DNA of 64,000 nucleotides from Massilia soli. GTDB lineage: Bacteria > Pseudomonadota > Gammaproteobacteria > Burkholderiales > Burkholderiaceae_D. Each line of letters starts with the position of its first letter. Position 1 is the first letter of the stretch. Positions 1 to 64,000 of the stretch are shown one piece after another. The translations under genes and the position numbers were made by a program. The stretch covers positions 496,001-560,000 of the forward strand of contig NZ_JAFBIL020000001.1 in assembly GCF_016809835.1 (NCBI RefSeq), given 5' to 3'. The notes beneath the pieces are model-generated. The model did no database searches and was not told the origin of the DNA. It saw nothing but the letters and a program-made list of their open reading frames with translations.

Positions 1-1123
1 AGTACGGGGAGCCGACCATTTTTGCCGAATCGCCAATCGTCGCTGCGCGCCAGGTACCCGTGACCACGTTGTAATACCAAACCGGTGGTACGCGGTTAGC
101 AGCGGTCTGCGACGGGTTTTCGAACGTCTTCGGCGCCATCAGTGCGTGGTCGTCGGCATCGTACATTACCTCGAACTCATCGGTTCCCGGAACCATGCGC
201 ATGCGGCGATAGGTATGCATCGCCCATGGGCGATTTTTCAGGGCGCTCGACCAGTAGACGCCATTGCCATCCATGCGATAGCCGGCAACCGGGTCCGCAT
301 CGTAGTGCTTGACGAACTTGCCATCGCGAGCGCGCCAGCCGTACACGGCGTTGTCCATGTTGGTCACGTGCGTCTCAGCACCGAAAACCCACATGGTCTG
401 GCGTGCCTCGTCCCACACCGTGCCAGCGTGAGCCGACTTGCGGAAGGTCGAAGTATCCGGCGCGCTGACCGACTCTTGCGGCGCGATTGACAGCAACTGG
501 AAGCCCTTGGCACTCCAATTGTGCATCAGCATGCGAACTTCGCCACCCTCTCGGATTGGCGTCTTGGCGGCAACGCCGGTTTCAGGAACTGGCGTGCCAG
601 GCGCCGTCACTGGAGGCGTCGTCGGCGGCGTCGTCGGTGGCGTCGTTGGCGGCGTCGTTGGTGGCGTCGTTGGCGGCGTCGTTGGCGGCGTCGTAGGTGG
701 CGTCGTTGGCGGCGTCGTTGGTGGCGTCGTAGGTGGCGTCGTTGGCGGCGTCGTTGGCGGCGTCGTTGGCGGCGTCGTTGGCGGCGTCGTTGGCGGCGTC
801 GTTGGGGTCGTCGGCCCGCCTGGATTCGACGGAATTGGATCCGTCGGAGGCGTCGTCGTCGGAGGCGTGGTTGGTGGCGTCGTCGGTGGCGGCGTTGTCG
901 GCGTTGTCGGCGTCGTTGGATCCGTCGGCGGCGTCGTCGGCGGCGTGGTAGGCGGAGTCGTCGGCGGAGTCGTCGGCGGAGTCGTAGGCGGAGTCGTTGG
1001 CGCTGGCTGGGACGGGCCTGGGGCAGGCGCGGCAACCGCGGAATCGGATCCACCGCCGCCGCCGCAGGACGCGAGCAGCATGACGGCGATCAGTGACAAG
1101 GCGCTTCGTTGTGTTGTTTTCAT
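1..1123 (-). CDS. Secreted lipoprotein with Thr/Pro-rich linker, unknown function (3' end outside window)
   Basis: The protein starts at the ATG at 1123 and runs off the left edge, so its C-terminus is missing. The N-terminus has basic residues, a hydrophobic stretch and a lipobox-like LLASC followed by Gly residues, so it is probably a lipoprotein anchored by Cys20. A low-complexity linker of TTPP units follows to about residue 170. The remaining part closely resembles the next gene: both contain NWS/TAKGFxLL-like, SAHAGTVWD, QTMWVFGAETH, YGWRARDG, WAMHTYRRMRMVPGTDEFEV and WYYNVVTGTW stretches. The repeated FGAETH and VPGTDEFE patterns are reminiscent of a Kelch-like beta-propeller, but that is a guess. 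I do not recognise a named family. The gene probably arose by duplication with the following gene. Confidence 0.8.
   Translation of the reverse strand, partial: MKTTQRSALSLIAVMLLASCGGGGGSDSAVAAPAPGPSQPAPTTPPTTPPTTPPTTPPTTPPTTPPTDPTTPTTPTTPPPTTPPTTPPTTTPPTDPIPSNPGGPTTPTTPPTTPPTTPPTTPPTTPPTTPPTTPPTTPPTTPPTTPPTTPPTTPPTTPPTTPPTTPPTTPPVTAPGTPVPETGVAAKTPIREGGEVRMLMHNWSAKGFQLLSIAPQESVSAPDTSTFRKSAHAGTVWDEARQTMWVFGAETHVTNMDNAVYGWRARDGKFVKHYDADPVAGYRMDGNGVYWSSALKNRPWAMHTYRRMRMVPGTDEFEVMYDADDHALMAPKTFENPSQTAANRVPPVWYYNVVTGTWRAATIGDSAKMVGSPY
604..1010. repeat. 12-bp tandem repeats encoding TTPP units
   Basis: The stretch is built from near-identical 12-bp units (GTCGTTGGCGGC and variants on the plus strand). 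They encode Thr-Thr-Pro-Pro on the minus strand inside the lipoprotein gene. Short interruptions encode TDP, IPSNPGG and PTTPTT variants. Because the period is a multiple of three, unit gain or loss keeps the frame, so linker length may vary between strains. Confidence 0.9.
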
Positions 1124-1203
1124 GTGATTAGTCGCTCTAAAAAACGTTGTGCGGCGGCGCTACGGTCTCCGCGGAGATCTCCAACTGTGGAGTTCGGTTT
1201 CGA

Positions 1204-1290
1204 GAATAGTAGCATTTAGATATCAGAGATCTGTTGCGCACGATTGCTGTTACAAAATAATTTCGTATAGAAATGTTAAGTTTCTGTTGA
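1204..1290 (-). promoter_or_regulatory. Upstream block conserved between the two paralogs, copy 1
   Basis: GAATAGTAGCATTT (from 1204) and GTTGCGCACGATTG (from 1233), followed by an AT-rich ACAAAATAATTT-like stretch, recur upstream of the second paralog at similar distances from the start codon (81 and 75 bp for the first motif). The block probably holds the promoter. No clear -35/-10 pair stands out. Confidence 0.45.
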
Positions 1291-1305
1291 CATTAGATTC
1301 CAGGC

Positions 1306-1339
1306 ATAAAAAAAGCACCGGCTCTACTACTCCGGTGCT
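1306..1339 (-). terminator. Rho-independent terminator of the downstream paralog
   Basis: On the minus strand AGCACCGG and CCGGTGCT form an 8-bp stem around a 10-nt loop, followed by a run of seven T. It lies 24 bp after the stop codon at 1363. Confidence 0.85.
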
Positions 1340-1362
1340 CTCGTCATCAAGGACCTGCGCCG

Positions 1363-2526
1363 TCAGGGACGATAGGCATAGACCCGGCTGGCGCTGAACC
1401 TGCGCGATAGCAGGATGACCGCATTGTGCGCTGGCGACCATTCAGCAGCCTGCTCATACAATGTCGGCTTGTCCATGCCCGTAACGAAATGGCCGGTTGG
1501 CGACAGCGTATTGGCGACCGGATCAAGGATCATCGCGTGCATTTCGCTGGCCCGGGCCGGGAAGATCACGATGCGACCGTCCGGCATCATCGCCGAGGCC
1601 ATATTGGCTACCGTGTATCCCACGAGTTGCGGGAAATCGGCGACCAGGAACTTCTTGCTCAGCGTGATATTACTCAGCGGGTGGCGCGAATACAGCGTGG
1701 TGCTGGAGTTTCCGCCTACCCGGTACGCGATGCTGTCCTTGACGAACATATAAGAGTGATACTGGCCATTGCTTTTGCCCGACACGCTGGCCGTACTGTA
1801 GGTACCGTTCAAGCTGAGTCGCTTCCAGGTCGAGCCGTCGCCGGTGAACCATCCGTGCACCGGGTCGAATCCGACCGGGTAGGTGTAGGAAGCGCGCACC
1901 ATTTTCACCGAGCTTCCGAAGCTCTGGTGACGCCAGGTGCCGGTGACCACGTTGTAGTACCACATCGCGGGGGCGCGGTTGGCGCTGGTGTGCGCAGGGT
2001 TTTCATACACCAGCGGCGTCATCCCTGCGTGCTCGTACGGGTCGTACACCACCTCGAACTCGTCGGTTCCCGGCACCATCCGCATGCGGCGGTAGGTGTG
2101 CATCGCCCAAGGGCGGATCTTGTCGGCGCTCGACCAGTAGATGCCGGCCGCATCCATCCGGTAGCCGCTGCTCGGATCGGCGTCGTACTGCTTGATGAAC
2201 AAGCCATCGCTGGCGCGCCATCCATACACCGCATTGTCCATCGCGGTCTTGTGGGTTTCGGCGCCGAATATCCACATGGTCTGGCGCGCGTCATCCCAGA
2301 CGCTGCCGGCATGGGAGGACTTGCCATGCACCGGCGCAGGCGGCGCGGTCGACAGGAGCTCGAACCCCTTGCCGGTCCAGTTCGAGATCAGCTGATGAAC
2401 CGTACCGCCGGTGCGCAAAGGCGCCTTGGCCGGCTCTGCTGCAATTGCCGACAACGAGGCGGCGCCGCCCGATGCGAGCATGAGTGCCGACAGGACGGGA
2501 ATTGTGCTGCGGAAGGAAATTTTCAT
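1363..2526 (-). CDS. Secreted protein of unknown function, paralog of the window-edge lipoprotein
   Basis: This 387-residue protein has a signal peptide (about residues 1-30, hydrophobic core ending SLSAIAA) and no lipobox. The mature part shares long stretches with the lipoprotein encoded just downstream: SSHAGSVWDDARQTMWIFG, DNAVYGWRASDG, WAMHTYRRMRMVPGTDEFEV and MWYYNVVTGTWR. It lacks that protein's Thr/Pro linker. The C-terminal half contains GRIVIFPARASEMHAMIL and a WSPAHNAVILL stretch, which look like propeller blades, but no known family was recognised. It has its own terminator and probably its own promoter in the conserved upstream block. Its position beside the exopolysaccharide locus suggests, but does not show, a surface role. 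Confidence 0.8.
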   Translation of the reverse strand: MKISFRSTIPVLSALMLASGGAASLSAIAAEPAKAPLRTGGTVHQLISNWTGKGFELLSTAPPAPVHGKSSHAGSVWDDARQTMWIFGAETHKTAMDNAVYGWRASDGLFIKQYDADPSSGYRMDAAGIYWSSADKIRPWAMHTYRRMRMVPGTDEFEVVYDPYEHAGMTPLVYENPAHTSANRAPAMWYYNVVTGTWRHQSFGSSVKMVRASYTYPVGFDPVHGWFTGDGSTWKRLSLNGTYSTASVSGKSNGQYHSYMFVKDSIAYRVGGNSSTTLYSRHPLSNITLSKKFLVADFPQLVGYTVANMASAMMPDGRIVIFPARASEMHAMILDPVANTLSPTGHFVTGMDKPTLYEQAAEWSPAHNAVILLSRRFSASRVYAYRP

Positions 2527-2600
2527 GATGTTCGCTCTAGGAAATTGTTACGACCGATGGCCTGCGGGTGACCCTCAATCATAGACGGGTCCGCCTACTC

Positions 2601-2752
2601 GAATGATAGCATTTTTATATTGCTAAAAAGGTATAAATAGCAACAAGCGGCGCCGCTGTCGCCGCTCCGGACGCCGTTAAAAAATGTTGCCAGAGTGTTG
2701 CGCACGATTGCGCATACAAAACAATTTACATTTGGAAATGCTAAAATTATAT
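2601..2752 (-). promoter_or_regulatory. Upstream block conserved between the two paralogs, copy 2
   Basis: GAATGATAGCATTT (2601) and GTTGCGCACGATTG (2697), followed by ACAAAACAATTT and GAAATGCTAA, match the block upstream of the first lipoprotein gene. An extra GC-rich segment of roughly 60 bp separates the two motifs here. Conservation after duplication points to a shared promoter or operator. Confidence 0.45.
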
Positions 2753-2970
2753 GAACTTGGCAGTACAGCTGACGCTTTTCCAGCCGCTGCAGCATCCATG
2801 ATGCTGCGGTAGAGACTGGGCTGCAGGACCTGCTGTTGCGCGCATCACACGACCGTTTGGTTGTTGCCCGCGCCGCCTCAAACGCGCATGTTCCATTCGT
2901 GGAAATGCAAATTTAATATTACTTATGATTATTTGTTGTTTCTTTGGGACAAAATTGCTTGCTGTTTTTG

Positions 2971-2999
2971 TTGAGGCCGCATAGCGCTTGTGTTACAGT
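2971..2999 (+). promoter_or_regulatory. Candidate sigma70 promoter of the first exopolysaccharide operon
   Basis: TTGAGG (2971-2976) and TACAGT (2994-2999) are separated by exactly 17 bp. Transcription would start near 3006, leaving a leader of about 40 nt. The surrounding sequence is AT-rich. Confidence 0.5.
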
Positions 3000-3046
3000 A
3001 GAAATTATCATAATTGCAAAATTTAATCTTAAAACGGAATTCGATC

Positions 3047-4336
3047 ATGAACGCAGATGACGTCATCGCAGTAGTTGGACTTGGATATGTCGGGCTGCCA
3101 CTGGCAGTTGAGTTTGGTAAAAAAAGTGCGACTGTCGGCTTTGACCTTTCGGAAAGCAAGATCGAAAGCTACCGCAAGCATATCGACCCGACGGGCGAGC
3201 TGGACACGGAACACCTGCAGGCGGCGAAGCACCTGACCGTCAGCACCGACCCGGCCGTCCTCAAGACCGCCGACTATATCGTCGTCGCGGTCCCGACCCC
3301 GGTCGACATCGCCCACAACCCGGACTTCACCCCGCTCGCCGGCGCCAGCAAGACCGTTGGCCTGAACATGAAGAAGGGCGCCATCGTCATCTTCGAATCG
3401 ACTGTGTACCCGGGCGCCACCGAAGAAGTCTGCATTCCTATCCTGGAAAAGCACTCGGGCCTGAAGTGGAAGGAAGACTTCCACGTCGGCTTTTCGCCGG
3501 AGCGCATCAACCCGGGCGACAAGGAACATACCCTGACGACGATCCTGAAAGTGGTCTCCGGCGACGACGCCGAGACGCTCGACAAGATCGCCAAGCTGTA
3601 TGAATCGGTGATCACCGCCGGCGTCTACCGCGCCTCGAGCATCAAGGTCGCCGAAGCGGCCAAGGTCATCGAAAACACCCAGCGCGACCTGAACATCGCC
3701 CTGATGAACGAGCTGGCGATCATCTTCGACAAGATCGGCATCGACACGCTGGAAGTCCTGAAAGCGGCCGGCACCAAGTGGAACTTCCTGCCGTTCCGCC
3801 CGGGCCTGGTCGGCGGCCACTGCATCGGCGTCGATCCTTACTACCTGACCCACAAGGCCGAAATGGTCGGCTACCACCCGCAAGTGATCCTGGCCGGCCG
3901 CCGCATCAACGACGGCATGGCCAAGTTCGTTGCCGAGAAAACCGTCAAGTCGATGATCGCCGCCGGTTTCAACGTCAAGGGTTCGAAAGTCAACGTCATC
4001 GGCCTGACCTTCAAGGAAAACTGCCCTGACCTGCGCAACTCGAAAGTGGCCGACATCGTCTACGAACTGAAGTCCTACGGCTGCGATGTGCACGTCTACG
4101 ACCCGGTTGCCGACGCCGACGAAGCGATGCACGAATACGGCATCAAGCTGGAAAAGTGGGAAGACCTGCCGCGCGCCGACGCTGTTGTCGCCGCGGTCGG
4201 CCACAAGGAACTGCTGGCCCGTCCGCTGGGCGACCTGCAGGACAAGCTCAACGTCGACGGCTGCTTCATCGACGTCAAGTCGCAGTTCGACAAGAAGGCG
4301 CTGGTCGAAGCAGGCTACAGCGTCTGGCGCCTGTAA
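3047..4336 (+). CDS. tviB: UDP-N-acetylhexosamine 6-dehydrogenase (TviB/WbpO-like)
   Basis: The 429-residue protein has the length and motifs of UDP-sugar dehydrogenases that oxidise C6 of UDP-GlcNAc or UDP-GalNAc with two NAD+, giving a uronic acid precursor. The Rossmann motif GLGYVGLPLAVEFG is at residues 9-22. The catalytic Cys259 sits in GGHCIGVDPYYL. The C-terminal UDP-binding region contains GLTFKENCPDLRNSKV. I chose the ATG at 3047 because it places the Rossmann strand at the usual distance; an in-frame TTG at 3014 would add an untypical leader. An epimerase follows, the same pair as tviB-tviC and wbpO-wbpP, so the product is probably a HexNAc uronic acid for the exopolysaccharide. 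Which epimer is made cannot be told from sequence. Confidence 0.92.
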   Translation: MNADDVIAVVGLGYVGLPLAVEFGKKSATVGFDLSESKIESYRKHIDPTGELDTEHLQAAKHLTVSTDPAVLKTADYIVVAVPTPVDIAHNPDFTPLAGASKTVGLNMKKGAIVIFESTVYPGATEEVCIPILEKHSGLKWKEDFHVGFSPERINPGDKEHTLTTILKVVSGDDAETLDKIAKLYESVITAGVYRASSIKVAEAAKVIENTQRDLNIALMNELAIIFDKIGIDTLEVLKAAGTKWNFLPFRPGLVGGHCIGVDPYYLTHKAEMVGYHPQVILAGRRINDGMAKFVAEKTVKSMIAAGFNVKGSKVNVIGLTFKENCPDLRNSKVADIVYELKSYGCDVHVYDPVADADEAMHEYGIKLEKWEDLPRADAVVAAVGHKELLARPLGDLQDKLNVDGCFIDVKSQFDKKALVEAGYSVWRL

Positions 4337-4430
4337 CCGCGCATCCTTTTAATGGTTCAAACGAGACTGCCGGCCACGAGCCGGCGGTGTCGTCCGCTCT
4401 ACGTACGGCACATCACGAAAGAATCACACT

Positions 4431-5465
<1,035 letters not shown>

Positions 5466-5541
5466 CCCGTTTTTCTGGACGGCGTCCCGGCCACGCCGTC
5501 GTCCGTTACCAGTAAAAGCAAGAGAAATTCTGGAGGATAAA

Positions 5542-6945
5542 GTGCTAAAAATCTCAAATCACTACGTGTCGAAGATCGTATTCGTCCTGCTGTTCGTCGA
5601 AGTGCTGGTGCTCGTTGGCGCCGCCTACGCGGGCGCGGCGGTGCGTTTCCTCGGCCTCGAGGATGGCGGCGCGGTACCTGGCATTGACCATTTCTTCATG
5701 TCGGCGCTGGCCTTCGCGGCTGCCATCATCTTCTCGATGAGCGCAATGGGAATGTATCAGCTGAACTTCTCGGAAGGCCTGCGCAACCCGTTCTTCAACA
5801 AGCTGATGCCGTCATTCGCGATCGGTTTCGTACTGCTGACCCTGCTGTTCTACGTGGCCCCGGAAATCCAGATCGGCCGCGGCCTGCTGCTGGTGGTGTT
5901 CCTGATCGCCGGCGTCGGCATCCTGGTCGCCCGCACCATCTTCTTCAAGACCTCGGAACTGCGTTTCCTCGAGTCGCGCATCCTGTTTATCGGCAGCGGC
6001 GCGCTGGCCAAGGAATGCGCCGACCTGGCCATGCAGGACACCAGCTATCACAAGTACGACATCGCCGGCTTCATCCCGATGCCGCAAGAAGACCTGCTGG
6101 TGCCGGCCGACCGCCTGATGACAATGAAGGAAGGCCATTCGCTGGCATGGGTGGCGCAGTCGCACAACGTCAAGGAAATCGTGGTGTCGGTCGAGAACCG
6201 CCGCTCCGGTTTCCCGATCCAGGAACTGCTCGACTGCAAACTGCAAGGCATCAAGGTGACCGATGCGGCCACCTTCTTCGAGCGCGAAACCTGCCAGATC
6301 CGGGTCGACTCGCTGCAGCCAAGCTGGCTGGTGTTCGGCGGCGGCTTCGACCAGAGCTTCGTGCGCGCCTTCATGAAGCGCTCGTTCGACCTGATCTGCT
6401 CCGGCGCGATCCTGCTGGCGACCTTCCCTGTCATGATGATCACCGCGCTGCTGATCTACATCGAAGACCGCGGCCCGATCTTTTACCAGCAGGAACGCGT
6501 TGGCAAGGATGGCAACAGCTTCAACGTGCTGAAGTTCCGCAGCATGGGCATCCACGCTGAAAAAGGCGGCCAGCCGCAGTGGGCCGCCCAGAACGACCCG
6601 CGCGTCACCCGCGTCGGCAACTTCATCCGCAAGACCCGTATCGACGAGCTGCCGCAGATCCTCAACGTGTTCAAGGGCGAGATGTCGTTCGTCGGCCCGC
6701 GCCCGGAGCGGCCTTACTTTGTCGAACAGCTGGCCGAGGTTGTTCCCTATTACAATGTCCGCCACAGCATCAAGCCAGGCATCACCGGCTGGGCGCAGGT
6801 CCGCTACGGCTACGGTTCATCGGCAGAAGATGCATTGCAAAAATTGCAGTACGACCTGTATTATGTGAAAAACAACAGTTTGTTCCTCGACATCCTGATC
6901 CTGATCGATACGCTCAAGGTCGTCCTGTTCCGCAGCGGCCGCTAA
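5542..6945 (+). CDS. Initiating undecaprenyl-phosphate sugar transferase, XrtA-associated (TIGR03013 type)
   Basis: The 467-residue membrane protein has about four hydrophobic segments in the first 140 residues, a CoA-binding-like middle domain, another membrane segment near 285-305, and the bacterial sugar transferase domain at the C-terminus. Hallmarks of that domain are KRSFDLICSG, FYQQERVGKDG, KFRSM, KTRIDELPQILNV and FVGPRPERP. It should load the first sugar-1-phosphate on undecaprenyl phosphate at the inner membrane, starting repeat-unit assembly. The GTG start at 5542 has a strong GGAGGA six bases upstream. The two-component genes follow on the same strand. Confidence 0.9.
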   Translation: MLKISNHYVSKIVFVLLFVEVLVLVGAAYAGAAVRFLGLEDGGAVPGIDHFFMSALAFAAAIIFSMSAMGMYQLNFSEGLRNPFFNKLMPSFAIGFVLLTLLFYVAPEIQIGRGLLLVVFLIAGVGILVARTIFFKTSELRFLESRILFIGSGALAKECADLAMQDTSYHKYDIAGFIPMPQEDLLVPADRLMTMKEGHSLAWVAQSHNVKEIVVSVENRRSGFPIQELLDCKLQGIKVTDAATFFERETCQIRVDSLQPSWLVFGGGFDQSFVRAFMKRSFDLICSGAILLATFPVMMITALLIYIEDRGPIFYQQERVGKDGNSFNVLKFRSMGIHAEKGGQPQWAAQNDPRVTRVGNFIRKTRIDELPQILNVFKGEMSFVGPRPERPYFVEQLAEVVPYYNVRHSIKPGITGWAQVRYGYGSSAEDALQKLQYDLYYVKNNSLFLDILILIDTLKVVLFRSGR

Positions 6946-7022
6946 AACGGGGCAGGCGAGGCAGTCAACCACTTTTCCAGAAAGCCAATGCCTACAATGG
7001 CTGTTGAGATGGACGGTTCACG

Positions 7023-9098
7023 TTGACCAGCATCGCTATCATTAGCTACGCCGTGTGCGCGGCGGCGTTCGCGTTGCTGGCCCTGCTGCTGCTCACGCGC
7101 TGGCGCGCACGCCCACAAAGCCGGGTGCTGGGCGCCGCCTGCCTGCTGTCGGCCGCATGGAGCGCCACCGTCGCCTTCCAGGCCGCCGGTTTTACCGACC
7201 TGGCCAAGTGGGCCAACACCTTCGGCATCCTGCGCAGCGCCGGCTGGTCGGCCGTGCTCGTCCTGCTGATTGGTAACTATCGCAAGGAAAACAGCCGCCT
7301 GCCGTTCGGCCTGTCCCCAACCCTGTGGGCCGGCATCGGCTTCTACCTGGTGTTCGCCGTCGGCACCGCGATCAGTGTCTGGGATATCAATTCGGTCATC
7401 GAGGGCGGCTTCATGCCGGCGGTGGCGGCGCGCGTCGGCATGGCGGTGCTGGGCATGTTGCTGGTCGAGCAGCTGTACCGCAACAAGCCGGTGCAGGAAC
7501 GCTGGGCCATCAAGTTCGCCTGCCTGGGCATCGGCGCCATCTTCGCCTACGATTTCTACCTGTACAGCGACACCATGCTGTTCCAGCAGATCAACCCGGA
7601 CATCTGGGCCGCGCGCGGGATCGTCAACGCGCTCACGGTGCCGCTGCTGGCGATCTCGATCGCGCGCAGCAGTTCATGGTCGATCGACCTGGCGGTGTCG
7701 CGCCGCGTGATGTTCCACTCGGCCGCCCTGTTCGGCTCCGCGATCTACCTGCTGGCGATGGGCTCGGCGGGATACTACCTGCGCTATTTCGGCGGCAGCT
7801 GGGGCAGCGTGATGCAGGTGTCGTTCCTGTTCGGCGCGCTCGTCCTGCTGATCGGCATCCTGTTCTCCGGCACCTTCCGCGCCTGGCTCAAGGTATTCAT
7901 CTCCAAGCACTTCTACAGCTACAACTACGACTACCGCGAAGAGTGGCTGCGCTTTACCCGCACCCTGTCGGAACACGGTCCAGGGCTGGGCGAGCGCGCG
8001 ATCCAGGCGGTTGCCGCGCTGGTCGAAAGCCCGGGCGGCGCCTTGTGGCTGCGCCGCGAAGGCGGCGCTTGCGTGGCGGCCGCCAGCTGGCACGTGCCGC
8101 TGCCGCAAGAGGCCGAGCCGGCCGATTCGCCGTTCAGCGTCTTCATGGAAGAGCGCGAATGGGTGTTCGACCTCAATGAATACGACGAGAGTCCCGAGAT
8201 GTACGACAGCGTCGCCCTGCCCGCCTGGCTGCGCAGTTTCCCGCGCGGCTGGCTGGTGGTGCCGCTGATCTTGCAGGGCAAGCTGTTCGGTTTCGTGGTG
8301 CTGCAACAGCCGCGCAGCAAGATCAGCCTGAACTGGGAAGTGATCGACCTGCTCAAGATCGCCGGCAGCCAGGCGGCCAGCTACCTGGCCCAGGAAGACG
8401 CGGCCAACGCGCTGATGGTGGCGCGCCAGTTCGAGTCATTCAACCGCATGTCGACCTTCGTGGTGCATGACCTGAAGAACCTGGTATCGCAACTGTCGCT
8501 GCTGACCTCCAACGCCGAGAAGCACAAGGACAACCCCGAGTTCCAGCGCGACATGCTGGAAACGCTCGACTTCTCGGTGCAGAAAATGCGCCTGCTGCTG
8601 CAAAAGCTTGGCCGCAGCGCGTCGCCGGAACACCCGTCGCCGCTGCAGCTCGACCAGGTGCTGCGCCAGGCGGTGGCCGGCAAGGCCGCGTTCGAGCCGC
8701 GGCCGCTGCTCGACATCGCCGACCCGGGGCTGCGCGTGGTGGCCGACCGCGAGCGGCTCGAACGGGTGGTTGGCCATTTGATCCAGAACGCGATCGAAGC
8801 GACCGCGCGCGATGGCCAGGTCGCGATCCGGGTCGAACGCCGCGGCGACGGCGCCCAGGTATCGATCAGCGATACCGGCGAAGGCATGAGCGAAGAATTC
8901 ATCCGCGAGCGCCTGTTCAAGCCATTCGAGTCGACCAAATCGGCCGGCATGGGCATTGGCGTGTTCGAAAGCCGCGAATACATCTCCGAACTGGGCGGCA
9001 AGCTGGAAGTCACGAGCAGCCAGCCCGGCGGAACCACTTTCAAGATTTTGCTGCCGCTGTTCCGCGCTGAAGCGGCTAGCATCGATATCGCCGCGTAA
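7023..9098 (+). CDS. prsK: XrtA/PEP-CTERM system sensor histidine kinase PrsK
   Basis: The 691-residue kinase has roughly eight N-terminal membrane helices (to about residue 295), a GAF-like region (about 320-460) and a C-terminal kinase core. The phospho-acceptor is His482 in VVHDLKNLVSQ. The N box HLIQNAIEA, the G1 box SDTGEGM and the F/G2 region RLFKPFESTKSAGMGIGVF follow. Architecture and length match PrsK, which pairs with PrsR to control PEP-CTERM protein genes. The TTG start at 7023 is uncertain. The response regulator begins 15 bp downstream, so the two are surely co-transcribed. The stimulus is unknown. Confidence 0.9.
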   Translation: MTSIAIISYAVCAAAFALLALLLLTRWRARPQSRVLGAACLLSAAWSATVAFQAAGFTDLAKWANTFGILRSAGWSAVLVLLIGNYRKENSRLPFGLSPTLWAGIGFYLVFAVGTAISVWDINSVIEGGFMPAVAARVGMAVLGMLLVEQLYRNKPVQERWAIKFACLGIGAIFAYDFYLYSDTMLFQQINPDIWAARGIVNALTVPLLAISIARSSSWSIDLAVSRRVMFHSAALFGSAIYLLAMGSAGYYLRYFGGSWGSVMQVSFLFGALVLLIGILFSGTFRAWLKVFISKHFYSYNYDYREEWLRFTRTLSEHGPGLGERAIQAVAALVESPGGALWLRREGGACVAAASWHVPLPQEAEPADSPFSVFMEEREWVFDLNEYDESPEMYDSVALPAWLRSFPRGWLVVPLILQGKLFGFVVLQQPRSKISLNWEVIDLLKIAGSQAASYLAQEDAANALMVARQFESFNRMSTFVVHDLKNLVSQLSLLTSNAEKHKDNPEFQRDMLETLDFSVQKMRLLLQKLGRSASPEHPSPLQLDQVLRQAVAGKAAFEPRPLLDIADPGLRVVADRERLERVVGHLIQNAIEATARDGQVAIRVERRGDGAQVSISDTGEGMSEEFIRERLFKPFESTKSAGMGIGVFESREYISELGGKLEVTSSQPGGTTFKILLPLFRAEAASIDIAA

Positions 9099-9113
9099 GG
9101 CAAGAGGATCGTT

Positions 9114-10475
9114 GTGACCATACCTAAACAGAAGCTGTTAATCATTGAAGACGACCCGGGCCTGCAAAAGCAGCTGCGCTGGAGTTTTGACGCCTACGAC
9201 GTGGTGGTGGCGGGCGACCGCGAAGCGGCGCTGGCGCAGATCCGCCGCCATGAACCGGCGGTGGTGACGATGGACCTGGGCCTGCCGCCCGACCCGGACG
9301 GCGCCACCGAGGGCCTGGCCACGTTGCAGCAGATCCTGGCGCTGGCGCCGGAAACGCGGGTGATCGTCCTGACCGGCAACCAGGACCACGAGAACGCCGT
9401 CAAGGCGATCGCGATGGGCGCCTACGACTTCCACCAGAAGCCGTGCGACCAGGAAGTGCTTGGCCTGGTGCTGCAGCGCGCCTTCTTCCTGCACGCACTG
9501 CAGCAGGAAAACCGCCGCATGCAGCAGTCGCAGGCCGATTCGCCGACCGCCGGCATCATCACCCGCGACGCCGGCATGATGAAGGTTTGCCGCAACTTGG
9601 AAAAAGTCGCCCCGACGTCGGCCTCGGTCATGGTGCTGGGCGAGAGCGGCACCGGCAAGGAAGTGCTGGCGCGCGCGCTGCACAACCTGTCGCCGCGCGC
9701 AAACAACCGCTTCATGGCGATCAACTGCGCCGCGATTCCCGAGAACCTGCTCGAGAGCGAGCTGTTTGGCTACGAAAAAGGCGCCTTCACCGGCGCCGCC
9801 AAACAGACCAAGGGCAAGGTCGAGCTGGCCCACGGCGGCACCTTCTTCCTCGATGAGGTGGGGGACCTGCCGATGTCGCTGCAGGCCAAGCTGCTGCGCT
9901 TCCTGCAGGAGCGCGTGATCGAGCGGGTCGGCGGCCACGAAGAGATTCCGGTCGACGTGCGCATCGTCTGCGCGACCCACCAGAACCTAAAGGAACTGGC
10001 CACCACCGGCCGCTTCCGCGAAGACTTGTACTACCGCCTGTCCGAGATCGTCGTCACCATCCCGCCGCTGCGCGCGCGCGTGGGCGACGCGGCGCTGCTG
10101 GCGCACCACTTCAAGAACAAGTTCTGCGCGTCCGAATCGCGCAGCGGCCTGCACTTCTCCAGCGAAGCGATGGATGCGATCGAAAGCTACCAGTGGCCGG
10201 GCAATGTGCGCGAGATGGAAAACTGCATCAAGCGCGCGGTGATCATGGCCGATGGCCCGCACATCATGGCCGACGACCTCGGCCTGTCGGGCGCCGCGCT
10301 GCCGGACGAGCCGCTGAACCTGCGCCAGGTGCGCGACGAGGCCGAGCACAAGGCCATCGTCAAGGCGCTGGCCCGGGTCGACGGAAACATCGTCAAGGCC
10401 TCCGAACTGCTTGGCATCAGCCGTCCGACGATGTACGACCTGATGAGCCGGCACGGCGTCAAGACGGGTGCCTAA
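9114..10475 (+). CDS. prsR: PEP-CTERM-box response regulator PrsR (sigma54 activator)
   Basis: This 453-residue protein is an NtrC-family activator. The receiver domain (1-130) has the acidic pair D13/D14 and phospho-acceptor Asp54. The AAA+ domain (about 150-380) carries Walker A GESGTGKE (176-183), the sigma54-contacting GAFTGA loop (223-228) and a Walker B with [11 protein letters not shown] Fis-type helix-turn-helix ends the protein ([19 protein letters not shown]). The GTG start has AGAGGAT upstream. As a sigma54 activator it should act on -24/-12 promoters; a good one precedes the PEP-CTERM gene at 45450-46307. That link is inference. Confidence 0.92.
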
Positions 10476-11898
10476 AACCAGGACCCTTGTGGTGCTGGGC
10501 TTGGTGGCGCTGGCCGGCGTGAGCGCCGCGGCAGCCGGCACGCTGTGGTTCCTCGACAGCCGCGGCATCACGCCGCGCGCGCTCTCGCCGTACGTCGCCA
10601 AGCGCAGCTCGGGGCACAACGACGCGATTGAACAAACCGGCAGGTGGATGCAGCGCACCTTGATGGCGCTCGACCGCGGCAGCCCGTACGCGGGCGACGA
10701 CACGCTGCTCACGCTGCGCGCTGGCGGCCTTGCGCCGGTGGCGCCGGTCCAGGCGCTGCGTGCGGTGGCAGTGGCCGACACGGCTGCGCTGCGCGCGGCG
10801 ATGGCGGCGGCATTGCCGGGCGATGTGATCACGCTGGCGCCCGGCGACTACGCTGTCCCGCGCGGCGAACTGGCGGCACGCCGCCCCGGCGCCGAGGGAA
10901 GTCCGATCGTGGTGCGCGCCGAGCAGGCCGGGACGGTCACCATCGCGATGGGCATCGCCGAAGGCTTCAAGGTGACGGCTCCCTACTGGACGTTCGAGAA
11001 CCTGACCATTCGCGGCGTCTGCAAATTCCAGCTGTTCTGCGAACACGCCTTCCACGTCGTCGGCGATGCCGGCCATTTCACGGCGCGTAACAATACGGTC
11101 GTCGATTTCAATTCGCACTTCAAGATCAATGCGCGGCGCGGCAAGTTCCCCGATCACGGCGCCATCATCGGCAACACCATCACCAACACCACGATCCGCG
11201 ATACCAGTACCTCGGTGACCCTGATTGACCTGGTCTCGGGCAGCGACTGGACCATCCGCGGCAACGTGATCACCGATTTCATCAAGGGCGGCAGCGACCG
11301 GATCAGCTACGGCGTATTCGCCAAGGGCGCCGGTGCGCGCAATATCCTCGAACAGAACATCGTCATCTGCGAGCACCTGCTGCGCGGCCCGGGGCAGCGG
11401 GTCGGCATGTCGCTGGGCGGAGGCAGCACCGGCAAGCAGTACTGCCGCGACGCCCGCTGCCTCACCGAACAGGAAGACAGCGTAATCCGCGCCAACCTGA
11501 TCGCCTCGTGCTCGGACGACGGGATCTATCTCAACAGCGCGGCGCGCAGCGTGGTCAGCCACAACACCGTGCTCGATACGGGCGGTATCGTGGTGCGCTT
11601 TGCCACCAGCAGCGCCGATGTCGAAGGCAACCTGGTGGACGGCGCGATCCGCAGCCGCGATGGCGGGGTTGTCCGCGCGAACGATAATCTCGACACCAGC
11701 ATCCCGTCCCTGTATGCGGGACGCCATCCAGTGCGCGAGATGTTCAGCGGCGTGTCGGTGGCCGCGCTGGCATGGGATGGCGCGGCGCCGCGCCGCAAGC
11801 AGGCGCCTTCGCAGCCGGCGCCCGACCTGTGCGGCGTTCAGCGCCCGGCGCTGCCCACGTATGGCGCGTTCGAATCGCTGGCGGCCTGCAAGCGCTGA
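10468..11898 (+). CDS. Right-handed parallel beta-helix protein, exported or membrane-anchored
   Basis: The 476-residue protein begins with a single hydrophobic helix (about residues 7-29) that could be a signal anchor or an uncleaved signal peptide. The body is rich in beta-helix rungs: GDVITLAPGDYAV, WTFENLTIRG, HFTARNNTVVDF, GAIIGNTITNTTI and SVVSHNTVLDTGG. This resembles polysaccharide lyases and epimerases such as the PL6 fold, so it may cut or modify the exopolysaccharide in the periplasm, but no catalytic residues could be assigned. The GTG start overlaps the end of prsR by 8 bp, indicating translational coupling. It converges with the next minus-strand gene with only 4 bp between stops and no visible terminator. 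Confidence 0.75.
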   Translation: MPKTRTLVVLGLVALAGVSAAAAGTLWFLDSRGITPRALSPYVAKRSSGHNDAIEQTGRWMQRTLMALDRGSPYAGDDTLLTLRAGGLAPVAPVQALRAVAVADTAALRAAMAAALPGDVITLAPGDYAVPRGELAARRPGAEGSPIVVRAEQAGTVTIAMGIAEGFKVTAPYWTFENLTIRGVCKFQLFCEHAFHVVGDAGHFTARNNTVVDFNSHFKINARRGKFPDHGAIIGNTITNTTIRDTSTSVTLIDLVSGSDWTIRGNVITDFIKGGSDRISYGVFAKGAGARNILEQNIVICEHLLRGPGQRVGMSLGGGSTGKQYCRDARCLTEQEDSVIRANLIASCSDDGIYLNSAARSVVSHNTVLDTGGIVVRFATSSADVEGNLVDGAIRSRDGGVVRANDNLDTSIPSLYAGRHPVREMFSGVSVAALAWDGAAPRRKQAPSQPAPDLCGVQRPALPTYGAFESLAACKR

Positions 11899-11902
11899 AG
11901 CA

Positions 11903-12748
11903 TCACCAGCAAGCGAGCCACTGCGCCGTGACCTGCGCGACCTGGTCGCGCCAGGCGCGCCGCGAGAATGTGTGATCGGCATCCGGCAGCACCTGGCGGC
12001 TCACCTGCGGCCGGGCCAGCAGCGACTTCCATTCGGGCGACGATTTTTCCATCTCCAGAAATTCCTGTGCGGTCAGGTCGATGCCGCTGGTCAGCAGCAG
12101 CACCCGCCCCTTGAATTGCGCCAGCCCGCCACGCATGCGCTCGCGCAGCGGCGGCGCAGCACACGCGCCGCCCGTTGCCGGCGCTGCAGCCGCCGCGCCA
12201 AGCAAGCGCGCGAACGAGCCGAGTGCACTGGCGGCGTTGAACCGCCCGCTGAACATCTTCTTCCAGAACGCCGGCTCCAGCAGGCGGCGCCGATAATAGT
12301 GCTTCAGCGTGGTCTTCGCGATGCCCTCGGCGCTGCGCGCCCAAGGGTTGGCCAGCACCACGCCGGTCACGCGCGGATCCTGCGGCGCGTAGAACAAAGC
12401 CGCCGACGCGCCATCGCACAGGCCCCACAGAACCACTTCGCTGACGCCATATCCGCCGCCAGTGAAATGGTCGATCGCGGCGCGCAGGTCGTCATCGATG
12501 TCGTCGAACGGCTGGGGGGCGCCGGCGCTGTCGCCCATGCCGCGGTAGTCGAAACGCAGCACCGGCGTGCCCTGCATCGCCAGTTCGCGCGCCAGCAAGG
12601 TGAACTGGCGGTGGCTGCCGACCCGGTATTGCGGGCCGCCCACAACCACGATCACGCCACGCTTGTTCGGCTGCGCGGGCAGGCTCGCGACGCCGAACAG
12701 CCACTCGCCCTGGCATTGGAAGCGCAGCGCGCGCTGTTCGATCGTCAT
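11903..12748 (-). CDS. Alpha/beta-hydrolase 1, exosortase A system-associated
   Basis: This 281-residue alpha/beta-hydrolase has an oxyanion region VVVGGPQYRVGSHRQ, the acid turn FDYRGMGDSAG, and a nucleophile elbow that reads GLCDGAS, with Cys where Ser is usual. The C-terminal DADHTFSRR supplies the likely His. These match the 'hydrolase 1' family found in XrtA exopolysaccharide loci, whose substrate is unknown. I chose the ATG at 12748, which overlaps the stop of hydrolase 2 as ATGA; longer in-frame starts would run through the preceding gene. It is the last gene of a coupled minus-strand operon. Confidence 0.85.
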   Translation of the reverse strand: MTIEQRALRFQCQGEWLFGVASLPAQPNKRGVIVVVGGPQYRVGSHRQFTLLARELAMQGTPVLRFDYRGMGDSAGAPQPFDDIDDDLRAAIDHFTGGGYGVSEVVLWGLCDGASAALFYAPQDPRVTGVVLANPWARSAEGIAKTTLKHYYRRRLLEPAFWKKMFSGRFNAASALGSFARLLGAAAAAPATGGACAAPPLRERMRGGLAQFKGRVLLLTSGIDLTAQEFLEMEKSSPEWKSLLARPQVSRQVLPDADHTFSRRAWRDQVAQVTAQWLACW

Positions 12749-13578
12749 CCGCGCAGTCCCTCGAACACGGCGCAGGTAGCGTCGAGCAGTGCCTCGCTCT
12801 CGCTGATTTCCTGGGTTGACCAGAACGCCGGCCCGGCCACAGCGGCCGCCGCCACTGCGACGCCATCCGCGCGCCACGCCTCGACGGTACGCGCGGCGGC
12901 AGGCGGCAGTGGCCGCGCCGCGTCGCCGACCATCTCGAACCAGTGAACCGGAACCGCCGGCGCCAGCGCACGCAATTCGAGCGCGGCCAGGTCGCCCGCG
13001 AGAGCCCCGGTAATTTCATAGCCGCCGATTTCCAGCGTCTCGCCCGCCGCCAGCGCGGCGCGCAAGGCGGCGGTGCCGGGCGCAGGCGCGCCGTCGGCGA
13101 GCGCCATGCTGCCAGCCAGTTTCAGGCGCAGCAATTGGGTGATGAAAGCGTCGCCGCTGGCCAAGGGCTGCCACAGCACGATGCCGTCGATACCGGCGCG
13201 GCTACGCGCGAGGTCCAGCGCCAGCAAGGCGCCCATGCGAAGTCCGAGCAGATACAGGGGTGCATCGAGGCGCGCGGACAGCCAGGCGGCGCCCGCTTCC
13301 AGGTCGGCCTGCCAGCCGGCCCAGCGCACGTCGCGCAAGTCGCCGTCGCTGTCGCCGCAGCCTTCCAGGTCAAGCTGCAGCACGCCGAAGCCAAGCGCCG
13401 CCAGCCGCCTCGCCTGCAGGGCGACCATGCGGCGCGACTTGTTCATCTCGTCGCCGAACGGCGGCGCGATCAGCACGGCGCCGCCGCACTGACCTGCCGG
13501 TGGATGGAAAACGCAGAAGCGCCGGCCAGCTGGCGTTGCCAGGAAGAGCGGCTCGGCGGCCACGTTCTCCGCCCGCAT
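12745..13578 (-). CDS. Alpha/beta-hydrolase 2, exosortase A system-associated
   Basis: The 277-residue protein has an alpha/beta-hydrolase fold: PAGQCGGAVLIAPPFGDEMNK near the oxyanion hole, QLDLEGCGDSDGD, and a strand-turn-helix LLGLRMGALLALDLA where the nucleophile would be. That elbow reads G-L-R-M-G and has no Ser, Cys or Asp, so the protein may be non-catalytic or use other residues. It matches the second hydrolase usually found beside hydrolase 1 in XrtA loci. It starts directly after the acyl carrier protein stop with no gap and overlaps the next gene by 4 bp, so the three are coupled. Confidence 0.83.
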   Translation of the reverse strand: MRAENVAAEPLFLATPAGRRFCVFHPPAGQCGGAVLIAPPFGDEMNKSRRMVALQARRLAALGFGVLQLDLEGCGDSDGDLRDVRWAGWQADLEAGAAWLSARLDAPLYLLGLRMGALLALDLARSRAGIDGIVLWQPLASGDAFITQLLRLKLAGSMALADGAPAPGTAALRAALAAGETLEIGGYEITGALAGDLAALELRALAPAVPVHWFEMVGDAARPLPPAAARTVEAWRADGVAVAAAAVAGPAFWSTQEISESEALLDATCAVFEGLRG

Positions 13579-13830
13579 TTACTTGGCTTTTTCGGCGACA
13601 AAATTCGCCAGGCTGCCCAGCGTGGCGAAGGTGCGCGCGCTGATCTCGTCGTCGTCGACGGTGATGCCGAACTGCTCTTCGAGAGCGCCGATGACGTTCA
13701 CCACCGCCATCGAGTCCAGTTCGGGCAGGCTGCCCAGCAGCGGTGTGTCGGCGTCCATCTCGGCTTCCGCGCCGGACAGGCACAGCACATCAATCAGGAG
13801 TCGTTTAACGTCGTCGAGGTACATGATCAT
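13579..13830 (-). CDS. Acyl carrier protein
   Basis: This 83-residue acidic protein has the acyl carrier fold. The phosphopantetheine site is the Ser of PELDSMAVVNVIGALEEQF, about residue 40. It sits between a GNAT-type acyltransferase and two hydrolases, with an AMP-forming ligase nearby at 18608-20182. Inference: an acyl or aminoacyl group is activated, held on this carrier and moved to the polysaccharide or its lipid precursor. The first ATG (13830) and one two codons later (13824) are both possible; a GAAGAAA stretch precedes them. Confidence 0.9.
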   Translation of the reverse strand: MIMYLDDVKRLLIDVLCLSGAEAEMDADTPLLGSLPELDSMAVVNVIGALEEQFGITVDDDEISARTFATLGSLANFVAEKAK

Positions 13831-13835
13831 TTTCT

Positions 13836-14891
13836 TCAGTCTGAAGCGGGGCCGGTATCCGGCCGCGCTGCCTGGCGCCGCGGACGGGCTTTCAGGAGTT
13901 GTTTGAGGGCGCCGAGGACAGGCCAGCGGAACGCGGTGACATGGTACATCGTACGTACCTCATCAGTCCAGCGGGTGTGCCACTCCATCACCTTGCCATA
14001 GAACTCGATCGCGCGCACCGCGCCGCCGTCGAACAGCGCGCGGAACTGCTCTTCGCGCATCAGCAGCGTCGGCGACAGGCCTTGCGGCGCGGCCGCGTCA
14101 TATGCGGTCTTGAGGATGATCACGGTACCGTTCACCGCCAGGCACAAGTCCATCGCCACCAGCTGGTCGCCAAACCAGTAACGGTAGATGCGGCCCTCGC
14201 CGCGCGCGCAGGCCGACTCGAACAGCGCGCGATAAAAGCGGCCCTGCGCGGTCGATGTATGCACCGCGGTGCCCTGGCCGGCCTTCCAGCCCGATTGCTC
14301 CAGCCGCGCGTAATCGTCGATCGCCGCCGCCGCGTCACTGGCCCCGGTCACCACGTCGATGCGGGTGGCGATGCCTTCGCGCGCAAGACGGGTGCGCTGC
14401 TTTTTGAGGTTGGCGCGCAGGTTCTTGCCGCGCGCCGCCCAGTAGTCGTCGAAACTGCCCGCCACCGTCACGCGCGCGGTGGCGATATAGTCCATCGTCG
14501 ACAGCGCGCCAGCGCCCGCCGGCCGCGTTTCCAGCGCTGGATCGCGCTGCAGCAGGCTCACCACCAGCGGAACGCCGGGCAAGGCGCGCATCAGTCCCGC
14601 CATCAGCGCGGCGGTGTCGAGGCCGGGCTGCTGCAGCCACATGCCGACCGGCGCCTGCGACGGCTGGAAGGTTTCCCAGGCCGTAGCGCGGCGCCGCGTC
14701 AGCAGCGCCATCGCGACCGTCTCGCCGCCGTGCTCGCAATGCGCGAGTACTTCATCCTTGCCAAAATGCGCCAGCAGCGGCGTGACAAATTCCGGCTCCA
14801 GCAGCGGCGTGGCCAGCGTGGCCGCGTTCAGCGCCCGCCACTGCGACGCATACTGGGCGAACGACGCCGCCGGGGCGATGGTCCATTTCAT
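13836..14891 (-). CDS. GNAT/FemAB-like acyltransferase
   Basis: The 351-residue protein resembles BioF2-like/Acetyltransf_6 proteins with a double GNAT fold. Features are YWAARGKNLRANLKKQRTR, the central RFYRALFESACARGEGRIYR and WFGDQLVAMDLCLAVNG, followed by KTAYDAAAPQGLSPTLLM. This family includes peptidyl and acyl transferases related to the FemAB protein elsewhere in the locus. I chose the ATG at 14891, which overlaps the aminotransferase stop as ATGA. It lies immediately upstream of the acyl carrier protein, so a role moving the carrier-bound group onto a sugar amine is plausible but unproven. Confidence 0.75.
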   Translation of the reverse strand: MKWTIAPAASFAQYASQWRALNAATLATPLLEPEFVTPLLAHFGKDEVLAHCEHGGETVAMALLTRRRATAWETFQPSQAPVGMWLQQPGLDTAALMAGLMRALPGVPLVVSLLQRDPALETRPAGAGALSTMDYIATARVTVAGSFDDYWAARGKNLRANLKKQRTRLAREGIATRIDVVTGASDAAAAIDDYARLEQSGWKAGQGTAVHTSTAQGRFYRALFESACARGEGRIYRYWFGDQLVAMDLCLAVNGTVIILKTAYDAAAPQGLSPTLLMREEQFRALFDGGAVRAIEFYGKVMEWHTRWTDEVRTMYHVTAFRWPVLGALKQLLKARPRRQAARPDTGPASD

Positions 14892-16072
14892 TTGGCGCCC
14901 ACCACGGAACGGATAGTCGCAATCATCCAGTCCAGCTCGGCCTTCGACAGCTCCTGATGGCATGGGAAACCGAACACGCGGCGCGACAGGTCGGCGCTAT
15001 GCTGGCACACCGAGGAATCAACCCCGGGCCATAGCTTTTCAGCGAAGCGGATTACCGGAACGCCAGCCATCTTCAGCGGCGCGAACATCCGCTCAGGTTC
15101 GGCCGCGATAACCGGAAACGCCCACGGATACACGTCGGCAGGCAGCTCGGCGAATAGCGGCGGCATGCCCGGCACATCACGCAGCGCCGCCTCAAGTGCC
15201 AGGTAATTGGCGCGCCGGCGCTGGGCAATGCGCCCGCGCGCGGCAAACCGCAGCACCAGCCGCGAAAACAGCGCCGAGCGCTTGTTCAACCAGCGCGGAT
15301 CGAAGTCGTAGCTGCTGTCGGACGATGACGGCGTGATGGCGGCAGCCGGTGCGGCGCCGTCCTTCCTGCGCTTGAGCAGGTTCCAGAGCCGCGCCTTGAG
15401 GGCAAGCGGCAGGCGCGCGAGCGGCAGGCGGCCGTATTCCACGCCCCGTTCGACGGCGGCAAGCGCCGCCTTCAGTTCGAAACCGCGCCCGGCGGAATCA
15501 AGACTCACCGCGTCCAGGCTGTGGCGCGCCGAGACCAGGCAGCCGCCCTCGTAGATCGGTAAAAACTTCATGCTGCTGCCGATCGCGTAGTCGCCGAACG
15601 ACCCGAGCGGCTGGCCGGCGCTGGCGCCAAAGAAGCTGTGGGCGCAGTCCTCGACCATCGCCAGCGCATGGCGGTCGCAGAATGCGCGTATCGCCGCCAG
15701 GTCCTGGGGAAACCCGAAGTAGTTGACCGCCACCAGTGCGCGCGCACCGGCCAGCTTGCCGGCGATGTCGTCGAGATCAACCGAGGCATCGGCGCGTATC
15801 CGGTAAAACACTGGCACGGCGCCGGCGGCCACGATCGGCGGAATCATCGACAGGCTGTGGTACGCCGGCACCAGCACGCGCTCGCCCGGCTTCAGGCCGA
15901 TCGCGCGCATGGCCAGCGCCAGCGCGATGCGGCCGCTGGTGACAAGGCGCACCGCGCCGGTATCGGTCATGGCGCTGATGTGCGGCGCGCGTGCGCCAAG
16001 CAGTGCGGAGCAAGATAGCACCGGCGTCACCGGCACCTGCGCCCTCGGGAAGGGTTGAGCGTGGCTGGGCAT
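14888..16072 (-). CDS. DegT/DnrJ/EryC1-family PLP-dependent aminotransferase
   Basis: The 394-residue protein has the DegT fold: SGRIALALAM near the start, VLVPAYHSLS, VNYFGFPQDL, and EDCAHSFFGAS with the PLP-stacking region. The putative Schiff-base lysine is in IGSSMKFLPIYEGG. Such enzymes usually transfer an amino group from glutamate to a keto-sugar nucleotide, which would supply an amino sugar. The active-site loop is somewhat unlike the canonical one, so the substrate is uncertain. It overlaps the acyltransferase gene by 4 bp and lies 12 bp after the deacetylase gene. Confidence 0.8.
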   Translation of the reverse strand: MPSHAQPFPRAQVPVTPVLSCSALLGARAPHISAMTDTGAVRLVTSGRIALALAMRAIGLKPGERVLVPAYHSLSMIPPIVAAGAVPVFYRIRADASVDLDDIAGKLAGARALVAVNYFGFPQDLAAIRAFCDRHALAMVEDCAHSFFGASAGQPLGSFGDYAIGSSMKFLPIYEGGCLVSARHSLDAVSLDSAGRGFELKAALAAVERGVEYGRLPLARLPLALKARLWNLLKRRKDGAAPAAAITPSSSDSSYDFDPRWLNKRSALFSRLVLRFAARGRIAQRRRANYLALEAALRDVPGMPPLFAELPADVYPWAFPVIAAEPERMFAPLKMAGVPVIRFAEKLWPGVDSSVCQHSADLSRRVFGFPCHQELSKAELDWMIATIRSVVGAK

Positions 16073-16084
16073 GGCGCCGGCCGG

Positions 16085-17104
16085 TCAGGCCGCGTTGACC
16101 GTGCGGGTCAGGTTCTGGATCATGCGCAAGGTGAAGCGCAGCTGGCCTGCGCCCTCCGGCGTAAAGCGCGGCAGCTGGAACAGGTCGGCCCGCGGCGCGG
16201 CAGCGCCCCAGGCGGTCGACACAGCCGCTTCGAAACCGGCGGCCCTGACCATCTCGACATGCTCGGCGCGGTAGTCGCGGTGCGGCTTGCCGTTCGGGTA
16301 AGCGAACCAGCGTACCGGCGCGCCAGTGATGTCCTCGAGCTGGCGCTTGCAACCGCCAATCTCCTCGCGCGCCGCGTCGGGCGACATGTTCGACAGGATA
16401 GGATGGTTGACCGTGTGCGCGCCGATTTCCATCCCTGCCTGGTGCAGCGCACGTACCTGGGCCGAAGTCATCATCAGGTCGCCCGGCGGGCCGTCCGGCA
16501 GCATGCCGCACAGGCGGTCGACCTGGGCTTCGCGCGCCGCCAACGGCAGGTACTTGAGCGATTCGAGCAGCATGTCGATCGCGTCCTGGCGCGCCTTCAC
16601 CGTGTCGAGCGTCAGCTGGCCGTAGCCCAGGCTGCGCAGGTCGAGCGAATCGGGCGCGGTGCGGATCACTTCGATGACCTTGTCGTTCCACATGCGCCCG
16701 CCATTCAGGAAACCGGTCGCCAGGAAGAAGGTGGCTGAAATGCCGTGCTTGAGCAGGATCGGCAGCGCCACTTCGACATTGTCGGCGTAGCCGTCATCGA
16801 ACGTGATGCAGGCTGCGCCGCGCGGCAGGGTGCCCTTGCGCAGGCCTTCAACGGCCTGGCTCAGCGAGATGATCGTAAACGCCTGGCCGAGCTGGGTCAG
16901 CTGCTCATCGAAGCGCGCCGCATCGAGCTCGCTGGGGAACAGCGGATCCGCTTCCGGACGCACGCGATGGTAAATCAGGATCGACAGCCGGTTCCTCAGG
17001 CTGGTCGCCACCACCGCCTGCATCAGCAGGCGGCTGGCGAGCGAGTGAAGCAGGGAATCCCTGCGGCCTGGCACGGCGATGGAAGTTGATCCCGCAAACG
17101 GCAT
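16085..17104 (-). CDS. Polysaccharide deacetylase (NodB-like)
   Basis: This 339-residue carbohydrate esterase family 4 protein carries ITFDDGYADN (the metal-binding Asp pair) and IGAHTVNHPILS (HxxxH), with RWFAYPNGKPH further on. It should remove N- or O-acetyl groups from a glycan. The N-terminus LASRLLMQAVVATSLRN may be a weak membrane or signal segment. I chose the ATG at 17104, 14 bp after the upstream ligase; the longer in-frame extension would lie inside that gene. The locus has two further deacetylases, at 34176 and 53254, so the polymer is probably deacetylated at more than one step. Confidence 0.85.
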   Translation of the reverse strand: MPFAGSTSIAVPGRRDSLLHSLASRLLMQAVVATSLRNRLSILIYHRVRPEADPLFPSELDAARFDEQLTQLGQAFTIISLSQAVEGLRKGTLPRGAACITFDDGYADNVEVALPILLKHGISATFFLATGFLNGGRMWNDKVIEVIRTAPDSLDLRSLGYGQLTLDTVKARQDAIDMLLESLKYLPLAAREAQVDRLCGMLPDGPPGDLMMTSAQVRALHQAGMEIGAHTVNHPILSNMSPDAAREEIGGCKRQLEDITGAPVRWFAYPNGKPHRDYRAEHVEMVRAAGFEAAVSTAWGAAAPRADLFQLPRFTPEGAGQLRFTLRMIQNLTRTVNAA

Positions 17105-17118
17105 TCGTGAGATCCGGT

Positions 17119-18429
17119 TCAGTGGTAATTTGGGACTGGATTGCGCAGCGGCGTCAGCGGCGCACCGGCGCGCTTGACGACCGGCGCATCCTTGGCAATC
17201 GTCTCCTCGACGATACGCCCGAGAATGACAACCATCGCCATCACATAATACGGGATGTCGAAGTAGGCCAGGCTCAGGAACGCGCCGCCGACCCCGAAGC
17301 CGATCAGGCTGACCTGGATCATCGACGCCAGTTCGGCGGCCCATGCCAGGTCCTCCCTCTGCTTGCAGGTGCGCCGGATCCACGCCGCGCGGCGCCAGGT
17401 GAGGAAGGCGAGCAACAGGTACAGCGCCAGTCCGACGAAGCCGTGTTCGCCCATGACCTGGAAGTAAATACTGTGGGCGACGTGGACGTCGGTCGGATCG
17501 GGCGCATACATTGCGAAAATGGCCGGAGTCCAGGTAATGTAGCCGCCGCCGGTCAGGGGGTCATCCTTGGCGACATTGAACGCCATGACCCATGCGTTGA
17601 CCCGGCCCATGGCCGATGCATCTTCCTTGTAGGTCGTGATCGTGTCCATCCGCTCGGTCCATTTGGCCGGCATGAAATTGATTGCGAACGGAATGGCGAT
17701 TGCCATCACCAGCCCCGACTTCAGTTTGCGCGGGCTGCGCAGCCACAGCACGATGACCATCGCCGCAATGCCAATGAGGGCGCCGCGCGAATACGAACCG
17801 AGCGCCGACAGGCCGCACAGCAGCATGGCGATCAGCACGCCCCAGCGCAGCCAGACGTTGGTCTGGCGCCGCAGAATGTAATACATCAGCGGGATGATGG
17901 TGACGAAGGCCAGCGCGACCTCGTTATTACCGTAAATGAAACTGTCCGGCGGTCCCCACACGCGTTCGCCGCCGCCGCTGCGGATGGTAAACAATCCGCC
18001 TTTGACGCCGTAGAATGCGAGCGAGCCGCACATGACGTAGAGCAGCATGTGGAGCTGGTCCTTGGTGCGTACGAGCATGATGGTCACCAGCGTCATCAGC
18101 AGGATCTTCATGACCTTTTCGAGCATCTCCAGCGATTGCTCGGGCAAGAAGGCGGCCGCGGTCGTCACGCACATCCATAGCGCGAAGGCGATGACCGTCT
18201 TGACGATGGGCGTCATCGGCAGCGACTTCGGCTGCTTCGTCATCACCAGCGAAAACAGCGTAATCCCGCCGATCAGCATCGCCCACGGGAAGGAAAAAGC
18301 GAAGCCATAGGTCAGGCGGTGCGGGTTCATCACGCTGATCCAGACCCACATCATGATGCCGATATGGGGCCGCCTGAATATCAGGGGCAGCAGGGAGACA
18401 ATAATCAGGGTGAGGACAATGTCTCTCAT
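17119..18429 (-). CDS. Putative O-glycosylation ligase / O-antigen-ligase-like membrane protein, XrtA-associated
   Basis: The 436-residue protein is strongly hydrophobic, with about ten membrane helices beginning at the N-terminus (MRDIVLTLIIVSLLPLIF). A Wzy/WaaL-like periplasmic loop contains GGGYITWTPAIFAMYAPD and VAHSIYFQVMGEHGFVG, the latter typical of the WaaL/Wzy HSxxxxxxGExG motif. It matches the exosortase A-associated ligase family (TIGR03097 type), which may polymerise or transfer glycan. I chose the ATG at 18429, just before the first hydrophobic helix. It is the first gene of this minus-strand operon; the 178 bp upstream are shared with the divergent ligase gene. Confidence 0.87.
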   Translation of the reverse strand: MRDIVLTLIIVSLLPLIFRRPHIGIMMWVWISVMNPHRLTYGFAFSFPWAMLIGGITLFSLVMTKQPKSLPMTPIVKTVIAFALWMCVTTAAAFLPEQSLEMLEKVMKILLMTLVTIMLVRTKDQLHMLLYVMCGSLAFYGVKGGLFTIRSGGGERVWGPPDSFIYGNNEVALAFVTIIPLMYYILRRQTNVWLRWGVLIAMLLCGLSALGSYSRGALIGIAAMVIVLWLRSPRKLKSGLVMAIAIPFAINFMPAKWTERMDTITTYKEDASAMGRVNAWVMAFNVAKDDPLTGGGYITWTPAIFAMYAPDPTDVHVAHSIYFQVMGEHGFVGLALYLLLAFLTWRRAAWIRRTCKQREDLAWAAELASMIQVSLIGFGVGGAFLSLAYFDIPYYVMAMVVILGRIVEETIAKDAPVVKRAGAPLTPLRNPVPNYH

Positions 18430-18607
18430 AACAAATCCAGGGGGGTAATCAACAGTCAAAATACTTTACGCTCTGGCATTCTTCCACAGGCGAAATCAAA
18501 TTTCCCGATAGAATGGATGCCGTCCCGAACAATAGCGCATTTTTAGCATTCTTGAAACGTCGCTACGTTAGAATCGTACGCGGCTGTGTCCACGGAAAAG
18601 GTATTTG

Positions 18608-20182
18608 ATGACCCAGTTAATCCACGATTTCATCCTGCGATCGGCGCGCCTGACGCCCGGCGCGGAGGCGCTGGTGGACGGCGCCGCGCGGATTTCGTAC
18701 GCGGGCCTGGCCGCGCAACTGGACCAGGTCGCCGCCGGCTTGGCCGCGCACGGCTTGCCGGCGGGCGGCCGGGTCGCCGTCTACCTCGATAAAAACCTGG
18801 AAAACGTCAGCGCGATGTTTGGCGCCAGCCGCGCCGGCGGCGTGTTCGTCCCCCTCAATCCCCAGCTAAAGCCGCCACAAGTGGCGCACATCCTGGCCGA
18901 TTGCCAGGCCCGCGTGCTGGTGACCTCGAGCGCGCGCCTGCGCACCCTGGCTGCGGCGCTTGGTAGTTGCGGGGACCTGGCACTGGTGGTCGTCACCGGC
19001 ACCGGCGAACGCGCCGCCCTGCCCGCCCACGTCACCGTCATCGGCTGGGACGACTTTGTCGCGCACCCGGCCTCAGCGGCGCACCCGGCGCGCATCGACG
19101 CCGATATCGCCGCCATCTTGTATACATCGGGCAGCACCGGCAGCCCGAAAGGCGTTGTTTTATCGCACCGAAATCTGGTCGCAGGCGCCGAAAGCGTTGC
19201 CTCTTACCTCCACAATACGGCGGCAGACCGGATTCTGGCGGTGCTGCCGCTCAGTTTCGACTATGGCCTGAGCCAGCTGACCACCGCGTTCAGCGTCGGC
19301 GCGAGCGCGGTCTTGATCAATTATTTGTTGCCACGCGACATACTCGACGCGGTCCAGGCCGAAGGCATCACCGGCCTGGCCGCCGTACCGTCGCTGTGGA
19401 TGCAGCTGGCGCGCCTGCCGTGGCCGGCCGGATGCAGCTTGCGCTACCTGACCAATTCCGGCGGCGCGATGCCAAGGCCGACGCTCGACGCGCTGCGCCA
19501 GGTGCTGCCGGCGGCGACGCCTTATTTAATGTACGGCCTGACCGAAGCATTCCGCTCGACCTACCTGCCGCCCGAGCAGCTCGACCGCCGTCCCGACTCG
19601 ATCGGCAAGGCGATTCCGAATGCCCAGGTGATGGTGCTGCGCCCGGATGGCAGCCACTGCGAGCCGGGCGAACCGGGCGAACTGGTACACCGCGGCGCGC
19701 TGGTCTCGCTGGGCTACTGGAACGACCCGGCCCGTACCGCCGAACGCTTCCGCCCATTGCGGCCGGTCGACGCCGGCCTGCCGCTGGCTGAACTGGCGGT
19801 GTGGTCGGGCGACACCGTGCGGATCGACGAGGAAGGCTACCTGTACTTCATCAGCCGCAACGACGAGATGATCAAGACCTCCGGCTACCGGGTCAGCCCG
19901 ACCGAGGTCGAGGAAGTGGCCTGCGCTATCGACGGCGTACTGGAAGTGGTGGCGTTCGGCGCCGCGCACCCGGCGCTGGGCCAGGCCATCGTGCTGGTGG
20001 CCAGCGCCAGCATCACCGAGGCCGAACTGCTGGCGCACTGCAAGCGCCAGCTGCCCGCCTATATGGTGCCGTCCAAGATTGTGGTCTCCACGGAAGCGCT
20101 GCCGCGTAACCCGAACGGCAAATTCGACCGCAAGCAGCTCGCCACCGACCACGCCAACGCTTTCACCGGAGGGACGCCATGA
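18608..20182 (+). CDS. AMP-forming acyl/aminoacyl ligase, exosortase A system-associated
   Basis: The 524-residue protein is an ANL-superfamily adenylating enzyme. The P-loop-like YTSGSTGSPKGVVLSH is near residue 175, the adenine-binding YGLTEAF is around 310, the A8-like region is SRNDEMIKTSGYRVSP, and the C-terminal catalytic Lys is in NPNGKFDRKQL. It activates a carboxylate as an AMP ester and probably loads it on the acyl carrier protein at 13579-13830. The ATG at 18608 is preceded by GGAAAAGG. It overlaps the decarboxylase gene by 4 bp, so the two work together. Confidence 0.88.
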   Translation: MTQLIHDFILRSARLTPGAEALVDGAARISYAGLAAQLDQVAAGLAAHGLPAGGRVAVYLDKNLENVSAMFGASRAGGVFVPLNPQLKPPQVAHILADCQARVLVTSSARLRTLAAALGSCGDLALVVVTGTGERAALPAHVTVIGWDDFVAHPASAAHPARIDADIAAILYTSGSTGSPKGVVLSHRNLVAGAESVASYLHNTAADRILAVLPLSFDYGLSQLTTAFSVGASAVLINYLLPRDILDAVQAEGITGLAAVPSLWMQLARLPWPAGCSLRYLTNSGGAMPRPTLDALRQVLPAATPYLMYGLTEAFRSTYLPPEQLDRRPDSIGKAIPNAQVMVLRPDGSHCEPGEPGELVHRGALVSLGYWNDPARTAERFRPLRPVDAGLPLAELAVWSGDTVRIDEEGYLYFISRNDEMIKTSGYRVSPTEVEEVACAIDGVLEVVAFGAAHPALGQAIVLVASASITEAELLAHCKRQLPAYMVPSKIVVSTEALPRNPNGKFDRKQLATDHANAFTGGTP

Positions 20183-21405
20183 GCCGCCCGCATGCGCCGC
20201 TGACCCAGTTCGCGGTGGTCGACGACTGCCTGCAGGTCGGCGGCATCGCACTGACCCGCCTGGCCGAACGCGCCGGCCGCACGCCCTTCTATGCCTACGA
20301 CCGCGCCGCGATGACCGCGCGCGCGGCCGAACTGCGCGCCCAGCTCCCGGCCGGCATCCACCTGCACTACGCGATGAAGGCCAACCCGATGCCGGCGGTG
20401 GTCCAGCACATGGCCACGCTGGTCGACGGCATCGACGTCGCCTCCGGCGGCGAGCTGCGCACTGCCCTCGACACCCCGGTCAACCCGAACCACGTCAGCT
20501 TTGCGGGTCCGGGCAAGAGCGACGCCGACCTGTCGTGCGCGATCGCCTCGGGCGTGGTGCTGAACATGGAGTCGGAAGGCGAGATGGCGCGCATCGCCGC
20601 CATCGGCGCGCGCCTCGGCCTGCGCCCGAAGGTGATGGTGCGGGTCAATCCGGACTTCGAACTCAAATCGTCGGGCATGAAGATGGGCGGCGGACCGAAG
20701 CAGTTCGGCGTCGACGCCGAGCGGGTGCCGGCCATGCTTGGCGAGATCGGCCGCCTCGGACTGGGCTTCGAAGGCTTCCACATCTTCTGGGGCTCGCAGA
20801 ACCTGAAGGCCGAGGCGATCTGCGAAGCGCACGACAAGACCTTCGCGCTGGCCGAGCGGCTGGCCGCCGACGCGCCCTCGCCGGTGCTGACCCTGAACAT
20901 CGGCGGCGGCTTCGGCATCCCCTACTTCCCCGGCGAGCAGCGCCTCGACCTGGCGCCGGTGGGCGACAACCTGGCGCGCCTGCTGCCGCTGGCCAAAGCC
21001 GCGCTGCCGGAGGCCCAGGTCGTCATCGAGCTTGGGCGCTACCTGGTCGGCGAAGCCGGCGTGTACGTCACCCGGGTCATCGAGCGCAAGGTCTCGCGCG
21101 GCCAGGTCTATTTAGTAACCGACGGCGGCCTGCACCACCATTTGTCAGCCTCGGGCAACTTCGGCCAGGTGATCCGCAAGAATTACCCGGTCGCGATCGG
21201 CAACCGCATGGCCGGCGGCGAGCGCGAAACGGCCAGCGTGGTCGGTCCGCTGTGCACCCCGCTCGACCTGCTGGCCGACCAGATGGACCTGGCCAAAGCC
21301 GACGCCGGCGACCTGGTTGTTGTATTTCAGTCAGGCGCTTACGGCCTTTCGGCCAGTCCTGTAGCCTTCCTGGGACACCCGAGCGCAATTGAAATTATGC
21401 TTTAG
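20179..21405 (+). CDS. PLP-dependent decarboxylase, exosortase A system-associated
   Basis: This 408-residue fold-type III (alanine-racemase-like) decarboxylase resembles diaminopimelate decarboxylases. The PLP lysine is in HYAMKANPMPAV (about residue 70). Other hallmarks are FHIFWGSQN, the phosphate-binding GGGFGIPYFPGE and ELGRYLVGEAGVYV. It probably decarboxylates an amino acid, perhaps while it is tethered to the acyl carrier protein, to give an amine for decorating the polysaccharide. The start ATG overlaps the ligase stop as ATGA. Confidence 0.88.
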   Translation: MSRPHAPLTQFAVVDDCLQVGGIALTRLAERAGRTPFYAYDRAAMTARAAELRAQLPAGIHLHYAMKANPMPAVVQHMATLVDGIDVASGGELRTALDTPVNPNHVSFAGPGKSDADLSCAIASGVVLNMESEGEMARIAAIGARLGLRPKVMVRVNPDFELKSSGMKMGGGPKQFGVDAERVPAMLGEIGRLGLGFEGFHIFWGSQNLKAEAICEAHDKTFALAERLAADAPSPVLTLNIGGGFGIPYFPGEQRLDLAPVGDNLARLLPLAKAALPEAQVVIELGRYLVGEAGVYVTRVIERKVSRGQVYLVTDGGLHHHLSASGNFGQVIRKNYPVAIGNRMAGGERETASVVGPLCTPLDLLADQMDLAKADAGDLVVVFQSGAYGLSASPVAFLGHPSAIEIML

Positions 21406-21500
21406 CAATTAATTGGTAAAATGTACAGAGTGTGTCATTGGTTTTTGTTTAACGAATTAATTAGCGAGTAAGTCATGCCGAAAATGATGGGGTTGCAGCA

Positions 21501-23333
21501 ATGAGCGGCTTGTGTGGATTCATCGGATACGGCGCCAGCGCCACCGATAACCGGGCGGTCATTGAAAAGATGGCTGCGCCTTTGGCGCGCTTTCATGGCG
21601 CCCCGCTGCAGAGCATGCAAGGCCGCAAGAGCGCTGTCGGCATCGTCGCCAGCGAAGCGACCAGCCACGTGTTCCAGCGCGATGGCCTGATGGTCGCCCT
21701 GTGGGGCATTCCGAACAAGGCCATCGGCCAGGGCGCCGAGAGCGTCGCCGCGGGCATCGCCCAGGCCTGGCGGCGCGATCCGGACGCCTTGTGCGCCAGC
21801 CTGAACGGCTCGTTCTCGCTGTGCATCGTCGACGACGACGCCGGCGAAGCGCTGCTGGCCATCGACCGCATGGGCGTCGGCAACATGGCGTACCAGGTCG
21901 CCGGCGAAGCGCTGGTGTTCGGCTCCTCGGCCGACTCGATCGTGCGCCATCCGGCCACGCCATCGGTGCTCGACCACCAGGGCCTGTACAACTACGTCTA
22001 CTTCCACATGATCCCGGGTCCGGGCACGGTGTTCCAGAACCAGCAGCGGCTGGTGCCTGGCGAATACCTGCGCTACCGCCAGGGCCGCGTCGAGAAGCAC
22101 CAGTACTGGCGCATGACGTTCGACGAGCGCCCTGAGCGTCCGTTCGCGGACCTGAAACAGGAATTCATGCGGCTGCTCGAGAGCGGCGTGCGCGACGCGG
22201 CGGCCGGCAGCGAGGCCGGCGCCTTCCTCAGCGGCGGCACCGACAGCTCCACCATCGCGGGCGTGCTGACCAAAGTGGGCGGCAAGCCGGCCAACACCTA
22301 CTCGATCGGTTTCGAAGCCGAAGGCTACGACGAGATGGAGTACGCGCGCCTGGCCTCGCGCCATTTCGGCACCAGCCACCATGAATACTATGTGACGCCC
22401 GACGACGTCGTCGACGCGATCCCGAAGGTGGCGGCGGTATTCGACCAGCCATTCGGCAACGCTTCGGCGCTGCCGGCGTTCTATTGCGCGCGCATGGCGC
22501 GTGCCGACGGCATCACCCGCATGCTGGGCGGCGACGGCGGCGATGAACTGTTCGGCGGCAACGAGCGCTATTCGAAGCAGCACGTGTTCGAGAAATACGA
22601 AAAGGTCCCCGGGCTCTTGCGCCGTGCGCTACTGGAACCGGCCGTCTTCAACTTCCCGGGCGGCGAGCACATCAAGCTGATCCGCAAGGCGCGCAGCTAC
22701 ATCGAGCAGGCATCGGTGCCGATGCCGGCGCGCCTCGAGACCTACAACCTGCTTGGCCGCTACGGTCCGAGCCAGGTGTTCACCGACGCCTTCCTGGCGA
22801 ACGCCGATACCAACGGCCCGCTCGAGAGCCTGCGCCGCGACTACGGCGGCAACGAGGCGGCAAGCCTGATCAACCGCATGCTGGCGCTCGACTTCAAGGT
22901 CACGCTGGCCGACAACGACCTGCCGAAAGTGATCCGCTCGTGCGAGCTGGCCGGCATGGATGTCGCCTTCCCTTTCCTGTCGGACGACATGGTGGCGTTT
23001 TCCGGCCACCTGACCGCCAAGCAGAAGCTCAATGGCACCAAGCTGCGCTACTTCTTCAAGGAGGCGCTGCGCGACTTCCTGCCGGACGAAATCATCAACA
23101 AGCAAAAGCACGGCTTCGGCCTGCCGTTCGGCGTCTGGCTGCAGCATCACCAGCCGCTCAAGCAGCTGGCGATGGACAGCCTGACCGACCTGAAGCAGCG
23201 CGGCATCGTGCGCCCTGCCTTCATCGACCAGCTGGTGGGACAGCACCTGTCCGAGCACGCCGGCTACCACGGCACCATGGTCTGGGTGCTGATGATGATG
23301 GAGCAGTGGTTCAAGCAGCACGAACAGGCTTAA
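21501..23333 (+). CDS. Asparagine-synthetase-like amidotransferase lacking Cys2
   Basis: The 610-residue protein has an N-terminal Ntn/GATase II-like domain and a C-terminal ATP-pyrophosphatase domain with the PP-motif AFLSGGTDSSTIAGVL (about residue 240) and MLGGDGGDELFGGNERY. The N-terminus reads MSGLCGFIG, so the only nearby Cys is at position 5; true glutaminases need Cys right after Met. It may use ammonia or an amine instead, or act like beta-lactam synthetase, where the nucleophile is also lost. The second homolog, at 27292-29190, keeps MCGIVG. It follows the decarboxylase by 95 bp and ends before a shared terminator. Confidence 0.85.
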   Translation: MSGLCGFIGYGASATDNRAVIEKMAAPLARFHGAPLQSMQGRKSAVGIVASEATSHVFQRDGLMVALWGIPNKAIGQGAESVAAGIAQAWRRDPDALCASLNGSFSLCIVDDDAGEALLAIDRMGVGNMAYQVAGEALVFGSSADSIVRHPATPSVLDHQGLYNYVYFHMIPGPGTVFQNQQRLVPGEYLRYRQGRVEKHQYWRMTFDERPERPFADLKQEFMRLLESGVRDAAAGSEAGAFLSGGTDSSTIAGVLTKVGGKPANTYSIGFEAEGYDEMEYARLASRHFGTSHHEYYVTPDDVVDAIPKVAAVFDQPFGNASALPAFYCARMARADGITRMLGGDGGDELFGGNERYSKQHVFEKYEKVPGLLRRALLEPAVFNFPGGEHIKLIRKARSYIEQASVPMPARLETYNLLGRYGPSQVFTDAFLANADTNGPLESLRRDYGGNEAASLINRMLALDFKVTLADNDLPKVIRSCELAGMDVAFPFLSDDMVAFSGHLTAKQKLNGTKLRYFFKEALRDFLPDEIINKQKHGFGLPFGVWLQHHQPLKQLAMDSLTDLKQRGIVRPAFIDQLVGQHLSEHAGYHGTMVWVLMMMEQWFKQHEQA

Positions 23334-23340
23334 TGTTCCA

Positions 23341-23365
23341 GGCGATGTCGCCCCTAAGTGTGGAA
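23341..23365 (+). mobile_element. Solitary IS1595-type terminal repeat (relic)
   Basis: This 25-bp stretch matches 22 of 25 positions of the terminal inverted repeat of the complete element at 56571-57620. It starts 8 bp after the amidotransferase stop. No opposite end and no transposase fragment are visible, so it is an IS scar or a remnant of a small non-autonomous element. Confidence 0.6.
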
Positions 23366-23371
23366 TTCGAT

Positions 23372-23479
23372 ACGTCGTTCCCGCGCATGCGGGAATCCAT
23401 ACTGTAGCCGAGTGGTGAATAGCCTTATCGTGGTCACCGCATCGCCGGAATGGGTGCCCGCCTGCGCGGGCACGACGTC
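23372..23479. repeat. Pair of inverted REP-like palindromic repeats
   Basis: A CGTCGTTCCCGCGCATGCGG-type unit followed by GAATCCATAC (23372-23402), and a reversed relative with GCCCGCCTGCGCGGGCACGA (about 23449-23478), face each other between convergent genes. The same family occurs at 57731-57797. These are common dispersed intergenic repeats in proteobacteria; short translations such as RMRES or PACAGT in them are not genes. Confidence 0.75.
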
Positions 23480-23491
23480 TGGGCATAGCGT

Positions 23492-23520
23492 AAAAAAACC
23501 AGGCATCGCCTGGTTTTTTT
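23492..23520. terminator. Bidirectional terminator between convergent operons
   Basis: A run of seven A, CCAGGC, a 3-nt loop, GCCTGG and a run of seven T form a symmetrical hairpin that can stop transcription on both strands. It serves the plus-strand amidotransferase (stop 23333) and the long minus-strand operon (stop 23534). Confidence 0.9.
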
Positions 23521-23533
23521 ACGCCGTCACCGC

Positions 23534-24925
23534 TCAGGCCCGCGCCGCAGTGGCGTCGACCTTGCTGACCACGTAGCGGAATTTGCCCGACTTTTCAGGC
23601 AGGATTGCTTCGACCGGTTCGATGTCCACTTGTACGCCCGCGCCGAGGCGCTTCTTGAAGCCCGCTTCGATGGTGGCGCGCAGCGCCGTGTCGGGCGGCG
23701 TGTCGCTGACCACCTGCACGCGCGTGTGATCGACGCTCTCCTGGATGATCTTGAAGGACTTCACCTGCGGCAGGTCGCGCAGGATGTAGACCAGCGCCAG
23801 CCCGTGCATGACCGCGCCGTCCTGGGTGACCAGGAAGTCGGTGCTGCGGCCCTGGATCTCCTGCAGCACCGGCAAGCCGCGCCCGCAGCTGCACTGCTTG
23901 GTGCCGAGCACACCGACGTCGCCGGTGCGGTAGCGGATGAACGGATAGTCGCCGGTGGCCAGGTGGGTCACCACGATCTCGCCGGCGCTGCCGGCAGGGA
24001 CCGGGCGGCCTTCGCTGTCGATGGTCTCGACCACGATGTCCTCGGCGGTGATGTGCATGCTGCCCGACGGGCACTGGTGCGCGATGAAGCCGGCGTCGCG
24101 CCCGCCGTAGCCATTGGCCACCGGGCAGCCGAAGGTGCCGGAGATCTGCGCGCGCTGCTCGTCGTAGAGGCGTTCGGAGGTCACGAAGGCGACCCGGATG
24201 CCCAGGTCGTCCATGCGCCGGCCCTTCGCCTTGGCGTGGCGCGCGATGTGCGACAGCGCCGACGGATAACCGAACAGCATGCGCGGGCGGCGGCGCTGGA
24301 TCTCGTCCAGGAAGCCGTCCAGCTTCGCTTCCGACATCTCGAACGCGGGCAGCAGCGAGGTGCGCAGCATCTTGTCGCGCGCCGCGCGCACGCTGTCCTG
24401 GGCGCCGAGCTCGATCGGCGAGCCCCACACCACGATCTCGGGATCGCCGATATCGACGTTCCACCAGCGCGTGGCGCGCCACTTGGCGGCGACATCGTGG
24501 CTGACCCGCTCCTTGCCGATGTAGAACACCAGCGGCTCGCCGCTGGAGCCGCCGGTGTTGAAGCGTGCCAGGCCGCGCGCGTCGTCGGCGCGCATGCGGT
24601 CGCTGTTGGCGCGGATGATCGGCTTGTCGAGAAGCGGTAGACGCGCCAGGTCGTCGATGGTTTTCAGGTCGCGCGCGGGGTCGAAGCCGATCTGCTCGAA
24701 CAGCTCGCGGTAGTACGGCACCTTGGTTTGCGCGCGCGTCAGCAACGCGCGCAGGCGCTTGAGCTGTAGCTCGCGCAGGCGGGCGGCCGGCCACCACTGC
24801 GATTTTTCCATCGCGCGGCGCACCGACACGGTGCTGTGGCGTTTCATCAATTCGTGCAGCGGGAACAGCATGCCCGCGACGACGCGGGTGTACGGACTGG
24901 CGCTGCCAGGTTTTGCGGTCATCAT
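23534..24925 (-). CDS. CapK/PaaK-like adenylate-forming ligase
   Basis: The 463-residue protein is related to phenylacetate-CoA ligase and CapK-type capsule proteins. Motifs include FNTGGSSGEPLVFYIG (AMP-binding, about residue 125), FGYPSALSHIA, NGYGGRDAGFIAHQC, RYRTGDVGVLG and the Cys pair CSCGRGLPVL. In polysaccharide loci such proteins may activate a carboxylate to decorate the glycan; the substrate is unknown. The ATG at 24925 overlaps the glycosyltransferase stop as ATGA. It is the last gene of the 16-kb minus-strand operon and ends 14 bp before the bidirectional terminator. Confidence 0.82.
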   Translation of the reverse strand: MMTAKPGSASPYTRVVAGMLFPLHELMKRHSTVSVRRAMEKSQWWPAARLRELQLKRLRALLTRAQTKVPYYRELFEQIGFDPARDLKTIDDLARLPLLDKPIIRANSDRMRADDARGLARFNTGGSSGEPLVFYIGKERVSHDVAAKWRATRWWNVDIGDPEIVVWGSPIELGAQDSVRAARDKMLRTSLLPAFEMSEAKLDGFLDEIQRRRPRMLFGYPSALSHIARHAKAKGRRMDDLGIRVAFVTSERLYDEQRAQISGTFGCPVANGYGGRDAGFIAHQCPSGSMHITAEDIVVETIDSEGRPVPAGSAGEIVVTHLATGDYPFIRYRTGDVGVLGTKQCSCGRGLPVLQEIQGRSTDFLVTQDGAVMHGLALVYILRDLPQVKSFKIIQESVDHTRVQVVSDTPPDTALRATIEAGFKKRLGAGVQVDIEPVEAILPEKSGKFRYVVSKVDATAARA

Positions 24926-26034
24926 GGGTTGGTCGCCATTTTCGGGGTGCCGGGTTTGAGTACGGAGCGGTACACCGCCATCAGGCGCGGCTTGACGCCG
25001 GCCCATGCGTACTGCTGCACGTAGCGCAGGCCGGAGTCGCGCAGGCGCGCCGCCAGCCCGGGTTCATCGGTAACGCGCAGCACCGCGTCGGCCATCGCCT
25101 GCGGATCGCGCGGCGGCACCAGCAAGGCGGTCTTGTCGTGATCGACCAAAAACGGCACGCCGCCGACATTGGTGCTGACCACCACCGCGCCGCTGGCCAG
25201 AGCTTCCAGCACCGAGTTCGGCATGTTGTCGACCGTGCTCGGGTTGAGCATGATGTCGGCGTCGCGGTACAGCGCGGCCATGCCGGCATTGTCGACCCGG
25301 CCGGTGAAGCTGACCGCGTGGCCCATGCCCAGGTCGGTGACCAGTTGTTCGAGTTCGGCGCGCTGCGGGCCGGAGCCTGCCACCACCAGGCGCGCGCCCG
25401 GATGCCTGGCCAGCACCAGCGCGAAGGCGCGCAGCGCGGTGCCGTTGTCGTAGATCGGTTCGAGGTTGCGCGCCACCAGCAGGCGCGGCGCATCCAGCGT
25501 TTCGGCTGGTGCGCGGTCGCTGTTGAAGCGCTCGAGATTGATGATGTTCGGGACCACGATGGTGCCGATGCCATGCTGGCCGAATACCGACTCGAGGAAG
25601 CCCGACGGCACCACCAGTGCCGATGCGCGCTGCAGGCTCGGACGCACCGACGCCAGCGACTTGGCCAGGAAGGTGCCCGCTTCGCCGCCCCGGTAGTTGA
25701 CCACCACCGGGCAGCCGCGCAGGGCGCCGATCCAGATCGCCGGCGCGGCAAACAGGTGCCACGACCAGCCGGAATTGGCCATCACATGGATCAGGTCGAC
25801 CCGGCCGGCGCTGCGCCACAGGGTCGCGATGTACGGCAGCATGCGCGCCAGCGCGCGCACGCCCTTGATGCGGCCGGCCCAGGCCGGGCGGTAAGGCGCG
25901 TTAACCTGGATCAGGTCGACCGTGCAGCCCTCGCCCGACAGCAGCAGGGCAAGTTGTTCGGTCTGGTTTGCCATGCCGCCCGACGGCGGCGGCAGCGGCC
26001 CGACCAGGCCGATTTTTAAAGCATGTTCAGCCAA
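24922..26034 (-). CDS. GT4-family glycosyltransferase
   Basis: This 370-residue protein has a GT-B fold. The N-terminal PLPPPSGGMANQTEQLA glycine-rich loop resembles GT4 enzymes. The C-terminal nucleotide-sugar site contains LVVAGSGPQRAELEQL, FTGRVDNAGMAALYRDADI and NPSTVDNMPNSVLEALASG, the family's ExxxxxxxE-type region. It should add one sugar to the lipid-linked repeat unit in the cytoplasm. It appears to start with TTG at 26034, with AAGGA eight bases upstream, overlapping the preceding glycosyltransferase gene by 8 bp. Confidence 0.85.
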   Translation of the reverse strand: MAEHALKIGLVGPLPPPSGGMANQTEQLALLLSGEGCTVDLIQVNAPYRPAWAGRIKGVRALARMLPYIATLWRSAGRVDLIHVMANSGWSWHLFAAPAIWIGALRGCPVVVNYRGGEAGTFLAKSLASVRPSLQRASALVVPSGFLESVFGQHGIGTIVVPNIINLERFNSDRAPAETLDAPRLLVARNLEPIYDNGTALRAFALVLARHPGARLVVAGSGPQRAELEQLVTDLGMGHAVSFTGRVDNAGMAALYRDADIMLNPSTVDNMPNSVLEALASGAVVVSTNVGGVPFLVDHDKTALLVPPRDPQAMADAVLRVTDEPGLAARLRDSGLRYVQQYAWAGVKPRLMAVYRSVLKPGTPKMATNP

Positions 26035-27295
26035 TTGCGATTTCCTTGCCGACCAGGCCGCGGTACACCGCCTGGTAGCGTGCGACGCTGGCGCGCCAGT
26101 TGCGTTCCTGCTCGACGAAGTTGCGGCCAGCCGCGCGCAGCGCAGGCCAGCGCTGCGGCTCCGACAACAGCGCCAGCACCTTGACGGCCAGCTGCTTCGG
26201 GTCGCCGGCGGCGAACAGCACGCCGGTCTTGCCGTCGTCGATCAGTTCCTTGTGGCCGCCGACGTCGGACGCCACCAGCAGGCGGCCCTGGGCCATCGCT
26301 TCGAGCGGCTTGAGCGGCGTGACCAGGTCGGTCAGGCGCATCTTCAGGCGCGGGTACACCAGGATGTCGACCAGGTTGTAGTAGCGCTGCACCTGGTCGT
26401 GCGGCACGCGGCCGGTGAAGATCACCTTGTCGGCCACGCCCAGCGTGCGCGCCTGCTCTTTCAGCGCGGCGTCCTGCGGACCGCCGCCAACGAGCAGCAC
26501 GCGCACGTCCGGGTTCACCTTCAGCATCTCGGGCAGCGCCTGCAGCAGCACGTCCAGGCCTTCGTAGGCGTAGAACGAACCGATGAAGCCCAGTACCGGC
26601 TTGCCGACGATGCCCAGCTCCACGGCCAGCGCTTCGTCGCGGGTGCCGTCGGTGCTGAAGTCTTCGATATTGACCGCGTTCGGGATCACCGTCACCTTGG
26701 ATGACGGGATGCCGCGCCCGACGATCTCGGCGCGCAGGCCTTCGCAGATCGTGAAGGCCGCGTCGACCCGCTTCAAGGCCCAGGTCTCGAGCGCGCGGGT
26801 GAGCCGGTAGCGCAGGCCCCACTCGCGGCTGGTGCCATGGTCGACCGCCGCGTCTTCCCAGAAGGCGCGGATTTCGTAGACCACCGGGATGCCGAGGCGG
26901 CGGCCGACGCGCAGCGCGGCAACCGCGTTGAGCACCGGCGAATGGGCGTGGATGACGTCCGGCCTGATCTGCTGCGCCAGCGGCAGCAGGCGTGCCGCCA
27001 GGCCGTCGATCACGGCCTTCTGGTTCAGCACCGGCAGGCGCGACATCAGGCCGGTTTCCGGCGCGGTGCGATGGAACATCAGGCCGTCGACCATGTCGCT
27101 CGAGGCGCTGGCGCTGCCCTGCTTGGAGCCGGTCAGGTGATGGGTTTCCCAGCCGCGCGCGCGCTGCTGCTGCAGGATCGAGCGGCTGCGGAAGGTATAG
27201 CCGCTGTGCAGCGGGATCGAGTGGTCGAGCACGTGCAGCACGCGCAGCGGCTTGCCGGTGATGGCGCCGATATTTTCTGGTTTGCCCACGCTCAT
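26027..27295 (-). CDS. GT4-family glycosyltransferase, exosortase A system-associated (TIGR04063 type)
   Basis: The 422-residue GT-B glycosyltransferase begins with VLHVLDHSIPLHSGYTFRS, typical of the XrtA-associated family. Later motifs are GFIGSFYAYEGLDVLL, LLVGGGPQDAAL, FTGRVPHDQVQRYYNLVDI and TPLKPLEAMAQGRLLVASDV. It probably extends the repeat unit. The ATG overlaps the amidotransferase stop by 4 bp (ATGA). Confidence 0.9.
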   Translation of the reverse strand: MSVGKPENIGAITGKPLRVLHVLDHSIPLHSGYTFRSRSILQQQRARGWETHHLTGSKQGSASASSDMVDGLMFHRTAPETGLMSRLPVLNQKAVIDGLAARLLPLAQQIRPDVIHAHSPVLNAVAALRVGRRLGIPVVYEIRAFWEDAAVDHGTSREWGLRYRLTRALETWALKRVDAAFTICEGLRAEIVGRGIPSSKVTVIPNAVNIEDFSTDGTRDEALAVELGIVGKPVLGFIGSFYAYEGLDVLLQALPEMLKVNPDVRVLLVGGGPQDAALKEQARTLGVADKVIFTGRVPHDQVQRYYNLVDILVYPRLKMRLTDLVTPLKPLEAMAQGRLLVASDVGGHKELIDDGKTGVLFAAGDPKQLAVKVLALLSEPQRWPALRAAGRNFVEQERNWRASVARYQAVYRGLVGKEIAIG

Positions 27296-29190
27296 TCTCC
27301 GTTCGCTTCTTTGCGCAAGAAGGCTTCAAACATCAGCACCGACCAGATCGGGGCGCTGTAGTCGCGCCGTCCGCTCTGGTGCTGTTCCACCATCTCGGCC
27401 AGGAACGCGGTGTTGAAGATGCCGGTGTCGGCCAGGGTCGAACCGAGCAGCGATTCGCGCACGCGCTGGCGCAGCGGGCCGCGGAACCATTCCGCCAGCG
27501 GCACTGCGAAGCCCATCTTCTTGCGGTACAAAATCTCTTCCGACAGGTAGGGCTCCATCGATTTCTTGAAGATGTACTTGCCTTCGCTGCCCTTGAGCTT
27601 CATCTCCGGCGGCAGGCCGGAGATCCATTCGACCAGCTTGTGGTCCAGCAGCGGCACCCGCACTTCGAGCGCGTGCGCCATGCTGGCGCGGTCGACCTTG
27701 GTCAGGATATCGCCCGGCAGGTAGGTCTTCATGTCGAGGTACTGCACCATCGACAGCGGATCGTCGGTCGGCGACTTGGCGGCATGGCCCTTCATGACTT
27801 CCACCGCGCTGTAGCCCTGCAGGCCAGCCTTGAAGCGGTCGGAGAACAGACGGTCGCGCATCGCGTCGGACATCAGCGACACGCCATGGAAATAGCCCTC
27901 GGTGAGGTCGCGCGACAGCGCTTCGAAGGTGGTCTTGGCGCGGAACACGCGCGGCGCCCAGTCGGCCTTCGGATAGTATTTGCCGAGCGGGCCGAAGACC
28001 ATCTTGCGCATCCCTTCCGGAATGCGCGAGCGGACGTTTTCTTCGGCCATCGCGTAGCGGTAGCGGCGGTAGCCGGCCAGGTTCTCGTCGCCGCCGTCGC
28101 CCGACAGGGCCACGGTCACGCGCTTGCGCGCCAGCTGGCACACGCGGTAGGTCGGGATCGCCGAGCTGTCCGCATACGGCTCGTCGTACAGGTCGGCCAA
28201 GGTGTCGAGCAGCGCGAAGTCGTCGGTCTCGACGGTCTCGGTGACGTGGTCGGTCTTGTACTGCTTGGCAACCTGTTCGGCGTACTGCGACTCGTCGAAG
28301 GCCTTTTCCTGGAACGCGATCGAGCAGGTGTTGACCGGGTCCTTGTTCAGGCCAGCCATCATCGCCACCACCGCGCTCGAATCGACGCCGCCCGACAGGA
28401 AGGCGCCCAGCGGCACTTCGGCCTTCAGGCGGATCTTGACCGCTTCACGCAGGCGCTCGACCAGCTCGCCCTTGGCGTCCGATTCGGTCATCGCGTGGTG
28501 CAGCTTGAACGGCACATCCCAGAACTGCCTCGGCTGCGGCACCGGCTGGCCGATCTTCACGGTCAGGCAGTAGCCTGGCGAGAGCTTCTTGGCGCCGGCG
28601 TAAATGGTTTTCGGTTCCGGCACATAGCCGTAGGCGAAATATTCCTCGACCGCCTGCGGGTCGATCGCGTGCGGCAAGCCAGGGTGGGCGCGCAGCGACT
28701 TCAGCTCGGAGCCGAAGATGAACATCCCGTCCGGCAGTTCGGCGTAGAAGAACGGCTTGACGCCCATGCGGTCGCGCGCCATGAACATGGTCTGCGCCTT
28801 GCGGTCCCAGACAGCGATGGCGAACATGCCGCGCAGCTTGTGCACGCATTCTTCGCCCCAGGCTTCCCACGCATGCACGATGGTCTCGGTATCGCTGCGG
28901 GTGCGGAACACGTAGCCGAGCTGCTCGAGCTCGGTGGTCAGTTCCGGGTAGTTGTAGATCTCGCCGTTGAACACCACGCCGACGTCGCCGGCGGCGTTGA
29001 ACATCGGCTGCTGGCCGCTGGCGATATCGATCACCGACAGGCGGCGGTGGCCGAAGCCCACGCCAGGTTCGGTGTACACGTCGCCTTCGTCCGGACCGCG
29101 GTGATGCTGGGTCTCGTTCATCCGCTTTACCAGCGCCGGGTCGATCGCACGCGCGCCGCGCGTGTCAAAAATTCCTACTATTCCACACAT
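27292..29190 (-). CDS. Glutamine-dependent amidotransferase, XrtA-associated (asparagine synthase family, TIGR03108 type)
   Basis: The 632-residue protein has an intact GATase II domain beginning MCGIVGIFD, with the Cys2 nucleophile, NGEIYNYPELT and SGGVDSSAVVAMM for the ATP-pyrophosphatase domain, and LSGDGGDENLAGYRRY. It transfers amide nitrogen from glutamine to an activated carboxylate, perhaps a uronic acid of the polymer; the dehydrogenase at 3047 would supply such acids. It starts inside the end of the preceding glycosyltransferase gene (13-bp overlap). Confidence 0.92.
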   Translation of the reverse strand: MCGIVGIFDTRGARAIDPALVKRMNETQHHRGPDEGDVYTEPGVGFGHRRLSVIDIASGQQPMFNAAGDVGVVFNGEIYNYPELTTELEQLGYVFRTRSDTETIVHAWEAWGEECVHKLRGMFAIAVWDRKAQTMFMARDRMGVKPFFYAELPDGMFIFGSELKSLRAHPGLPHAIDPQAVEEYFAYGYVPEPKTIYAGAKKLSPGYCLTVKIGQPVPQPRQFWDVPFKLHHAMTESDAKGELVERLREAVKIRLKAEVPLGAFLSGGVDSSAVVAMMAGLNKDPVNTCSIAFQEKAFDESQYAEQVAKQYKTDHVTETVETDDFALLDTLADLYDEPYADSSAIPTYRVCQLARKRVTVALSGDGGDENLAGYRRYRYAMAEENVRSRIPEGMRKMVFGPLGKYYPKADWAPRVFRAKTTFEALSRDLTEGYFHGVSLMSDAMRDRLFSDRFKAGLQGYSAVEVMKGHAAKSPTDDPLSMVQYLDMKTYLPGDILTKVDRASMAHALEVRVPLLDHKLVEWISGLPPEMKLKGSEGKYIFKKSMEPYLSEEILYRKKMGFAVPLAEWFRGPLRQRVRESLLGSTLADTGIFNTAFLAEMVEQHQSGRRDYSAPIWSVLMFEAFLRKEANGE

Positions 29191-30359
29191 GATTTAACCT
29201 GATTCCTGAATTTGGTCTTACGTTCGCACAAGCTGTCGTACAGCGACTGATAGGCGGCGACCATCGCCGCCATGTTGTATTTGCGATGGACCCGCATGCG
29301 CCCGGCTTCGCCGTGCGCGGCGCGCAGCGCCGCGTCGAGCACGTAGCGCTCAAGCGCCGCGGCCATCGCCTGCGGGTCGGAGGCCGGCACCAGCGCGCCG
29401 GTCACACCGTCTTCAATAACTTCGGGCAGGCCGCCGACGCGGGTGCCCACTACCGGCAGGCCGGTGCACATGGCTTCGAGCGCCGAGCCGGGGGTGCCCT
29501 CGGCGATCGAACTCATGGCGAAAATGTCGATGCTGCGCAAGATATCGGCGACATCGGTACGCGATCCGGGCAGCCACACCGCGTCTTCGATGCCGGCCGC
29601 GGCGGCCTGCGCACGCAGCTTCGCCAGCAGCGGGCCGTCGCCGACAATCGCCAGGCGCAGCTGCGCGCGCAGCTGGGGCAGGCGTTCGCGCAGCACGATG
29701 AAGGCCGCCACCAGGGTGGCGTGGTCCTTGACGTCCTGGATGCGGCCAACCGCGCCGATCACGATGGCGTCAGGCGCGAACACGTCGAGCGCCCTGCCCT
29801 GCCCCGCGGCGCGTGGATGGAATTTGTCCGAGTCGATCCCGTTCGGCAGCATCCGGCTTTTATGGTCCGGGACACCGATCACATCGCGGTTCCAGTCGAA
29901 CATGCTGGCCGAGTTGGCGTAGCAGCAGTCGTAAAACGGCAGCATCGCCCGGCGCAGCGCATTGTGCTTGCGGTTGGTGCCGTGCGGGTCGTCATGGTCG
30001 CGGCCATGGGCGCCGTTGATCCGGATCGGCACGCCGGCCAGGATGGCGGCCGGCGCGTACTCGATCGCCGACAGGTTATAGCTGTGCAGGATGGCCGGCT
30101 TGAGGCGGCGCAGCAGCTTCCACAGCGCGGCGTGGGTGCCCAGCGACAGGCCGGGCTGCTTGTCGAGCGAGTAGATCTGCACGTCCGGACGGCTGATCTT
30201 CTTCGAGAAATCGGTATAGCCGGTCAGGCACACGATCGCGTGCCGGTAGGCTTGCGCCGGCATGCGGTTGATGCGCTCGACCATCAGGTTCTCCAGCCCG
30301 CCGAAGTCGAGCCGGTAGATCAGGTGCACCACCAGCGGCGCTTGCGTCAAGCTGCTCAC
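29178..30359 (-). CDS. GT4-family glycosyltransferase, XrtA-associated (TIGR03088 type)
   Basis: This 393-residue GT-B enzyme begins with HLIYRLDFGGLENLMVERIN, the Gly-rich N-terminal loop of the TIGR03088 family. It carries HSYNLSAIEYAP, LPNGIDSDKF, LAIVGDGPLLAKL, VWLPGSRTDVADILRSIDIF and SSIAEGTPGSALEAMCTG. I chose the GTG at 30359, whose GTGA overlaps the exosortase stop; the longer reading would lie entirely within xrtA. Position next to xrtA is typical of this family. Confidence 0.9.
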   Translation of the reverse strand: MSSLTQAPLVVHLIYRLDFGGLENLMVERINRMPAQAYRHAIVCLTGYTDFSKKISRPDVQIYSLDKQPGLSLGTHAALWKLLRRLKPAILHSYNLSAIEYAPAAILAGVPIRINGAHGRDHDDPHGTNRKHNALRRAMLPFYDCCYANSASMFDWNRDVIGVPDHKSRMLPNGIDSDKFHPRAAGQGRALDVFAPDAIVIGAVGRIQDVKDHATLVAAFIVLRERLPQLRAQLRLAIVGDGPLLAKLRAQAAAAGIEDAVWLPGSRTDVADILRSIDIFAMSSIAEGTPGSALEAMCTGLPVVGTRVGGLPEVIEDGVTGALVPASDPQAMAAALERYVLDAALRAAHGEAGRMRVHRKYNMAAMVAAYQSLYDSLCERKTKFRNQVKSCVE

Positions 30360-31894
30360 TGCGCGCCCCGGGCCTTGGCCAGCGCGGCTTCCACCGCGGC
30401 GAAATTCTCGTTGAGGAACGAGCGCAATGCGGCGCGCGCCTCGTCCGGACTCTCGGTGTACGGGGCCGACAGCATCACTGCCGCGCCGTCGTCGCCGCGC
30501 ATCATCAGCTTGGCGCCGGCCTGCCACATCTTGCCGGCATAGGCGCTGGTGGTGGCGCGGCCATCGATCCACATCCAGTGCCATACGATGAAGGTGCCGC
30601 GCGGACCGCGCATGCGTGCTTCGCGCACTGCGATGGTCCGTTCGCCGGCCTTCTCGGTGCGTACCGAGGAGCCCACTTCGTGGAACGCATCCTTAGAAGC
30701 GGTCAGCCGGTTGACCGATGTGATCAAGGCCTTGTCGCGGGTCTGGTTGCGGTAGTACAGCACGTCGAGCGCCACCGGGGTCGAGCCGGAAGGTGCCAGG
30801 AACACGCCGTTGTAGCGGGCATCCGGCTCCTGGTAGGCGGCGCGCCACGAGCTGAAGTCCTGGCCGGGCGCCCAGCGCGATGCCGGCGCTTCCAGCACCA
30901 CCGGCGCCGGGTTGTAGGCGGCGCGGTCGAGATAGGTCAGCAGCGCAGGCCAGATCGCCATCGCAGCGAAGGCGGCGGCAACGATCGGCGCCAGCGGCAC
31001 CGGGCCGCGCGCGGCGCTGGCCGCCGGAATGGCTTCAGGCAGGTGGTCCTGGCGCCAGAAACTGCCGACCCAGAACAGGATGAACATCACGACGCCGAAG
31101 AACGCCCAGCCGTAGATCAGGTGGTCGACGCCGACCGCCATGGTCATGCCGCTGGTGTGGCCGATCATGACGATCATGTAGGCACGCAGTCCGTTGGCGA
31201 TGATCGGCACCAGGATCGAGAAGCCGATGAAAACCAGGCGGCGGGTGGTCGAGCGGTAGGTCAGGTAGGCGTACAGGCAGCCCAGCGTGAACGACGAAAT
31301 CAGGTAGCGCACGCCGCTGCAGGCTTCGACCACCGACCAGCTGCCGGTTGGCAGTTCGAAGCGGGTGCCGTTGCGCAGCACCGGGATGCCGGTCAGCTGC
31401 ACCGCCCAGACGGTGAAGTCGGCGGTAAATTCGATCAGCGGCGGAATGAACACTTCGCCGAACGGCACCGCGAACAGCACGAACAGCAGCGGGAAGGTGA
31501 ACTCCTTCGCCAGGCGCGGGCCGAACACGGTCAGCGCCACCAGCGGGATCATCGCGGCCAGCGCGAACTGCTGCACCACCCGCACTTCGCCCATCCCGGC
31601 CAGCATCCAGCCGGCGCCGGCGCCAAGCAGCAGCACCAGGCCGGGCCAGAACGGCTGCGGCGGCAATGCCTCGAACACCGCGCGGCGGCGCCATGCCAGC
31701 CACAGGGCGATCGGCAAAATCACGTAACCGTGGGCGAAGGTCTCCGAGGTGTTCCAGATCGAGACCACCGAGCGCGCGGTGTCGAAGAACAGCACGAACG
31801 GCGACAGGAACGCCAGCGCGATCAGCACCCAGGCCGCGCCGTCAAGGCGCGAGCGCGGTGCGTTCACCAGGGTGGACGACGGGTTCAGGTACAT
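30356..31894 (-). CDS. xrtA: Exosortase A with C-terminal EpsI domain
   Basis: The 512-residue membrane protein has about eight helices followed by a periplasmic EpsI-type domain (about 300-505). The transpeptidase-like catalytic residues are visible: Cys192 in ACSGVRYLISS, Arg237 in NGLRAYMIVMIGH and His258 in VDHLIYGW. Exosortase A recognises PEP-CTERM signals, cleaves them near the PEP motif and is thought to link proteins to a surface or glycan carrier. A substrate with a canonical PEP-CTERM tail is encoded at 45450-46307. A GAGG lies five bases before the ATG. The gene overlaps the preceding glycosyltransferase by 10 bp. Confidence 0.96.
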   Translation of the reverse strand: MYLNPSSTLVNAPRSRLDGAAWVLIALAFLSPFVLFFDTARSVVSIWNTSETFAHGYVILPIALWLAWRRRAVFEALPPQPFWPGLVLLLGAGAGWMLAGMGEVRVVQQFALAAMIPLVALTVFGPRLAKEFTFPLLFVLFAVPFGEVFIPPLIEFTADFTVWAVQLTGIPVLRNGTRFELPTGSWSVVEACSGVRYLISSFTLGCLYAYLTYRSTTRRLVFIGFSILVPIIANGLRAYMIVMIGHTSGMTMAVGVDHLIYGWAFFGVVMFILFWVGSFWRQDHLPEAIPAASAARGPVPLAPIVAAAFAAMAIWPALLTYLDRAAYNPAPVVLEAPASRWAPGQDFSSWRAAYQEPDARYNGVFLAPSGSTPVALDVLYYRNQTRDKALITSVNRLTASKDAFHEVGSSVRTEKAGERTIAVREARMRGPRGTFIVWHWMWIDGRATTSAYAGKMWQAGAKLMMRGDDGAAVMLSAPYTESPDEARAALRSFLNENFAAVEAALAKARGAQ

Positions 31895-33078
31895 TCAAGC
31901 CTCGCATCGATGCGCGCCAGGTTGCTCGGCCAGCTGTACAGGCTCTCGACGGCCGCACGCGCCGACGGGCCCAGGTCGCCGTCGGCCTGGTTGAGTAGTT
32001 CGGACACGGCCGCGGCAAACGCCTGCGCACCGTCGGCCAGCACCAGGTCGGTGCCTGGCACCGCTTGAATGCCTTCGAGCGCCTGCGGCGACACCACCAC
32101 CGGGCGCGCCATCGCCATCGCTTCGAGCACCTTGTTCTGGATGCCGCGCGCCACGCGCAGCGGCGCCACCGCCACTTCGGCATGGGCGATGTACGGCCTT
32201 ACGTCGGGCACGGTGCCGGTGACGACCACGCCCGGGTTCTGCGCCAGCGCCTGTACCGCGGGGCTCGGGCGCGCGCCCACGATGTAGAAGCGCGCCTTGG
32301 GGAATTTGGTCAGCAGCTGCGGGAACACCTCGGCCGCGAACCACTGCACCGCGTCGACGTTCGGCCAGTAATCCATGGCGCCGGTAAACACCAGCGCGCG
32401 CTCGCCGTCCTTGTACGGACTGTCATAGCTGCGCAGCGGCGAAAAGTAGTCGGTGTCGACGCCGTTGTTGAAGAAGCCGATCTTGGCGCGGCTCTCGGGC
32501 GCCAGCTGGCGGAACAGCTCCGCTTCGGGGTCGGACACGAACAGCGAGGCGTCGCACTCGGCGGCCACCTTGCGCTCGTAGCGCAGCAGCTGGCGCGCCT
32601 CGTGGCGGTACAGGGCGCTCATCGGCCAGCGCTTGTTGTCGGCGTACTGGCGCCACTTGTCGGAATCGACATCGCAGAAGTCGACCACGCGGCGCGCGTC
32701 GCCGTACGGCTCGGCGTACTGGGCCATCTGCGACGAGAACACCACGATGCGGCTGATCGGGTTGGCCGCCATGGTCCTGGCGACCCAGTCGCGCATGCCG
32801 GCGTCCTGGTAGTAGCGCAGCGACAGCGACTCGTTGGCCATCAGGCCAACCAGGCTGCGCACGCGGCCCGCCAAGGGATTGAGCCTGGCGAAGTGGCTGC
32901 CGGCGCACATCGCTTCGACGCGCGGCACGTGCTGCCAGTCGTCGGCATCGTCGACGAAGGTGGCCAGGTGCACGCGGTAGCTCTGCGACAGGTGCTTGAG
33001 CAAGTGGTACGACCGGATCTTGTCGCCCTTGTTGGGCGGATAAGGCATGCGGTGGATCAGCAGGAGCAGGTCTTGCAC
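31885..33078 (-). CDS. Glycosyltransferase, XrtA-associated (TIGR03087 type)
   Basis: The 397-residue protein begins LLLIHRMPYPPNKGDKIRSY, a hallmark of the TIGR03087 family. The C-terminal donor-binding half includes LVFTGAMDYWPNVDAVQWF, RFYIVGARPSPAVQAL, VVTGTVPDVRPYIAHAEV and VARGIQNKVLEAMAMARP. It probably adds a sugar to the lipid-linked intermediate. The start is GTG, 3 bp after the FemAB stop. Confidence 0.9.
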   Translation of the reverse strand: MQDLLLLIHRMPYPPNKGDKIRSYHLLKHLSQSYRVHLATFVDDADDWQHVPRVEAMCAGSHFARLNPLAGRVRSLVGLMANESLSLRYYQDAGMRDWVARTMAANPISRIVVFSSQMAQYAEPYGDARRVVDFCDVDSDKWRQYADNKRWPMSALYRHEARQLLRYERKVAAECDASLFVSDPEAELFRQLAPESRAKIGFFNNGVDTDYFSPLRSYDSPYKDGERALVFTGAMDYWPNVDAVQWFAAEVFPQLLTKFPKARFYIVGARPSPAVQALAQNPGVVVTGTVPDVRPYIAHAEVAVAPLRVARGIQNKVLEAMAMARPVVVSPQALEGIQAVPGTDLVLADGAQAFAAAVSELLNQADGDLGPSARAAVESLYSWPSNLARIDARLECT

Positions 33079-33081
33079 GGC

Positions 33082-34176
33082 TTACCCCAGGTTCCTGACC
33101 ACGAACGGGCCAAGGAAGTTGGCCAGCTTGATCGGCAGCTTCTGCCATACCTTGATGAACAGCTGGTACTTTGGATTGAGCGGGTTATTGTCCGGCAGTT
33201 CGGTCGACGCGTACAGGCGGTATTCGTAGGCCAGCGGGGTCGGCTCGAAGCCCCAGTTCTTCTTGAAGTCGAATGCGCCGGTACCGAGCTTGCTGCGGCC
33301 GAAGTCGAAGATGCGGCAGCCGCGCGCGGCGGCGGCCTGCATCAGGTTCCAGTACATGAAGTCGTTGCCGGCGCATTCGCGCGCGGCCGGCATGCCGCCG
33401 CCGTAGTACGGCAGCACTTCGTCGCGGAAGTAGAAGCTCAGGACGCCGGCGATGATCTGGTCGCCGCGCACGATGGTGCGGATTTCGCAGGCGTCGCCGA
33501 ATACTTCCTTGATGACCTTGAAGTAGGACTTTGGGAACACCGGGGTGCCGAGGCGGTGCACGCTGGTCGAATAGGCGATGAAGAAGCGGTCGACATGCTG
33601 GTCGATCTCTCCGGTCAGGCCCAGCTTGATCCCCTTGCGCACCATCGCGCGCTGCTTGCGCGGAATGGCGTTGAGGTTGGCTTCGTCGTCGGCGCTGATC
33701 TCCTTGCGGAAGGTGACGTACAGCTCCTTCTGGTACCAGTTCGGATCGCCCGCGTGCTGCGGCAGCAGGTTGCGCATTTCGAGGTGGCCGACATTGAGCG
33801 AGCGGGCCAGCTTGTCGGCGGCGTCGTCCAGCAGCGGGCGCGCCGCATCCGAGGTCGCGACGATCCCGCCCAGCACGCAGAACGGCAGCGAACCGAGCGA
33901 GTGGCCGAACATGCGGCTCTTGATCTCGGCCAGCGGCAGCACGCCGACGATCTTGCCATTTTGTTCGACGTAGTAGAACCAGGTCTTGTGGCCGTAGACG
34001 CGCTGGATCACGGTTTGCCAGCCGGCGCGGTGGAAGAAGGTCGCCTCCGGGCAGCTGTCGACAAACGCGTCCCAGCGCGCCATGTCCTTCGGCTCAAGCA
34101 GGTGGACGGTCGGACGCGCGGCGATCGCCGCGGCGGCCGCTTTTTTTTCTTGTACTGCTTCGATGATAGAGCTCAT
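33082..34176 (-). CDS. FemAB-family protein, XrtA-associated (TIGR03019 type)
   Basis: This 364-residue protein has tandem GNAT-like folds as in FemA/FemB. Features are CPEATFFHRAGWQTVIQRVY, the central HRLGTPVFPKSYFKVI and DQIIAGVLSFYFRDEVLPYY, then NDFMYWNLMQAAAARGCRIF and FGRSKLGTGAFDFKKNWG. Family members transfer aminoacyl or acyl groups, so this may decorate the polysaccharide. It overlaps the deacetylase stop by one base (TAATG). A second, more distant transferase of this type is at 13836-14891. Confidence 0.9.
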   Translation of the reverse strand: MSSIIEAVQEKKAAAAAIAARPTVHLLEPKDMARWDAFVDSCPEATFFHRAGWQTVIQRVYGHKTWFYYVEQNGKIVGVLPLAEIKSRMFGHSLGSLPFCVLGGIVATSDAARPLLDDAADKLARSLNVGHLEMRNLLPQHAGDPNWYQKELYVTFRKEISADDEANLNAIPRKQRAMVRKGIKLGLTGEIDQHVDRFFIAYSTSVHRLGTPVFPKSYFKVIKEVFGDACEIRTIVRGDQIIAGVLSFYFRDEVLPYYGGGMPAARECAGNDFMYWNLMQAAAARGCRIFDFGRSKLGTGAFDFKKNWGFEPTPLAYEYRLYASTELPDNNPLNPKYQLFIKVWQKLPIKLANFLGPFVVRNLG

Positions 34177-35048
34177 TACTTACCCAAAAAAATACGGTCC
34201 ATGCGGTCCCACTTGAAATCTCGGGTCAGGCGGGCGATGCGGCCCTCCATCCGGTCCAGGTTGACGTAGTGGCGGAAGCGGCTCTTCATGCTGGCGCCTT
34301 CCGGGCGCGGCTGGCCAGGGTCGATTTCCCACGGATGGAAGTAGAAGATCGCGCTTTGGCCGTCGACCTGGTTGACGCGTTCCATCATCCAGCGCGACAG
34401 CGCGTATGGCAGCAGGCGGAAGTAGCCGCCGCCGCCGGCCGGCAGCTTGCGCTGCATGACTTGCACGGTGGTGATCGGGATCTCCAGCAGGCCGTCCGGG
34501 CCGTTCGGGTAGAACGCGAAGCGCGGCGCGTCCGGCATGCCGTAGTGGTCGTGCTGGATCGGGTAGATGCTGGAGCTGTAGCGGTAGCCGGCTTCCTGCA
34601 GCACGTCGAGCGCCCACAGGTTGGCGGTGCCGATCGAGAAGCTCGGGGCGCGGTAGCCCAATACCCGGACGCCGCCGATATCTTCCAGCAGCGCCTTGCT
34701 GCGGGTGACGTCGTCCCTGAATTCGTCGCGGGTCTGGTCGGACGCGCGCAGGTGGCCGTAGCCGTGGCTGGCCAGCTCGTGGCCGCCGGCGACGATACTG
34801 CGCACAACCTGCGGATAGCGTTCGGCGATCCAGCCCAGCGTGAAGAAGGTGGCGTGCACGTTCTGCTTCGCCAGCAGCGCGAGGATGCGTTCGACGTTGC
34901 GCTCGACCCGGCATTCGCGCCCGGCCCAGCTGTCGCGGTCGATCACCGGCGCGAACGCCGAGACCTGGAAGTAGTCCTCGACGTCGATCGTCATGGCGTT
35001 GCGGATCACGGTGTCCGCAATCGCCTTAGGGTGCAGTCGGTCGTTCAT
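34176..35048 (-). CDS. XrtA-associated polysaccharide deacetylase (TIGR03006 type)
   Basis: The 290-residue NodB-like enzyme has NAMTIDVEDYFQVSAF with the metal-binding Asp, HATFFTLGWIAERYPQVV, HELASHGYGHLRASDQTRDE (HxxxH) and LGYRAPSFSIG. The C-terminal HPWEIDPGQPRP is typical of the PuuE-like branch found in XrtA loci. It lacks a signal peptide, so it may act on cytoplasmic or lipid-linked intermediates. Its start lies inside the end of the ATPase gene (23-bp overlap). Confidence 0.92.
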   Translation of the reverse strand: MNDRLHPKAIADTVIRNAMTIDVEDYFQVSAFAPVIDRDSWAGRECRVERNVERILALLAKQNVHATFFTLGWIAERYPQVVRSIVAGGHELASHGYGHLRASDQTRDEFRDDVTRSKALLEDIGGVRVLGYRAPSFSIGTANLWALDVLQEAGYRYSSSIYPIQHDHYGMPDAPRFAFYPNGPDGLLEIPITTVQVMQRKLPAGGGGYFRLLPYALSRWMMERVNQVDGQSAIFYFHPWEIDPGQPRPEGASMKSRFRHYVNLDRMEGRIARLTRDFKWDRMDRIFLGK

Positions 35049-36063
35049 CTTGATTATTGTCCGTGGCTTGCGTTGGCGCCGGCAGCGCGGTGACGATCTT
35101 TTTCAGTATCGACAGGACCGAAGCCATTGATTTTTCCATTTTCATCATGCGCTCGTCCATGTAGCCCGGGTTGTCCAGGTTCGGGACATGCGCATGGCGC
35201 TCGTGATCGGCGCCGGCATCATCCTGCGCGGGCGCGGCGCCTTGCGGCACCTGGTATTCGGACTGGATGTCGGCGATTACCTCGTTGACGTCCTTTTCCT
35301 TGAGCGCGTGCAGCTCTTCCAGATATCCCATCAGCAGCAGGCGGTCGCACAAGGCGTTGACCTTGCGCGGAATGCCGCCCGAGTAGTCGAAGATCGCCGC
35401 GTAGGCGTTGTCGCTGAAGGTCGGGTCGTCGCGCCAGCCGACCGTGTGCAGGCGGTGCTCGATGTAGGCGCGGGTCTCTTCCGCATCCATCGGCCCCAGG
35501 TGGTAGCTGGCCGTGACGCGCTGGCGCAGCTGCTGCATGCCGGCGCTGTGCAAGGTGGTGCGGAATTCCGGCTGGCCCAGCAGGAAGGTCTGCAGCAGCG
35601 ACTTTTCGTCGGTCTGGAAGTTCGACAGCATGCGCAGTTCTTCGACCGCGCGCGGGGTCAGGTTCTGGGCTTCGTCGACCACCAGCAAGGCGCGCTTGCC
35701 TTGCTCGTCGCAGGCGCGCAGGAACTGTTCCAGGCGCGCCAGCATCGCCGTCTTGCTGGCGTTTTCGTATTCGAGGCCGAATGCCGCCACCACGGTGCGC
35801 AAGGTGTCTTCGGCATCGAGGTGGGTGTTGACGATGTGGGCGGCGACGATCTGGTCCGACGGCAGCTGGTTAAACAGGTTGCGCACCAGCGTGGTCTTGC
35901 CGGCCCCGACTTCGCCGGTCACGACGATAAAGCCTTCGCCATGCGACAGGCCGTATTCGAGGTAAGCCATGGCGCGCTTGTGGCCCTTGCTGCCGTAAAA
36001 GAAGTGGGGATCTGGCCTCAGGCGGAACGGCTTGTCGGAGAGACCGTAATAATTTTCATACAT
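35026..36063 (-). CDS. XrtA-associated AAA ATPase (ExeA-like, TIGR03015 type)
   Basis: This 345-residue ATPase has Walker A TGEVGAGKTT (about 49-58), Walker B ALLVVDEAQNL (125-135) and an Arg-rich sensor region GGIPRKVNALCDRLLLMG. It begins MYENYYGLSDKPFRLRPDP, as in ExeA/GspA-like proteins. The C-terminal 80 residues are low in hydrophobicity except for a short MASVLSILKKIVTAL helix. The role in export of the polymer is inferred from its constant place beside the outer-membrane barrel gene, whose start follows here after 16 bp. Confidence 0.92.
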   Translation of the reverse strand: MYENYYGLSDKPFRLRPDPHFFYGSKGHKRAMAYLEYGLSHGEGFIVVTGEVGAGKTTLVRNLFNQLPSDQIVAAHIVNTHLDAEDTLRTVVAAFGLEYENASKTAMLARLEQFLRACDEQGKRALLVVDEAQNLTPRAVEELRMLSNFQTDEKSLLQTFLLGQPEFRTTLHSAGMQQLRQRVTASYHLGPMDAEETRAYIEHRLHTVGWRDDPTFSDNAYAAIFDYSGGIPRKVNALCDRLLLMGYLEELHALKEKDVNEVIADIQSEYQVPQGAAPAQDDAGADHERHAHVPNLDNPGYMDERMMKMEKSMASVLSILKKIVTALPAPTQATDNNQDERPTAP

Positions 36064-36079
36064 GCGTTGCTCGCTTCTC

Positions 36080-37615
36080 TTAGAACTTCATCATGACGCC
36101 GGCCGAGAGCGCGTTTTCGACATATTTGTCGCGTCCGCCCAGTACCGGCCCGGTGATGCGGCGCAACTCAAGCACGCCGGACAGCTTGCGCTCGAACTGG
36201 CGGTGCAGCGACAGGCGGGTGGCGCTGTGGTTGCGCACCAGGCCAGTCGTGATCGATTCGACGCGGTAGGCATCGACACTGGCGTTGAAATCGGTCTTGC
36301 CATCGAGGCGGTAGTTCCACACGGCGCTGGCGCCGCGCTGCTCGGTGTTGTCGTTCTGGGTCAGCGAGCTCGGTCCGAGGATCGCGCTGTCGGCCTCGGC
36401 GGTCGAGAGCGCGGTGCGGCGCGTGCCGTACACCGACAGCACGGTGCGGGTGCGTGCCCCGCGCAGCACCACGGCGGCGCGCAGCTGCTTCTGCAGGAAG
36501 TAGCGGTTGCTGAAGTAGTTGATGCTGTCGGCCAGCGACGGCGGCAGGCCGGTGGCCAGGATGTAGGCCTCGACCGCGGCGCGGCGCGCCACCGGATCCG
36601 GGATCGCCGACAGGAACAGGCTGTCGAGCAAGGCGGCGGTGTCTACCGTCGACGGCAGCAGGAACTGCGAGCGGGTGTTGGTGACGGCGTCGCTGTAGCT
36701 GAGCGAGAACACGGCGCGGCGCGCGCGGTGGCTGGCCGACAGGCTGTAGCTGTCGCCGTAGAAGCGGCGGCCGGCGCTGGCCTCGATGCGGGTGCGGCTG
36801 CTCGGCGTGTAGATGCCGCCGACCGACCACGAACGGCCTTCGGTGACGCCGCCCAGCGCGGCATAGTCGTATTTGTCGTAACCGACGTTGCCGGTCAGCG
36901 CCATGGTGCGGCCGAGCCGGTAGCGCAGGCCCAGCGATGCCACGGCGGCGCTGGTTTCCGGCGCCAGGTCGTCGTCGATGCGCTGCTCGCGCAGCAGTAC
37001 GTTCCAGCCCAGATCGGTAAAGCGCGAACCGCTGGCGACCGACAGCGCGATGGTCTGGCCATCGTTGTTGCCGAGGCGGTTGCGGCCGGTGTCGACCTTG
37101 TCGCGCACGTAGCGCAGCTCCGCCGTCGCGGTCGAGCCGAAGCGGTGGCGCAGGTACGGGCTGGCGCTATAGGTGCGCACTTCGGTGTTATTGATGTTGG
37201 CGTAGGCGCGGTCGCTCAGCAGCGGGCCGAAGGCCGAGACCGGCTGCTGGCTGATGCTGGCGGCGCCGTCGAAGTACAGCCAGTCGCCGACCAGTTCGGC
37301 GTTCAGGCGCGCGGCCAGCGCCGACTGGGCGCGGTCGACTTCGCCGCCAATGTCGCTGGCGCCGGCGAAATAGTGCAGCTGGTAGGTCGCGTCGAAGCGC
37401 ACCCGGTCCGACCGTTTCGAGACGGTGAAGCCGGGCGTGATTTCGGTGATCCAGTCGCTTTGTTCGCGGCCTTCGCGGGCCAGGCGCAGGTTATCGGTGT
37501 AGGTTTCGCGCAGCTCCAGCGTCGGCGTGAATTTCCACGCCGCCTGGGTTGGCTGCGACAGCAGCAGGGCCAGCGGGGCCAGCGCCAGGACTGCTTGACG
37601 ACGCTGCTTAGCCAT
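36080..37615 (-). CDS. Outer-membrane beta-barrel protein, PEP-CTERM-associated (TIGR03016 type)
   Basis: The 511-residue protein has a signal peptide (AVLALAPLALLLSQPTQAA) and then WKFTPTLELRETYTDNL, typical of this family. The rest is alternating amphipathic strands with a terminal aromatic residue (GVMMKF), as in outer-membrane barrels. It may be the exopolysaccharide secretion pore or a docking barrel. I chose the ATG at 37615, which overlaps the tyrosine kinase stop by 8 bp and puts the signal peptide first; longer readings would lie within the kinase gene. Confidence 0.9.
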   Translation of the reverse strand: MAKQRRQAVLALAPLALLLSQPTQAAWKFTPTLELRETYTDNLRLAREGREQSDWITEITPGFTVSKRSDRVRFDATYQLHYFAGASDIGGEVDRAQSALAARLNAELVGDWLYFDGAASISQQPVSAFGPLLSDRAYANINNTEVRTYSASPYLRHRFGSTATAELRYVRDKVDTGRNRLGNNDGQTIALSVASGSRFTDLGWNVLLREQRIDDDLAPETSAAVASLGLRYRLGRTMALTGNVGYDKYDYAALGGVTEGRSWSVGGIYTPSSRTRIEASAGRRFYGDSYSLSASHRARRAVFSLSYSDAVTNTRSQFLLPSTVDTAALLDSLFLSAIPDPVARRAAVEAYILATGLPPSLADSINYFSNRYFLQKQLRAAVVLRGARTRTVLSVYGTRRTALSTAEADSAILGPSSLTQNDNTEQRGASAVWNYRLDGKTDFNASVDAYRVESITTGLVRNHSATRLSLHRQFERKLSGVLELRRITGPVLGGRDKYVENALSAGVMMKF

Positions 37616-38552
37616 AGTTGTAGTTATAGGTTTCCGTTCCCGGGAACTCGTGAGTCTTGTTATAGATGAGATTGACATTGTCCAGCCCTTCGAGCTGGCC
37701 CAGCGCTTCCTTGACGGCGTGCTGGGTGGTCGCCTCGGCTTCCACCACAACCACGATCTGGCCCATGTGGGCAGCCAGCACGTGGGCTTCGCTGGTGAGC
37801 AGCAGCGGCGGCGAATCGAAGATCACGATGCGGTCCGGATAGCGGTTGGCGATTTCCTCGACCAGCGCGTTCATGGTCTGGCTGGCCAGCAGTTCGGTGG
37901 CGCGCGGATTGCTGCTGCCGGCCGAAATGATCGACAGGGTGTCGACGTTGGTGCGCAGCATGACGTCGGCGACGTCGAGCGACTCGTCCAGCAGGACATC
38001 CATCAAGCCCGGGTGGGCCGGCAGGCCGAGGGTGCTCAGCACCGATGGGCGGGCCACGTCGGCGTCGATCAGCAGCACGGTGTGGTCGAGTTCCATGGCA
38101 ATGCTCATCGCCAGGTTAATCGCGCAGAAGGTCTTGCCTTCGCCCGGCAGCGAACTGGTGATCATGATCAGGTTGCCCGGACGGCCGTTCTGGGCCGGCT
38201 CGGCGAAGGCGCGCTTGAGCAGCGGGCGCTTGATGATGCGGAAATCTTCGACCAGCGCGGTGCGGCCGCCGGCGGCGGTGACCAGGCCCATGGCCTGCAT
38301 CCGTGCCAGGTCGAGTTCGACGACGCGGGCGCCTGGGCGCGGGGCGATCGGCGATTCTTTGGCCGGGGCGGCGCCTGGCTGCGGGGCGGCCTTGGCGGCC
38401 GGCGCAACGGAAGCCTCCGGCGCGGCCGGCGCCTTGGCATGCATCGAACGCTCGATGATGCCTTCAGGCGCGCTCAACGGTGCTGGAGCGCCGATGGTCG
38501 GCTCTTCCTTCTTTTGTTCGATCCTGCCTGCTGCTTTTTCAATAATGCTCAT
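37608..38552 (-). CDS. XrtA-associated tyrosine autokinase (BY-kinase, TIGR03018 type)
   Basis: The 314-residue protein has a Pro/Ala-rich N-terminal region (about 20-75) and a P-loop kinase domain with Walker A SSLPGEGKT (133-141) and Walker A' LLIDADVARP (160-169). A Tyr cluster YNYNYG ends the protein, as expected for Wzc-like autophosphorylation. It is a separate cytoplasmic partner of the Wzz-like chain-length protein encoded just upstream, and probably controls polymer length by cycles of phosphorylation. Confidence 0.94.
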   Translation of the reverse strand: MSIIEKAAGRIEQKKEEPTIGAPAPLSAPEGIIERSMHAKAPAAPEASVAPAAKAAPQPGAAPAKESPIAPRPGARVVELDLARMQAMGLVTAAGGRTALVEDFRIIKRPLLKRAFAEPAQNGRPGNLIMITSSLPGEGKTFCAINLAMSIAMELDHTVLLIDADVARPSVLSTLGLPAHPGLMDVLLDESLDVADVMLRTNVDTLSIISAGSSNPRATELLASQTMNALVEEIANRYPDRIVIFDSPPLLLTSEAHVLAAHMGQIVVVVEAEATTQHAVKEALGQLEGLDNVNLIYNKTHEFPGTETYNYNYG

Positions 38553-38576
38553 AATATTCCCTCTTGGTCGCCGCTG

Positions 38577-40112
38577 TTACAGCGACGGCCTCATCAGAAT
38601 TGCCGCCATCACGCCGCCATATACGCCGAACAGCACGACAACGGCTGCGGAAAACGCATACAGGCGCGAACGGCGCTTCACTTTTTGCTCGGCGGTCCAG
38701 TTCATGCTGATCGCGCCCAGCACCGGCAGGCCGGTGGCTTCGCGCAGCGTGCTCTGGGCCATGAAGGTCGGGCGCAGCTGGCTCATCAGGAATGCGACGC
38801 CGAGGCCGGCGCCCAGTGCGATCAGGAACACGACCGACATCAGGCGCGGACGGTTAGGACCGGACGGCACCAGCGGCGCGGTCGGCGGATCGACCACGCG
38901 GAAGGTCAGCATGTCGGTAGCCGAGCTCAGGTCGCCCGACAGCTTGGCCGCTTCGCGCCGGCCGACCAGCTTCTCGTAGTTGTCCTTGTTGATTTCGTAG
39001 TCGCGGTTGAGCTGGGCAAGCTGCGCTTCGACTTCCGGCGCGATCTCGCGCTGCGAGCTCAGCTTGGCGCTGCGCGAGGCGTATTCGTTGACCCGGGCGC
39101 GCAGCGAGGCGACGCGGGCTTCTTCGCTTGCCAGCTGGACCTTCAGCTGCTGCATCATCGGGCTGACCGGCATCACCGGGTCGGCCGCGGTGCGGGTGCG
39201 CTTGGCGTCTTCGACCTTCTTCGCTTCCAGCTGGACCATCAGGCGCTTGGCCGCGACGATGTCCGGATGCGCTTCGGTGTACTGCATGCGCAGCTGGTCG
39301 AGGTTTTTCTGCAGGTTGAAGATGCGGGCGTCCAGTTCCGGATTGTCGAACGGTACCTGGGTGGCGCCGTTGACGCGGGTGGCGCCGCTGTTGGCGCCGA
39401 TCTGGCGGGCGATCGCATTGCGCGCCTGCTCGGCTTCGGACAGCTCCAGGCGCGCCTGGCTGAGCTGGTCGGTCACCGAATTCATCTGGCTGCTGAAACC
39501 GCCTTCGCGCGGCAGCATGCCGATGTTCTTGATCTTGAAGTCCTTGAGCGCATTCTCGGCCTCGGCCAGCTTGGTCTCGTAGGTCTTGATCTGGTCATCG
39601 ATGAACTGGACCGCGCGTTCGGAATCCTGGCGCTTGTTGCCGAAGCTGCCTTCGACGAAGATATTCAACAGCGCCTGCACCACGTCCTTGCCCAGCTTCG
39701 GGTTTGGATTGCTGTAGGAGATCGTGTAAATATCGTCGCGCTCGGTACCGGTGATGGTGATCTTCTCCATCAGCTCATCGACCATCGCTTCGTGCTCGGC
39801 CGGCGTCTTCGATTTGATGTCGAGGTCGACCGTGCGCATGACTTTCTCGACGTTCGGACGGCTGATCAGGGTACGGCGCATGAAGCCGACCTGCTGGTTG
39901 ATGTTCGGGACGGTGGTCATGCTGGCCAGCAGCGGCGCGAGGATACTTTGGGTATCAACGTAGACCCGGGCCGAAGCCTGGTAGTCGTCGGGCATGCGGT
40001 ATACAAAAACCCAGCCAATAATCGCGACGATCCAGGAAACAATGACCGCGTACCAGCGGTATTTCCAGATCGCCTTCAATAAGGTGGTCATCAGGGCGCT
40101 TAATTCTGCCAT
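38577..40112 (-). CDS. XrtA-associated polysaccharide chain-length determinant (Wzz-like, TIGR03007 type)
   Basis: This 511-residue protein has an N-terminal membrane helix (about 20-40), a large periplasmic region with predicted coiled-coil between about 160 and 390, and two C-terminal helices (around 425-445 and 485-505). YRMPDDYQASARVYVDTQS is typical of the Wzz domain, and NYEKLVGRREAAKLSGDL is conserved in GNVR-type proteins. It works with the autokinase encoded 24 bp downstream to set chain length. I chose the ATG at 40112. It is the first gene of the 16-kb minus-strand operon. Confidence 0.92.
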   Translation of the reverse strand: MAELSALMTTLLKAIWKYRWYAVIVSWIVAIIGWVFVYRMPDDYQASARVYVDTQSILAPLLASMTTVPNINQQVGFMRRTLISRPNVEKVMRTVDLDIKSKTPAEHEAMVDELMEKITITGTERDDIYTISYSNPNPKLGKDVVQALLNIFVEGSFGNKRQDSERAVQFIDDQIKTYETKLAEAENALKDFKIKNIGMLPREGGFSSQMNSVTDQLSQARLELSEAEQARNAIARQIGANSGATRVNGATQVPFDNPELDARIFNLQKNLDQLRMQYTEAHPDIVAAKRLMVQLEAKKVEDAKRTRTAADPVMPVSPMMQQLKVQLASEEARVASLRARVNEYASRSAKLSSQREIAPEVEAQLAQLNRDYEINKDNYEKLVGRREAAKLSGDLSSATDMLTFRVVDPPTAPLVPSGPNRPRLMSVVFLIALGAGLGVAFLMSQLRPTFMAQSTLREATGLPVLGAISMNWTAEQKVKRRSRLYAFSAAVVVLFGVYGGVMAAILMRPSL

Positions 40113-40256
40113 CTTGTCGTTCTCGCCTGTAATAGCTGGCCGGATCCCGGCCACGCCAAGAGCGGCCAAAAGGCCGCCACGTATTGTTGGATGCACTGCA
40201 AGCCACCCCTGCCAGCTACAGTCTAGCTAGAGGAAAATTGCCTTCAGGCATTGATT

Positions 40257-40279
40257 AATGTCATATCATACATGACATT
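40257..40279. promoter_or_regulatory. Inverted repeat, candidate operator
   Basis: AATGTCAT and ATGACATT are perfect inverted arms around a 7-nt centre. The dyad has no T-tract and lies about 145 bp before the chain-length gene, so it looks more like a protein-binding site than a terminator. The regulator is unknown. Confidence 0.4.
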
Positions 40280-40497
40280 CCATTACTTGTTGCTACTAAA
40301 TCCGTGATTTTTCCTTGCCTCGACAGCAAGATAAGCCTGCGGGCGAAGTGTGAAAAAACCCAAAATGGATTTCGTTATTTCTGCGAAAAAAGAGTTTCGC
40401 ACAGACTAGAAAATTGCGATGCCAAAACGCAATCGTGCGCGTCAAATAAGACAAAATGACAACACTCAACCGTGCTGATCAACGTTCTTTTGGGCAA

Positions 40498-40527
40498 TTC
40501 TTGCGTTTCTCTAGGGAGCCGTATAGT
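40498..40527 (+). promoter_or_regulatory. Candidate sigma70 promoter of the serine protease gene
   Basis: TTCTTG (40498) and TATAGT (40522-40527) are 18 bp apart. Transcription would start about 38 bp before the protease start codon. Confidence 0.4.
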
Positions 40528-40571
40528 CTGGTCCGTCGCCTCTCCTGGCGTGCTTATCAATTGTCTGCCCT

Positions 40572-41375
40572 ATGATCGCTCGCAACCCTATTTATCGCAA
40601 CGCTTTCGCGTCGGCCAGCGCCCTCGCCGCCGTCCTCGTGCTGTTTTGTGTTGCACATACGCCCGTCGAGGCCGCTGAGCTCAGCCGCACGATCGCAGCG
40701 GTCAAGCCATCGGTGGTCGGGATCGGCACCCACCAGCGCACCCGTACCCCGGCGGTACGCTTCGCCGCGACCGGCTTCGTGGTGGGCGACGGGCTATCCG
40801 TCATTACCAATGCGCACAGCATTCCCGACCTGCTCGACGTGGCCAACCGCGAGACGCTGGGCGTGGTTGTCGGCAGCGGCAGCCAGGCGCAATTCCGGCC
40901 CGCCACGCTGGCAGGCCTGGACAAGGAACACGACTTGGCGCATCTGCGGCTGAGCGGGGCGCCACTGCCGGCACTGACCATCGGCGACTCCGCCACGGTG
41001 CTGGAAGGGCGCGACCTGGCATTTACCGGCTTTCCGCTGGGCATGCTGCTGGGCCTGAACCATGCGACCCACCGCGCCATGCTGGCGGCAATCACGCCGG
41101 CGGTGATGCCGCAGCTCGGTTCGCGCAACCTCAACCCGCGCGTGCTGAGCCAGCTGCAAAAGTCCCCGTTCCTGATCTTCCAGCTCGACGGCACTGCGTA
41201 TCCGGGAAACAGCGGCAGTCCCTTGTACGATCCGGAAGACGGCGTCGTATACGGCATTATTAATGCCGTGCTGGTCAAAGGCTTGAAAGAAACGGCGATT
41301 TCTACGCCGAGCGGCATTACTTACGCTATTCCGGCAACGTACATTCGCCAGCTGCTGGATCGGAAAAACGACTAA
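40572..41375 (+). CDS. Secreted trypsin-like serine protease
   Basis: The 267-residue protein has a signal peptide (hydrophobic stretch ending HTPVEAA, about residue 35). The catalytic triad of the S1C/trypsin fold is visible: His in VITNAHSIPDL, Asp in KEHDLAHLRL and Ser in PGNSGSPLYD. It lacks a PDZ domain, so it is shorter than DegP/DegQ. It sits between the chain-length gene and the export lipoprotein gene, hinting at a periplasmic role in this locus, but no specific substrate is known. Confidence 0.85.
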   Translation: MIARNPIYRNAFASASALAAVLVLFCVAHTPVEAAELSRTIAAVKPSVVGIGTHQRTRTPAVRFAATGFVVGDGLSVITNAHSIPDLLDVANRETLGVVVGSGSQAQFRPATLAGLDKEHDLAHLRLSGAPLPALTIGDSATVLEGRDLAFTGFPLGMLLGLNHATHRAMLAAITPAVMPQLGSRNLNPRVLSQLQKSPFLIFQLDGTAYPGNSGSPLYDPEDGVVYGIINAVLVKGLKETAISTPSGITYAIPATYIRQLLDRKND

Positions 41376-41525
41376 GCAACAAATTTGCAATCGTGCAGCT
41401 TTTACGAAAAAAAATGCATGCTAAAATAGAAATTCTTGAAAGCATAGTTGCTTGCGGGAATCAAGCTCACGACGACCGCTGATCCCGCCGCAAGCGCTCC
41501 ACCATTTAGGCAAAAGGAACTCCAG

Positions 41526-42164
41526 GTGAACATTCTTCGACAAAAAATGATGAAACTGCTGGCTTATTCCGCGCTCGCGCTGTCGGCGCTGTCCCTTGGC
41601 GGATGCGCGATGTTCAGCAAGCCGGCCGGCCCGCAGCAGCCGCAGGTTGCCGCGCCGCAGAACGATTACCTGATCGGCCCTGGCGACAACCTGTCGATCG
41701 TGGTCTGGCGCAATCCGGAAGTCTCGCAGAGCGTACCGGTGCGTCCTGACGGCAAGATCACCACGCCGTTGGTCGAAGACCTGCAGGCAGCCGGCAAGAC
41801 CTCGACCGAACTGGCGCGCGACATCGAAAAAGCGCTGGCCAAGTTCATCCAGCAGCCGGTCGTGACCGTCATCGTCACCGGCTTCGTCGGCAACTTCAGC
41901 GAGCAGGTCCGGGTCATCGGCGCCGCCGCCCGTCCGCAGGCGCTGCCGTACCGCCGCAACATGTCGCTGATGGATGTGCTGATTGCCGTCGGCGGCGTCA
42001 CCGAATTCGCCTCGGGCAACCGGGCCACGATCATCCGCACCGTCAACGGCCAGCAGCAGACCGTCAAGGTGCGCCTGGAAGACTTGATCAAGGATGGCGA
42101 TATTTCGGCCAACACCTTCATGTTCCCAGGCGACGTGCTGGTCATCCCGGAAAGCTACTTCTAA
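41526..42164 (+). CDS. Polysaccharide export lipoprotein, XrtA-associated (Wza-like, TIGR03027 type)
   Basis: The 212-residue protein has a lipoprotein signal (LALSALSLGGC, Cys about residue 27), then the Poly_export domain NDYLIGPGDNLSIVVWRNPE with PVRPDGKITTPLVEDLQAAG. An SLBB-like region follows (VRVIGAAARPQALPYRRNMS, LMDVLIAVGGVTEFA). It should form an outer-membrane export channel or adaptor. I chose the GTG at 41526, preceded by AAAGGAA; the ATG at 41547 is also possible. Many related loci place this gene just before the chain-length gene in one operon; here the two are divergent. Confidence 0.9.
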   Translation: MNILRQKMMKLLAYSALALSALSLGGCAMFSKPAGPQQPQVAAPQNDYLIGPGDNLSIVVWRNPEVSQSVPVRPDGKITTPLVEDLQAAGKTSTELARDIEKALAKFIQQPVVTVIVTGFVGNFSEQVRVIGAAARPQALPYRRNMSLMDVLIAVGGVTEFASGNRATIIRTVNGQQQTVKVRLEDLIKDGDISANTFMFPGDVLVIPESYF

Positions 42165-42171
42165 GCAGACC

Positions 42172-42193
42172 GGCGCGGCCTCGGGGCCGCGCC
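42172..42193 (+). terminator. Strong hairpin after the export gene
   Basis: GGCGCGGCC and GGCCGCGCC form a 9-bp GC stem around a TCGG tetraloop, 7 bp after the stop codon. There is no real T-run, so termination efficiency is uncertain. Confidence 0.5.
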
Positions 42194-42371
42194 GCTCCTT
42201 GCCTCACGCCACCTGGCGTTGTATTTCAGCAAGCGACGTGCTTTTGCATGCTGTCCTGTGTCATCATCGGCGCACATACTGTCGAGATACCTTACAAATC
42301 ATTGTGCCATGTCAAGTCGGTGGCTGACATCTGTCCGCGCCGTCTTGGCGTAAGTACTTGATCGGCAACGA

Positions 42372-42402
42372 CATTCCAGCGGCGATGTTTCCAACTGGAA
42401 TG
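42372..42402. promoter_or_regulatory. Inverted repeat upstream of the HPr-rel-A cassette
   Basis: CATTCCAG and CTGGAATG are perfect 8-bp arms separated by 15 nt. They lie about 85 bp before the first cassette gene, in a 321-bp gene-free stretch (42165-42485) that otherwise holds only the export-gene hairpin. A regulator site is possible. Confidence 0.3.
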
Positions 42403-42485
42403 GATATTGCTTTGGACAATATTCTGTGCGCGCTGCGCGCAGCTATAACGCATGCCGGCCCCCGGCCAGTTTTCGAGGAATTGAC

Positions 42486-43046
42486 GTGACCTATCAAGAA
42501 CAGCAAGCAGCCGAACCGGCGCCGCACAACCAGATCAGCGCGCGCGGCGCCGCACGCCGCCGCTTCGCCCGTGCCGGTGTCGGCGCGTCCGCCGCCCTGG
42601 TCACCATTTCCAGCAAGGCGGGCATGGCGGTGGATATCTGCACCGCGCCGTCGGGCTCGCTTTCGGGCGGATTGCAAAGCCAGAAGCCGGGCGAGGTCAT
42701 CGCCTGCGAAGGACGCTCCCCCGGCTACTGGAAGAACCATGCAGGCTGGCCGACCGACCGCGCCATGACGTTCGGCACGATCTTCTCGTGCAGCACCAGT
42801 TCGAAATACCACGCCTGCACGCTGGCCGACATGCTCGTCCCCAAGCGCTGGGACCGCAACGGCATCGGCCGCCACATGGTCGCCACTTACCTCAACATCA
42901 TGTCCGGCAAGATCGGATTCCTGACCGTTCCCGCGCTGCAGGAGATCTGGAACGACATCAGCCGCCGCGGCGTGTACAACCCGACCGCCGGCGTCAACTG
43001 GTATGCCCAGGATGTCGTCGACTACCTCCAGGGTACGATGGGCTGA
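42486..43046 (+). CDS. Putative exported Cys-containing protein, candidate substrate of the HprK-related cassette
   Basis: The 186-residue protein starts at GTG 42486 with GAGG seven bases upstream. The first 20 residues are polar, followed by AARRRFARAGVGASAALVTI, an Arg-rich stretch and hydrophobic segment that resembles a Tat signal without the exact consensus. The rest has four Cys residues (ICTAPS, IACEG, FSCSTS, HACTL), a GRSPGYWKNHAGWP motif found in various secreted proteins, and a C-terminal helix-rich part. Function is unknown. It lies directly before the PqqD-like and kinase genes on the same strand, so it is a plausible target of them, by position only. Confidence 0.7.
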   Translation: MTYQEQQAAEPAPHNQISARGAARRRFARAGVGASAALVTISSKAGMAVDICTAPSGSLSGGLQSQKPGEVIACEGRSPGYWKNHAGWPTDRAMTFGTIFSCSTSSKYHACTLADMLVPKRWDRNGIGRHMVATYLNIMSGKIGFLTVPALQEIWNDISRRGVYNPTAGVNWYAQDVVDYLQGTMG

Positions 43047-43053
43047 GCGGTAC

Positions 43054-43335
43054 GTGAACAACTGCAGCTGGCGGGTGGTGCCCGGACAGGCTTTGCGCCA
43101 GCGGGGCTGGGATGACGATTACCTGGTCTTCAACAACCTGTCGGGCGACACCCATTTACTCGACGGCGGCGCCATGCAGCTATTGCTGGCCGTTGCCCAA
43201 TCCCCCGGTAGCGCCGCTTCGCTGGCCGAACGCCTGCGCCTGGCGCTCGGACTCGACCAGCAGGAAATCGACGAAATCCCCGCCATGCTCGACGAGCTGC
43301 GCGCGCTTGCGCTGATCGAGCACACCCCATGCTGA
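43054..43335 (+). CDS. PqqD-like peptide-binding protein, HPr-rel-A system
   Basis: This 93-residue protein begins with NCSWRVVPGQALRQRGWDDD and continues YLVFNNLSGDTHLLDGGAMQ, the winged-helix pattern of PqqD/RRE domains, with a helical C-terminal half. PqqD-like proteins bind precursor or substrate peptides and present them to modifying enzymes. The start at GTG 43054, 7 bp after the preceding stop, is a best guess. It overlaps the kinase start by 7 bp. The family is the HPr-rel-A PqqD type (TIGR04353-like) by my recollection. Confidence 0.78.
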   Translation: MNNCSWRVVPGQALRQRGWDDDYLVFNNLSGDTHLLDGGAMQLLLAVAQSPGSAASLAERLRLALGLDQQEIDEIPAMLDELRALALIEHTPC

Positions 43336-44246
43336 CCGTGGCGTCGCTGACCCGCGCCGAACTGGGCAAACGCATGGCCGGACCCGGCCTGCGCCTGCAG
43401 ACCGGCGCCTTCATCACGCAGGTGCGCACCCCGATTGCCAGCGTGGCCGACGGCATCGCCCTGCTGTACGCCGATTATCCGCTGCGCGACGACGCGCAGT
43501 TCGCCGACTTTCATATCGCACTGTCGCGCCCGCCCGGGCTGCGGCGCTGGTTCCGCCCGCAAGTCAGGTTCGAATACGATGGCGGCTCGATGTTTCGCCC
43601 CTTGCCGCTCGACCAGGCGTTCCCGATGTTCGAGTGGGGCCTGAACTGGTGCATCTCGAGCCGCGCCCACAGCTATCTGGTGATCCACGCGGCGGTGGTG
43701 GAGAAGGACGGCCGCGCCGTGATCCTGCCGGCCCCGCCCGGTTCCGGCAAGAGCACCTTGTGCGCCGCGCTGATCCACCACGGCTGGCGCCTGCTGTCCG
43801 ACGAGCTGGCCATGATCAGGCTGCGCGACGGCCTGATTGAACCGCTGCCGCGCCCGGTCAGCCTGAAAAACGCCTCGATCGGCATCATCCGCGAGTATGT
43901 CCGCGGCACCGTGTTCAGCCGCCTGGTCCACGATACCGTCAAGGGCACGGTCGCGCACCTGAAAGCGCCCGGCGCCAGCGTGGCGCGCGCCGCCGAGACC
44001 GCCCGCCCCGCATGGGTGGTTTTTCCGAAATACGAGGCCGGGACTGCGGCCGTGCTCGCGCCGCTCGCCAAGGCTGGCGCGTTCATGCAGCTGGCGGCCA
44101 ACTCGTTCAATTACACGGTGCTGGGCCAGGCCGGCTTCGACGCGCTTGGCGACGTGATCGACCAGAGCGCCTGCTACAGCTTCACCTATAGCGCGCTGGA
44201 CGATGCGATCGCCACGTTCGCCCGGCTGGCGCAGGATCCCGCATGA
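43329..44246 (+). CDS. HprK-related kinase A
   Basis: The 305-residue protein resembles the C-terminal catalytic domain of HPr kinase/phosphorylase. The P-loop is APPGSGKSTLCAAL with Lys141, followed by WRLLSDELAMIRL, which carries acidic residues equivalent to the catalytic/Mg site. The N-terminal half is specific to this family. Its substrate is unlikely to be HPr, since no phosphotransferase genes are near; a protein or peptide presented by the PqqD-like partner is more plausible. Related kinases in lasso-peptide clusters phosphorylate the peptide; this is an analogy only. It overlaps the next gene as ATGA. Confidence 0.85.
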   Translation: MLTVASLTRAELGKRMAGPGLRLQTGAFITQVRTPIASVADGIALLYADYPLRDDAQFADFHIALSRPPGLRRWFRPQVRFEYDGGSMFRPLPLDQAFPMFEWGLNWCISSRAHSYLVIHAAVVEKDGRAVILPAPPGSGKSTLCAALIHHGWRLLSDELAMIRLRDGLIEPLPRPVSLKNASIGIIREYVRGTVFSRLVHDTVKGTVAHLKAPGASVARAAETARPAWVVFPKYEAGTAAVLAPLAKAGAFMQLAANSFNYTVLGQAGFDALGDVIDQSACYSFTYSALDDAIATFARLAQDPA

Positions 44247-45316
44247 GCGGCGCGCCTTTGCTGATCGCGGTGTTGCGCCAGCCGGCGCTGATGGCCGGCC
44301 TCGGGCTTGCCGACTGGGACCTGCTGCTGCGCCAGGCCGGCAGCGCGCGCCTGGTCGGCAGGCTGCGCAGCCTGCTGACCGAGCGCAGCCTGCTCGACAC
44401 GGTGCCGCCGCAGCCGCGCACTCACCTCGACTGGGCCGCGACGCTGGCGCTGCGCCACCGCCGCGCGGTGCATTGGGAAGTCGAACAGATCCGCCGCGCG
44501 CTGTCCGGGCTCAGCCTGCGGCCGGTGCTGCTCAAGGGCGCCGCCTACGCGGTGGCCGGCTTGCCGCCTGCCGACGGAAGGATGTTTTCCGACATCGATA
44601 TCCTGGTGCCCAAGCCGATGCTCGATGAAGTCGAGGCCGCATTAATGATGCACGGCTGGGTCGGCACCCACACCGACGCCTACGACCAGCGCTATTACCG
44701 CGAGTGGATGCACGAACTGCCGCCGATGCAGAATATCAAGCGCGATACCCTGATCGATGTGCATCACGCGATCTTGCCGGAGACGGCGCGCGCGCGGCCC
44801 GATCCAGCCAGGCTGCGCGCCGCGGCAGTGGCAATCGATGGCGAACCGGGATTCCTGACGCTGGCCCCCGCCGACATGGTGCTGCACAGCACCACCCACC
44901 TGTTCTACGGCGAATTCGAGCACGGCCTGCGCGACCTGGTCGACATCGAGCGCCTGCTGCGCCACTTCTCGGCTGACCCGGCGTTCTGGGACGGCCTGGT
45001 GGCGCGGGCGCGCGAGCTGGAGCTTGGGCGGCCGCTATTCTATGCGCTGCGCTGGGCGGACCGCCTGCTGGGCGCCGCGGTGCCCGGGCACGTCATGGAA
45101 AACAGCAGGCTGGACGCGCCCAACCGGCTCGTGCTGGGGGCGATGGACTGGCTGCTTGGCCACGCCATGCTGCCCGCGCATCCCAGCATCGACCGGCCCG
45201 CAACCGCGCCGGCCCGGCTGATGCTGTACATTCGCGCCAACTGGCTGCGGATGCCGCCGCTGTTGCTGGCGCGCCACCTGTTCCACAAAGCCTTCCTCTC
45301 GCCGAAAACCGCCTGA
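44243..45316 (+). CDS. Nucleotidyltransferase-family protein (NTP_transf_5 type), HPr-rel-A cassette
   Basis: The 357-residue protein has the reduced nucleotidyltransferase signature: PVLLKGAAYAVAGLP then GRMFSDIDILVPKPMLDEVE, with DxD acidic residues about residue 117. The C-terminal half is helical, with HSTTHLFYGEFEHGLRDLVD. Members of this family often accompany HprK-like kinases and PqqD-like proteins in RiPP-like or HPr-rel-A cassettes, but the reaction is unknown. It overlaps the kinase gene by 4 bp and is followed by two plus-strand terminator-like hairpins. Confidence 0.82.
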   Translation: MSGAPLLIAVLRQPALMAGLGLADWDLLLRQAGSARLVGRLRSLLTERSLLDTVPPQPRTHLDWAATLALRHRRAVHWEVEQIRRALSGLSLRPVLLKGAAYAVAGLPPADGRMFSDIDILVPKPMLDEVEAALMMHGWVGTHTDAYDQRYYREWMHELPPMQNIKRDTLIDVHHAILPETARARPDPARLRAAAVAIDGEPGFLTLAPADMVLHSTTHLFYGEFEHGLRDLVDIERLLRHFSADPAFWDGLVARARELELGRPLFYALRWADRLLGAAVPGHVMENSRLDAPNRLVLGAMDWLLGHAMLPAHPSIDRPATAPARLMLYIRANWLRMPPLLLARHLFHKAFLSPKTA

Positions 45317-45327
45317 TCTGTGGCGCG

Positions 45328-45362
45328 AAGCGCAACAAGCGCGCCGCGGTGCGCTTTTCTTT
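45328..45362 (+). terminator. Candidate terminator after the HPr-rel-A cassette
   Basis: AAGCGCA and TGCGCTT form a 7-bp stem around a 15-nt GC-rich loop, followed by TTCTTT, 12 bp after the stop codon. Confidence 0.45.
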
Positions 45363-45368
45363 GTCCCA

Positions 45369-45402
45369 ATAAAAAATGCCGTTCAGTCAGACTGAACGGC
45401 AT
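45369..45402 (-). terminator. Terminator of the PEP-CTERM protein gene
   Basis: A perfect 12-bp inverted repeat (ATGCCGTTCAGT with loop CAG) is followed on the minus strand by a T-rich tract. It lies about 50 bp after the stop at 45450. Confidence 0.85.
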
Positions 45403-45425
45403 CGAGCGATTGAGCGAGTCAACCT

Positions 45426-45448
45426 GCGCTGCCGAAGCAGCGCTTTTT
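45426..45448 (+). terminator. Second plus-strand terminator
   Basis: GCGCTGC-CGAA-GCAGCGC is followed by TTTTTCTT. It ends directly next to the stop of the convergent PEP-CTERM gene, so it protects that gene from read-through of the cassette. Confidence 0.75.
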
Positions 45449-45449
45449 C

Positions 45450-46307
45450 TTATGCTTTTTTGTTGCGGCGGGCGAATGCTACACCAGCCAGTGCCAGGCC
45501 GAACAGTGCCAGGCTGCCTGGCTCTGGTACTTCGCCTTCGATTGGCTCAAACGAGGTGTTACCCGAACCGTCGATGGTGATGTCGGTGGTATTAGCGAAC
45601 GGGTTACCCTGTGGGATGCCGCGGATGATCGAGTTCACGCCGTTGATGTCGGTGTATGCCTGGCCGCTGGCGAATGCTTCGCCGCCGAAGAAGCCGTTCA
45701 TTGCGAATGCGGTAGCGATGACGTTGAAGTCGCCGTTAGCCAGGCCCTGGGCAATGTGGAAACCGCCTTCGCGCAACGAACCAGTCAGCACAGCGACGTC
45801 GTCAGCGTTACCGCCGCTAACTGCGATCGACTGGTCGGCGCCGCCAGCTTGTGCGTCGCTGATGATGGTGTCCATGTTACGGTCAACATACATCGTGTAG
45901 TTGAAGCTGGTGAAGGTGCCGTCGATCGTGCTGCCGCTCAGTGCGGTGTTGCCAGCTGCGCTGAACACGAAGTACATGCTGTAGTTGTTGTTCAGGCCCG
46001 TGCCGCCGACAACTGGACCGCCCAGCGAAGTGCGGAAGGTACCGAAGTAGCCGCCGCCGGTTTCGTTGAACGATGCGGTGGCCGCGCCGGTCTGGACTTG
46101 GTCAACTTCAGCTTTGTAGCTGAAATCGAGGAAGGTTGCGGTGCAGGTGCCGCCGCCGCAGCCGGCTTCGCCGATTGCGCTTGGGTTGATCGTGAACGAC
46201 TTCTCGTTGAACGCGATGCCTGGAACGTGGTCAGCCAGGGCTACCGAGCTCGACATTGCGAGGACTGCGCCGGCTACCAGCTTGCCGATTTTGTTGAATT
46301 TGATCAT
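45450..46307 (-). CDS. PEP-CTERM sorting-domain protein, likely exosortase A substrate
   Basis: The 285-residue protein has a signal peptide (VAGAVLAMSSSVALA) and a C-terminal PEP-CTERM signal: VPEPGSLALFGLALAGV then an ARRNKKA basic tail (from residue 260). The mature part is rich in Gly, Ser, Thr and Asn and looks like a beta-sandwich or fibre-like surface protein. It could belong to the flocculation-associated PepA group; that is weakly held. The ATG has GGAG upstream. A well-matched sigma54 promoter precedes it, so PrsK/PrsR control is likely. It is the only PEP-CTERM tail found in the window. Confidence 0.9.
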   Translation of the reverse strand: MIKFNKIGKLVAGAVLAMSSSVALADHVPGIAFNEKSFTINPSAIGEAGCGGGTCTATFLDFSYKAEVDQVQTGAATASFNETGGGYFGTFRTSLGGPVVGGTGLNNNYSMYFVFSAAGNTALSGSTIDGTFTSFNYTMYVDRNMDTIISDAQAGGADQSIAVSGGNADDVAVLTGSLREGGFHIAQGLANGDFNVIATAFAMNGFFGGEAFASGQAYTDINGVNSIIRGIPQGNPFANTTDITIDGSGNTSFEPIEGEVPEPGSLALFGLALAGVAFARRNKKA

Positions 46308-46379
46308 TTGTGGCTCCGATTTACTTTATTTGGTTGATGTCGCTGGAATCTTTAAAAATTCTTGCTTGCCAACCTGTAT

Positions 46380-46397
46380 AAGCAGCTTCCGTGCCAG
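46380..46397 (-). promoter_or_regulatory. Sigma54 (-24/-12) promoter of the PEP-CTERM gene
   Basis: On the minus strand the sequence reads CTGGCACGGAAGCTGCTT, matching the TGGCACG-N4-TTGCW consensus with one mismatch and exact spacing. Transcription would begin near 46368, giving a leader of about 60 nt. PrsR, a sigma54 activator encoded in this window, is the obvious candidate regulator. Confidence 0.8.
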
Positions 46398-46517
46398 CAG
46401 TGGCAGCTTTGTTTAAAATCAATGACTTATATGATCAAACGCAAGCTGACTGATGTGTACTGTTGAGCCCTTGTAAAGTAAACCGACAGTGCGCTAACTC
46501 ACATAGCGGCGTCGCGT

Positions 46518-48527
46518 TTAGCCTCGTTTGCCCACGTCCGTGACCATCAGGTGCGCCAGGGCCGGACGGGTAGAACGCGCAGTGGCGCTCTTGCCCTGGC
46601 CAAGGCGTCCCATGAAGACCGGGAACCCTGGCTTGTCGCCCAATACGCGGTCGAGTTGCCCCGACAAGCCGACCGCCATCGCCGCCAGGCCGGCATTGGC
46701 GGTGAACGTTTTGCCGTTGCGTACATACGATGAAAAGATCAGCGGCGTCATTTCCGGCTGCATCACCAGGCCGAGCCTGGTCAGGGTCAGCCAGAAGCGC
46801 TGCATCGCGCGGCCGGCGGCAATATAGTCAGCCACCGAGCGCGGCTCGGCCTCGGCGCGGATCACGAAATGGGCGGCGCAGGCCAGGCCGGGCACCAGGT
46901 CCATCTGCAGGCGCGGCGCCCAGGTGCCCATCAGCGTATTCATCCGCTTAAGGCGGCCCCAGCTGACCATCGCCCACTTCATCAGGTGGATCGTCATGTT
47001 GTCCACGCCCAGCGCCTGGTCGGGCACGCCCCACTCCGACTGGACCTTGCCCCACTTGATGACGCGCTTGTGGACCTCGTAGGCTTCCGGCATCAGCAGG
47101 CGCAGCCGGGCGTTGTTGTACATCAGCTTAGCCGCATCCATGCGCGCCGGGCCTTCCAGCCACTGGACCTGGTAGCCCGGTCCGACCGACTGCGCCAGTT
47201 CCTGCTTCTCGTGCACGGTCAGCGCGCGCCGGCTCATCGGGCGGCGCTGCACGCTGCGCACCTCGATGGCGGGGATCAGCGCATCGGCGGCCATCCCCGG
47301 CTGCTCGGTGAAGCTGACATCGAACACCGGGTCCTTGTCGGTAGAGCCGTCGCAGCGCACCACCTCGGTTGCCAGGCCATGCGCGGTGGCGGCGATCGCC
47401 ATGGTTTCCAGCATCGCGCCGATCGCGATCTGGCTCGGCCAGCCCTCGAGGTCGTACACGCAGATGTCGCGGGTATCGCTGCAGTGCACCCGTACGCGCG
47501 CGCCGTCGAGAATTTCAAAGCGCCACGGCTGGTCGTTGTCGCCGCTGGGCGCCCAGCGGGCTTTGTCGAGGATGGCGACGATGCGCTCATGGCTGGAGGG
47601 AGTCATCATGTTCTTCGCTGGTGTAGGTGAGGCCTGGGGCGCGCCGGAAGGCGCGCCCTGGCGCAGCAGGCTGGCAAGGTGGCGGCGGCCGATCGCGATC
47701 GCCAGCCGCTGGATCGGGTTCTTGTTGCCGCCCGGACGCCAGGTGTGGGCCATCTTGTTGCGGAAGGGATCGAACTGCAGGCCGTGCGGGGCGGCCAGCA
47801 CCTTGCCGCGCTTGAGCAGGATCTTCAGGGCCTGGGTTGCGGCGATGCCGGCGCAGATCTGCACCGACATGATGGTCGACGGTCCGCGCCGCTCGGCAAA
47901 ATTGACGGCCGACGGATCGACCAGGTAAGCGCGGTGCAGGCCGGCTGGCGACAAGCCAACCAGGAAGCGGATCGCCTTTTCGTTTTCGGGCAGCTCGCCC
48001 CACTGGAAATATTCCTCGAACGTCATCTGGCCGGGCAGGAAGTTAAGCACCGCCGCGCCCATGCCCAGGGGCGCCACCGTGGTGGCCGGAATGCGCCGCT
48101 CAGCGCAGGCGGCAAAAGTCTTCTGACGGATGTCGAACACAAAAAAGTCGAGGCCATCGACGTACAGGTCGACGCCGTCCAGGAAGGCCGGCAGGCTGGC
48201 GGCATCGATCCCGTTGGGGAAGATGGTGATGTTCGCTTCGGGATTAATGTCGCGCACCATGTCGGCGATTACCTCGACCTTGGCCTTGCCGCGGGTCGAC
48301 ATCATGGCGCCCACCTGGCGGTTGAAGTTGGCGATGTCGTAAGTGTCGAAGTCGGCCAGGTGGAAGGTGCCGACCCCGAGGCGCGCCAGCGTCACCGCGT
48401 AGATGCCGCCGACCCCGCCCATGCCGGCGATCGCCACGCGCGCGCCGCGCAGTTTTTCCTGTTCCTCCCGCGTGACCCAGCCGATGTTGCGCGAGAAAGC
48501 TTCAGAATAGGAAAATGGATTGATCAT
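46518..48527 (-). CDS. ThiF/E1-like adenylyltransferase fused to a nitroreductase-like domain (Rv1355c-type)
   Basis: The 669-residue protein has two domains. The first (about 1-290) is a ThiF/MoeB-like E1 domain with the Rossmann motif VAIAGMGGVGGIYAVTLARL, ADFDTYDIANFNRQ and DGLDFF; the usual zinc-binding Cys pairs are not visible. The second (about 315-660) resembles nitroreductases, with ILDKARWAPSGDNDQPWRFE near its start and AAGRAMQRFWLTLTRLGLVM later. The combination resembles the Rv1355c family, whose reaction is not established. It follows a FeeM-like N-acyl amino acid synthase gene, suggesting adenylation and redox modification of its product. The ATG has no Shine-Dalgarno sequence and sits 4 nt after a terminator-like T-run. 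Confidence 0.85.
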   Translation of the reverse strand: MINPFSYSEAFSRNIGWVTREEQEKLRGARVAIAGMGGVGGIYAVTLARLGVGTFHLADFDTYDIANFNRQVGAMMSTRGKAKVEVIADMVRDINPEANITIFPNGIDAASLPAFLDGVDLYVDGLDFFVFDIRQKTFAACAERRIPATTVAPLGMGAAVLNFLPGQMTFEEYFQWGELPENEKAIRFLVGLSPAGLHRAYLVDPSAVNFAERRGPSTIMSVQICAGIAATQALKILLKRGKVLAAPHGLQFDPFRNKMAHTWRPGGNKNPIQRLAIAIGRRHLASLLRQGAPSGAPQASPTPAKNMMTPSSHERIVAILDKARWAPSGDNDQPWRFEILDGARVRVHCSDTRDICVYDLEGWPSQIAIGAMLETMAIAATAHGLATEVVRCDGSTDKDPVFDVSFTEQPGMAADALIPAIEVRSVQRRPMSRRALTVHEKQELAQSVGPGYQVQWLEGPARMDAAKLMYNNARLRLLMPEAYEVHKRVIKWGKVQSEWGVPDQALGVDNMTIHLMKWAMVSWGRLKRMNTLMGTWAPRLQMDLVPGLACAAHFVIRAEAEPRSVADYIAAGRAMQRFWLTLTRLGLVMQPEMTPLIFSSYVRNGKTFTANAGLAAMAVGLSGQLDRVLGDKPGFPVFMGRLGQGKSATARSTRPALAHLMVTDVGKRG

Positions 48528-48531
48528 GACG

Positions 48532-48550
48532 AAAAAGCCCGTGAAGGGCT
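48532..48550 (-). terminator. Small terminator-like hairpin immediately before the ThiF-fusion start
   Basis: AGCCC-TTCAC-GGGCT followed by TTTTT on the minus strand lies between the acyltransferase stop (48584) and the fusion gene start (48527). It could attenuate transcription into the second gene. Confidence 0.45.
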
Positions 48551-48583
48551 GGTTTGTTCAGGAGGAAACAACGACGGGCTAGT

Positions 48584-49345
48584 TTAGCCGATGTTGAACA
48601 GGCGGTTGGCAATACCGATTTCTTCGCGCTTGGAGAAGAAATACGGATACAGCGAACGCTCGTTGCCAGGATGGTCGCTGGTGCCGCCCAGGCGCTCGAT
48701 CTCGTTGCCCATATGTTCAAGGCTCAGCCACAGCAGATAGGCCGGCGCGTCAACGCGCGGATTGCAGCGCACATCGGTCAGTGTCTTGAAGCCGAGCATG
48801 TGCTCGTAGTAGCGCCGATGGCGCGGATTGATCTCGATGAACGCGTCTGTGCACTGATACAGGTGGTGCGCGTAAATGTAGAGAATGTGAAACAAGGAGC
48901 CCAGCGCCATCTTCGAACGCACGGTCGGGTCGAAGGCCAGCTTGCTGATCTCGCACACCTTGGCGCCGCGCTGGCGGAACTGGTCGATCTGGTCGCGGAA
49001 CACTTCATCGGCGAGGATCCCGATGGCCGAGTCGATGCCGAGCGTGACCGTTCCGATGACGGCGCCCTTGTCCGAGGCCGACAATGTGATCCGGTTTGGA
49101 TTGTCGTCAACGCGATGACTTCCTGCATAGCCGCGCCAGGCATACATCTTATTGATGAGCATGCTTGCGTGATTTCGGCCTTCTTCAGTATCTGCTACGC
49201 GGATGCCGAAGGCTCTTTCGTTGATCGTCATCTCGCTGATGTTATCAGATGATTCTGAACGTGTCCCGTTGAGCTCGCTATCGTGCGCGCCCTGTCCTTC
49301 GGAGTCGAACCCGATCGTAATCAGCCCATCAAAGGTCTTTTCCAT
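48584..49345 (-). CDS. FeeM-like N-acyl amino acid synthase / PEP-CTERM-associated acyltransferase
   Basis: This 253-residue protein has a GNAT-like fold of the FeeM/autoinducer-synthase type. Features include FGIRVADTEEGRNHASMLIN, NRITLSASDKGAVIGTVTLG, KVCEISKLAFDPTVRSKMAL and AFIEINPRHRRYYEHMLGFK. Such enzymes join an acyl group from acyl-ACP to an amino acid, giving long-chain N-acyl amino acids; related proteins are annotated as exosortase-associated acyltransferases. The acyl carrier protein at 13579 could be the donor, but the fatty-acid one is equally likely. Its own sigma70-like promoter lies upstream. Confidence 0.82.
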   Translation of the reverse strand: MEKTFDGLITIGFDSEGQGAHDSELNGTRSESSDNISEMTINERAFGIRVADTEEGRNHASMLINKMYAWRGYAGSHRVDDNPNRITLSASDKGAVIGTVTLGIDSAIGILADEVFRDQIDQFRQRGAKVCEISKLAFDPTVRSKMALGSLFHILYIYAHHLYQCTDAFIEINPRHRRYYEHMLGFKTLTDVRCNPRVDAPAYLLWLSLEHMGNEIERLGGTSDHPGNERSLYPYFFSKREEIGIANRLFNIG

Positions 49346-49405
49346 CAGTTTTTACTCCAGGTTAATACAGGGAAACGCATAAAAAAACAGGTACAACTGA
49401 GCAAG

Positions 49406-49434
49406 ATCGTATCACTTACGAAACAATGCTGCAA
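49406..49434 (-). promoter_or_regulatory. Candidate sigma70 promoter of the FeeM-like gene
   Basis: On the minus strand TTGCAG and TACGAT are separated by exactly 17 bp. The predicted start is about 55 bp before the ATG at 49345. Confidence 0.5.
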
Positions 49435-49479
49435 AAAAATCAATTATTTCTGTGCATCGTTTGTTGCATTTATCGCAGT

Positions 49480-49514
49480 AAATACGGTGACGACAGCGGG
49501 TCGCCACCGTATTT
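49480..49514 (-). terminator. Long hairpin after prsT
   Basis: AAATACGGTG and CACCGTATTT pair perfectly, with an inner CGAC/GTCG stem, giving a nearly continuous 15-bp helix 13 bp after the prsT stop. It has only a weak T-tract, so it may stabilise the mRNA end as well as terminate. Confidence 0.6.
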
Positions 49515-49526
49515 GCTGAACCGCGT

Positions 49527-52298
49527 TTACAGCGTTTGCTGCAAGGCGCGCGCTTCCTCGATGCGGGTAAAGCCTCGCGCCGCCATCACCTGGTCGAGTT
49601 CCTTGCGGGCAGCCGCCTTGTCGCCGGACTTCGCCAGCCCTTTGGCCAGGTTGAAGCGGATATTGCCATCGTTCGGCGACTTGGCCACTGCGCTCTGCAG
49701 GTAGCCGAGGCCACGCTTGAAATTGCCCTGGTCGATCAGGATCGATCCAACCGTGTCGAGGATGGCCGGGCTGTCGGGGGCCGCGGCCAATGCCCGCTCG
49801 GCAGTGGCCAGCGCGCGCGGATCATTGACCTGCTGGTAAGCCCAGGCCAGGTTGTTGAGCACGATCGGATTGTTCGGCGCGCGCTGCTGCATTGGCTCGA
49901 GCTTGAGGATCGCTTCCTTGAATTTCTTGTCCGCCAGCAAAGTGTCGGCTGCATACATCGCCAGCACCGGATCGCCAGGCGACTGCTTTTGCCACTCGGC
50001 CAGGCGGGCCTCGGCCTCTTTGGTCTTGCCCGAGCGCACCATGGCGCTGTGCAGCTTGGTCTTGATCAGCACATTGTTCGACAGCGCCAGCGCCTGTTCG
50101 TAGACGCGCACGGCCTGGGCATCCTTGCCCTGGCCCTGCAGCACGCTGCCTTCCAGCGTGTAGCCGACACCGTTGTCCGGACGCTGCTTCTGGATCTGGC
50201 GTGCCAGCGCCAGCGCTTCGTCGAACTTGCCGCTACGTACGGCGAGTTCGGCTTGGGCCAGCTGGGCATCGAGGAAATTCGGGTCCAGCGCCAGCGCCTT
50301 CTTCAGGTCGTTGGCGGCGGCGTTCGGATTGTTTTGCGCCATGTGCACCGATGCCAGGCGCATCTGCGCCTGCGCCGATTTCGGCGCCATGCCGGCCAGC
50401 TTGCTGAACGATTCGAGCGCGCCGTCACGGTCGCCGTTGGCCATCTGGGCCTGGCCCAGCAGGTCCAGCAGCTCGGTGTTCTTCGGGTTGGCAACCTGGA
50501 ACTTACGCACCAGGTTCAATGCCTTTTCCTTGTCGCCGCTACGCAGCTGGTGCGTGGCGAGCAGCATTGCCGGAATCACTTCATCGGGATTCTCGGCCTG
50601 CGCCTTTTCGCGCCACTGCGTCACTTCGGCGGTCTTGCCTTCCAGCTGAGCCAGCTCCGCCAGGCCGGACATCGCCTCGACGCTCTTCTTGTTTTTTTCA
50701 AGGAAGGCGGTCAGGTGCTTGCGCGCGGCCTCCGGCTTCTTGTCTTTCATTTCCAGCTGGGCCAGGTTGGCCACGGCCGGGAAGTAGCTCGGCTGCAGGC
50801 TCAGCGCCTTTTCGAAACTGGCGCGGGCATTGGCCAGGTCGCCCTTGCTCAGGTAGACGCCACCTTTGAGGTTCTGCACGACCGGATCTTTCGGCTGCTG
50901 CGCTTCCATCGCGTTGGCGGCCGCCAGCGCCTTGTCGAAACGCTTCAGGCGCATTTCGGTCAGCACCAGCAAGGTGGCGGCTTTGGTCGACTTGCTGTCG
51001 AGCCGGGTCGATTCTTCCAGTTCGACAATCGCGCGCGTATCGTCGCCCTGCGCCAGCTTGCTCATCGCCAGCGAGGTGCGGACGGCGGCGGCGTTTGGCG
51101 CCATCTTGGCGGCACGTTCCAGGTAATCGGTGGCCTTGCCGAAATCGCGCGAATGCATCGCCAGCTCGCCCGCCAGCGCCAGCACTTGCGGGTCTTTGTC
51201 GGCATCGGCCATCAACGGCGCCATCACGGCTTGCGCTTCGGTGATATTGCCCAGCTTGATCAGCGTCGATGCCAGCAGCTTGCGGGCATAGCCGTTGCCC
51301 GGCACGGTCTCGACATATTTCTTCAGGTGCTGCTCGGCTTGCGGCATCGACTCGAGCGAGTGCTCCACCGACCCGGCCAGCAGGACGCTTGGCATATGGT
51401 CAGGCGCGACGCGCAAGATTTTCTGCAGCGATTCCTTCGCTGCCGCATGCTTGCCTTGGGTATGGTCGAGCAATGCCTGGGTGTACAGCACCATCAGGCT
51501 GCCTGGCGCGGCCTTGCCGGCCGCGTTGATGTCGGCCTGCGCGGCGTCAAATTTGCGGGTGGCGATTTCGATGTAGGCCTTTTCGATATTCGCGCTGCGA
51601 TGCCCCGGCTTGACCTTCAATGCCTGGTCGTAAGCGGCCAGCGCCTCGTCGGACTTGCCGTCGGCGCGCAGCAGGCCGCCTTTGAACATCCAGACCTCGG
51701 CGTTGGCTGGCTCGGCGCTGCTGGCCTGCTCGGTCAGGCGCTTGGCGCCGTCGATGTCGCGCTGCGTCAGCGCGTGGCGCGCCATGCCGATCAGGGCCGC
51801 GCCCGACTTCGGGTCGGCCTGCAGCGCCAGCTCATATTCCTGCTTGGCCAGGTCGGCCTTGCCCAGACCCATCTGGGCGTCGCCGCGCAGGGTCAGCAAG
51901 CCGGGCTTGCCTGCCGCCGTGGCAGCGGTTTCATCGAGGACCTTCTGGAACTGGTTCTGGGCGATCAGCGCCGCGGCCAGGCCAGGCACGGTCTTGTCCG
52001 GCGTGGCGCCCAGTTCGGCAGCCTTGCGGAATTCTTTCTCGGCCGAAGCAGCGTCGCCGGTGTCGTTGTACAAGGCGCCAAGGGTCAGGCGCGCTTCCAC
52101 ATCCGACGGGTTTTTCAGCAATGCGTTCTTGAGCTGGATGACGGCCGCCTTGGTGTCGCCTTTCTGGATGAATTGCTTGGCATCGGCAACCAGCGTTTCC
52201 GAACTTTCCGACTTGCTGCAACCGCTCAGGCCACCCAGCAACAGCAGGGCCGACGCCATTGTCGCGCTGACGAGTTTCGTATTCCGTGTGTTTCGCAT
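49527..52298 (-). CDS. prsT: XrtA/PEP-CTERM system TPR lipoprotein PrsT
   Basis: The 923-residue protein starts with a lipoprotein signal (LLLLGGLSGC, Cys27) and is otherwise built of TPR units from about residue 35 to the end, for example AAVIQLKNALLKNPSDVEA, LAKQEYELALQADPKSGAAL and AVRVYEQALALSNN. Length and content match PrsT, which regularly accompanies PrsK, PrsR and exosortase A. It probably scaffolds assembly or secretion of the polymer or of PEP-CTERM proteins in the periplasm. It is monocistronic here. A sigma54-like sequence lies upstream but has wrong spacing. Confidence 0.93.
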   Translation of the reverse strand: MRNTRNTKLVSATMASALLLLGGLSGCSKSESSETLVADAKQFIQKGDTKAAVIQLKNALLKNPSDVEARLTLGALYNDTGDAASAEKEFRKAAELGATPDKTVPGLAAALIAQNQFQKVLDETAATAAGKPGLLTLRGDAQMGLGKADLAKQEYELALQADPKSGAALIGMARHALTQRDIDGAKRLTEQASSAEPANAEVWMFKGGLLRADGKSDEALAAYDQALKVKPGHRSANIEKAYIEIATRKFDAAQADINAAGKAAPGSLMVLYTQALLDHTQGKHAAAKESLQKILRVAPDHMPSVLLAGSVEHSLESMPQAEQHLKKYVETVPGNGYARKLLASTLIKLGNITEAQAVMAPLMADADKDPQVLALAGELAMHSRDFGKATDYLERAAKMAPNAAAVRTSLAMSKLAQGDDTRAIVELEESTRLDSKSTKAATLLVLTEMRLKRFDKALAAANAMEAQQPKDPVVQNLKGGVYLSKGDLANARASFEKALSLQPSYFPAVANLAQLEMKDKKPEAARKHLTAFLEKNKKSVEAMSGLAELAQLEGKTAEVTQWREKAQAENPDEVIPAMLLATHQLRSGDKEKALNLVRKFQVANPKNTELLDLLGQAQMANGDRDGALESFSKLAGMAPKSAQAQMRLASVHMAQNNPNAAANDLKKALALDPNFLDAQLAQAELAVRSGKFDEALALARQIQKQRPDNGVGYTLEGSVLQGQGKDAQAVRVYEQALALSNNVLIKTKLHSAMVRSGKTKEAEARLAEWQKQSPGDPVLAMYAADTLLADKKFKEAILKLEPMQQRAPNNPIVLNNLAWAYQQVNDPRALATAERALAAAPDSPAILDTVGSILIDQGNFKRGLGYLQSAVAKSPNDGNIRFNLAKGLAKSGDKAAARKELDQVMAARGFTRIEEARALQQTL

Positions 52299-52545
52299 GG
52301 CTTACCTTGTAACAACTAAATGAATGGAAGAATCGTCAGGCAGCAAGCCGCCGTGCACGATAGAAAGATTCCCTCATTCTATATCGAGATAACAACAAAA
52401 CAACAAGAAACGTTGTGTTGCGCGAACAGTTTCGAGCATTCGCGGAAGTAATCGTACTTCAAAGAAACATACTAGTGAAAGTAACCGATCCCACCATGAT
52501 GTTCAACATGTCCGGCAGGATTCAGTTCTGCAGAACAACACAAGC

Positions 52546-53019
52546 TTATTCGGTTTGCAAGGTGATGCCGCGTTGCGCGTCGAGCGCGTCGGCCGGCCAA
52601 CTGCTCTTGATGTAGGCAAGGACCGCGGCGATGTCGTCGTCTTTCAGGGTGGCGGCATAGGCGGGCATGTCGCTCTGATAGCCCTCGGGCGCCGTCTTGC
52701 CCGGAACCAGCCCATGCTTGACGATGTCGATCAGGACCTGGTCGGGATGATGCCAGGTATGGCCGCTGACATCGTGCGGCGGCGCCGGCAGGCGTCCGTT
52801 CGGCAGGCGCTGACGCCAGTTCGGCTGGCCCTCCAGCTTGGCGCCATGGCACGACGCGCAGTTATTGTCGTAGATAATCTTTCCGCGCGCGACCTGGGCA
52901 GTATCGGACGGGGAAATGAAGTTGGACATCGCGGGCGCAGGCGGCCGGGTGTAGTAAACCGCGGCGCCGACGGCAACAATTGCAGCGGCCGCGCCGACCA
53001 TCAGGAAAGATTTGTTCAT
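52546..53019 (-). CDS. Class I cytochrome c
   Basis: The 157-residue protein has an N-terminal membrane anchor or signal (SFLMVGAAAAIVAVGAAVYY) and a single heme motif CASCH at about residue 54, with the axial Met probably in QSDMPAYAATL. The C-terminal helix DDDIAAVLAYIKSSWP is typical of small c-type cytochromes. It probably carries electrons in the periplasm. No partner oxidase or dehydrogenase gene is adjacent. Confidence 0.9.
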   Translation of the reverse strand: MNKSFLMVGAAAAIVAVGAAVYYTRPPAPAMSNFISPSDTAQVARGKIIYDNNCASCHGAKLEGQPNWRQRLPNGRLPAPPHDVSGHTWHHPDQVLIDIVKHGLVPGKTAPEGYQSDMPAYAATLKDDDIAAVLAYIKSSWPADALDAQRGITLQTE

Positions 53020-53253
53020 GGAAGACCCTGTTTCACGACTGTCTGATTGGAAAAATTACGAATAGGCACCAACGGAACAGGCCTTTGTCAAAAACTGTAT
53101 ATCATTCGTTATTAAATGCAAACACGCAAGTTCACCTGGCGCCGTCTTGACAGCGCCCTGCGCCACTGCAATGTCATCACTTGTTAATTTTGAACAACTA
53201 TATTGCTTGTCATTTTCAGATAAACTTTCAGCTCGCCTCACGCCAGTAGCCAC

Positions 53254-54318
53254 ATGTCGAAACAGTTAAAACTCAGCTTTCTCAGCGCCGCACGCACGCT
53301 CGGCGTCTTTAAGCTATTCCGCCGCCTGACCCAGTCCCAGTTGCGCATCCTGTGTTACCACGGTGGCGCGATCGGCGACGAGAGCGAGTACAACGGAAAA
53401 CTATTCTTCTCGAAGAAAACCTTCGAACAGCGGATGAAATGGCTGCGCGAAAAAGGCTTCAATGTCGTCACACTGGACGACGCCGTGAAAAGCGCGGCCG
53501 GCCAGCGCGCCTCGCCGCCGCTGGCCACGGTCATCACTTTCGATGACGGTTGGTACTCCACCGGCAGCGAACTGCTGCCCGTGCTGGACCAGCTCGCGAT
53601 GCCGTCGACACTTTACCTGTGCACCAGCCATGTGCTGGAAGGCACACCGGTTGCCGACGTCGCGGCGCGCTACATCATCTGGAAATCCGAGCTGAAAGAC
53701 GTCACGCTGCAAGGCTATGCGCTTGCGGTCGACGGCCAGTATGCGCTGTCGGCGGCGCCGGTGCGCGAGCAGCTCGGCCAGAAGGTGGCGGCATGGATCG
53801 AGGGATTCGGTTCGGACAAGGTCGCGGCCAGCGATGCGCTGGAGCAGTTTGCGAAAGACATGCAGGTCAGTTCGGCCGACCTGCAGCTCGGATCGCGCCG
53901 CTTCCAGTACATGACCGGCGAAGAATTGCGCGCACTGTCCGCGCGCGGCTGCGCGATCGAACTTCACGGCCACGTGCACCGCTACCCGAAAGGCGACCCG
54001 GCGGCGTTGAAAAACGACCTGCGACTGTGCTCGGAGTCCATCCAGGGCTTGGGTTTGCCTGTGCCGAAGCACTATTGCTATCCGAGCGGCAGCTTTGATG
54101 CGGATGCGCCGGTGGCGCTGGGCGAGCTGGGCGTCGTCTCCGCCACCACCTGCATTCCTGGCCTGATTTCCAAGGCAGAGAACGATCAAGCCTATTTCCT
54201 GCCGCGCTTCCTCGACGGCCGCGACGTTGAAATGCTGGAATTCGAAGCCGAGATGAGCGGCTTCTCCGAATTCCTGCGCCGCGTCACCGGGCGCGCCGCC
54301 AGTCCGGCTTACTCTTAA
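53254..54318 (+). CDS. Polysaccharide deacetylase family protein
   Basis: This 354-residue NodB-like protein contains LRILCYHGGAIGDES, VITFDDGWYSTGSELLPVL (metal-binding Asp pair) and AIELHGHVHRYPKGD with the HxxxH-type His residues, then HYCYPSGSFDADAP. It has no signal peptide. It converges with the next gene (stops overlap by 4 bp). It lies outside the contiguous exopolysaccharide operons but may act on the same polymer. Confidence 0.82.
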   Translation: MSKQLKLSFLSAARTLGVFKLFRRLTQSQLRILCYHGGAIGDESEYNGKLFFSKKTFEQRMKWLREKGFNVVTLDDAVKSAAGQRASPPLATVITFDDGWYSTGSELLPVLDQLAMPSTLYLCTSHVLEGTPVADVAARYIIWKSELKDVTLQGYALAVDGQYALSAAPVREQLGQKVAAWIEGFGSDKVAASDALEQFAKDMQVSSADLQLGSRRFQYMTGEELRALSARGCAIELHGHVHRYPKGDPAALKNDLRLCSESIQGLGLPVPKHYCYPSGSFDADAPVALGELGVVSATTCIPGLISKAENDQAYFLPRFLDGRDVEMLEFEAEMSGFSEFLRRVTGRAASPAYS

Positions 54319-55235
54319 GCCAGCGCCACCTGCGGCTGCCGCGCAGCCCAGGCGATCATCTGCTTCTTACCCCAGATCAGCATGTAGGTCTTGGGCATGT
54401 ACTTGCCCTCCGCGTGCAGCTTGCGGCGGGTAGGCGACGTGGCCAGGGCATCGACCAGCGCATTGCCCCCTTCCTCGACAAACATCACGTGGCCGCCATG
54501 CTTGAGCGGCGTGCTGCTGAAATAGGCAACACGGGGGCTGATCAATGTGACCGCCGGGTCGTAAAACCAGCTGCCGGCGATGATGCCGCGTACAGCCGGG
54601 AACAGGTCGAACAGTGCGATGCAGCCGCGGTACGTGTCTTCCCTGCCCTGCTCGTTGAGCAGGTCAAGCATGAACTCGTGCGCGTGCACCTGGAAGAACG
54701 GGCGGAAGCCACCCAGCCCGAGCATCATCAGGAGGCGGCGTGGCGCATCGGCCAGGCCGCCCTTGAGCATGTAGGAACGCGGAATGCCGCAACGCGGATC
54801 GATCAGCTGTGCGCCGGCGGCATACAGGCGGAAACTGACGATGCCGAACTCTTTCTGGAACAGATCGTTGTCGAGGCATAGCCAGTCGGCATGCGGATCC
54901 GTATTCGAGACCACGCGGCCAAGCTCGCGCGCGTGGTCCGCCATGACGGAAGGCGGCAGGCGCCTGAGTTCGGATGAAGCCAGCGCGTTGATGGCGCCCT
55001 GCGCCAGGACGGCGCGCAGGAATGCACGCACGCCCAGTTCGCCAGCGCTGGCTGCCACCTGCCTGGCAATATCGCGCGCCTCGACAGGGACGACCTTGTA
55101 GTGGTCGAAGTCGCCTACCTGCGAGGCGGCAGCGAGGAAGGAGTCGACCGAGACGCCATCGGGCAGCTGGCCGACGGCGCCGAGTGCGGCAGCGCGCGTG
55201 ACCAGGGCCTGTTCTTGAATGGCATGCAGATTCAT
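54315..55235 (-). CDS. Conserved-looking protein of unknown function
   Basis: The 306-residue protein is soluble by appearance, with no signal peptide and no membrane helix. Recognisable stretches are LCLDNDLFQKEFGIVSFRLY, GAQLIDPRCGIPRSYMLKGG, FFQVHAHEFMLDLLNEQG and KTYMLIWGKKQMIAWA. It is rich in His, Asp and Arg but I could not assign a family or active site. I chose the ATG at 55235 because AGGAG lies upstream at a usable distance; an in-frame start at 55274 would lack one. It overlaps the convergent deacetylase gene by 4 bp. Confidence 0.7.
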   Translation of the reverse strand: MNLHAIQEQALVTRAAALGAVGQLPDGVSVDSFLAAASQVGDFDHYKVVPVEARDIARQVAASAGELGVRAFLRAVLAQGAINALASSELRRLPPSVMADHARELGRVVSNTDPHADWLCLDNDLFQKEFGIVSFRLYAAGAQLIDPRCGIPRSYMLKGGLADAPRRLLMMLGLGGFRPFFQVHAHEFMLDLLNEQGREDTYRGCIALFDLFPAVRGIIAGSWFYDPAVTLISPRVAYFSSTPLKHGGHVMFVEEGGNALVDALATSPTRRKLHAEGKYMPKTYMLIWGKKQMIAWAARQPQVALA

Positions 55236-55389
55236 GTAATGACGACTCCTATTGACGTACAGTTGCTTTAACAATACGTCAATAATAGTGCCTAGCGAAA
55301 ATTAGTGTCGCCTGATCCAGCGAATGACACGCGGCTACGCGCAGCGGGTGACGCTGTGCTGAGTTGACGTAATTGCATTGAGGAAAAAC

Positions 55390-55465
55390 TGGTGCGGCTG
55401 GCGGGGATCGAACCCACGACCCTTGGCTTCGGAGGCCAATACTCTATCCACTGAGCTACAGCCGC
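55390..55465 (-). tRNA. tRNA-Arg (anticodon CCG)
   Basis: Read on the minus strand, GCGGCTG pairs with CAGCCGC as the acceptor stem. GCTCAGTGGATAGAG forms the D arm, and TTGGC-CTCCGAA-GCCAA is the anticodon arm with anticodon CCG. GTGGGTTCGATCCCCGC gives the T arm, and the discriminator A is followed by an encoded CCA. It is 76 nt long and reads CGG codons. Confidence 0.97.
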
Positions 55466-55551
55466 GTAGGGGAATTTCTGAAGTGAGGCGAAGGATACAG
55501 TTTTTCCAACCTTCCGTCCATGGAAACTGTCGTGCTGGCCCCTGATTTCCG

Positions 55552-55580
55552 TTCCAAAGCCCGTGCTTTACGTCTATAAT
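55552..55580 (+). promoter_or_regulatory. Sigma70 promoter of the diheme cytochrome gene
   Basis: TTCCAA (55552-55557) and a consensus TATAAT (55575-55580) are separated by 17 bp. The leader would be about 50 nt. Confidence 0.65.
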
Positions 55581-55637
55581 CGCGGGTTTGGCGGGCGTTT
55601 TCGCCTTGCAGGTTTGAAAATTGGTTTTAAGGACATC

Positions 55638-56525
55638 ATGAGCGACGCACACAACGAACACCACTCCCCTATCCGGACCCCTGGTCAGCTCGCAGCTGCG
55701 GTCGCTGCCTTCTTCCTGGTGACCGTCATCGGCATCATCCTGCTGGTATCTTTCGTCACCACCGGCACCCTGGAAGGCGCCGGCACCGACAGCCAGAGCG
55801 CGGAAGCAGTTGCTGCCCGCCTGTCGCCTGTCGCTGACGAAGGTTTTACCCTGAAAGATGTCAACGCACCTAAAGTATTGCTCGCCGGCGACGCGGTCTA
55901 CACCGCTAACTGCGCAGCCTGCCACACCAGTGGCGCTGCCGGCGCTCCCAAGCTGGGCGACAACGCTGGCTGGGGTGCACGTATTGCTCAAGGTTACGAT
56001 ACCCTGGTCAAGCATGCTATCGAGGGTATCCGCGCGATGCCTGCCAAGGGCGGCAATCCTGACCTGGATGACGTGGAAGTCGCACGCGCCGTGGTCTACA
56101 TGGCTAACCAGAGCGGCGCGTCGTTCAAGGAACCAGTAGTACCGGCGCCAGCGCCTGCTGCGGTAACGGCTGATGCGGCGCCTGCTGCTCCTGCAGCTGT
56201 GCCGGCTGAAGCGCAAGCAGCCGTTGTCGCTCCTGCCGCCGCCGCTGCCGCAGCGGCACCGGGCAAACTGTCGGGCGACATCGGCAAAGGCATCTACAAC
56301 GCTTCGTGCGCTGCTTGCCACGGCGCTGGCATCGCCGGCGCACCAAAGCTGGGCGACAAGGCTAACTGGGCAGCACGGATCAAGCAAGGCGACGCTGTGC
56401 TGTACGAGCACGCGATCAAGGGTTTCCAGGGCAAAGCTGGCATGATGCCTCCTAAGGGCGGCTCGACCGCGTCGGATGCGGAAGTCAAGGCAGCGGTTGA
56501 TTACATGGTTGCCGAGTCCAAGTAA
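55638..56525 (+). CDS. Diheme cytochrome c5-family protein
   Basis: The 295-residue protein has an N-terminal membrane anchor (AAAVAAFFLVTVIGIILLV, about 20-40) and two similar cytochrome c domains, each with CAACH (NCAACHTSG and SCAACHGAG), a GAPKLGD stretch, and MPAKGG or MPPKGG near the axial Met. An Ala/Pro/Val-rich linker of about 50 residues separates them. It probably moves electrons between the membrane and periplasm. I chose the ATG at 55638, which has AAGGA upstream; an earlier in-frame ATG at 55563 would lie over the promoter. Confidence 0.92.
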   Translation: MSDAHNEHHSPIRTPGQLAAAVAAFFLVTVIGIILLVSFVTTGTLEGAGTDSQSAEAVAARLSPVADEGFTLKDVNAPKVLLAGDAVYTANCAACHTSGAAGAPKLGDNAGWGARIAQGYDTLVKHAIEGIRAMPAKGGNPDLDDVEVARAVVYMANQSGASFKEPVVPAPAPAAVTADAAPAAPAAVPAEAQAAVVAPAAAAAAAAPGKLSGDIGKGIYNASCAACHGAGIAGAPKLGDKANWAARIKQGDAVLYEHAIKGFQGKAGMMPPKGGSTASDAEVKAAVDYMVAESK

Positions 56526-56542
56526 GCCTTCTGGCTTCGATG

Positions 56543-56570
56543 AAACCGCCCTCGCAGGGCGGTTTTTTTT
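56543..56570 (+). terminator. Terminator of the diheme cytochrome gene
   Basis: AAACCGCCCT-CGC-AGGGCGGTTT forms a 10-bp stem, followed by a T-run. The insertion sequence begins exactly at the end of that T-run. Confidence 0.9.
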
Positions 56571-57620
56571 GGCTATGTCCCCGCTAAGTGTGGAATCTCT
56601 TCGAGCGGCTGAGGTCTGACCAGTATCAGATCAGTTGACTGGAGGCCGCATGGATGCTCGCTCCTTCGAGATGTTCACCAAGCTGTTGAGCACTCTCAGC
56701 AGTAGACAGTTGATCAAGGTCGCCGCGATGCTGGAACATCAATCAGCCGACGCTAAAACAACGGCGCTTCTAGAACAAGCAGCAGCGGCGAACCTAGCGT
56801 GTCCCCGTTGTAGGTCAACGAAGTTCTACGGCCACGGTGAAGCACACGGACTTCATCGTTATCGGTGTAGGGACTGTTCTAAGACATTCAATTCCCTGAC
56901 CGGGACGCCGTTGTCCAGGCTGCGTCTTAAAGGTAAATGGCTACGCTACGTGGATTGTCTGCTTATGGCCACCACGGTACGCCGCGCCGCCAAATCTATT
57001 GGGGTGCATAAGAACACGAGTTTTCGGTGGCGCCACCGCTTCCTGACGCTCCCAAAAACTGATAGGCCGTCCCAGTTAAGCGGTATCGCAGAAGCCGACG
57101 AAATCTATTTTCTTGAGTCGGAAAAGGGGGCGCGAAACCTGCAGCGTGCTCCGCGCAAGAGGGGCGGCTCGGCAAAAAAGCGTGGCACGTCTAATGAGCA
57201 AGTTTGCGTGCTGGTCGCGCGTGATCGGACGGGGAAAACGCTCGATTTCGTCACCGGACGGGGACCAGTTTCCAAAGCCCAGTTACGTCGTTGCCTTAAA
57301 CCGGTGCTGGCCGAAGACACGCTCTTGGTATCGGATGGGAATGCATCATACCGATACTTCGCCCGCGATGCCGGCATTTCTCACGAAGCGGTCAATATTA
57401 GACAAGGTGTCCGAGTGCGAGGTGCAATCCATGTGCAAAACGTGAATGCGTACCACAGTCGATTCCGAGAGTGGATGTCACGGTTCCATGGAGTGGCAAC
57501 CCACTATCTTCCGAATTATCTTGGCTGGCGATGGGCAGTCGATGCTCAGCGAATCGATACGCCGGCGGCAATGCTTATGGCCGCGCTCGGCGTTTTTCCA
57601 CACTTAGCGGGGACATAGCC
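56571..57620 (+). mobile_element. IS1595-family insertion sequence, complete
   Basis: The 1050-bp element has perfect 25-bp terminal inverted repeats (56571-56595 and 57596-57620), starting GGCTATGTCCCCGCTAAG. Eight T flank each side (56563-56570 and 57621-57628), consistent with the 8-bp target duplication of this family, though a homopolymer cannot prove it. One transposase gene fills the element. Identical ends and an intact gene suggest a recent insertion. Confidence 0.92.
56650..57618 (+). CDS. IS1595-family transposase
   Basis: The 322-residue transposase has an N-terminal zinc ribbon (CPRCRSTKF and YRCRDCSKTF), a helix-turn-helix region TVRRAAKSIGVHKNTSFRWR and an ISXO2-like DDE domain with EADEIYF, LLVSDGNASY and NAYHSRFREWMSRFHGVATH. 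The ATG at 56650 has GGAGG at the ideal distance. The TAG stop at 57616-57618 lies inside the right inverted repeat. It appears intact and probably active. Confidence 0.93.
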   Translation: MDARSFEMFTKLLSTLSSRQLIKVAAMLEHQSADAKTTALLEQAAAANLACPRCRSTKFYGHGEAHGLHRYRCRDCSKTFNSLTGTPLSRLRLKGKWLRYVDCLLMATTVRRAAKSIGVHKNTSFRWRHRFLTLPKTDRPSQLSGIAEADEIYFLESEKGARNLQRAPRKRGGSAKKRGTSNEQVCVLVARDRTGKTLDFVTGRGPVSKAQLRRCLKPVLAEDTLLVSDGNASYRYFARDAGISHEAVNIRQGVRVRGAIHVQNVNAYHSRFREWMSRFHGVATHYLPNYLGWRWAVDAQRIDTPAAMLMAALGVFPHLAGT

Positions 57621-57628
57621 TTTTTTTT

Positions 57629-57653
57629 CGCCATCTCAACGTTAAGTGTGGCA
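57629..57653 (+). mobile_element. Degenerate second IS end next to the IS
   Basis: CGTTAAGTGTGG (57640-57651) and weaker matches before it align with about 17 of the first 23 bases of the IS terminal repeat, just after the flanking T-run. It may be a relic of an older related insertion. Confidence 0.35.
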
Positions 57654-57730
57654 AGTGGAATGGCCACTACCACGTCGTGGCCGGCTCGGGATGTTGTCGC
57701 CGCGAAGACCAGGTTCGCTAATCGGCGTCA

Positions 57731-57797
57731 GTATGGATTCCCGCCTGCGCGGGAACGACGTACTGGATGCCACACTTCCGCCTGCGCGGGAACGACG
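57731..57797. repeat. Two REP-like palindromic repeats
   Basis: GTATGGATTCCCGCCTGCGC followed by GGGAACGACG (57731-57760), and a second, shorter copy from about 57764 to 57797, belong to the same family as the pair at 23372-23479. They lie between the IS and the peptidase terminator. Confidence 0.75.
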
Positions 57798-57811
57798 TTG
57801 TTGTCGGATAC

Positions 57812-57843
57812 AAAAAAGCCGCTTCGATAGGAAGCGGCTTTTT
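57812..57843 (-). terminator. Terminator of the M13 peptidase gene
   Basis: GCCGCTTC-GATAG-GAAGCGGC is flanked by six A on the left and five T on the right, so it can work in both directions. It lies 16 bp after the stop at 57859. Confidence 0.9.
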
Positions 57844-57858
57844 CGTTTCAAGCGACCG

Positions 57859-59901
57859 TTACCAGATGGTGACGCGGTCCTTCGGCGCCAGGTACATCTT
57901 GTCGCCTTCCTTGACGTCGAATGCTTCGTAGAAGCCGGGCTGGTTGCGCATCGTGCCGTTGGCGCGGAACTGGCCTGGCGAGTGCGGGTCGGTCTTGACC
58001 TGGACGATCTGCGCCGCTTCGCGCATCTTGCTGCGCCATACCTGGCCGAAGCCCATGTAGAAGCGCTGGTCGCCGGTCAGGCCGTCGATCACCGGCGCCG
58101 GCTTGCCGCCCAGCGACAGCTTGTAGGCCTTGTAGGCGATCGCCACACCCGAGTTGTCGCCGATGTTCTCGCCCAGGGTCAGCGCGCCGTTGACGTTGTA
58201 GCCAGGCAGCGGGCTGTAGGCGTCGTACTGCTTGACCAGCGCGTCGGCCTTGGCCTGGAACTTGGCGCGGTCTTCGGCCGTCCACCAGTCGCGCAGGTTG
58301 CCGTCGCCGTCGGACTGGCTGCCCTTGTCGTCGAAGCCGTGGCTGATTTCATGGCCGATCACGGCGCCGATGGCGCCGTAGTTGACCGCGTCATCGGCGA
58401 GCATGTCGAAGAACGGCGGCTGCAGGATCGAGGCCGGGAACACGATCTCGTTCATCGTCGAGCTGTAATAGGCGTTGACGGTTTGCGGCGTCATGCCCCA
58501 CTCGCTGCGGTCGATCGGCTTGCCCAGCTTGTTGACGTTGCGCTTGTAGCCGAAGGTGCGGGCGCGCATGACGTTGCCCACCAGGTCGTTGCGGTCGACG
58601 CTCAAGGTCGAGTAGTCGCGCCACTTGTCCGGGTAGCCGATCTTCGGCGTGAACTTGGCCAGCTTGGCTTGCGCTTCCTTCTTGGTCTCGGGGCCCATCC
58701 AGTCGAGCGTATCGATGCTCTGGCGGTAGGCTTCCATCAGGTTCTTGACCAGCACCTGCATGCGTTCCTTGCGCTCGGCCGGGAAGTGCTGGCCAACGTA
58801 CACCTTGCCGACCGCTTCGCCAAGCGCGCTTTCGACCGTCGAAACGCCGATCTTCCAGCGCGGGCGGTTTTCGGTGACGCCAGTGAGCGTGGTGCCGTAG
58901 AAGCCGAAGTTCTCATCGACGAACGACTTCGACAGGTATTCCGAGTAGCTGCGCAGCAGCTGCCATTTAAAGTACGATTTCAGGGTCGCCAGGTCGGTCC
59001 TGGCGAGAATGTCGTTGAAGCCCTTCAGGTAGCTCGGCTGGTTGACGATCACGTAGTCGACCTTGTTGGCGATGCCTGACGCAGCCAGCGCCGCCTTCCA
59101 GTCGTAGCCCGGCGTCAGTTCGCCAAGCTTGGCGATGTCGACCTTGTTGTAGCGCTTGACCGGGTCGCGGTTGTCGACCTTGGTCCACTGGACTTCGGCC
59201 AGCTGGGTCTCGAACTCGAGGATGGCTTTCGCTGCCGCGGCGGCGTTCTTCTCGCCTGCCATCGCCAGCGTCTTCGCGACATGCTTCTCGTAGGCGGCGC
59301 GGGTCTTGGCCAGCTTTTCGTCGTCTTTTTTCAGGTAGTAGTCGCGGTCGGGCATGCCAAGGCCGCTCTGGCTGATGTAGGCCGCGTAGCGGGTCGATGC
59401 GCGCGCGTCCTGGCCAATGTAGATACCGTAGGGAACCGAGACGCCGATCTGCGTCAGGCGCGCCATCATCGCCGGCACGGCCTTCTTGTCGCGCATGCCG
59501 CGGATGCGCTGCAACTCGCCGGTCAGCGGCTTGTAGCCCAGTTTTTCCAGCCGATCCTGGTCCATGAAACTGGCGTACATGTCGCCGATCTTGCGGGTTT
59601 CCGAGCCAGCTTTGGCGCTCGTGTCCTTCTGCGCCGCTTCGATCAGCGCCAGCAGCTGCGGCTGGGTGTCGTCGCGCAGCTTGGCGAAGCTGCCCCAGCT
59701 CGACTTGTCGGCCGGGATCTCGGTCGCCTTCAGCCATTTGCCGTTCAGGTGCACGAAGAAGTCGTCTTGCGCGCGCACGGACGGGTCGATGTACTGCACG
59801 TCGATGCCGGACGCCGGGGCGCCAGGTTTGGCCGTGTCGGCCGCGCCGGCAAAGGCGGCGATGAGGCTCAGGGACAGGGTAGTCAGCAAATATCGTTTCA
59901 C
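57859..59901 (-). CDS. M13-family (neprilysin-like) zinc metallopeptidase
   Basis: This 680-residue protein has a signal peptide (YLLTTLSLSLIAAFAGAA) and both M13 domains. The zinc site is GHEISHGFDDKGSQ with His517, Glu518 and His521; the third ligand lies in GENIGDNSGVAIAYKAY. NAYYSSTMNEIVFPASILQPP is the substrate-binding motif. It ends in the conserved DRVTIW. It should cut peptides in the periplasm or outside. I chose the GTG at 59901, with AAGGA seven bases upstream, because it puts the signal peptide at the start. Confidence 0.93.
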   Translation of the reverse strand: MKRYLLTTLSLSLIAAFAGAADTAKPGAPASGIDVQYIDPSVRAQDDFFVHLNGKWLKATEIPADKSSWGSFAKLRDDTQPQLLALIEAAQKDTSAKAGSETRKIGDMYASFMDQDRLEKLGYKPLTGELQRIRGMRDKKAVPAMMARLTQIGVSVPYGIYIGQDARASTRYAAYISQSGLGMPDRDYYLKKDDEKLAKTRAAYEKHVAKTLAMAGEKNAAAAAKAILEFETQLAEVQWTKVDNRDPVKRYNKVDIAKLGELTPGYDWKAALAASGIANKVDYVIVNQPSYLKGFNDILARTDLATLKSYFKWQLLRSYSEYLSKSFVDENFGFYGTTLTGVTENRPRWKIGVSTVESALGEAVGKVYVGQHFPAERKERMQVLVKNLMEAYRQSIDTLDWMGPETKKEAQAKLAKFTPKIGYPDKWRDYSTLSVDRNDLVGNVMRARTFGYKRNVNKLGKPIDRSEWGMTPQTVNAYYSSTMNEIVFPASILQPPFFDMLADDAVNYGAIGAVIGHEISHGFDDKGSQSDGDGNLRDWWTAEDRAKFQAKADALVKQYDAYSPLPGYNVNGALTLGENIGDNSGVAIAYKAYKLSLGGKPAPVIDGLTGDQRFYMGFGQVWRSKMREAAQIVQVKTDPHSPGQFRANGTMRNQPGFYEAFDVKEGDKMYLAPKDRVTIW

Positions 59902-59983
59902 AGGATCGTCCTTATGGGTCTGGTAAAAATGGCTCGTGGCCATATGGGTGGTGCGAGGGCCGGGTCTCCACCGGCCCGGTTCA

Positions 59984-62197
59984 CTACAGTTTCATCTCAA
60001 GCTTAACACTGACGCTGCGGTAGCTTTGCGCAGCCGTGAACGACGTCTGCGCCAGGGCGCCGGTGTTGACGATGCGGCCAGTGTCGTAGTCGTCGCCCAG
60101 CAGGTTGCTGCCGGATATACGCAGCTGCAAGTCAGGCTTGAATTTCCACAGGCCGTACAGGTCCAGCTGGCGTTTCGGCCCGCTGCTCACGCGCTCGGTC
60201 AGGCTGCTCTGCACCGCGATCGCCGGCGTCCAGTTAAAGCTGCCGCCCAGCGTCAGCGGCATCGCCTTGATGCGGTAGTCGGCGCCGATGTTGGCAGTTT
60301 GTTCAGCCTGCTGGTCGAGGCGGTTGTCCGGCCCCGGAATGCCGTCGACATCCGACCAGAAGCGGCTGTAATTGAAGCGGAAGTCGACGTCCGGCGCGTC
60401 GGTCATCAGCTCGGCGAGCTGGAACTTGGCTTCCAGCTCGATGCCGCTGGTGCGCGCGCTGCCGATATTGGCTGGGCTTGAAACCCAGCGGCCGTTGCGC
60501 AGGCTGATCTCGCGCCGCATCAGGTTGTCGATGTCGCGCACAAAACCGCTGGCCGAAAGGATGCCGTTGCGCCCGAGGTAATGTTCGTAGGCGACGTCGA
60601 TGCCTTTGGCCAGTTCCGGCTTCAGGTCCGGATTGCCGATGCGGTCGGGCCGGGTGGCGCTGTTCAGGCGCGAGAACGTCGGCGCGGCGATCAGGTCGTT
60701 CAGGTCGGGCGACTTGTAGCTGTGCGTGTAGCTGGCGCGCACCTGGTCCTTCTCGAACCCGGGAATGCGCCAGACCGTATGCAGCACCGGGCTGAAGACG
60801 CTGGTCGTGTTTTCAACGTCGGCGCCGGCGCGCGTGCTCTGGGTGCGGATGCCTTCCCAGCGCAGGCCGAAGTAGGCCGACCAGGTTTTGCTGATGTCCC
60901 ATTCGTCCTGGATGAAGGCGGCCAGGCGGCGCGTGTCGGCCGACAGGTCGGAACCGGAGTCCTCGAACTGCGGCAGGCCGTTGTCGAGCGAGACGCGGGT
61001 GGTGCGGCGCTCGCCGGTTTCGACATCCCATCCAGTCGCCAGCGTGTGGCCGGTGCCGACCGGCTTGGTGTACTTGCCGCCGAAGCTGAAGCTGGTGCTG
61101 CGCGATTCGTCGGCATCGACGAAGCGGTCGGTCAGCGCGCCGGCGGCATTGTAGTGATAGCGCTCCGAGTCGCTTTCGCTGCGCCCGCCGCCAAGGCCGA
61201 ACTTGATGTCGGCCTTGCCGCCGCCCGCAAAGCGGTGCACCCAGTTGCCGAAGCCACGCGTGAAGGTGGCGCTGGACTCGGATCCGCCCTGCGACAGCGC
61301 ATACTCCGGCGCGATCAGGCCGATGCGCTGCGCCAGCAGGCTGTCGGTGGTGCCGACGCTCTGGGCGTGCATCAGGAACTGCTGGTACGTCAGCGTATCG
61401 CCGTTCCCGAACTTGTACGACAGGCGCGGACCGAGGTGGATGCGCGTCGAGCGGCGCTCGCCGCTGCCGACAATCTCCTGCTCCTTCTGGATCTCGCCAT
61501 TGGCCAGGATATCCTGGTCGAACGAGTAGCTCGCATCGCGCTCGCGGCGCACGCCGATGGAACCGTTCAGCAGCCATGTCAGCGCGCCCTGCTTGCCAGG
61601 CACGGTCAGCGACACGTCCGGGCTGTGCAGGCCGTTTTCGATGGAATCGGTGAGGCGCAGCTGGATGTCCTTTTGCTGGTAGCCCTCGCGCAGCACGATG
61701 TTGATGGTGCCGGCGATCGCACTGGTCGAGAATTCGGCCACCGGGCCGCGCATCACCTCGATGCGCTCGACCTGGTCAGGCGCCAGCGATTCGAGCGAGA
61801 AGCCTGGTGGCGGCCGCTCGCCGTTGACCAGCATCTGGGTGTAGCCGTTGCCGAGGCCGCGCATGCGGACACCGCCGCCGCCCCGTCCGGGCGCGCCGCC
61901 CATCGTCACGCCAGGCAGGCGCTTGAGGATGTCGCCGACATTGCTGTCGCCGTTGCGGTCCAGTTCTTCGCGTCCGAAGACCATCTTGCCTGCGGTGGAA
62001 TTGCGCCGGGTTTCGGTGTCGTTGGCACGGCTTCCGGTGACGGTCACCTGCTGCAGCTTGGCCGGGTCGGCGCTGGCCGCTGGCGCCGCTGGCGCGGCCA
62101 CCTGGCCGGCCACCGGTTCGCTGGCGGCCTGCGCCATGGCGTGGGCTGCGCCGCCGTTCAGCAGGGCTGCGCAAGCGAGGGGGATTATTTTTTTCAT
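59984..62197 (-). CDS. TonB-dependent outer-membrane receptor
   Basis: The 737-residue protein has a signal peptide (to about residue 23), a plug domain with the TonB-box-like LQQVTVTGSRAN, and VGDILKRLPGVTMGG, GLGNGYTQMLVNGERPPPGF and QVERIEVMRGPVAEFSTSAI. The long beta-barrel ends SYRSVSVKLEMKL. It takes up a ligand using TonB energy. The substrate is not clear; no siderophore or sugar genes are adjacent. It may share a transcript with the peptidase gene 82 bp downstream. Confidence 0.9.
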   Translation of the reverse strand: MKKIIPLACAALLNGGAAHAMAQAASEPVAGQVAAPAAPAASADPAKLQQVTVTGSRANDTETRRNSTAGKMVFGREELDRNGDSNVGDILKRLPGVTMGGAPGRGGGGVRMRGLGNGYTQMLVNGERPPPGFSLESLAPDQVERIEVMRGPVAEFSTSAIAGTINIVLREGYQQKDIQLRLTDSIENGLHSPDVSLTVPGKQGALTWLLNGSIGVRRERDASYSFDQDILANGEIQKEQEIVGSGERRSTRIHLGPRLSYKFGNGDTLTYQQFLMHAQSVGTTDSLLAQRIGLIAPEYALSQGGSESSATFTRGFGNWVHRFAGGGKADIKFGLGGGRSESDSERYHYNAAGALTDRFVDADESRSTSFSFGGKYTKPVGTGHTLATGWDVETGERRTTRVSLDNGLPQFEDSGSDLSADTRRLAAFIQDEWDISKTWSAYFGLRWEGIRTQSTRAGADVENTTSVFSPVLHTVWRIPGFEKDQVRASYTHSYKSPDLNDLIAAPTFSRLNSATRPDRIGNPDLKPELAKGIDVAYEHYLGRNGILSASGFVRDIDNLMRREISLRNGRWVSSPANIGSARTSGIELEAKFQLAELMTDAPDVDFRFNYSRFWSDVDGIPGPDNRLDQQAEQTANIGADYRIKAMPLTLGGSFNWTPAIAVQSSLTERVSSGPKRQLDLYGLWKFKPDLQLRISGSNLLGDDYDTGRIVNTGALAQTSFTAAQSYRSVSVKLEMKL

Positions 62198-62254
62198 TGA
62201 GCCATTCAGATTTTTACCGCGGCCGGAACGCGCGCCGGGATGGGGGATGATGGC

Positions 62255-62281
62255 ATTTTAGCTTCTGTTACTTGGTTGCAA
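62255..62281 (-). promoter_or_regulatory. Candidate promoter of the TonB-dependent receptor gene
   Basis: On the minus strand TTGCAA and TAAAAT are 15 bp apart, or TTTGCA and TAAAAT 16 bp apart, about 60 bp before the receptor ATG. Spacing is short, so this is tentative. Confidence 0.35.
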
Positions 62282-62451
62282 ATGCTCGGAAGCCCTTTTT
62301 TACTTTTCGATACAGAAGGACACAATGTATGCATGCCATAAGGCGCCGTTGCTTGCGCCGCCTGTGCGCACGAGTGGCAATCGGGTTTATACTGGGCCGT
62401 GCGCGGACTCAGGCGCAAACATTGAATATCTAGCATCGGTCAGGTGATCTC

Positions 62452-63897
62452 ATGGGCTCAACACTTAAAAATACCAGCCTCGTCGGCCTGGGCGTCATCG
62501 CCGGCGTCGCGGTCTCGATGCAGTTCTCCGCGCTGGCGCAGCGTCCGGTCAATCCGGGCATGCCGCTCGACGAGCTGCGCCAGCTGGCCGACGTGTATGG
62601 CCTGATCAAAAGCGATTACGTCGAATCGGTGCAGGACAAAAAGCTGCTGACCGACGCCATTTCCGGCATGGTCGCGTCGCTCGACCCGCATTCGGCCTAC
62701 CTCGACAAGAAAGCCTTCCGCGAACTGCGCGAAGGCACCGAAGGCAAGTTCGTCGGCCTCGGCATCGAGATCGCCGAAAGCGAAGAAGGCTACATTCGCA
62801 TCGTCTCGCCAATCGAAGATTCGCCGGCCTACCGCGCCGGCATCAAGGCAGGCGACCTGATCACGCGTATCAATTCGGTGCCGATCCAGGGCGTGGCGAT
62901 CGACGAAGCCATCAAGAAGATGCGCGGCGAGCCGAAGACCAAGGTCAACCTGACCATCCTGCGCAAGGACGCGCCGCAGCCGCTGGCCTTCACCATCATG
63001 CGCGAAGAGATCGTGCAAAAAAGCGTCAAGGGGAAAATCGTCGAACCCGGCTACGCGTGGCTGCGCATCTCGCAGTTCCAGGAACCGACGGTGGACGACA
63101 TGGCCGCCAAGATCGCGGCGCTGTACAAGCAGGAGCCGAACCTGAAAGGCCTGGTGCTCGACCTGCGCAACGATCCGGGCGGCCTGCTGCAAGGCGCCGT
63201 CGGCGTGTCCGCGGCCTTTTTGCCGAAGAACGCAGAAATCGTATCGACCAACGGCCAGCTGCCAACCTCGAAGGAGAGCTTCTACGGCCGCGTTGAAGAC
63301 TATTCGCTGAATAACAGCGATCCGCTGGCGCGCCTGCCGCTGGCCATCAAGAACGTTCCACTGGTGGTGCTGGTGAATACCGGATCGGCATCGGCCTCCG
63401 AAATCGTGGCCGGCGCGCTGCAGGACTACAAGCGCGCCATCGTCATGGGCAGCCAGACTTTCGGCAAGGGCTCGGTGCAGACCGTGCGTCCGCTGACCAA
63501 CGACACCGCGGTCAAGCTGACGACGGCGCGCTACTACACGCCGAAGGGCCGTTCGATCCAGGCCAGGGGCATCGTGCCCGACCTGCTGGTCGATGAGAAC
63601 GCCGATGGCGATGGCCTGAACGGCTTGCGGGTACGCGAATCGGACCTGGAAAAACACCTCTCCAATGACCGCGACGAAGAAACCGCGGGCGCGCGCAACG
63701 ACGAGATGGAAGAACAGATGCGCATCATCGCGCTCGAGCGCAAACGCGGTCCGCTCGAATTTGGCAGCGCCGAAGACTTCCAGCTGAAGCAGGCGCTGAA
63801 CCACCTGAAAGGCCAGCCCGTGCAGCTGTCCAAGACGCAGGCCAAAACCACCATCGCACAGCGCGCCGCCAAGCCGGCGCAACCGCTCAAGCCGTGA
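62452..63897 (+). CDS. S41-family C-terminal processing peptidase (CtpA/Prc-like)
   Basis: The 481-residue protein has an N-terminal hydrophobic segment (about 8-28) as signal or anchor, a PDZ domain (about 100-175, GLGIEIAESEEGYIRIVSP and AGDLITRINSVPIQG) and a peptidase domain. The catalytic Ser is in NTGSASASEIVAGALQDY (312-316) and the Lys is Lys339 in SQTFGKGSVQT. It probably degrades or trims periplasmic proteins. The C-terminal 90 residues are polar and variable. Confidence 0.93.
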   Translation: MGSTLKNTSLVGLGVIAGVAVSMQFSALAQRPVNPGMPLDELRQLADVYGLIKSDYVESVQDKKLLTDAISGMVASLDPHSAYLDKKAFRELREGTEGKFVGLGIEIAESEEGYIRIVSPIEDSPAYRAGIKAGDLITRINSVPIQGVAIDEAIKKMRGEPKTKVNLTILRKDAPQPLAFTIMREEIVQKSVKGKIVEPGYAWLRISQFQEPTVDDMAAKIAALYKQEPNLKGLVLDLRNDPGGLLQGAVGVSAAFLPKNAEIVSTNGQLPTSKESFYGRVEDYSLNNSDPLARLPLAIKNVPLVVLVNTGSASASEIVAGALQDYKRAIVMGSQTFGKGSVQTVRPLTNDTAVKLTTARYYTPKGRSIQARGIVPDLLVDENADGDGLNGLRVRESDLEKHLSNDRDEETAGARNDEMEEQMRIIALERKRGPLEFGSAEDFQLKQALNHLKGQPVQLSKTQAKTTIAQRAAKPAQPLKP

Positions 63898-63910
63898 CCA
63901 CCAGCGCGGT

Positions 63911-64000
63911 TTAGCCGCCGCGCATCCACTGGTCGACCTGCTTGAGCGGCAGGTCGATACGGGCGCAGCCAATCTGGTCGGGCCGCACATTCAGCTCGAT
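63911..64000 (-). CDS. C-terminal fragment of a gene cut by the window end
   Basis: An open frame enters from the right edge and stops at 63911. It encodes 29 residues, ending in LKQVDQWMRGG. There is too little to name a product. It converges with the protease gene with 13 bp between stops. Confidence 0.55.
   Translation of the reverse strand: MELNVRPDQIGCARIDLPLKQVDQWMRGG

Follow-up and report, generated by a model that had tools for sequence, protein, structure and literature searches.

The first gene of a four-gene cassette in Massilia soli very probably encodes a dedicated client of the trio that follows it, a PqqD-like protein, an HprK-related kinase and a nucleotidyltransferase family protein, as judged from co-occurrence across genomes. 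By alignment, what is conserved in this client is a twin-arginine leader and a set of invariant serines, not its cysteines. The association and the motifs are direct observations on the genomes examined here. We consider it probable that gene 1 and its leader-sharing counterparts act as dedicated clients of HPr-rel-A systems, being guided by their leader, modified on serine and exported by Tat.

The cassette lies in the window (the whole stretch of 64,000 nucleotides that was analysed) on the plus strand, and the four adjacent genes described in the first-pass annotation were all confirmed as open reading frames in place, three of them with a family over cut-off. Gene 1 (42486..43046, GTG start) encodes 186 amino acids. 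The PqqD-like protein (43054..43335) matches TIGR04353 with 57.8 bits against a cut-off of 35, and the kinase (43329..44246) matches TIGR04352 with 415.8 bits against 200, both in NCBIfam. The last gene (44243..45316) matches PF14907 in Pfam with 192.7 bits against 31.2. The most likely start of the PqqD-like gene, chosen from the list of open reading frames, is the GTG at 43054, 7 nt past the stop of gene 1. The tight packing of the last three genes that had been noticed earlier holds, with overlaps of 7 nt between the PqqD-like and kinase genes and 4 nt between the kinase and nucleotidyltransferase genes. The generic PqqD model PF05402 has no match in this genome. With TIGR04352 and TIGR04353 over cut-off and a PF14907 protein adjacent, the cassette is an HPr-rel-A system by NCBI's own models. 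The four-gene arrangement is far above chance; a search for related loci with the gene cluster found only two Massilia loci. A terminator-like hairpin (45337..45356, plus strand, a consensus match only) stands 3' of the last gene, in a region with nine such hairpins against 3.5 expected from shuffles. The cassette adjoins an XrtA/PEP-CTERM exopolysaccharide locus; gene 1, however, carries no PEP-CTERM sorting domain (NCBIfam and Pfam, E <= 1) and its leader is Tat-like.

Gene 1 itself matches nothing in NCBIfam or Pfam at E <= 1, and only one row of its 38-row alignment gives a marginal Pfam match, to Glutenin_hmw. The Arg-rich leader and four cysteines described for it in the first-pass annotation are both present. 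The cysteines do not hold up as its hallmark and were rejected as the key feature, since one member of the same type (L011) lacks the N-terminal pair. Invariant in the 38 rows are two arginines, two serines and one asparagine. The arginines, R24 and R25, precede a short hydrophobic stretch within the leader part (residues 1-48, 42486..42629, its end estimated by eye) and are kept in 38/38 rows and in 97/99 and 98/99 members of a larger cluster. The serines, S56 and S60 (codons 42651..42665), are kept in all 99 gene-1 relatives of the cluster alignment and form the predicted modification site. They lie in a stretch of low confidence in the AlphaFold2 model that is probably flexible, ahead of a folded helical domain of the GYWKNH type (about residues 78-186, 42717..43043). 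Neither a fold search with this model nor a search of PDB sequences with the gene 1 profile gave a match in the PDB.

Of the 145 genomes in the family sample 38 encode gene 1, and each of these is one of the 39 genomes that hold the kinase; by coordinates gene 1 adjoins the kinase in 38/38. The 39th kinase genome has a divergent copy of gene 1 (E 2.7e-12). We looked for a wide occurrence of gene 1 apart from the trio and did not encounter it. Of the 40 genomes of the order sample that match the gene-1 profile, 38 have a kinase over cut-off, four of these 38 matching chiefly through the leader, and the other two show only a GYWKNH-like stretch within open reading frames of 1046 and 1301 amino acids. 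Over the family, order, class and phylum samples the kinase exceeds its cut-off in 177 genomes, and 176 kinase loci from these samples were analysed. G952 and G968, genomes over the cut-off with a fragmentary kinase, were left out. Kinase matches below cut-off were left aside, in one genome of the family and 36 of the order sample and, at E <= 1e-20, in 11 genomes of the class and three of the phylum sample. The association thus bears out the idea that gene 1 occupies the place of a precursor or client, but the leader is common to several client types of unrelated sequence, of which gene 1 represents one.

This common leader reads roughly RRxLLKG.....Pxx(L/I/V)T(L/V)xSxxAxA. With a leader HMM, a neighbour carrying a similar twin-arginine leader was found at 169 of the 176 kinase loci; six of the remaining seven genomes encode a leader protein elsewhere, and the seventh locus ends at a contig edge. 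Clients score at least 12.9 bits and the second-best open reading frame of any locus at most 11.2, the training set of the model being 150 leaders of these same loci. An earlier picking of leaders by regular expression chose wrong open reading frames in some loci and was superseded by the HMM; for this reason 18 loci were excluded from its training. In a whole-genome control the top leader match lies at the cassette in 38/40 cassette genomes (the best match is elsewhere in G252 and G430), and a match with E < 1e-5 is present in 34/40 cassette genomes versus 0/40 genomes without an over-cut-off kinase. The model is weaker once client types are withheld from training: it ranks the client first in 76/106 type A loci (the type of gene 1) when trained on the others, in 58/63 non-A loci when trained on type A, and in only 3/9 sphingomonad loci when trained on the rest.

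The six genomes with a client-less kinase neighbourhood provide a forward test, their clients being absent from the training of the leader profile. All six have a leader match elsewhere (E 1.4e-14 to 4.8e-8), each with C-x-x-S near the C-terminus, and a PqqD gene stands alongside in 4/6. Client and PqqD genes remain paired apart from the kinase at L204, L137, L282, L283, L284 and L286. These results bear on whether gene 1 might be a mere passenger of the exopolysaccharide locus, functionally unlinked to the trio. The position of the cassette beside the XrtA locus would fit such a passenger, as would the exosortase found in 40/40 cassette genomes tested. A passenger would hardly be expected to turn up unlinked, with the same leader, in 6/6 testable genomes that lack a client beside their kinase, nor to move as a pair with PqqD, and we regard this explanation as extremely unlikely.

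While the leader of the predicted clients is common, the body is not. Of the 169 clients, 100 group with gene 1 in the GYWKNH type, and the others have mostly unrelated bodies, down to 12-20 residues past the leader; two natural minimal clients (L185 and L214) are about 74 and 82 residues long. Six divergent singletons (L189, L205, L239, L240, L241 and L264, of which L240 is doubtful) were taken by eye as A-like and enter the motif, leave-type-out and active-site counts. Ten clients of different types gave no NCBIfam family over cut-off (nothing for eight, two far below) and nothing in Pfam for nine, the tenth (L125) staying below cut-off. A conserved leader, a variable body and a PqqD-type binder encoded alongside make up a combination of the RiPP type.

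C-x-x-S occurs within the last 40 residues in 59/69 non-A clients, against 8.1 in shuffles; it is absent in 10/69, and the looser [CA]-hydrophobic-x-S in 4/69. Clients within a cluster are related and these counts are therefore not independent. In type A the pattern S-x-x-x-S, counted at a fixed offset, is found in 99/106, where 45 would be expected; a more stringent version that includes Cys is found in 8/106 against 2.5, which is not significant as shuffles reach 10. This offset is badly placed, so that the conservation of the site in type A rests on the cluster alignment. In type B the C-terminal motif retains both its Cys and its Ser in 37/37, and a leader Pro, a leader Thr and another Cys are equally constant; invariance alone therefore does not mark a modified site, and the invariant serines could be structural. 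The Cys that accompanies Ser in the motif raises the idea that the serine phosphate serves as a leaving group, giving dehydroalanine and then, by attack of the C-x-x-S cysteine, a lanthipeptide-like thioether ring. The invariant type B motif and the Cys/Ser pair in all six unlinked clients agree with this. We have demoted the lanthionine reading, however, since the site is devoid of Cys in types C and E; the type A protein without its N-terminal Cys pair also speaks against it, and the window proteins scanned included no recognisable lyase or cyclase. A thioether ring is thus very unlikely.

The kinase has its His, Gly-Lys-Thr and Asp-Glu motifs in 176/176 loci. A nucleotidyltransferase is held by 158 of the 176 loci, some of which end too early, and its D-x-D is conserved in 157/158; from this constancy we read it as a probable component of HPr-rel-A. 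The kinase shares the fold group and the His, P-loop and Asp region with HprK/P, and its predicted structure resembles PEPCK and HprK, but it stays far below the HprK family models (TIGR00679, 18 of 240 bits; PF07475, 15.1 of 33.3) and has Asp-Glu where HprK has Asp-Asp. HprK is bifunctional. An HPr-like switch could be envisaged, in which the kinase reversibly phosphorylates the client or another protein, controls exopolysaccharide or surface traits and allows export in one state only. Fold and weak sequence match do place the kinase in an HprK/PEPCK-like group. However, Glu takes the place of HprK's second catalytic Asp, an exported client would be an odd target for cytoplasmic control, and the nucleotidyltransferase would be unexplained. 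We consider such a switch quite unlikely.

The trio might alternatively act in Tat proofreading or escort, with the PqqD-like protein and the kinase binding the leader and timing export, and no lasting modification of the mature client. The one element common to the clients is indeed the Tat-like leader, and the client/PqqD pairing persists apart from the kinase. Escort alone would leave unexplained two enzymes with conserved active-site motifs, serines outside the leader that are as constant as the twin arginines, and clients with only 12-20 residues past the leader; it appears unlikely to us.

For leader-guided modification, whose chemistry and export we infer, the following route can be proposed. 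The client would be synthesised with its Tat-type leader, the conserved part of its sequence. The PqqD-like protein, as suggested by its family and gene linkage, would bind the leader and present the client to the kinase, which may then phosphorylate an invariant serine beyond the leader: S56, S60 or both in gene 1, and for most other types the C-x-x-S serine. By analogy with PsmN, the PF14907 enzyme could attach a nucleotidyl group or a sugar to this phosphoserine. Tat would finally export the product, which, given the leader and the co-occurrence with exosortase, might be active at the surface or in the matrix of exopolysaccharide producers. A Tat leader would fit this order better than a Sec leader, because the steps that need ATP must precede export.

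A close parallel is lasso peptide tailoring by PadeK/ThcoK and PsmK/PsmN, where an HprK-like kinase and a nucleotidyltransferase homologue act on a precursor Ser (PMC9266682); a leader-bearing precursor and a PqqD-type binding domain are also alike. For PsmN the same review leaves open the addition of hexose by a host enzyme (PMC9266682). Unlike lasso precursors, the clients here are mostly folded bodies behind a Tat-like leader. In contrast to the C-terminal Ser acceptor of lasso peptides, the predicted Ser is the last residue in only one of the 65 motif-bearing non-A clients; gene 1 ends in Gly, and in type A the invariant Ser lies near the mature N-terminus. No lasso B or C processing enzyme was recognised among the ten window proteins scanned. 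We put forward, as a tentative and rather less likely extension, that HPr-rel-A might represent leader-guided modification of a new class. Here the Tat signal would double as the recognition leader, and a single kinase and a single transferase would place a phospho-linked nucleotide or sugar on a serine of unrelated secreted proteins, or of peptides that extend only 12-20 residues past the leader, possibly tying them to exopolysaccharide from the neighbouring XrtA locus.

The NCBIfam entries consulted for HPr-rel-A name the kinase and a 'peptide chaperone' only, and no description of its clients was found in the open-access literature searched; clients, leader and serine motif are added here. 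A named cassette for which no described target was found thereby gains a putative client in nearly every genome examined. Alongside it come a putative recognition leader, a serine as candidate modification site and minimal substrates that occur naturally. With these in hand, target and site are directly testable. If the proposal is true, serine phosphorylation and tailoring of the lasso type would reach exported proteins and be linked to the biology of exosortases and exopolysaccharides. In two named plasmid records, from a search of 16 records that served only for finding named examples, the client gene is annotated as 'hypothetical protein'.

The four plus-strand genes described in the first-pass annotation are all present. 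Gene 1, an ORF (42486-43046, +) for a GYWKNH-type protein with a twin-arginine leader, is followed by genes for a PqqD-like protein (43054-43335, +; GTG start inferred; TIGR04353, 57.8 bits, cut-off 35), an HprK-related kinase A (43329-44246, +; TIGR04352, 415.8 bits, cut-off 200) and a nucleotidyltransferase (44243-45316, +; PF14907, 192.7 bits, cut-off 31.2). NCBI's models already name the system, HPr-rel-A. Gene 1 has no NCBIfam or Pfam match at E ≤ 1; its closest named relatives come from Massilia agrisoli (76%) and M. cavernae (63%). Our search of the open-access literature, a scope outside which most subscription journals lie, found no paper on HPr-rel-A, HprK-related kinase or GYWKNH, and none for TIGR04352/TIGR04353/PF14907, PEP-CTERM with HPr kinase, or PqqD with exosortase. 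Broader queries on lasso peptides, RRE and PqqD domains, Tat, kinases and nucleotidyltransferases led to work on lasso peptides, lanthipeptides, other RiPPs and unrelated subjects. Upstream of the cassette lies an XrtA/PEP-CTERM exopolysaccharide export protein (TIGR03027, above cut-off). Downstream follow a convergent PEP-CTERM protein (45450-46307, -; flocculation-associated PepA model, 117.5 bits, cut-off 80), a ThiF/nitroreductase-like protein of 669 aa (46518-48527, -), a FeeM-like N-acyl amino acid synthase (48584-49345, -) and PrsT; an exosortase is found about 11 kb from the cassette.

The first-pass annotation had proposed checking whether homologs of gene 1 always accompany the trio. 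For the kinase this held within the same family: among 145 genomes gene 1 occurs in 38 and the kinase above the TIGR04352 cut-off in 39 (the 40th match falls far short of it), and all 38 gene-1 genomes are among the 39. By coordinates, gene 1 lies at most about half a kilobase from the kinase in 38/38. The 39th genome (G119) carries a divergent gene 1 at the same position (profile match E 2.7e-12). TIGR04353 matches in 40 of the 145, above cut-off in 38. In the order sample (300 genomes; kinase above cut-off in 50, gene-1 profile matches in 40) 38 of the 40 matched genomes have the kinase, four of them (G149, G158, G172, G205) matching mainly via the leader; the other two, G249 and G323, lack an above-cut-off kinase. 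The matches in these two are GYWKNH-like stretches (G249:C33:300495-300815, G323:C43:53895-54215) within a 1046-aa and a 1301-aa ORF; a similar stretch was seen in an ORF of 2888 aa (G230:C22:153562-153858). None of the three adjoins an HprK-related kinase A, which suggests reuse of the gene-1 domain in large proteins. The remaining 12 order genomes, with kinase and without gene-1 profile match, all have, beside the trio, a protein whose RR leader resembles that of gene 1; one body (locus L123) is A-like, that is, resembles gene 1 (type A), and the other 11 are different.

We added samples of the class (369 genomes, 41 above cut-off) and the phylum (398 genomes, 61 above cut-off); all samples come from the phylum of Massilia soli. 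We count 177 distinct above-cut-off genomes across the four samples; leaving out two with kinase fragments and adding a named Massilia locus (L033) agrees with the 176 distinct kinase sequences counted by script. The class sample also contains HprK-like kinases at about 99-104 bits, below the cut-off (e.g. G576, G688, G783, G509, G638), which may represent a sister system. Using 150 leaders taken from the same kinase loci, we trained an HMM; it found a client at ≥ 12.9 bits in 169/176 loci, and no second ORF in any locus scored above 11.2. The client is on the kinase strand in 168 of the 169. In locus L204 client and PqqD are both on the strand opposite the kinase, and L137 (from G149) is arranged as kinase, nucleotidyltransferase, client, PqqD; client and PqqD therefore tend to move as a pair. 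The PqqD model placed PqqD on the kinase strand in 163/176 loci. Six loci, all of family f189 (L226, L235, L237, L239, L240, L241), have a client and no recognised PqqD; in four of them that place is taken by a small ORF that matches weakly. Between client and kinase, L226, L235, L237 and L239 carry a small gene that is at best a very divergent PqqD-like ORF.

Three controls addressed whether the leader is simply any Tat signal. One left body types out of training: trained on type A, the model ranked the client first in 58/63 non-A loci, and trained on non-A in 76/106 A loci; without type B, one of the other bodies, the figure was 37/37, and with large clusters as training 23/23 of the small types. 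Without sphingomonads it was only 3/9, so that the sphingomonad leader is divergent. As a whole-genome control, a leader-only alignment of 64 rows was run on 40 cassette genomes and 40 without above-cut-off kinase. The best match lay at the cassette in 38/40 (the failures being G252 and G430) and E was below 1e-5 in 34/40, versus 0/40 without the kinase (best 7.3e-5). For the 18 cassette genomes that contributed no alignment row the values were 16/18 and 15/18. No second match in the 40 cassette genomes reached E 1e-4 (nearest 1.3e-4 and 1.6e-4), and hence each genome appears to have a single client. In seven of the 176 loci no client adjoins the kinase; L206, L207, L213, L229 and L238 have neither PqqD nor client nearby. 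In L218 the contig starts just upstream of PqqD, and the best leader match in that genome (7e-4) is a ferredoxin-like protein. The six other neighbour-less genomes, from which the profile holds zero rows, all have a strong leader match elsewhere (E 1.4e-14 to 4.8e-8), in five on another contig and in one 164 kb off. All six unlinked clients carry C-x-x-S close to the C-terminus, and a PqqD gene adjoins four.

The 169 bodies fall into groups of 100 (type A), 30, 9, 7 and 3, three pairs, and 14 singletons; by eye, six of the singletons were assigned to divergent type A. Among 99 distinct type A sequences two serines are invariant (99/99; S56 and S60 in gene 1), the twin arginines occur in 97 and 98 and one Asn in 98. 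In the AlphaFold2 model of gene 1, S56 and S60 fall within a stretch (53-65) with pLDDT under 50, ahead of a confident helical domain that has no match in PDB. In type B (37 sequences) an S-C-W-x-S motif close to the C-terminus keeps its Cys and its second Ser in 37/37; the twin arginines, a leader Pro, a leader Thr and another Cys are equally constant. The 69 non-A clients include the six unlinked ones and contain relatives, so that their counts are not independent; C-x-x-S lies within the last 40 residues in 59 (8.1 expected, at most 18 in 2000 shuffles) and [CA]-hydrophobic-x-S occurs in 65 (8.7 expected). The C-terminal motif recurs across several clusters between whose bodies no similarity was detected. 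The clients L185 (778-1008, +; about 74 aa) and L214 (ORF 821-1150, reverse complement; about 82 aa) consist of little more than the leader and a further 12 and 20 residues, respectively, ending in a C-x-x-S segment; a truncated gene or an assembly fault might account for their length. Another body (L125:6682-7128, -) is made of Gly/Asn/Gln repeats with a poly-Ser tail. Clients listed as 'hypothetical protein' also occur in plasmids of Vibrio alfacsensis and Sphingomonas parapaucimobilis; inspection by eye shows the RR leader in both, together with a type-A-like Ser-rich segment in one and C-x-x-S in the other. The client-kinase gap of the Vibrio plasmid (L292:4688-4973) holds no listed gene.

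PEPCK and HprK belong to one superfamily, and the kinase model (mean pLDDT 97.1) resembles both (PEPCK, E 5.5e-7; HprK 3tqf, 1.7e-4, and 1kkl, 7.7e-4). The kinase profile matches HprK 1jb1 (E 0.0019) with the His, GxGKS and Asp regions aligned. His, Gly-Lys-Thr and Asp-Glu are found in 176/176 kinases, and D-x-D in 157/158 nucleotidyltransferases, whose number is a lower bound since some loci are short. By these features both enzymes look active. In leaf order of the midpoint-rooted kinase tree, type A mainly occupies one part and B, C, E and the sphingomonads another; L125 sits among the A kinases and L214 among the B kinases. It thus seems that the bodies changed and the machinery was retained.

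We infer the functions of cassette and clients from sequence. A review (PMC9266682) reports that in a lasso peptide pathway a Ser is (poly)phosphorylated by the kinase PsmK and that PsmN, a nucleotidyltransferase homologue, accounts for one or two hexoses on that Ser, with a host glycosyltransferase as a possible alternative. By analogy we propose that PqqD would bind the client leader, a Ser would be phosphorylated, the PF14907 protein would elaborate the phosphorylated Ser, and Tat would export the product. As the ATP-dependent steps must precede export, a Tat rather than a Sec leader would be favoured. An exosortase was found in 40/40 cassette genomes, all from the order of Massilia soli, versus 12/40 without above-cut-off kinase, and the product therefore probably acts at the matrix or surface of exopolysaccharide producers.
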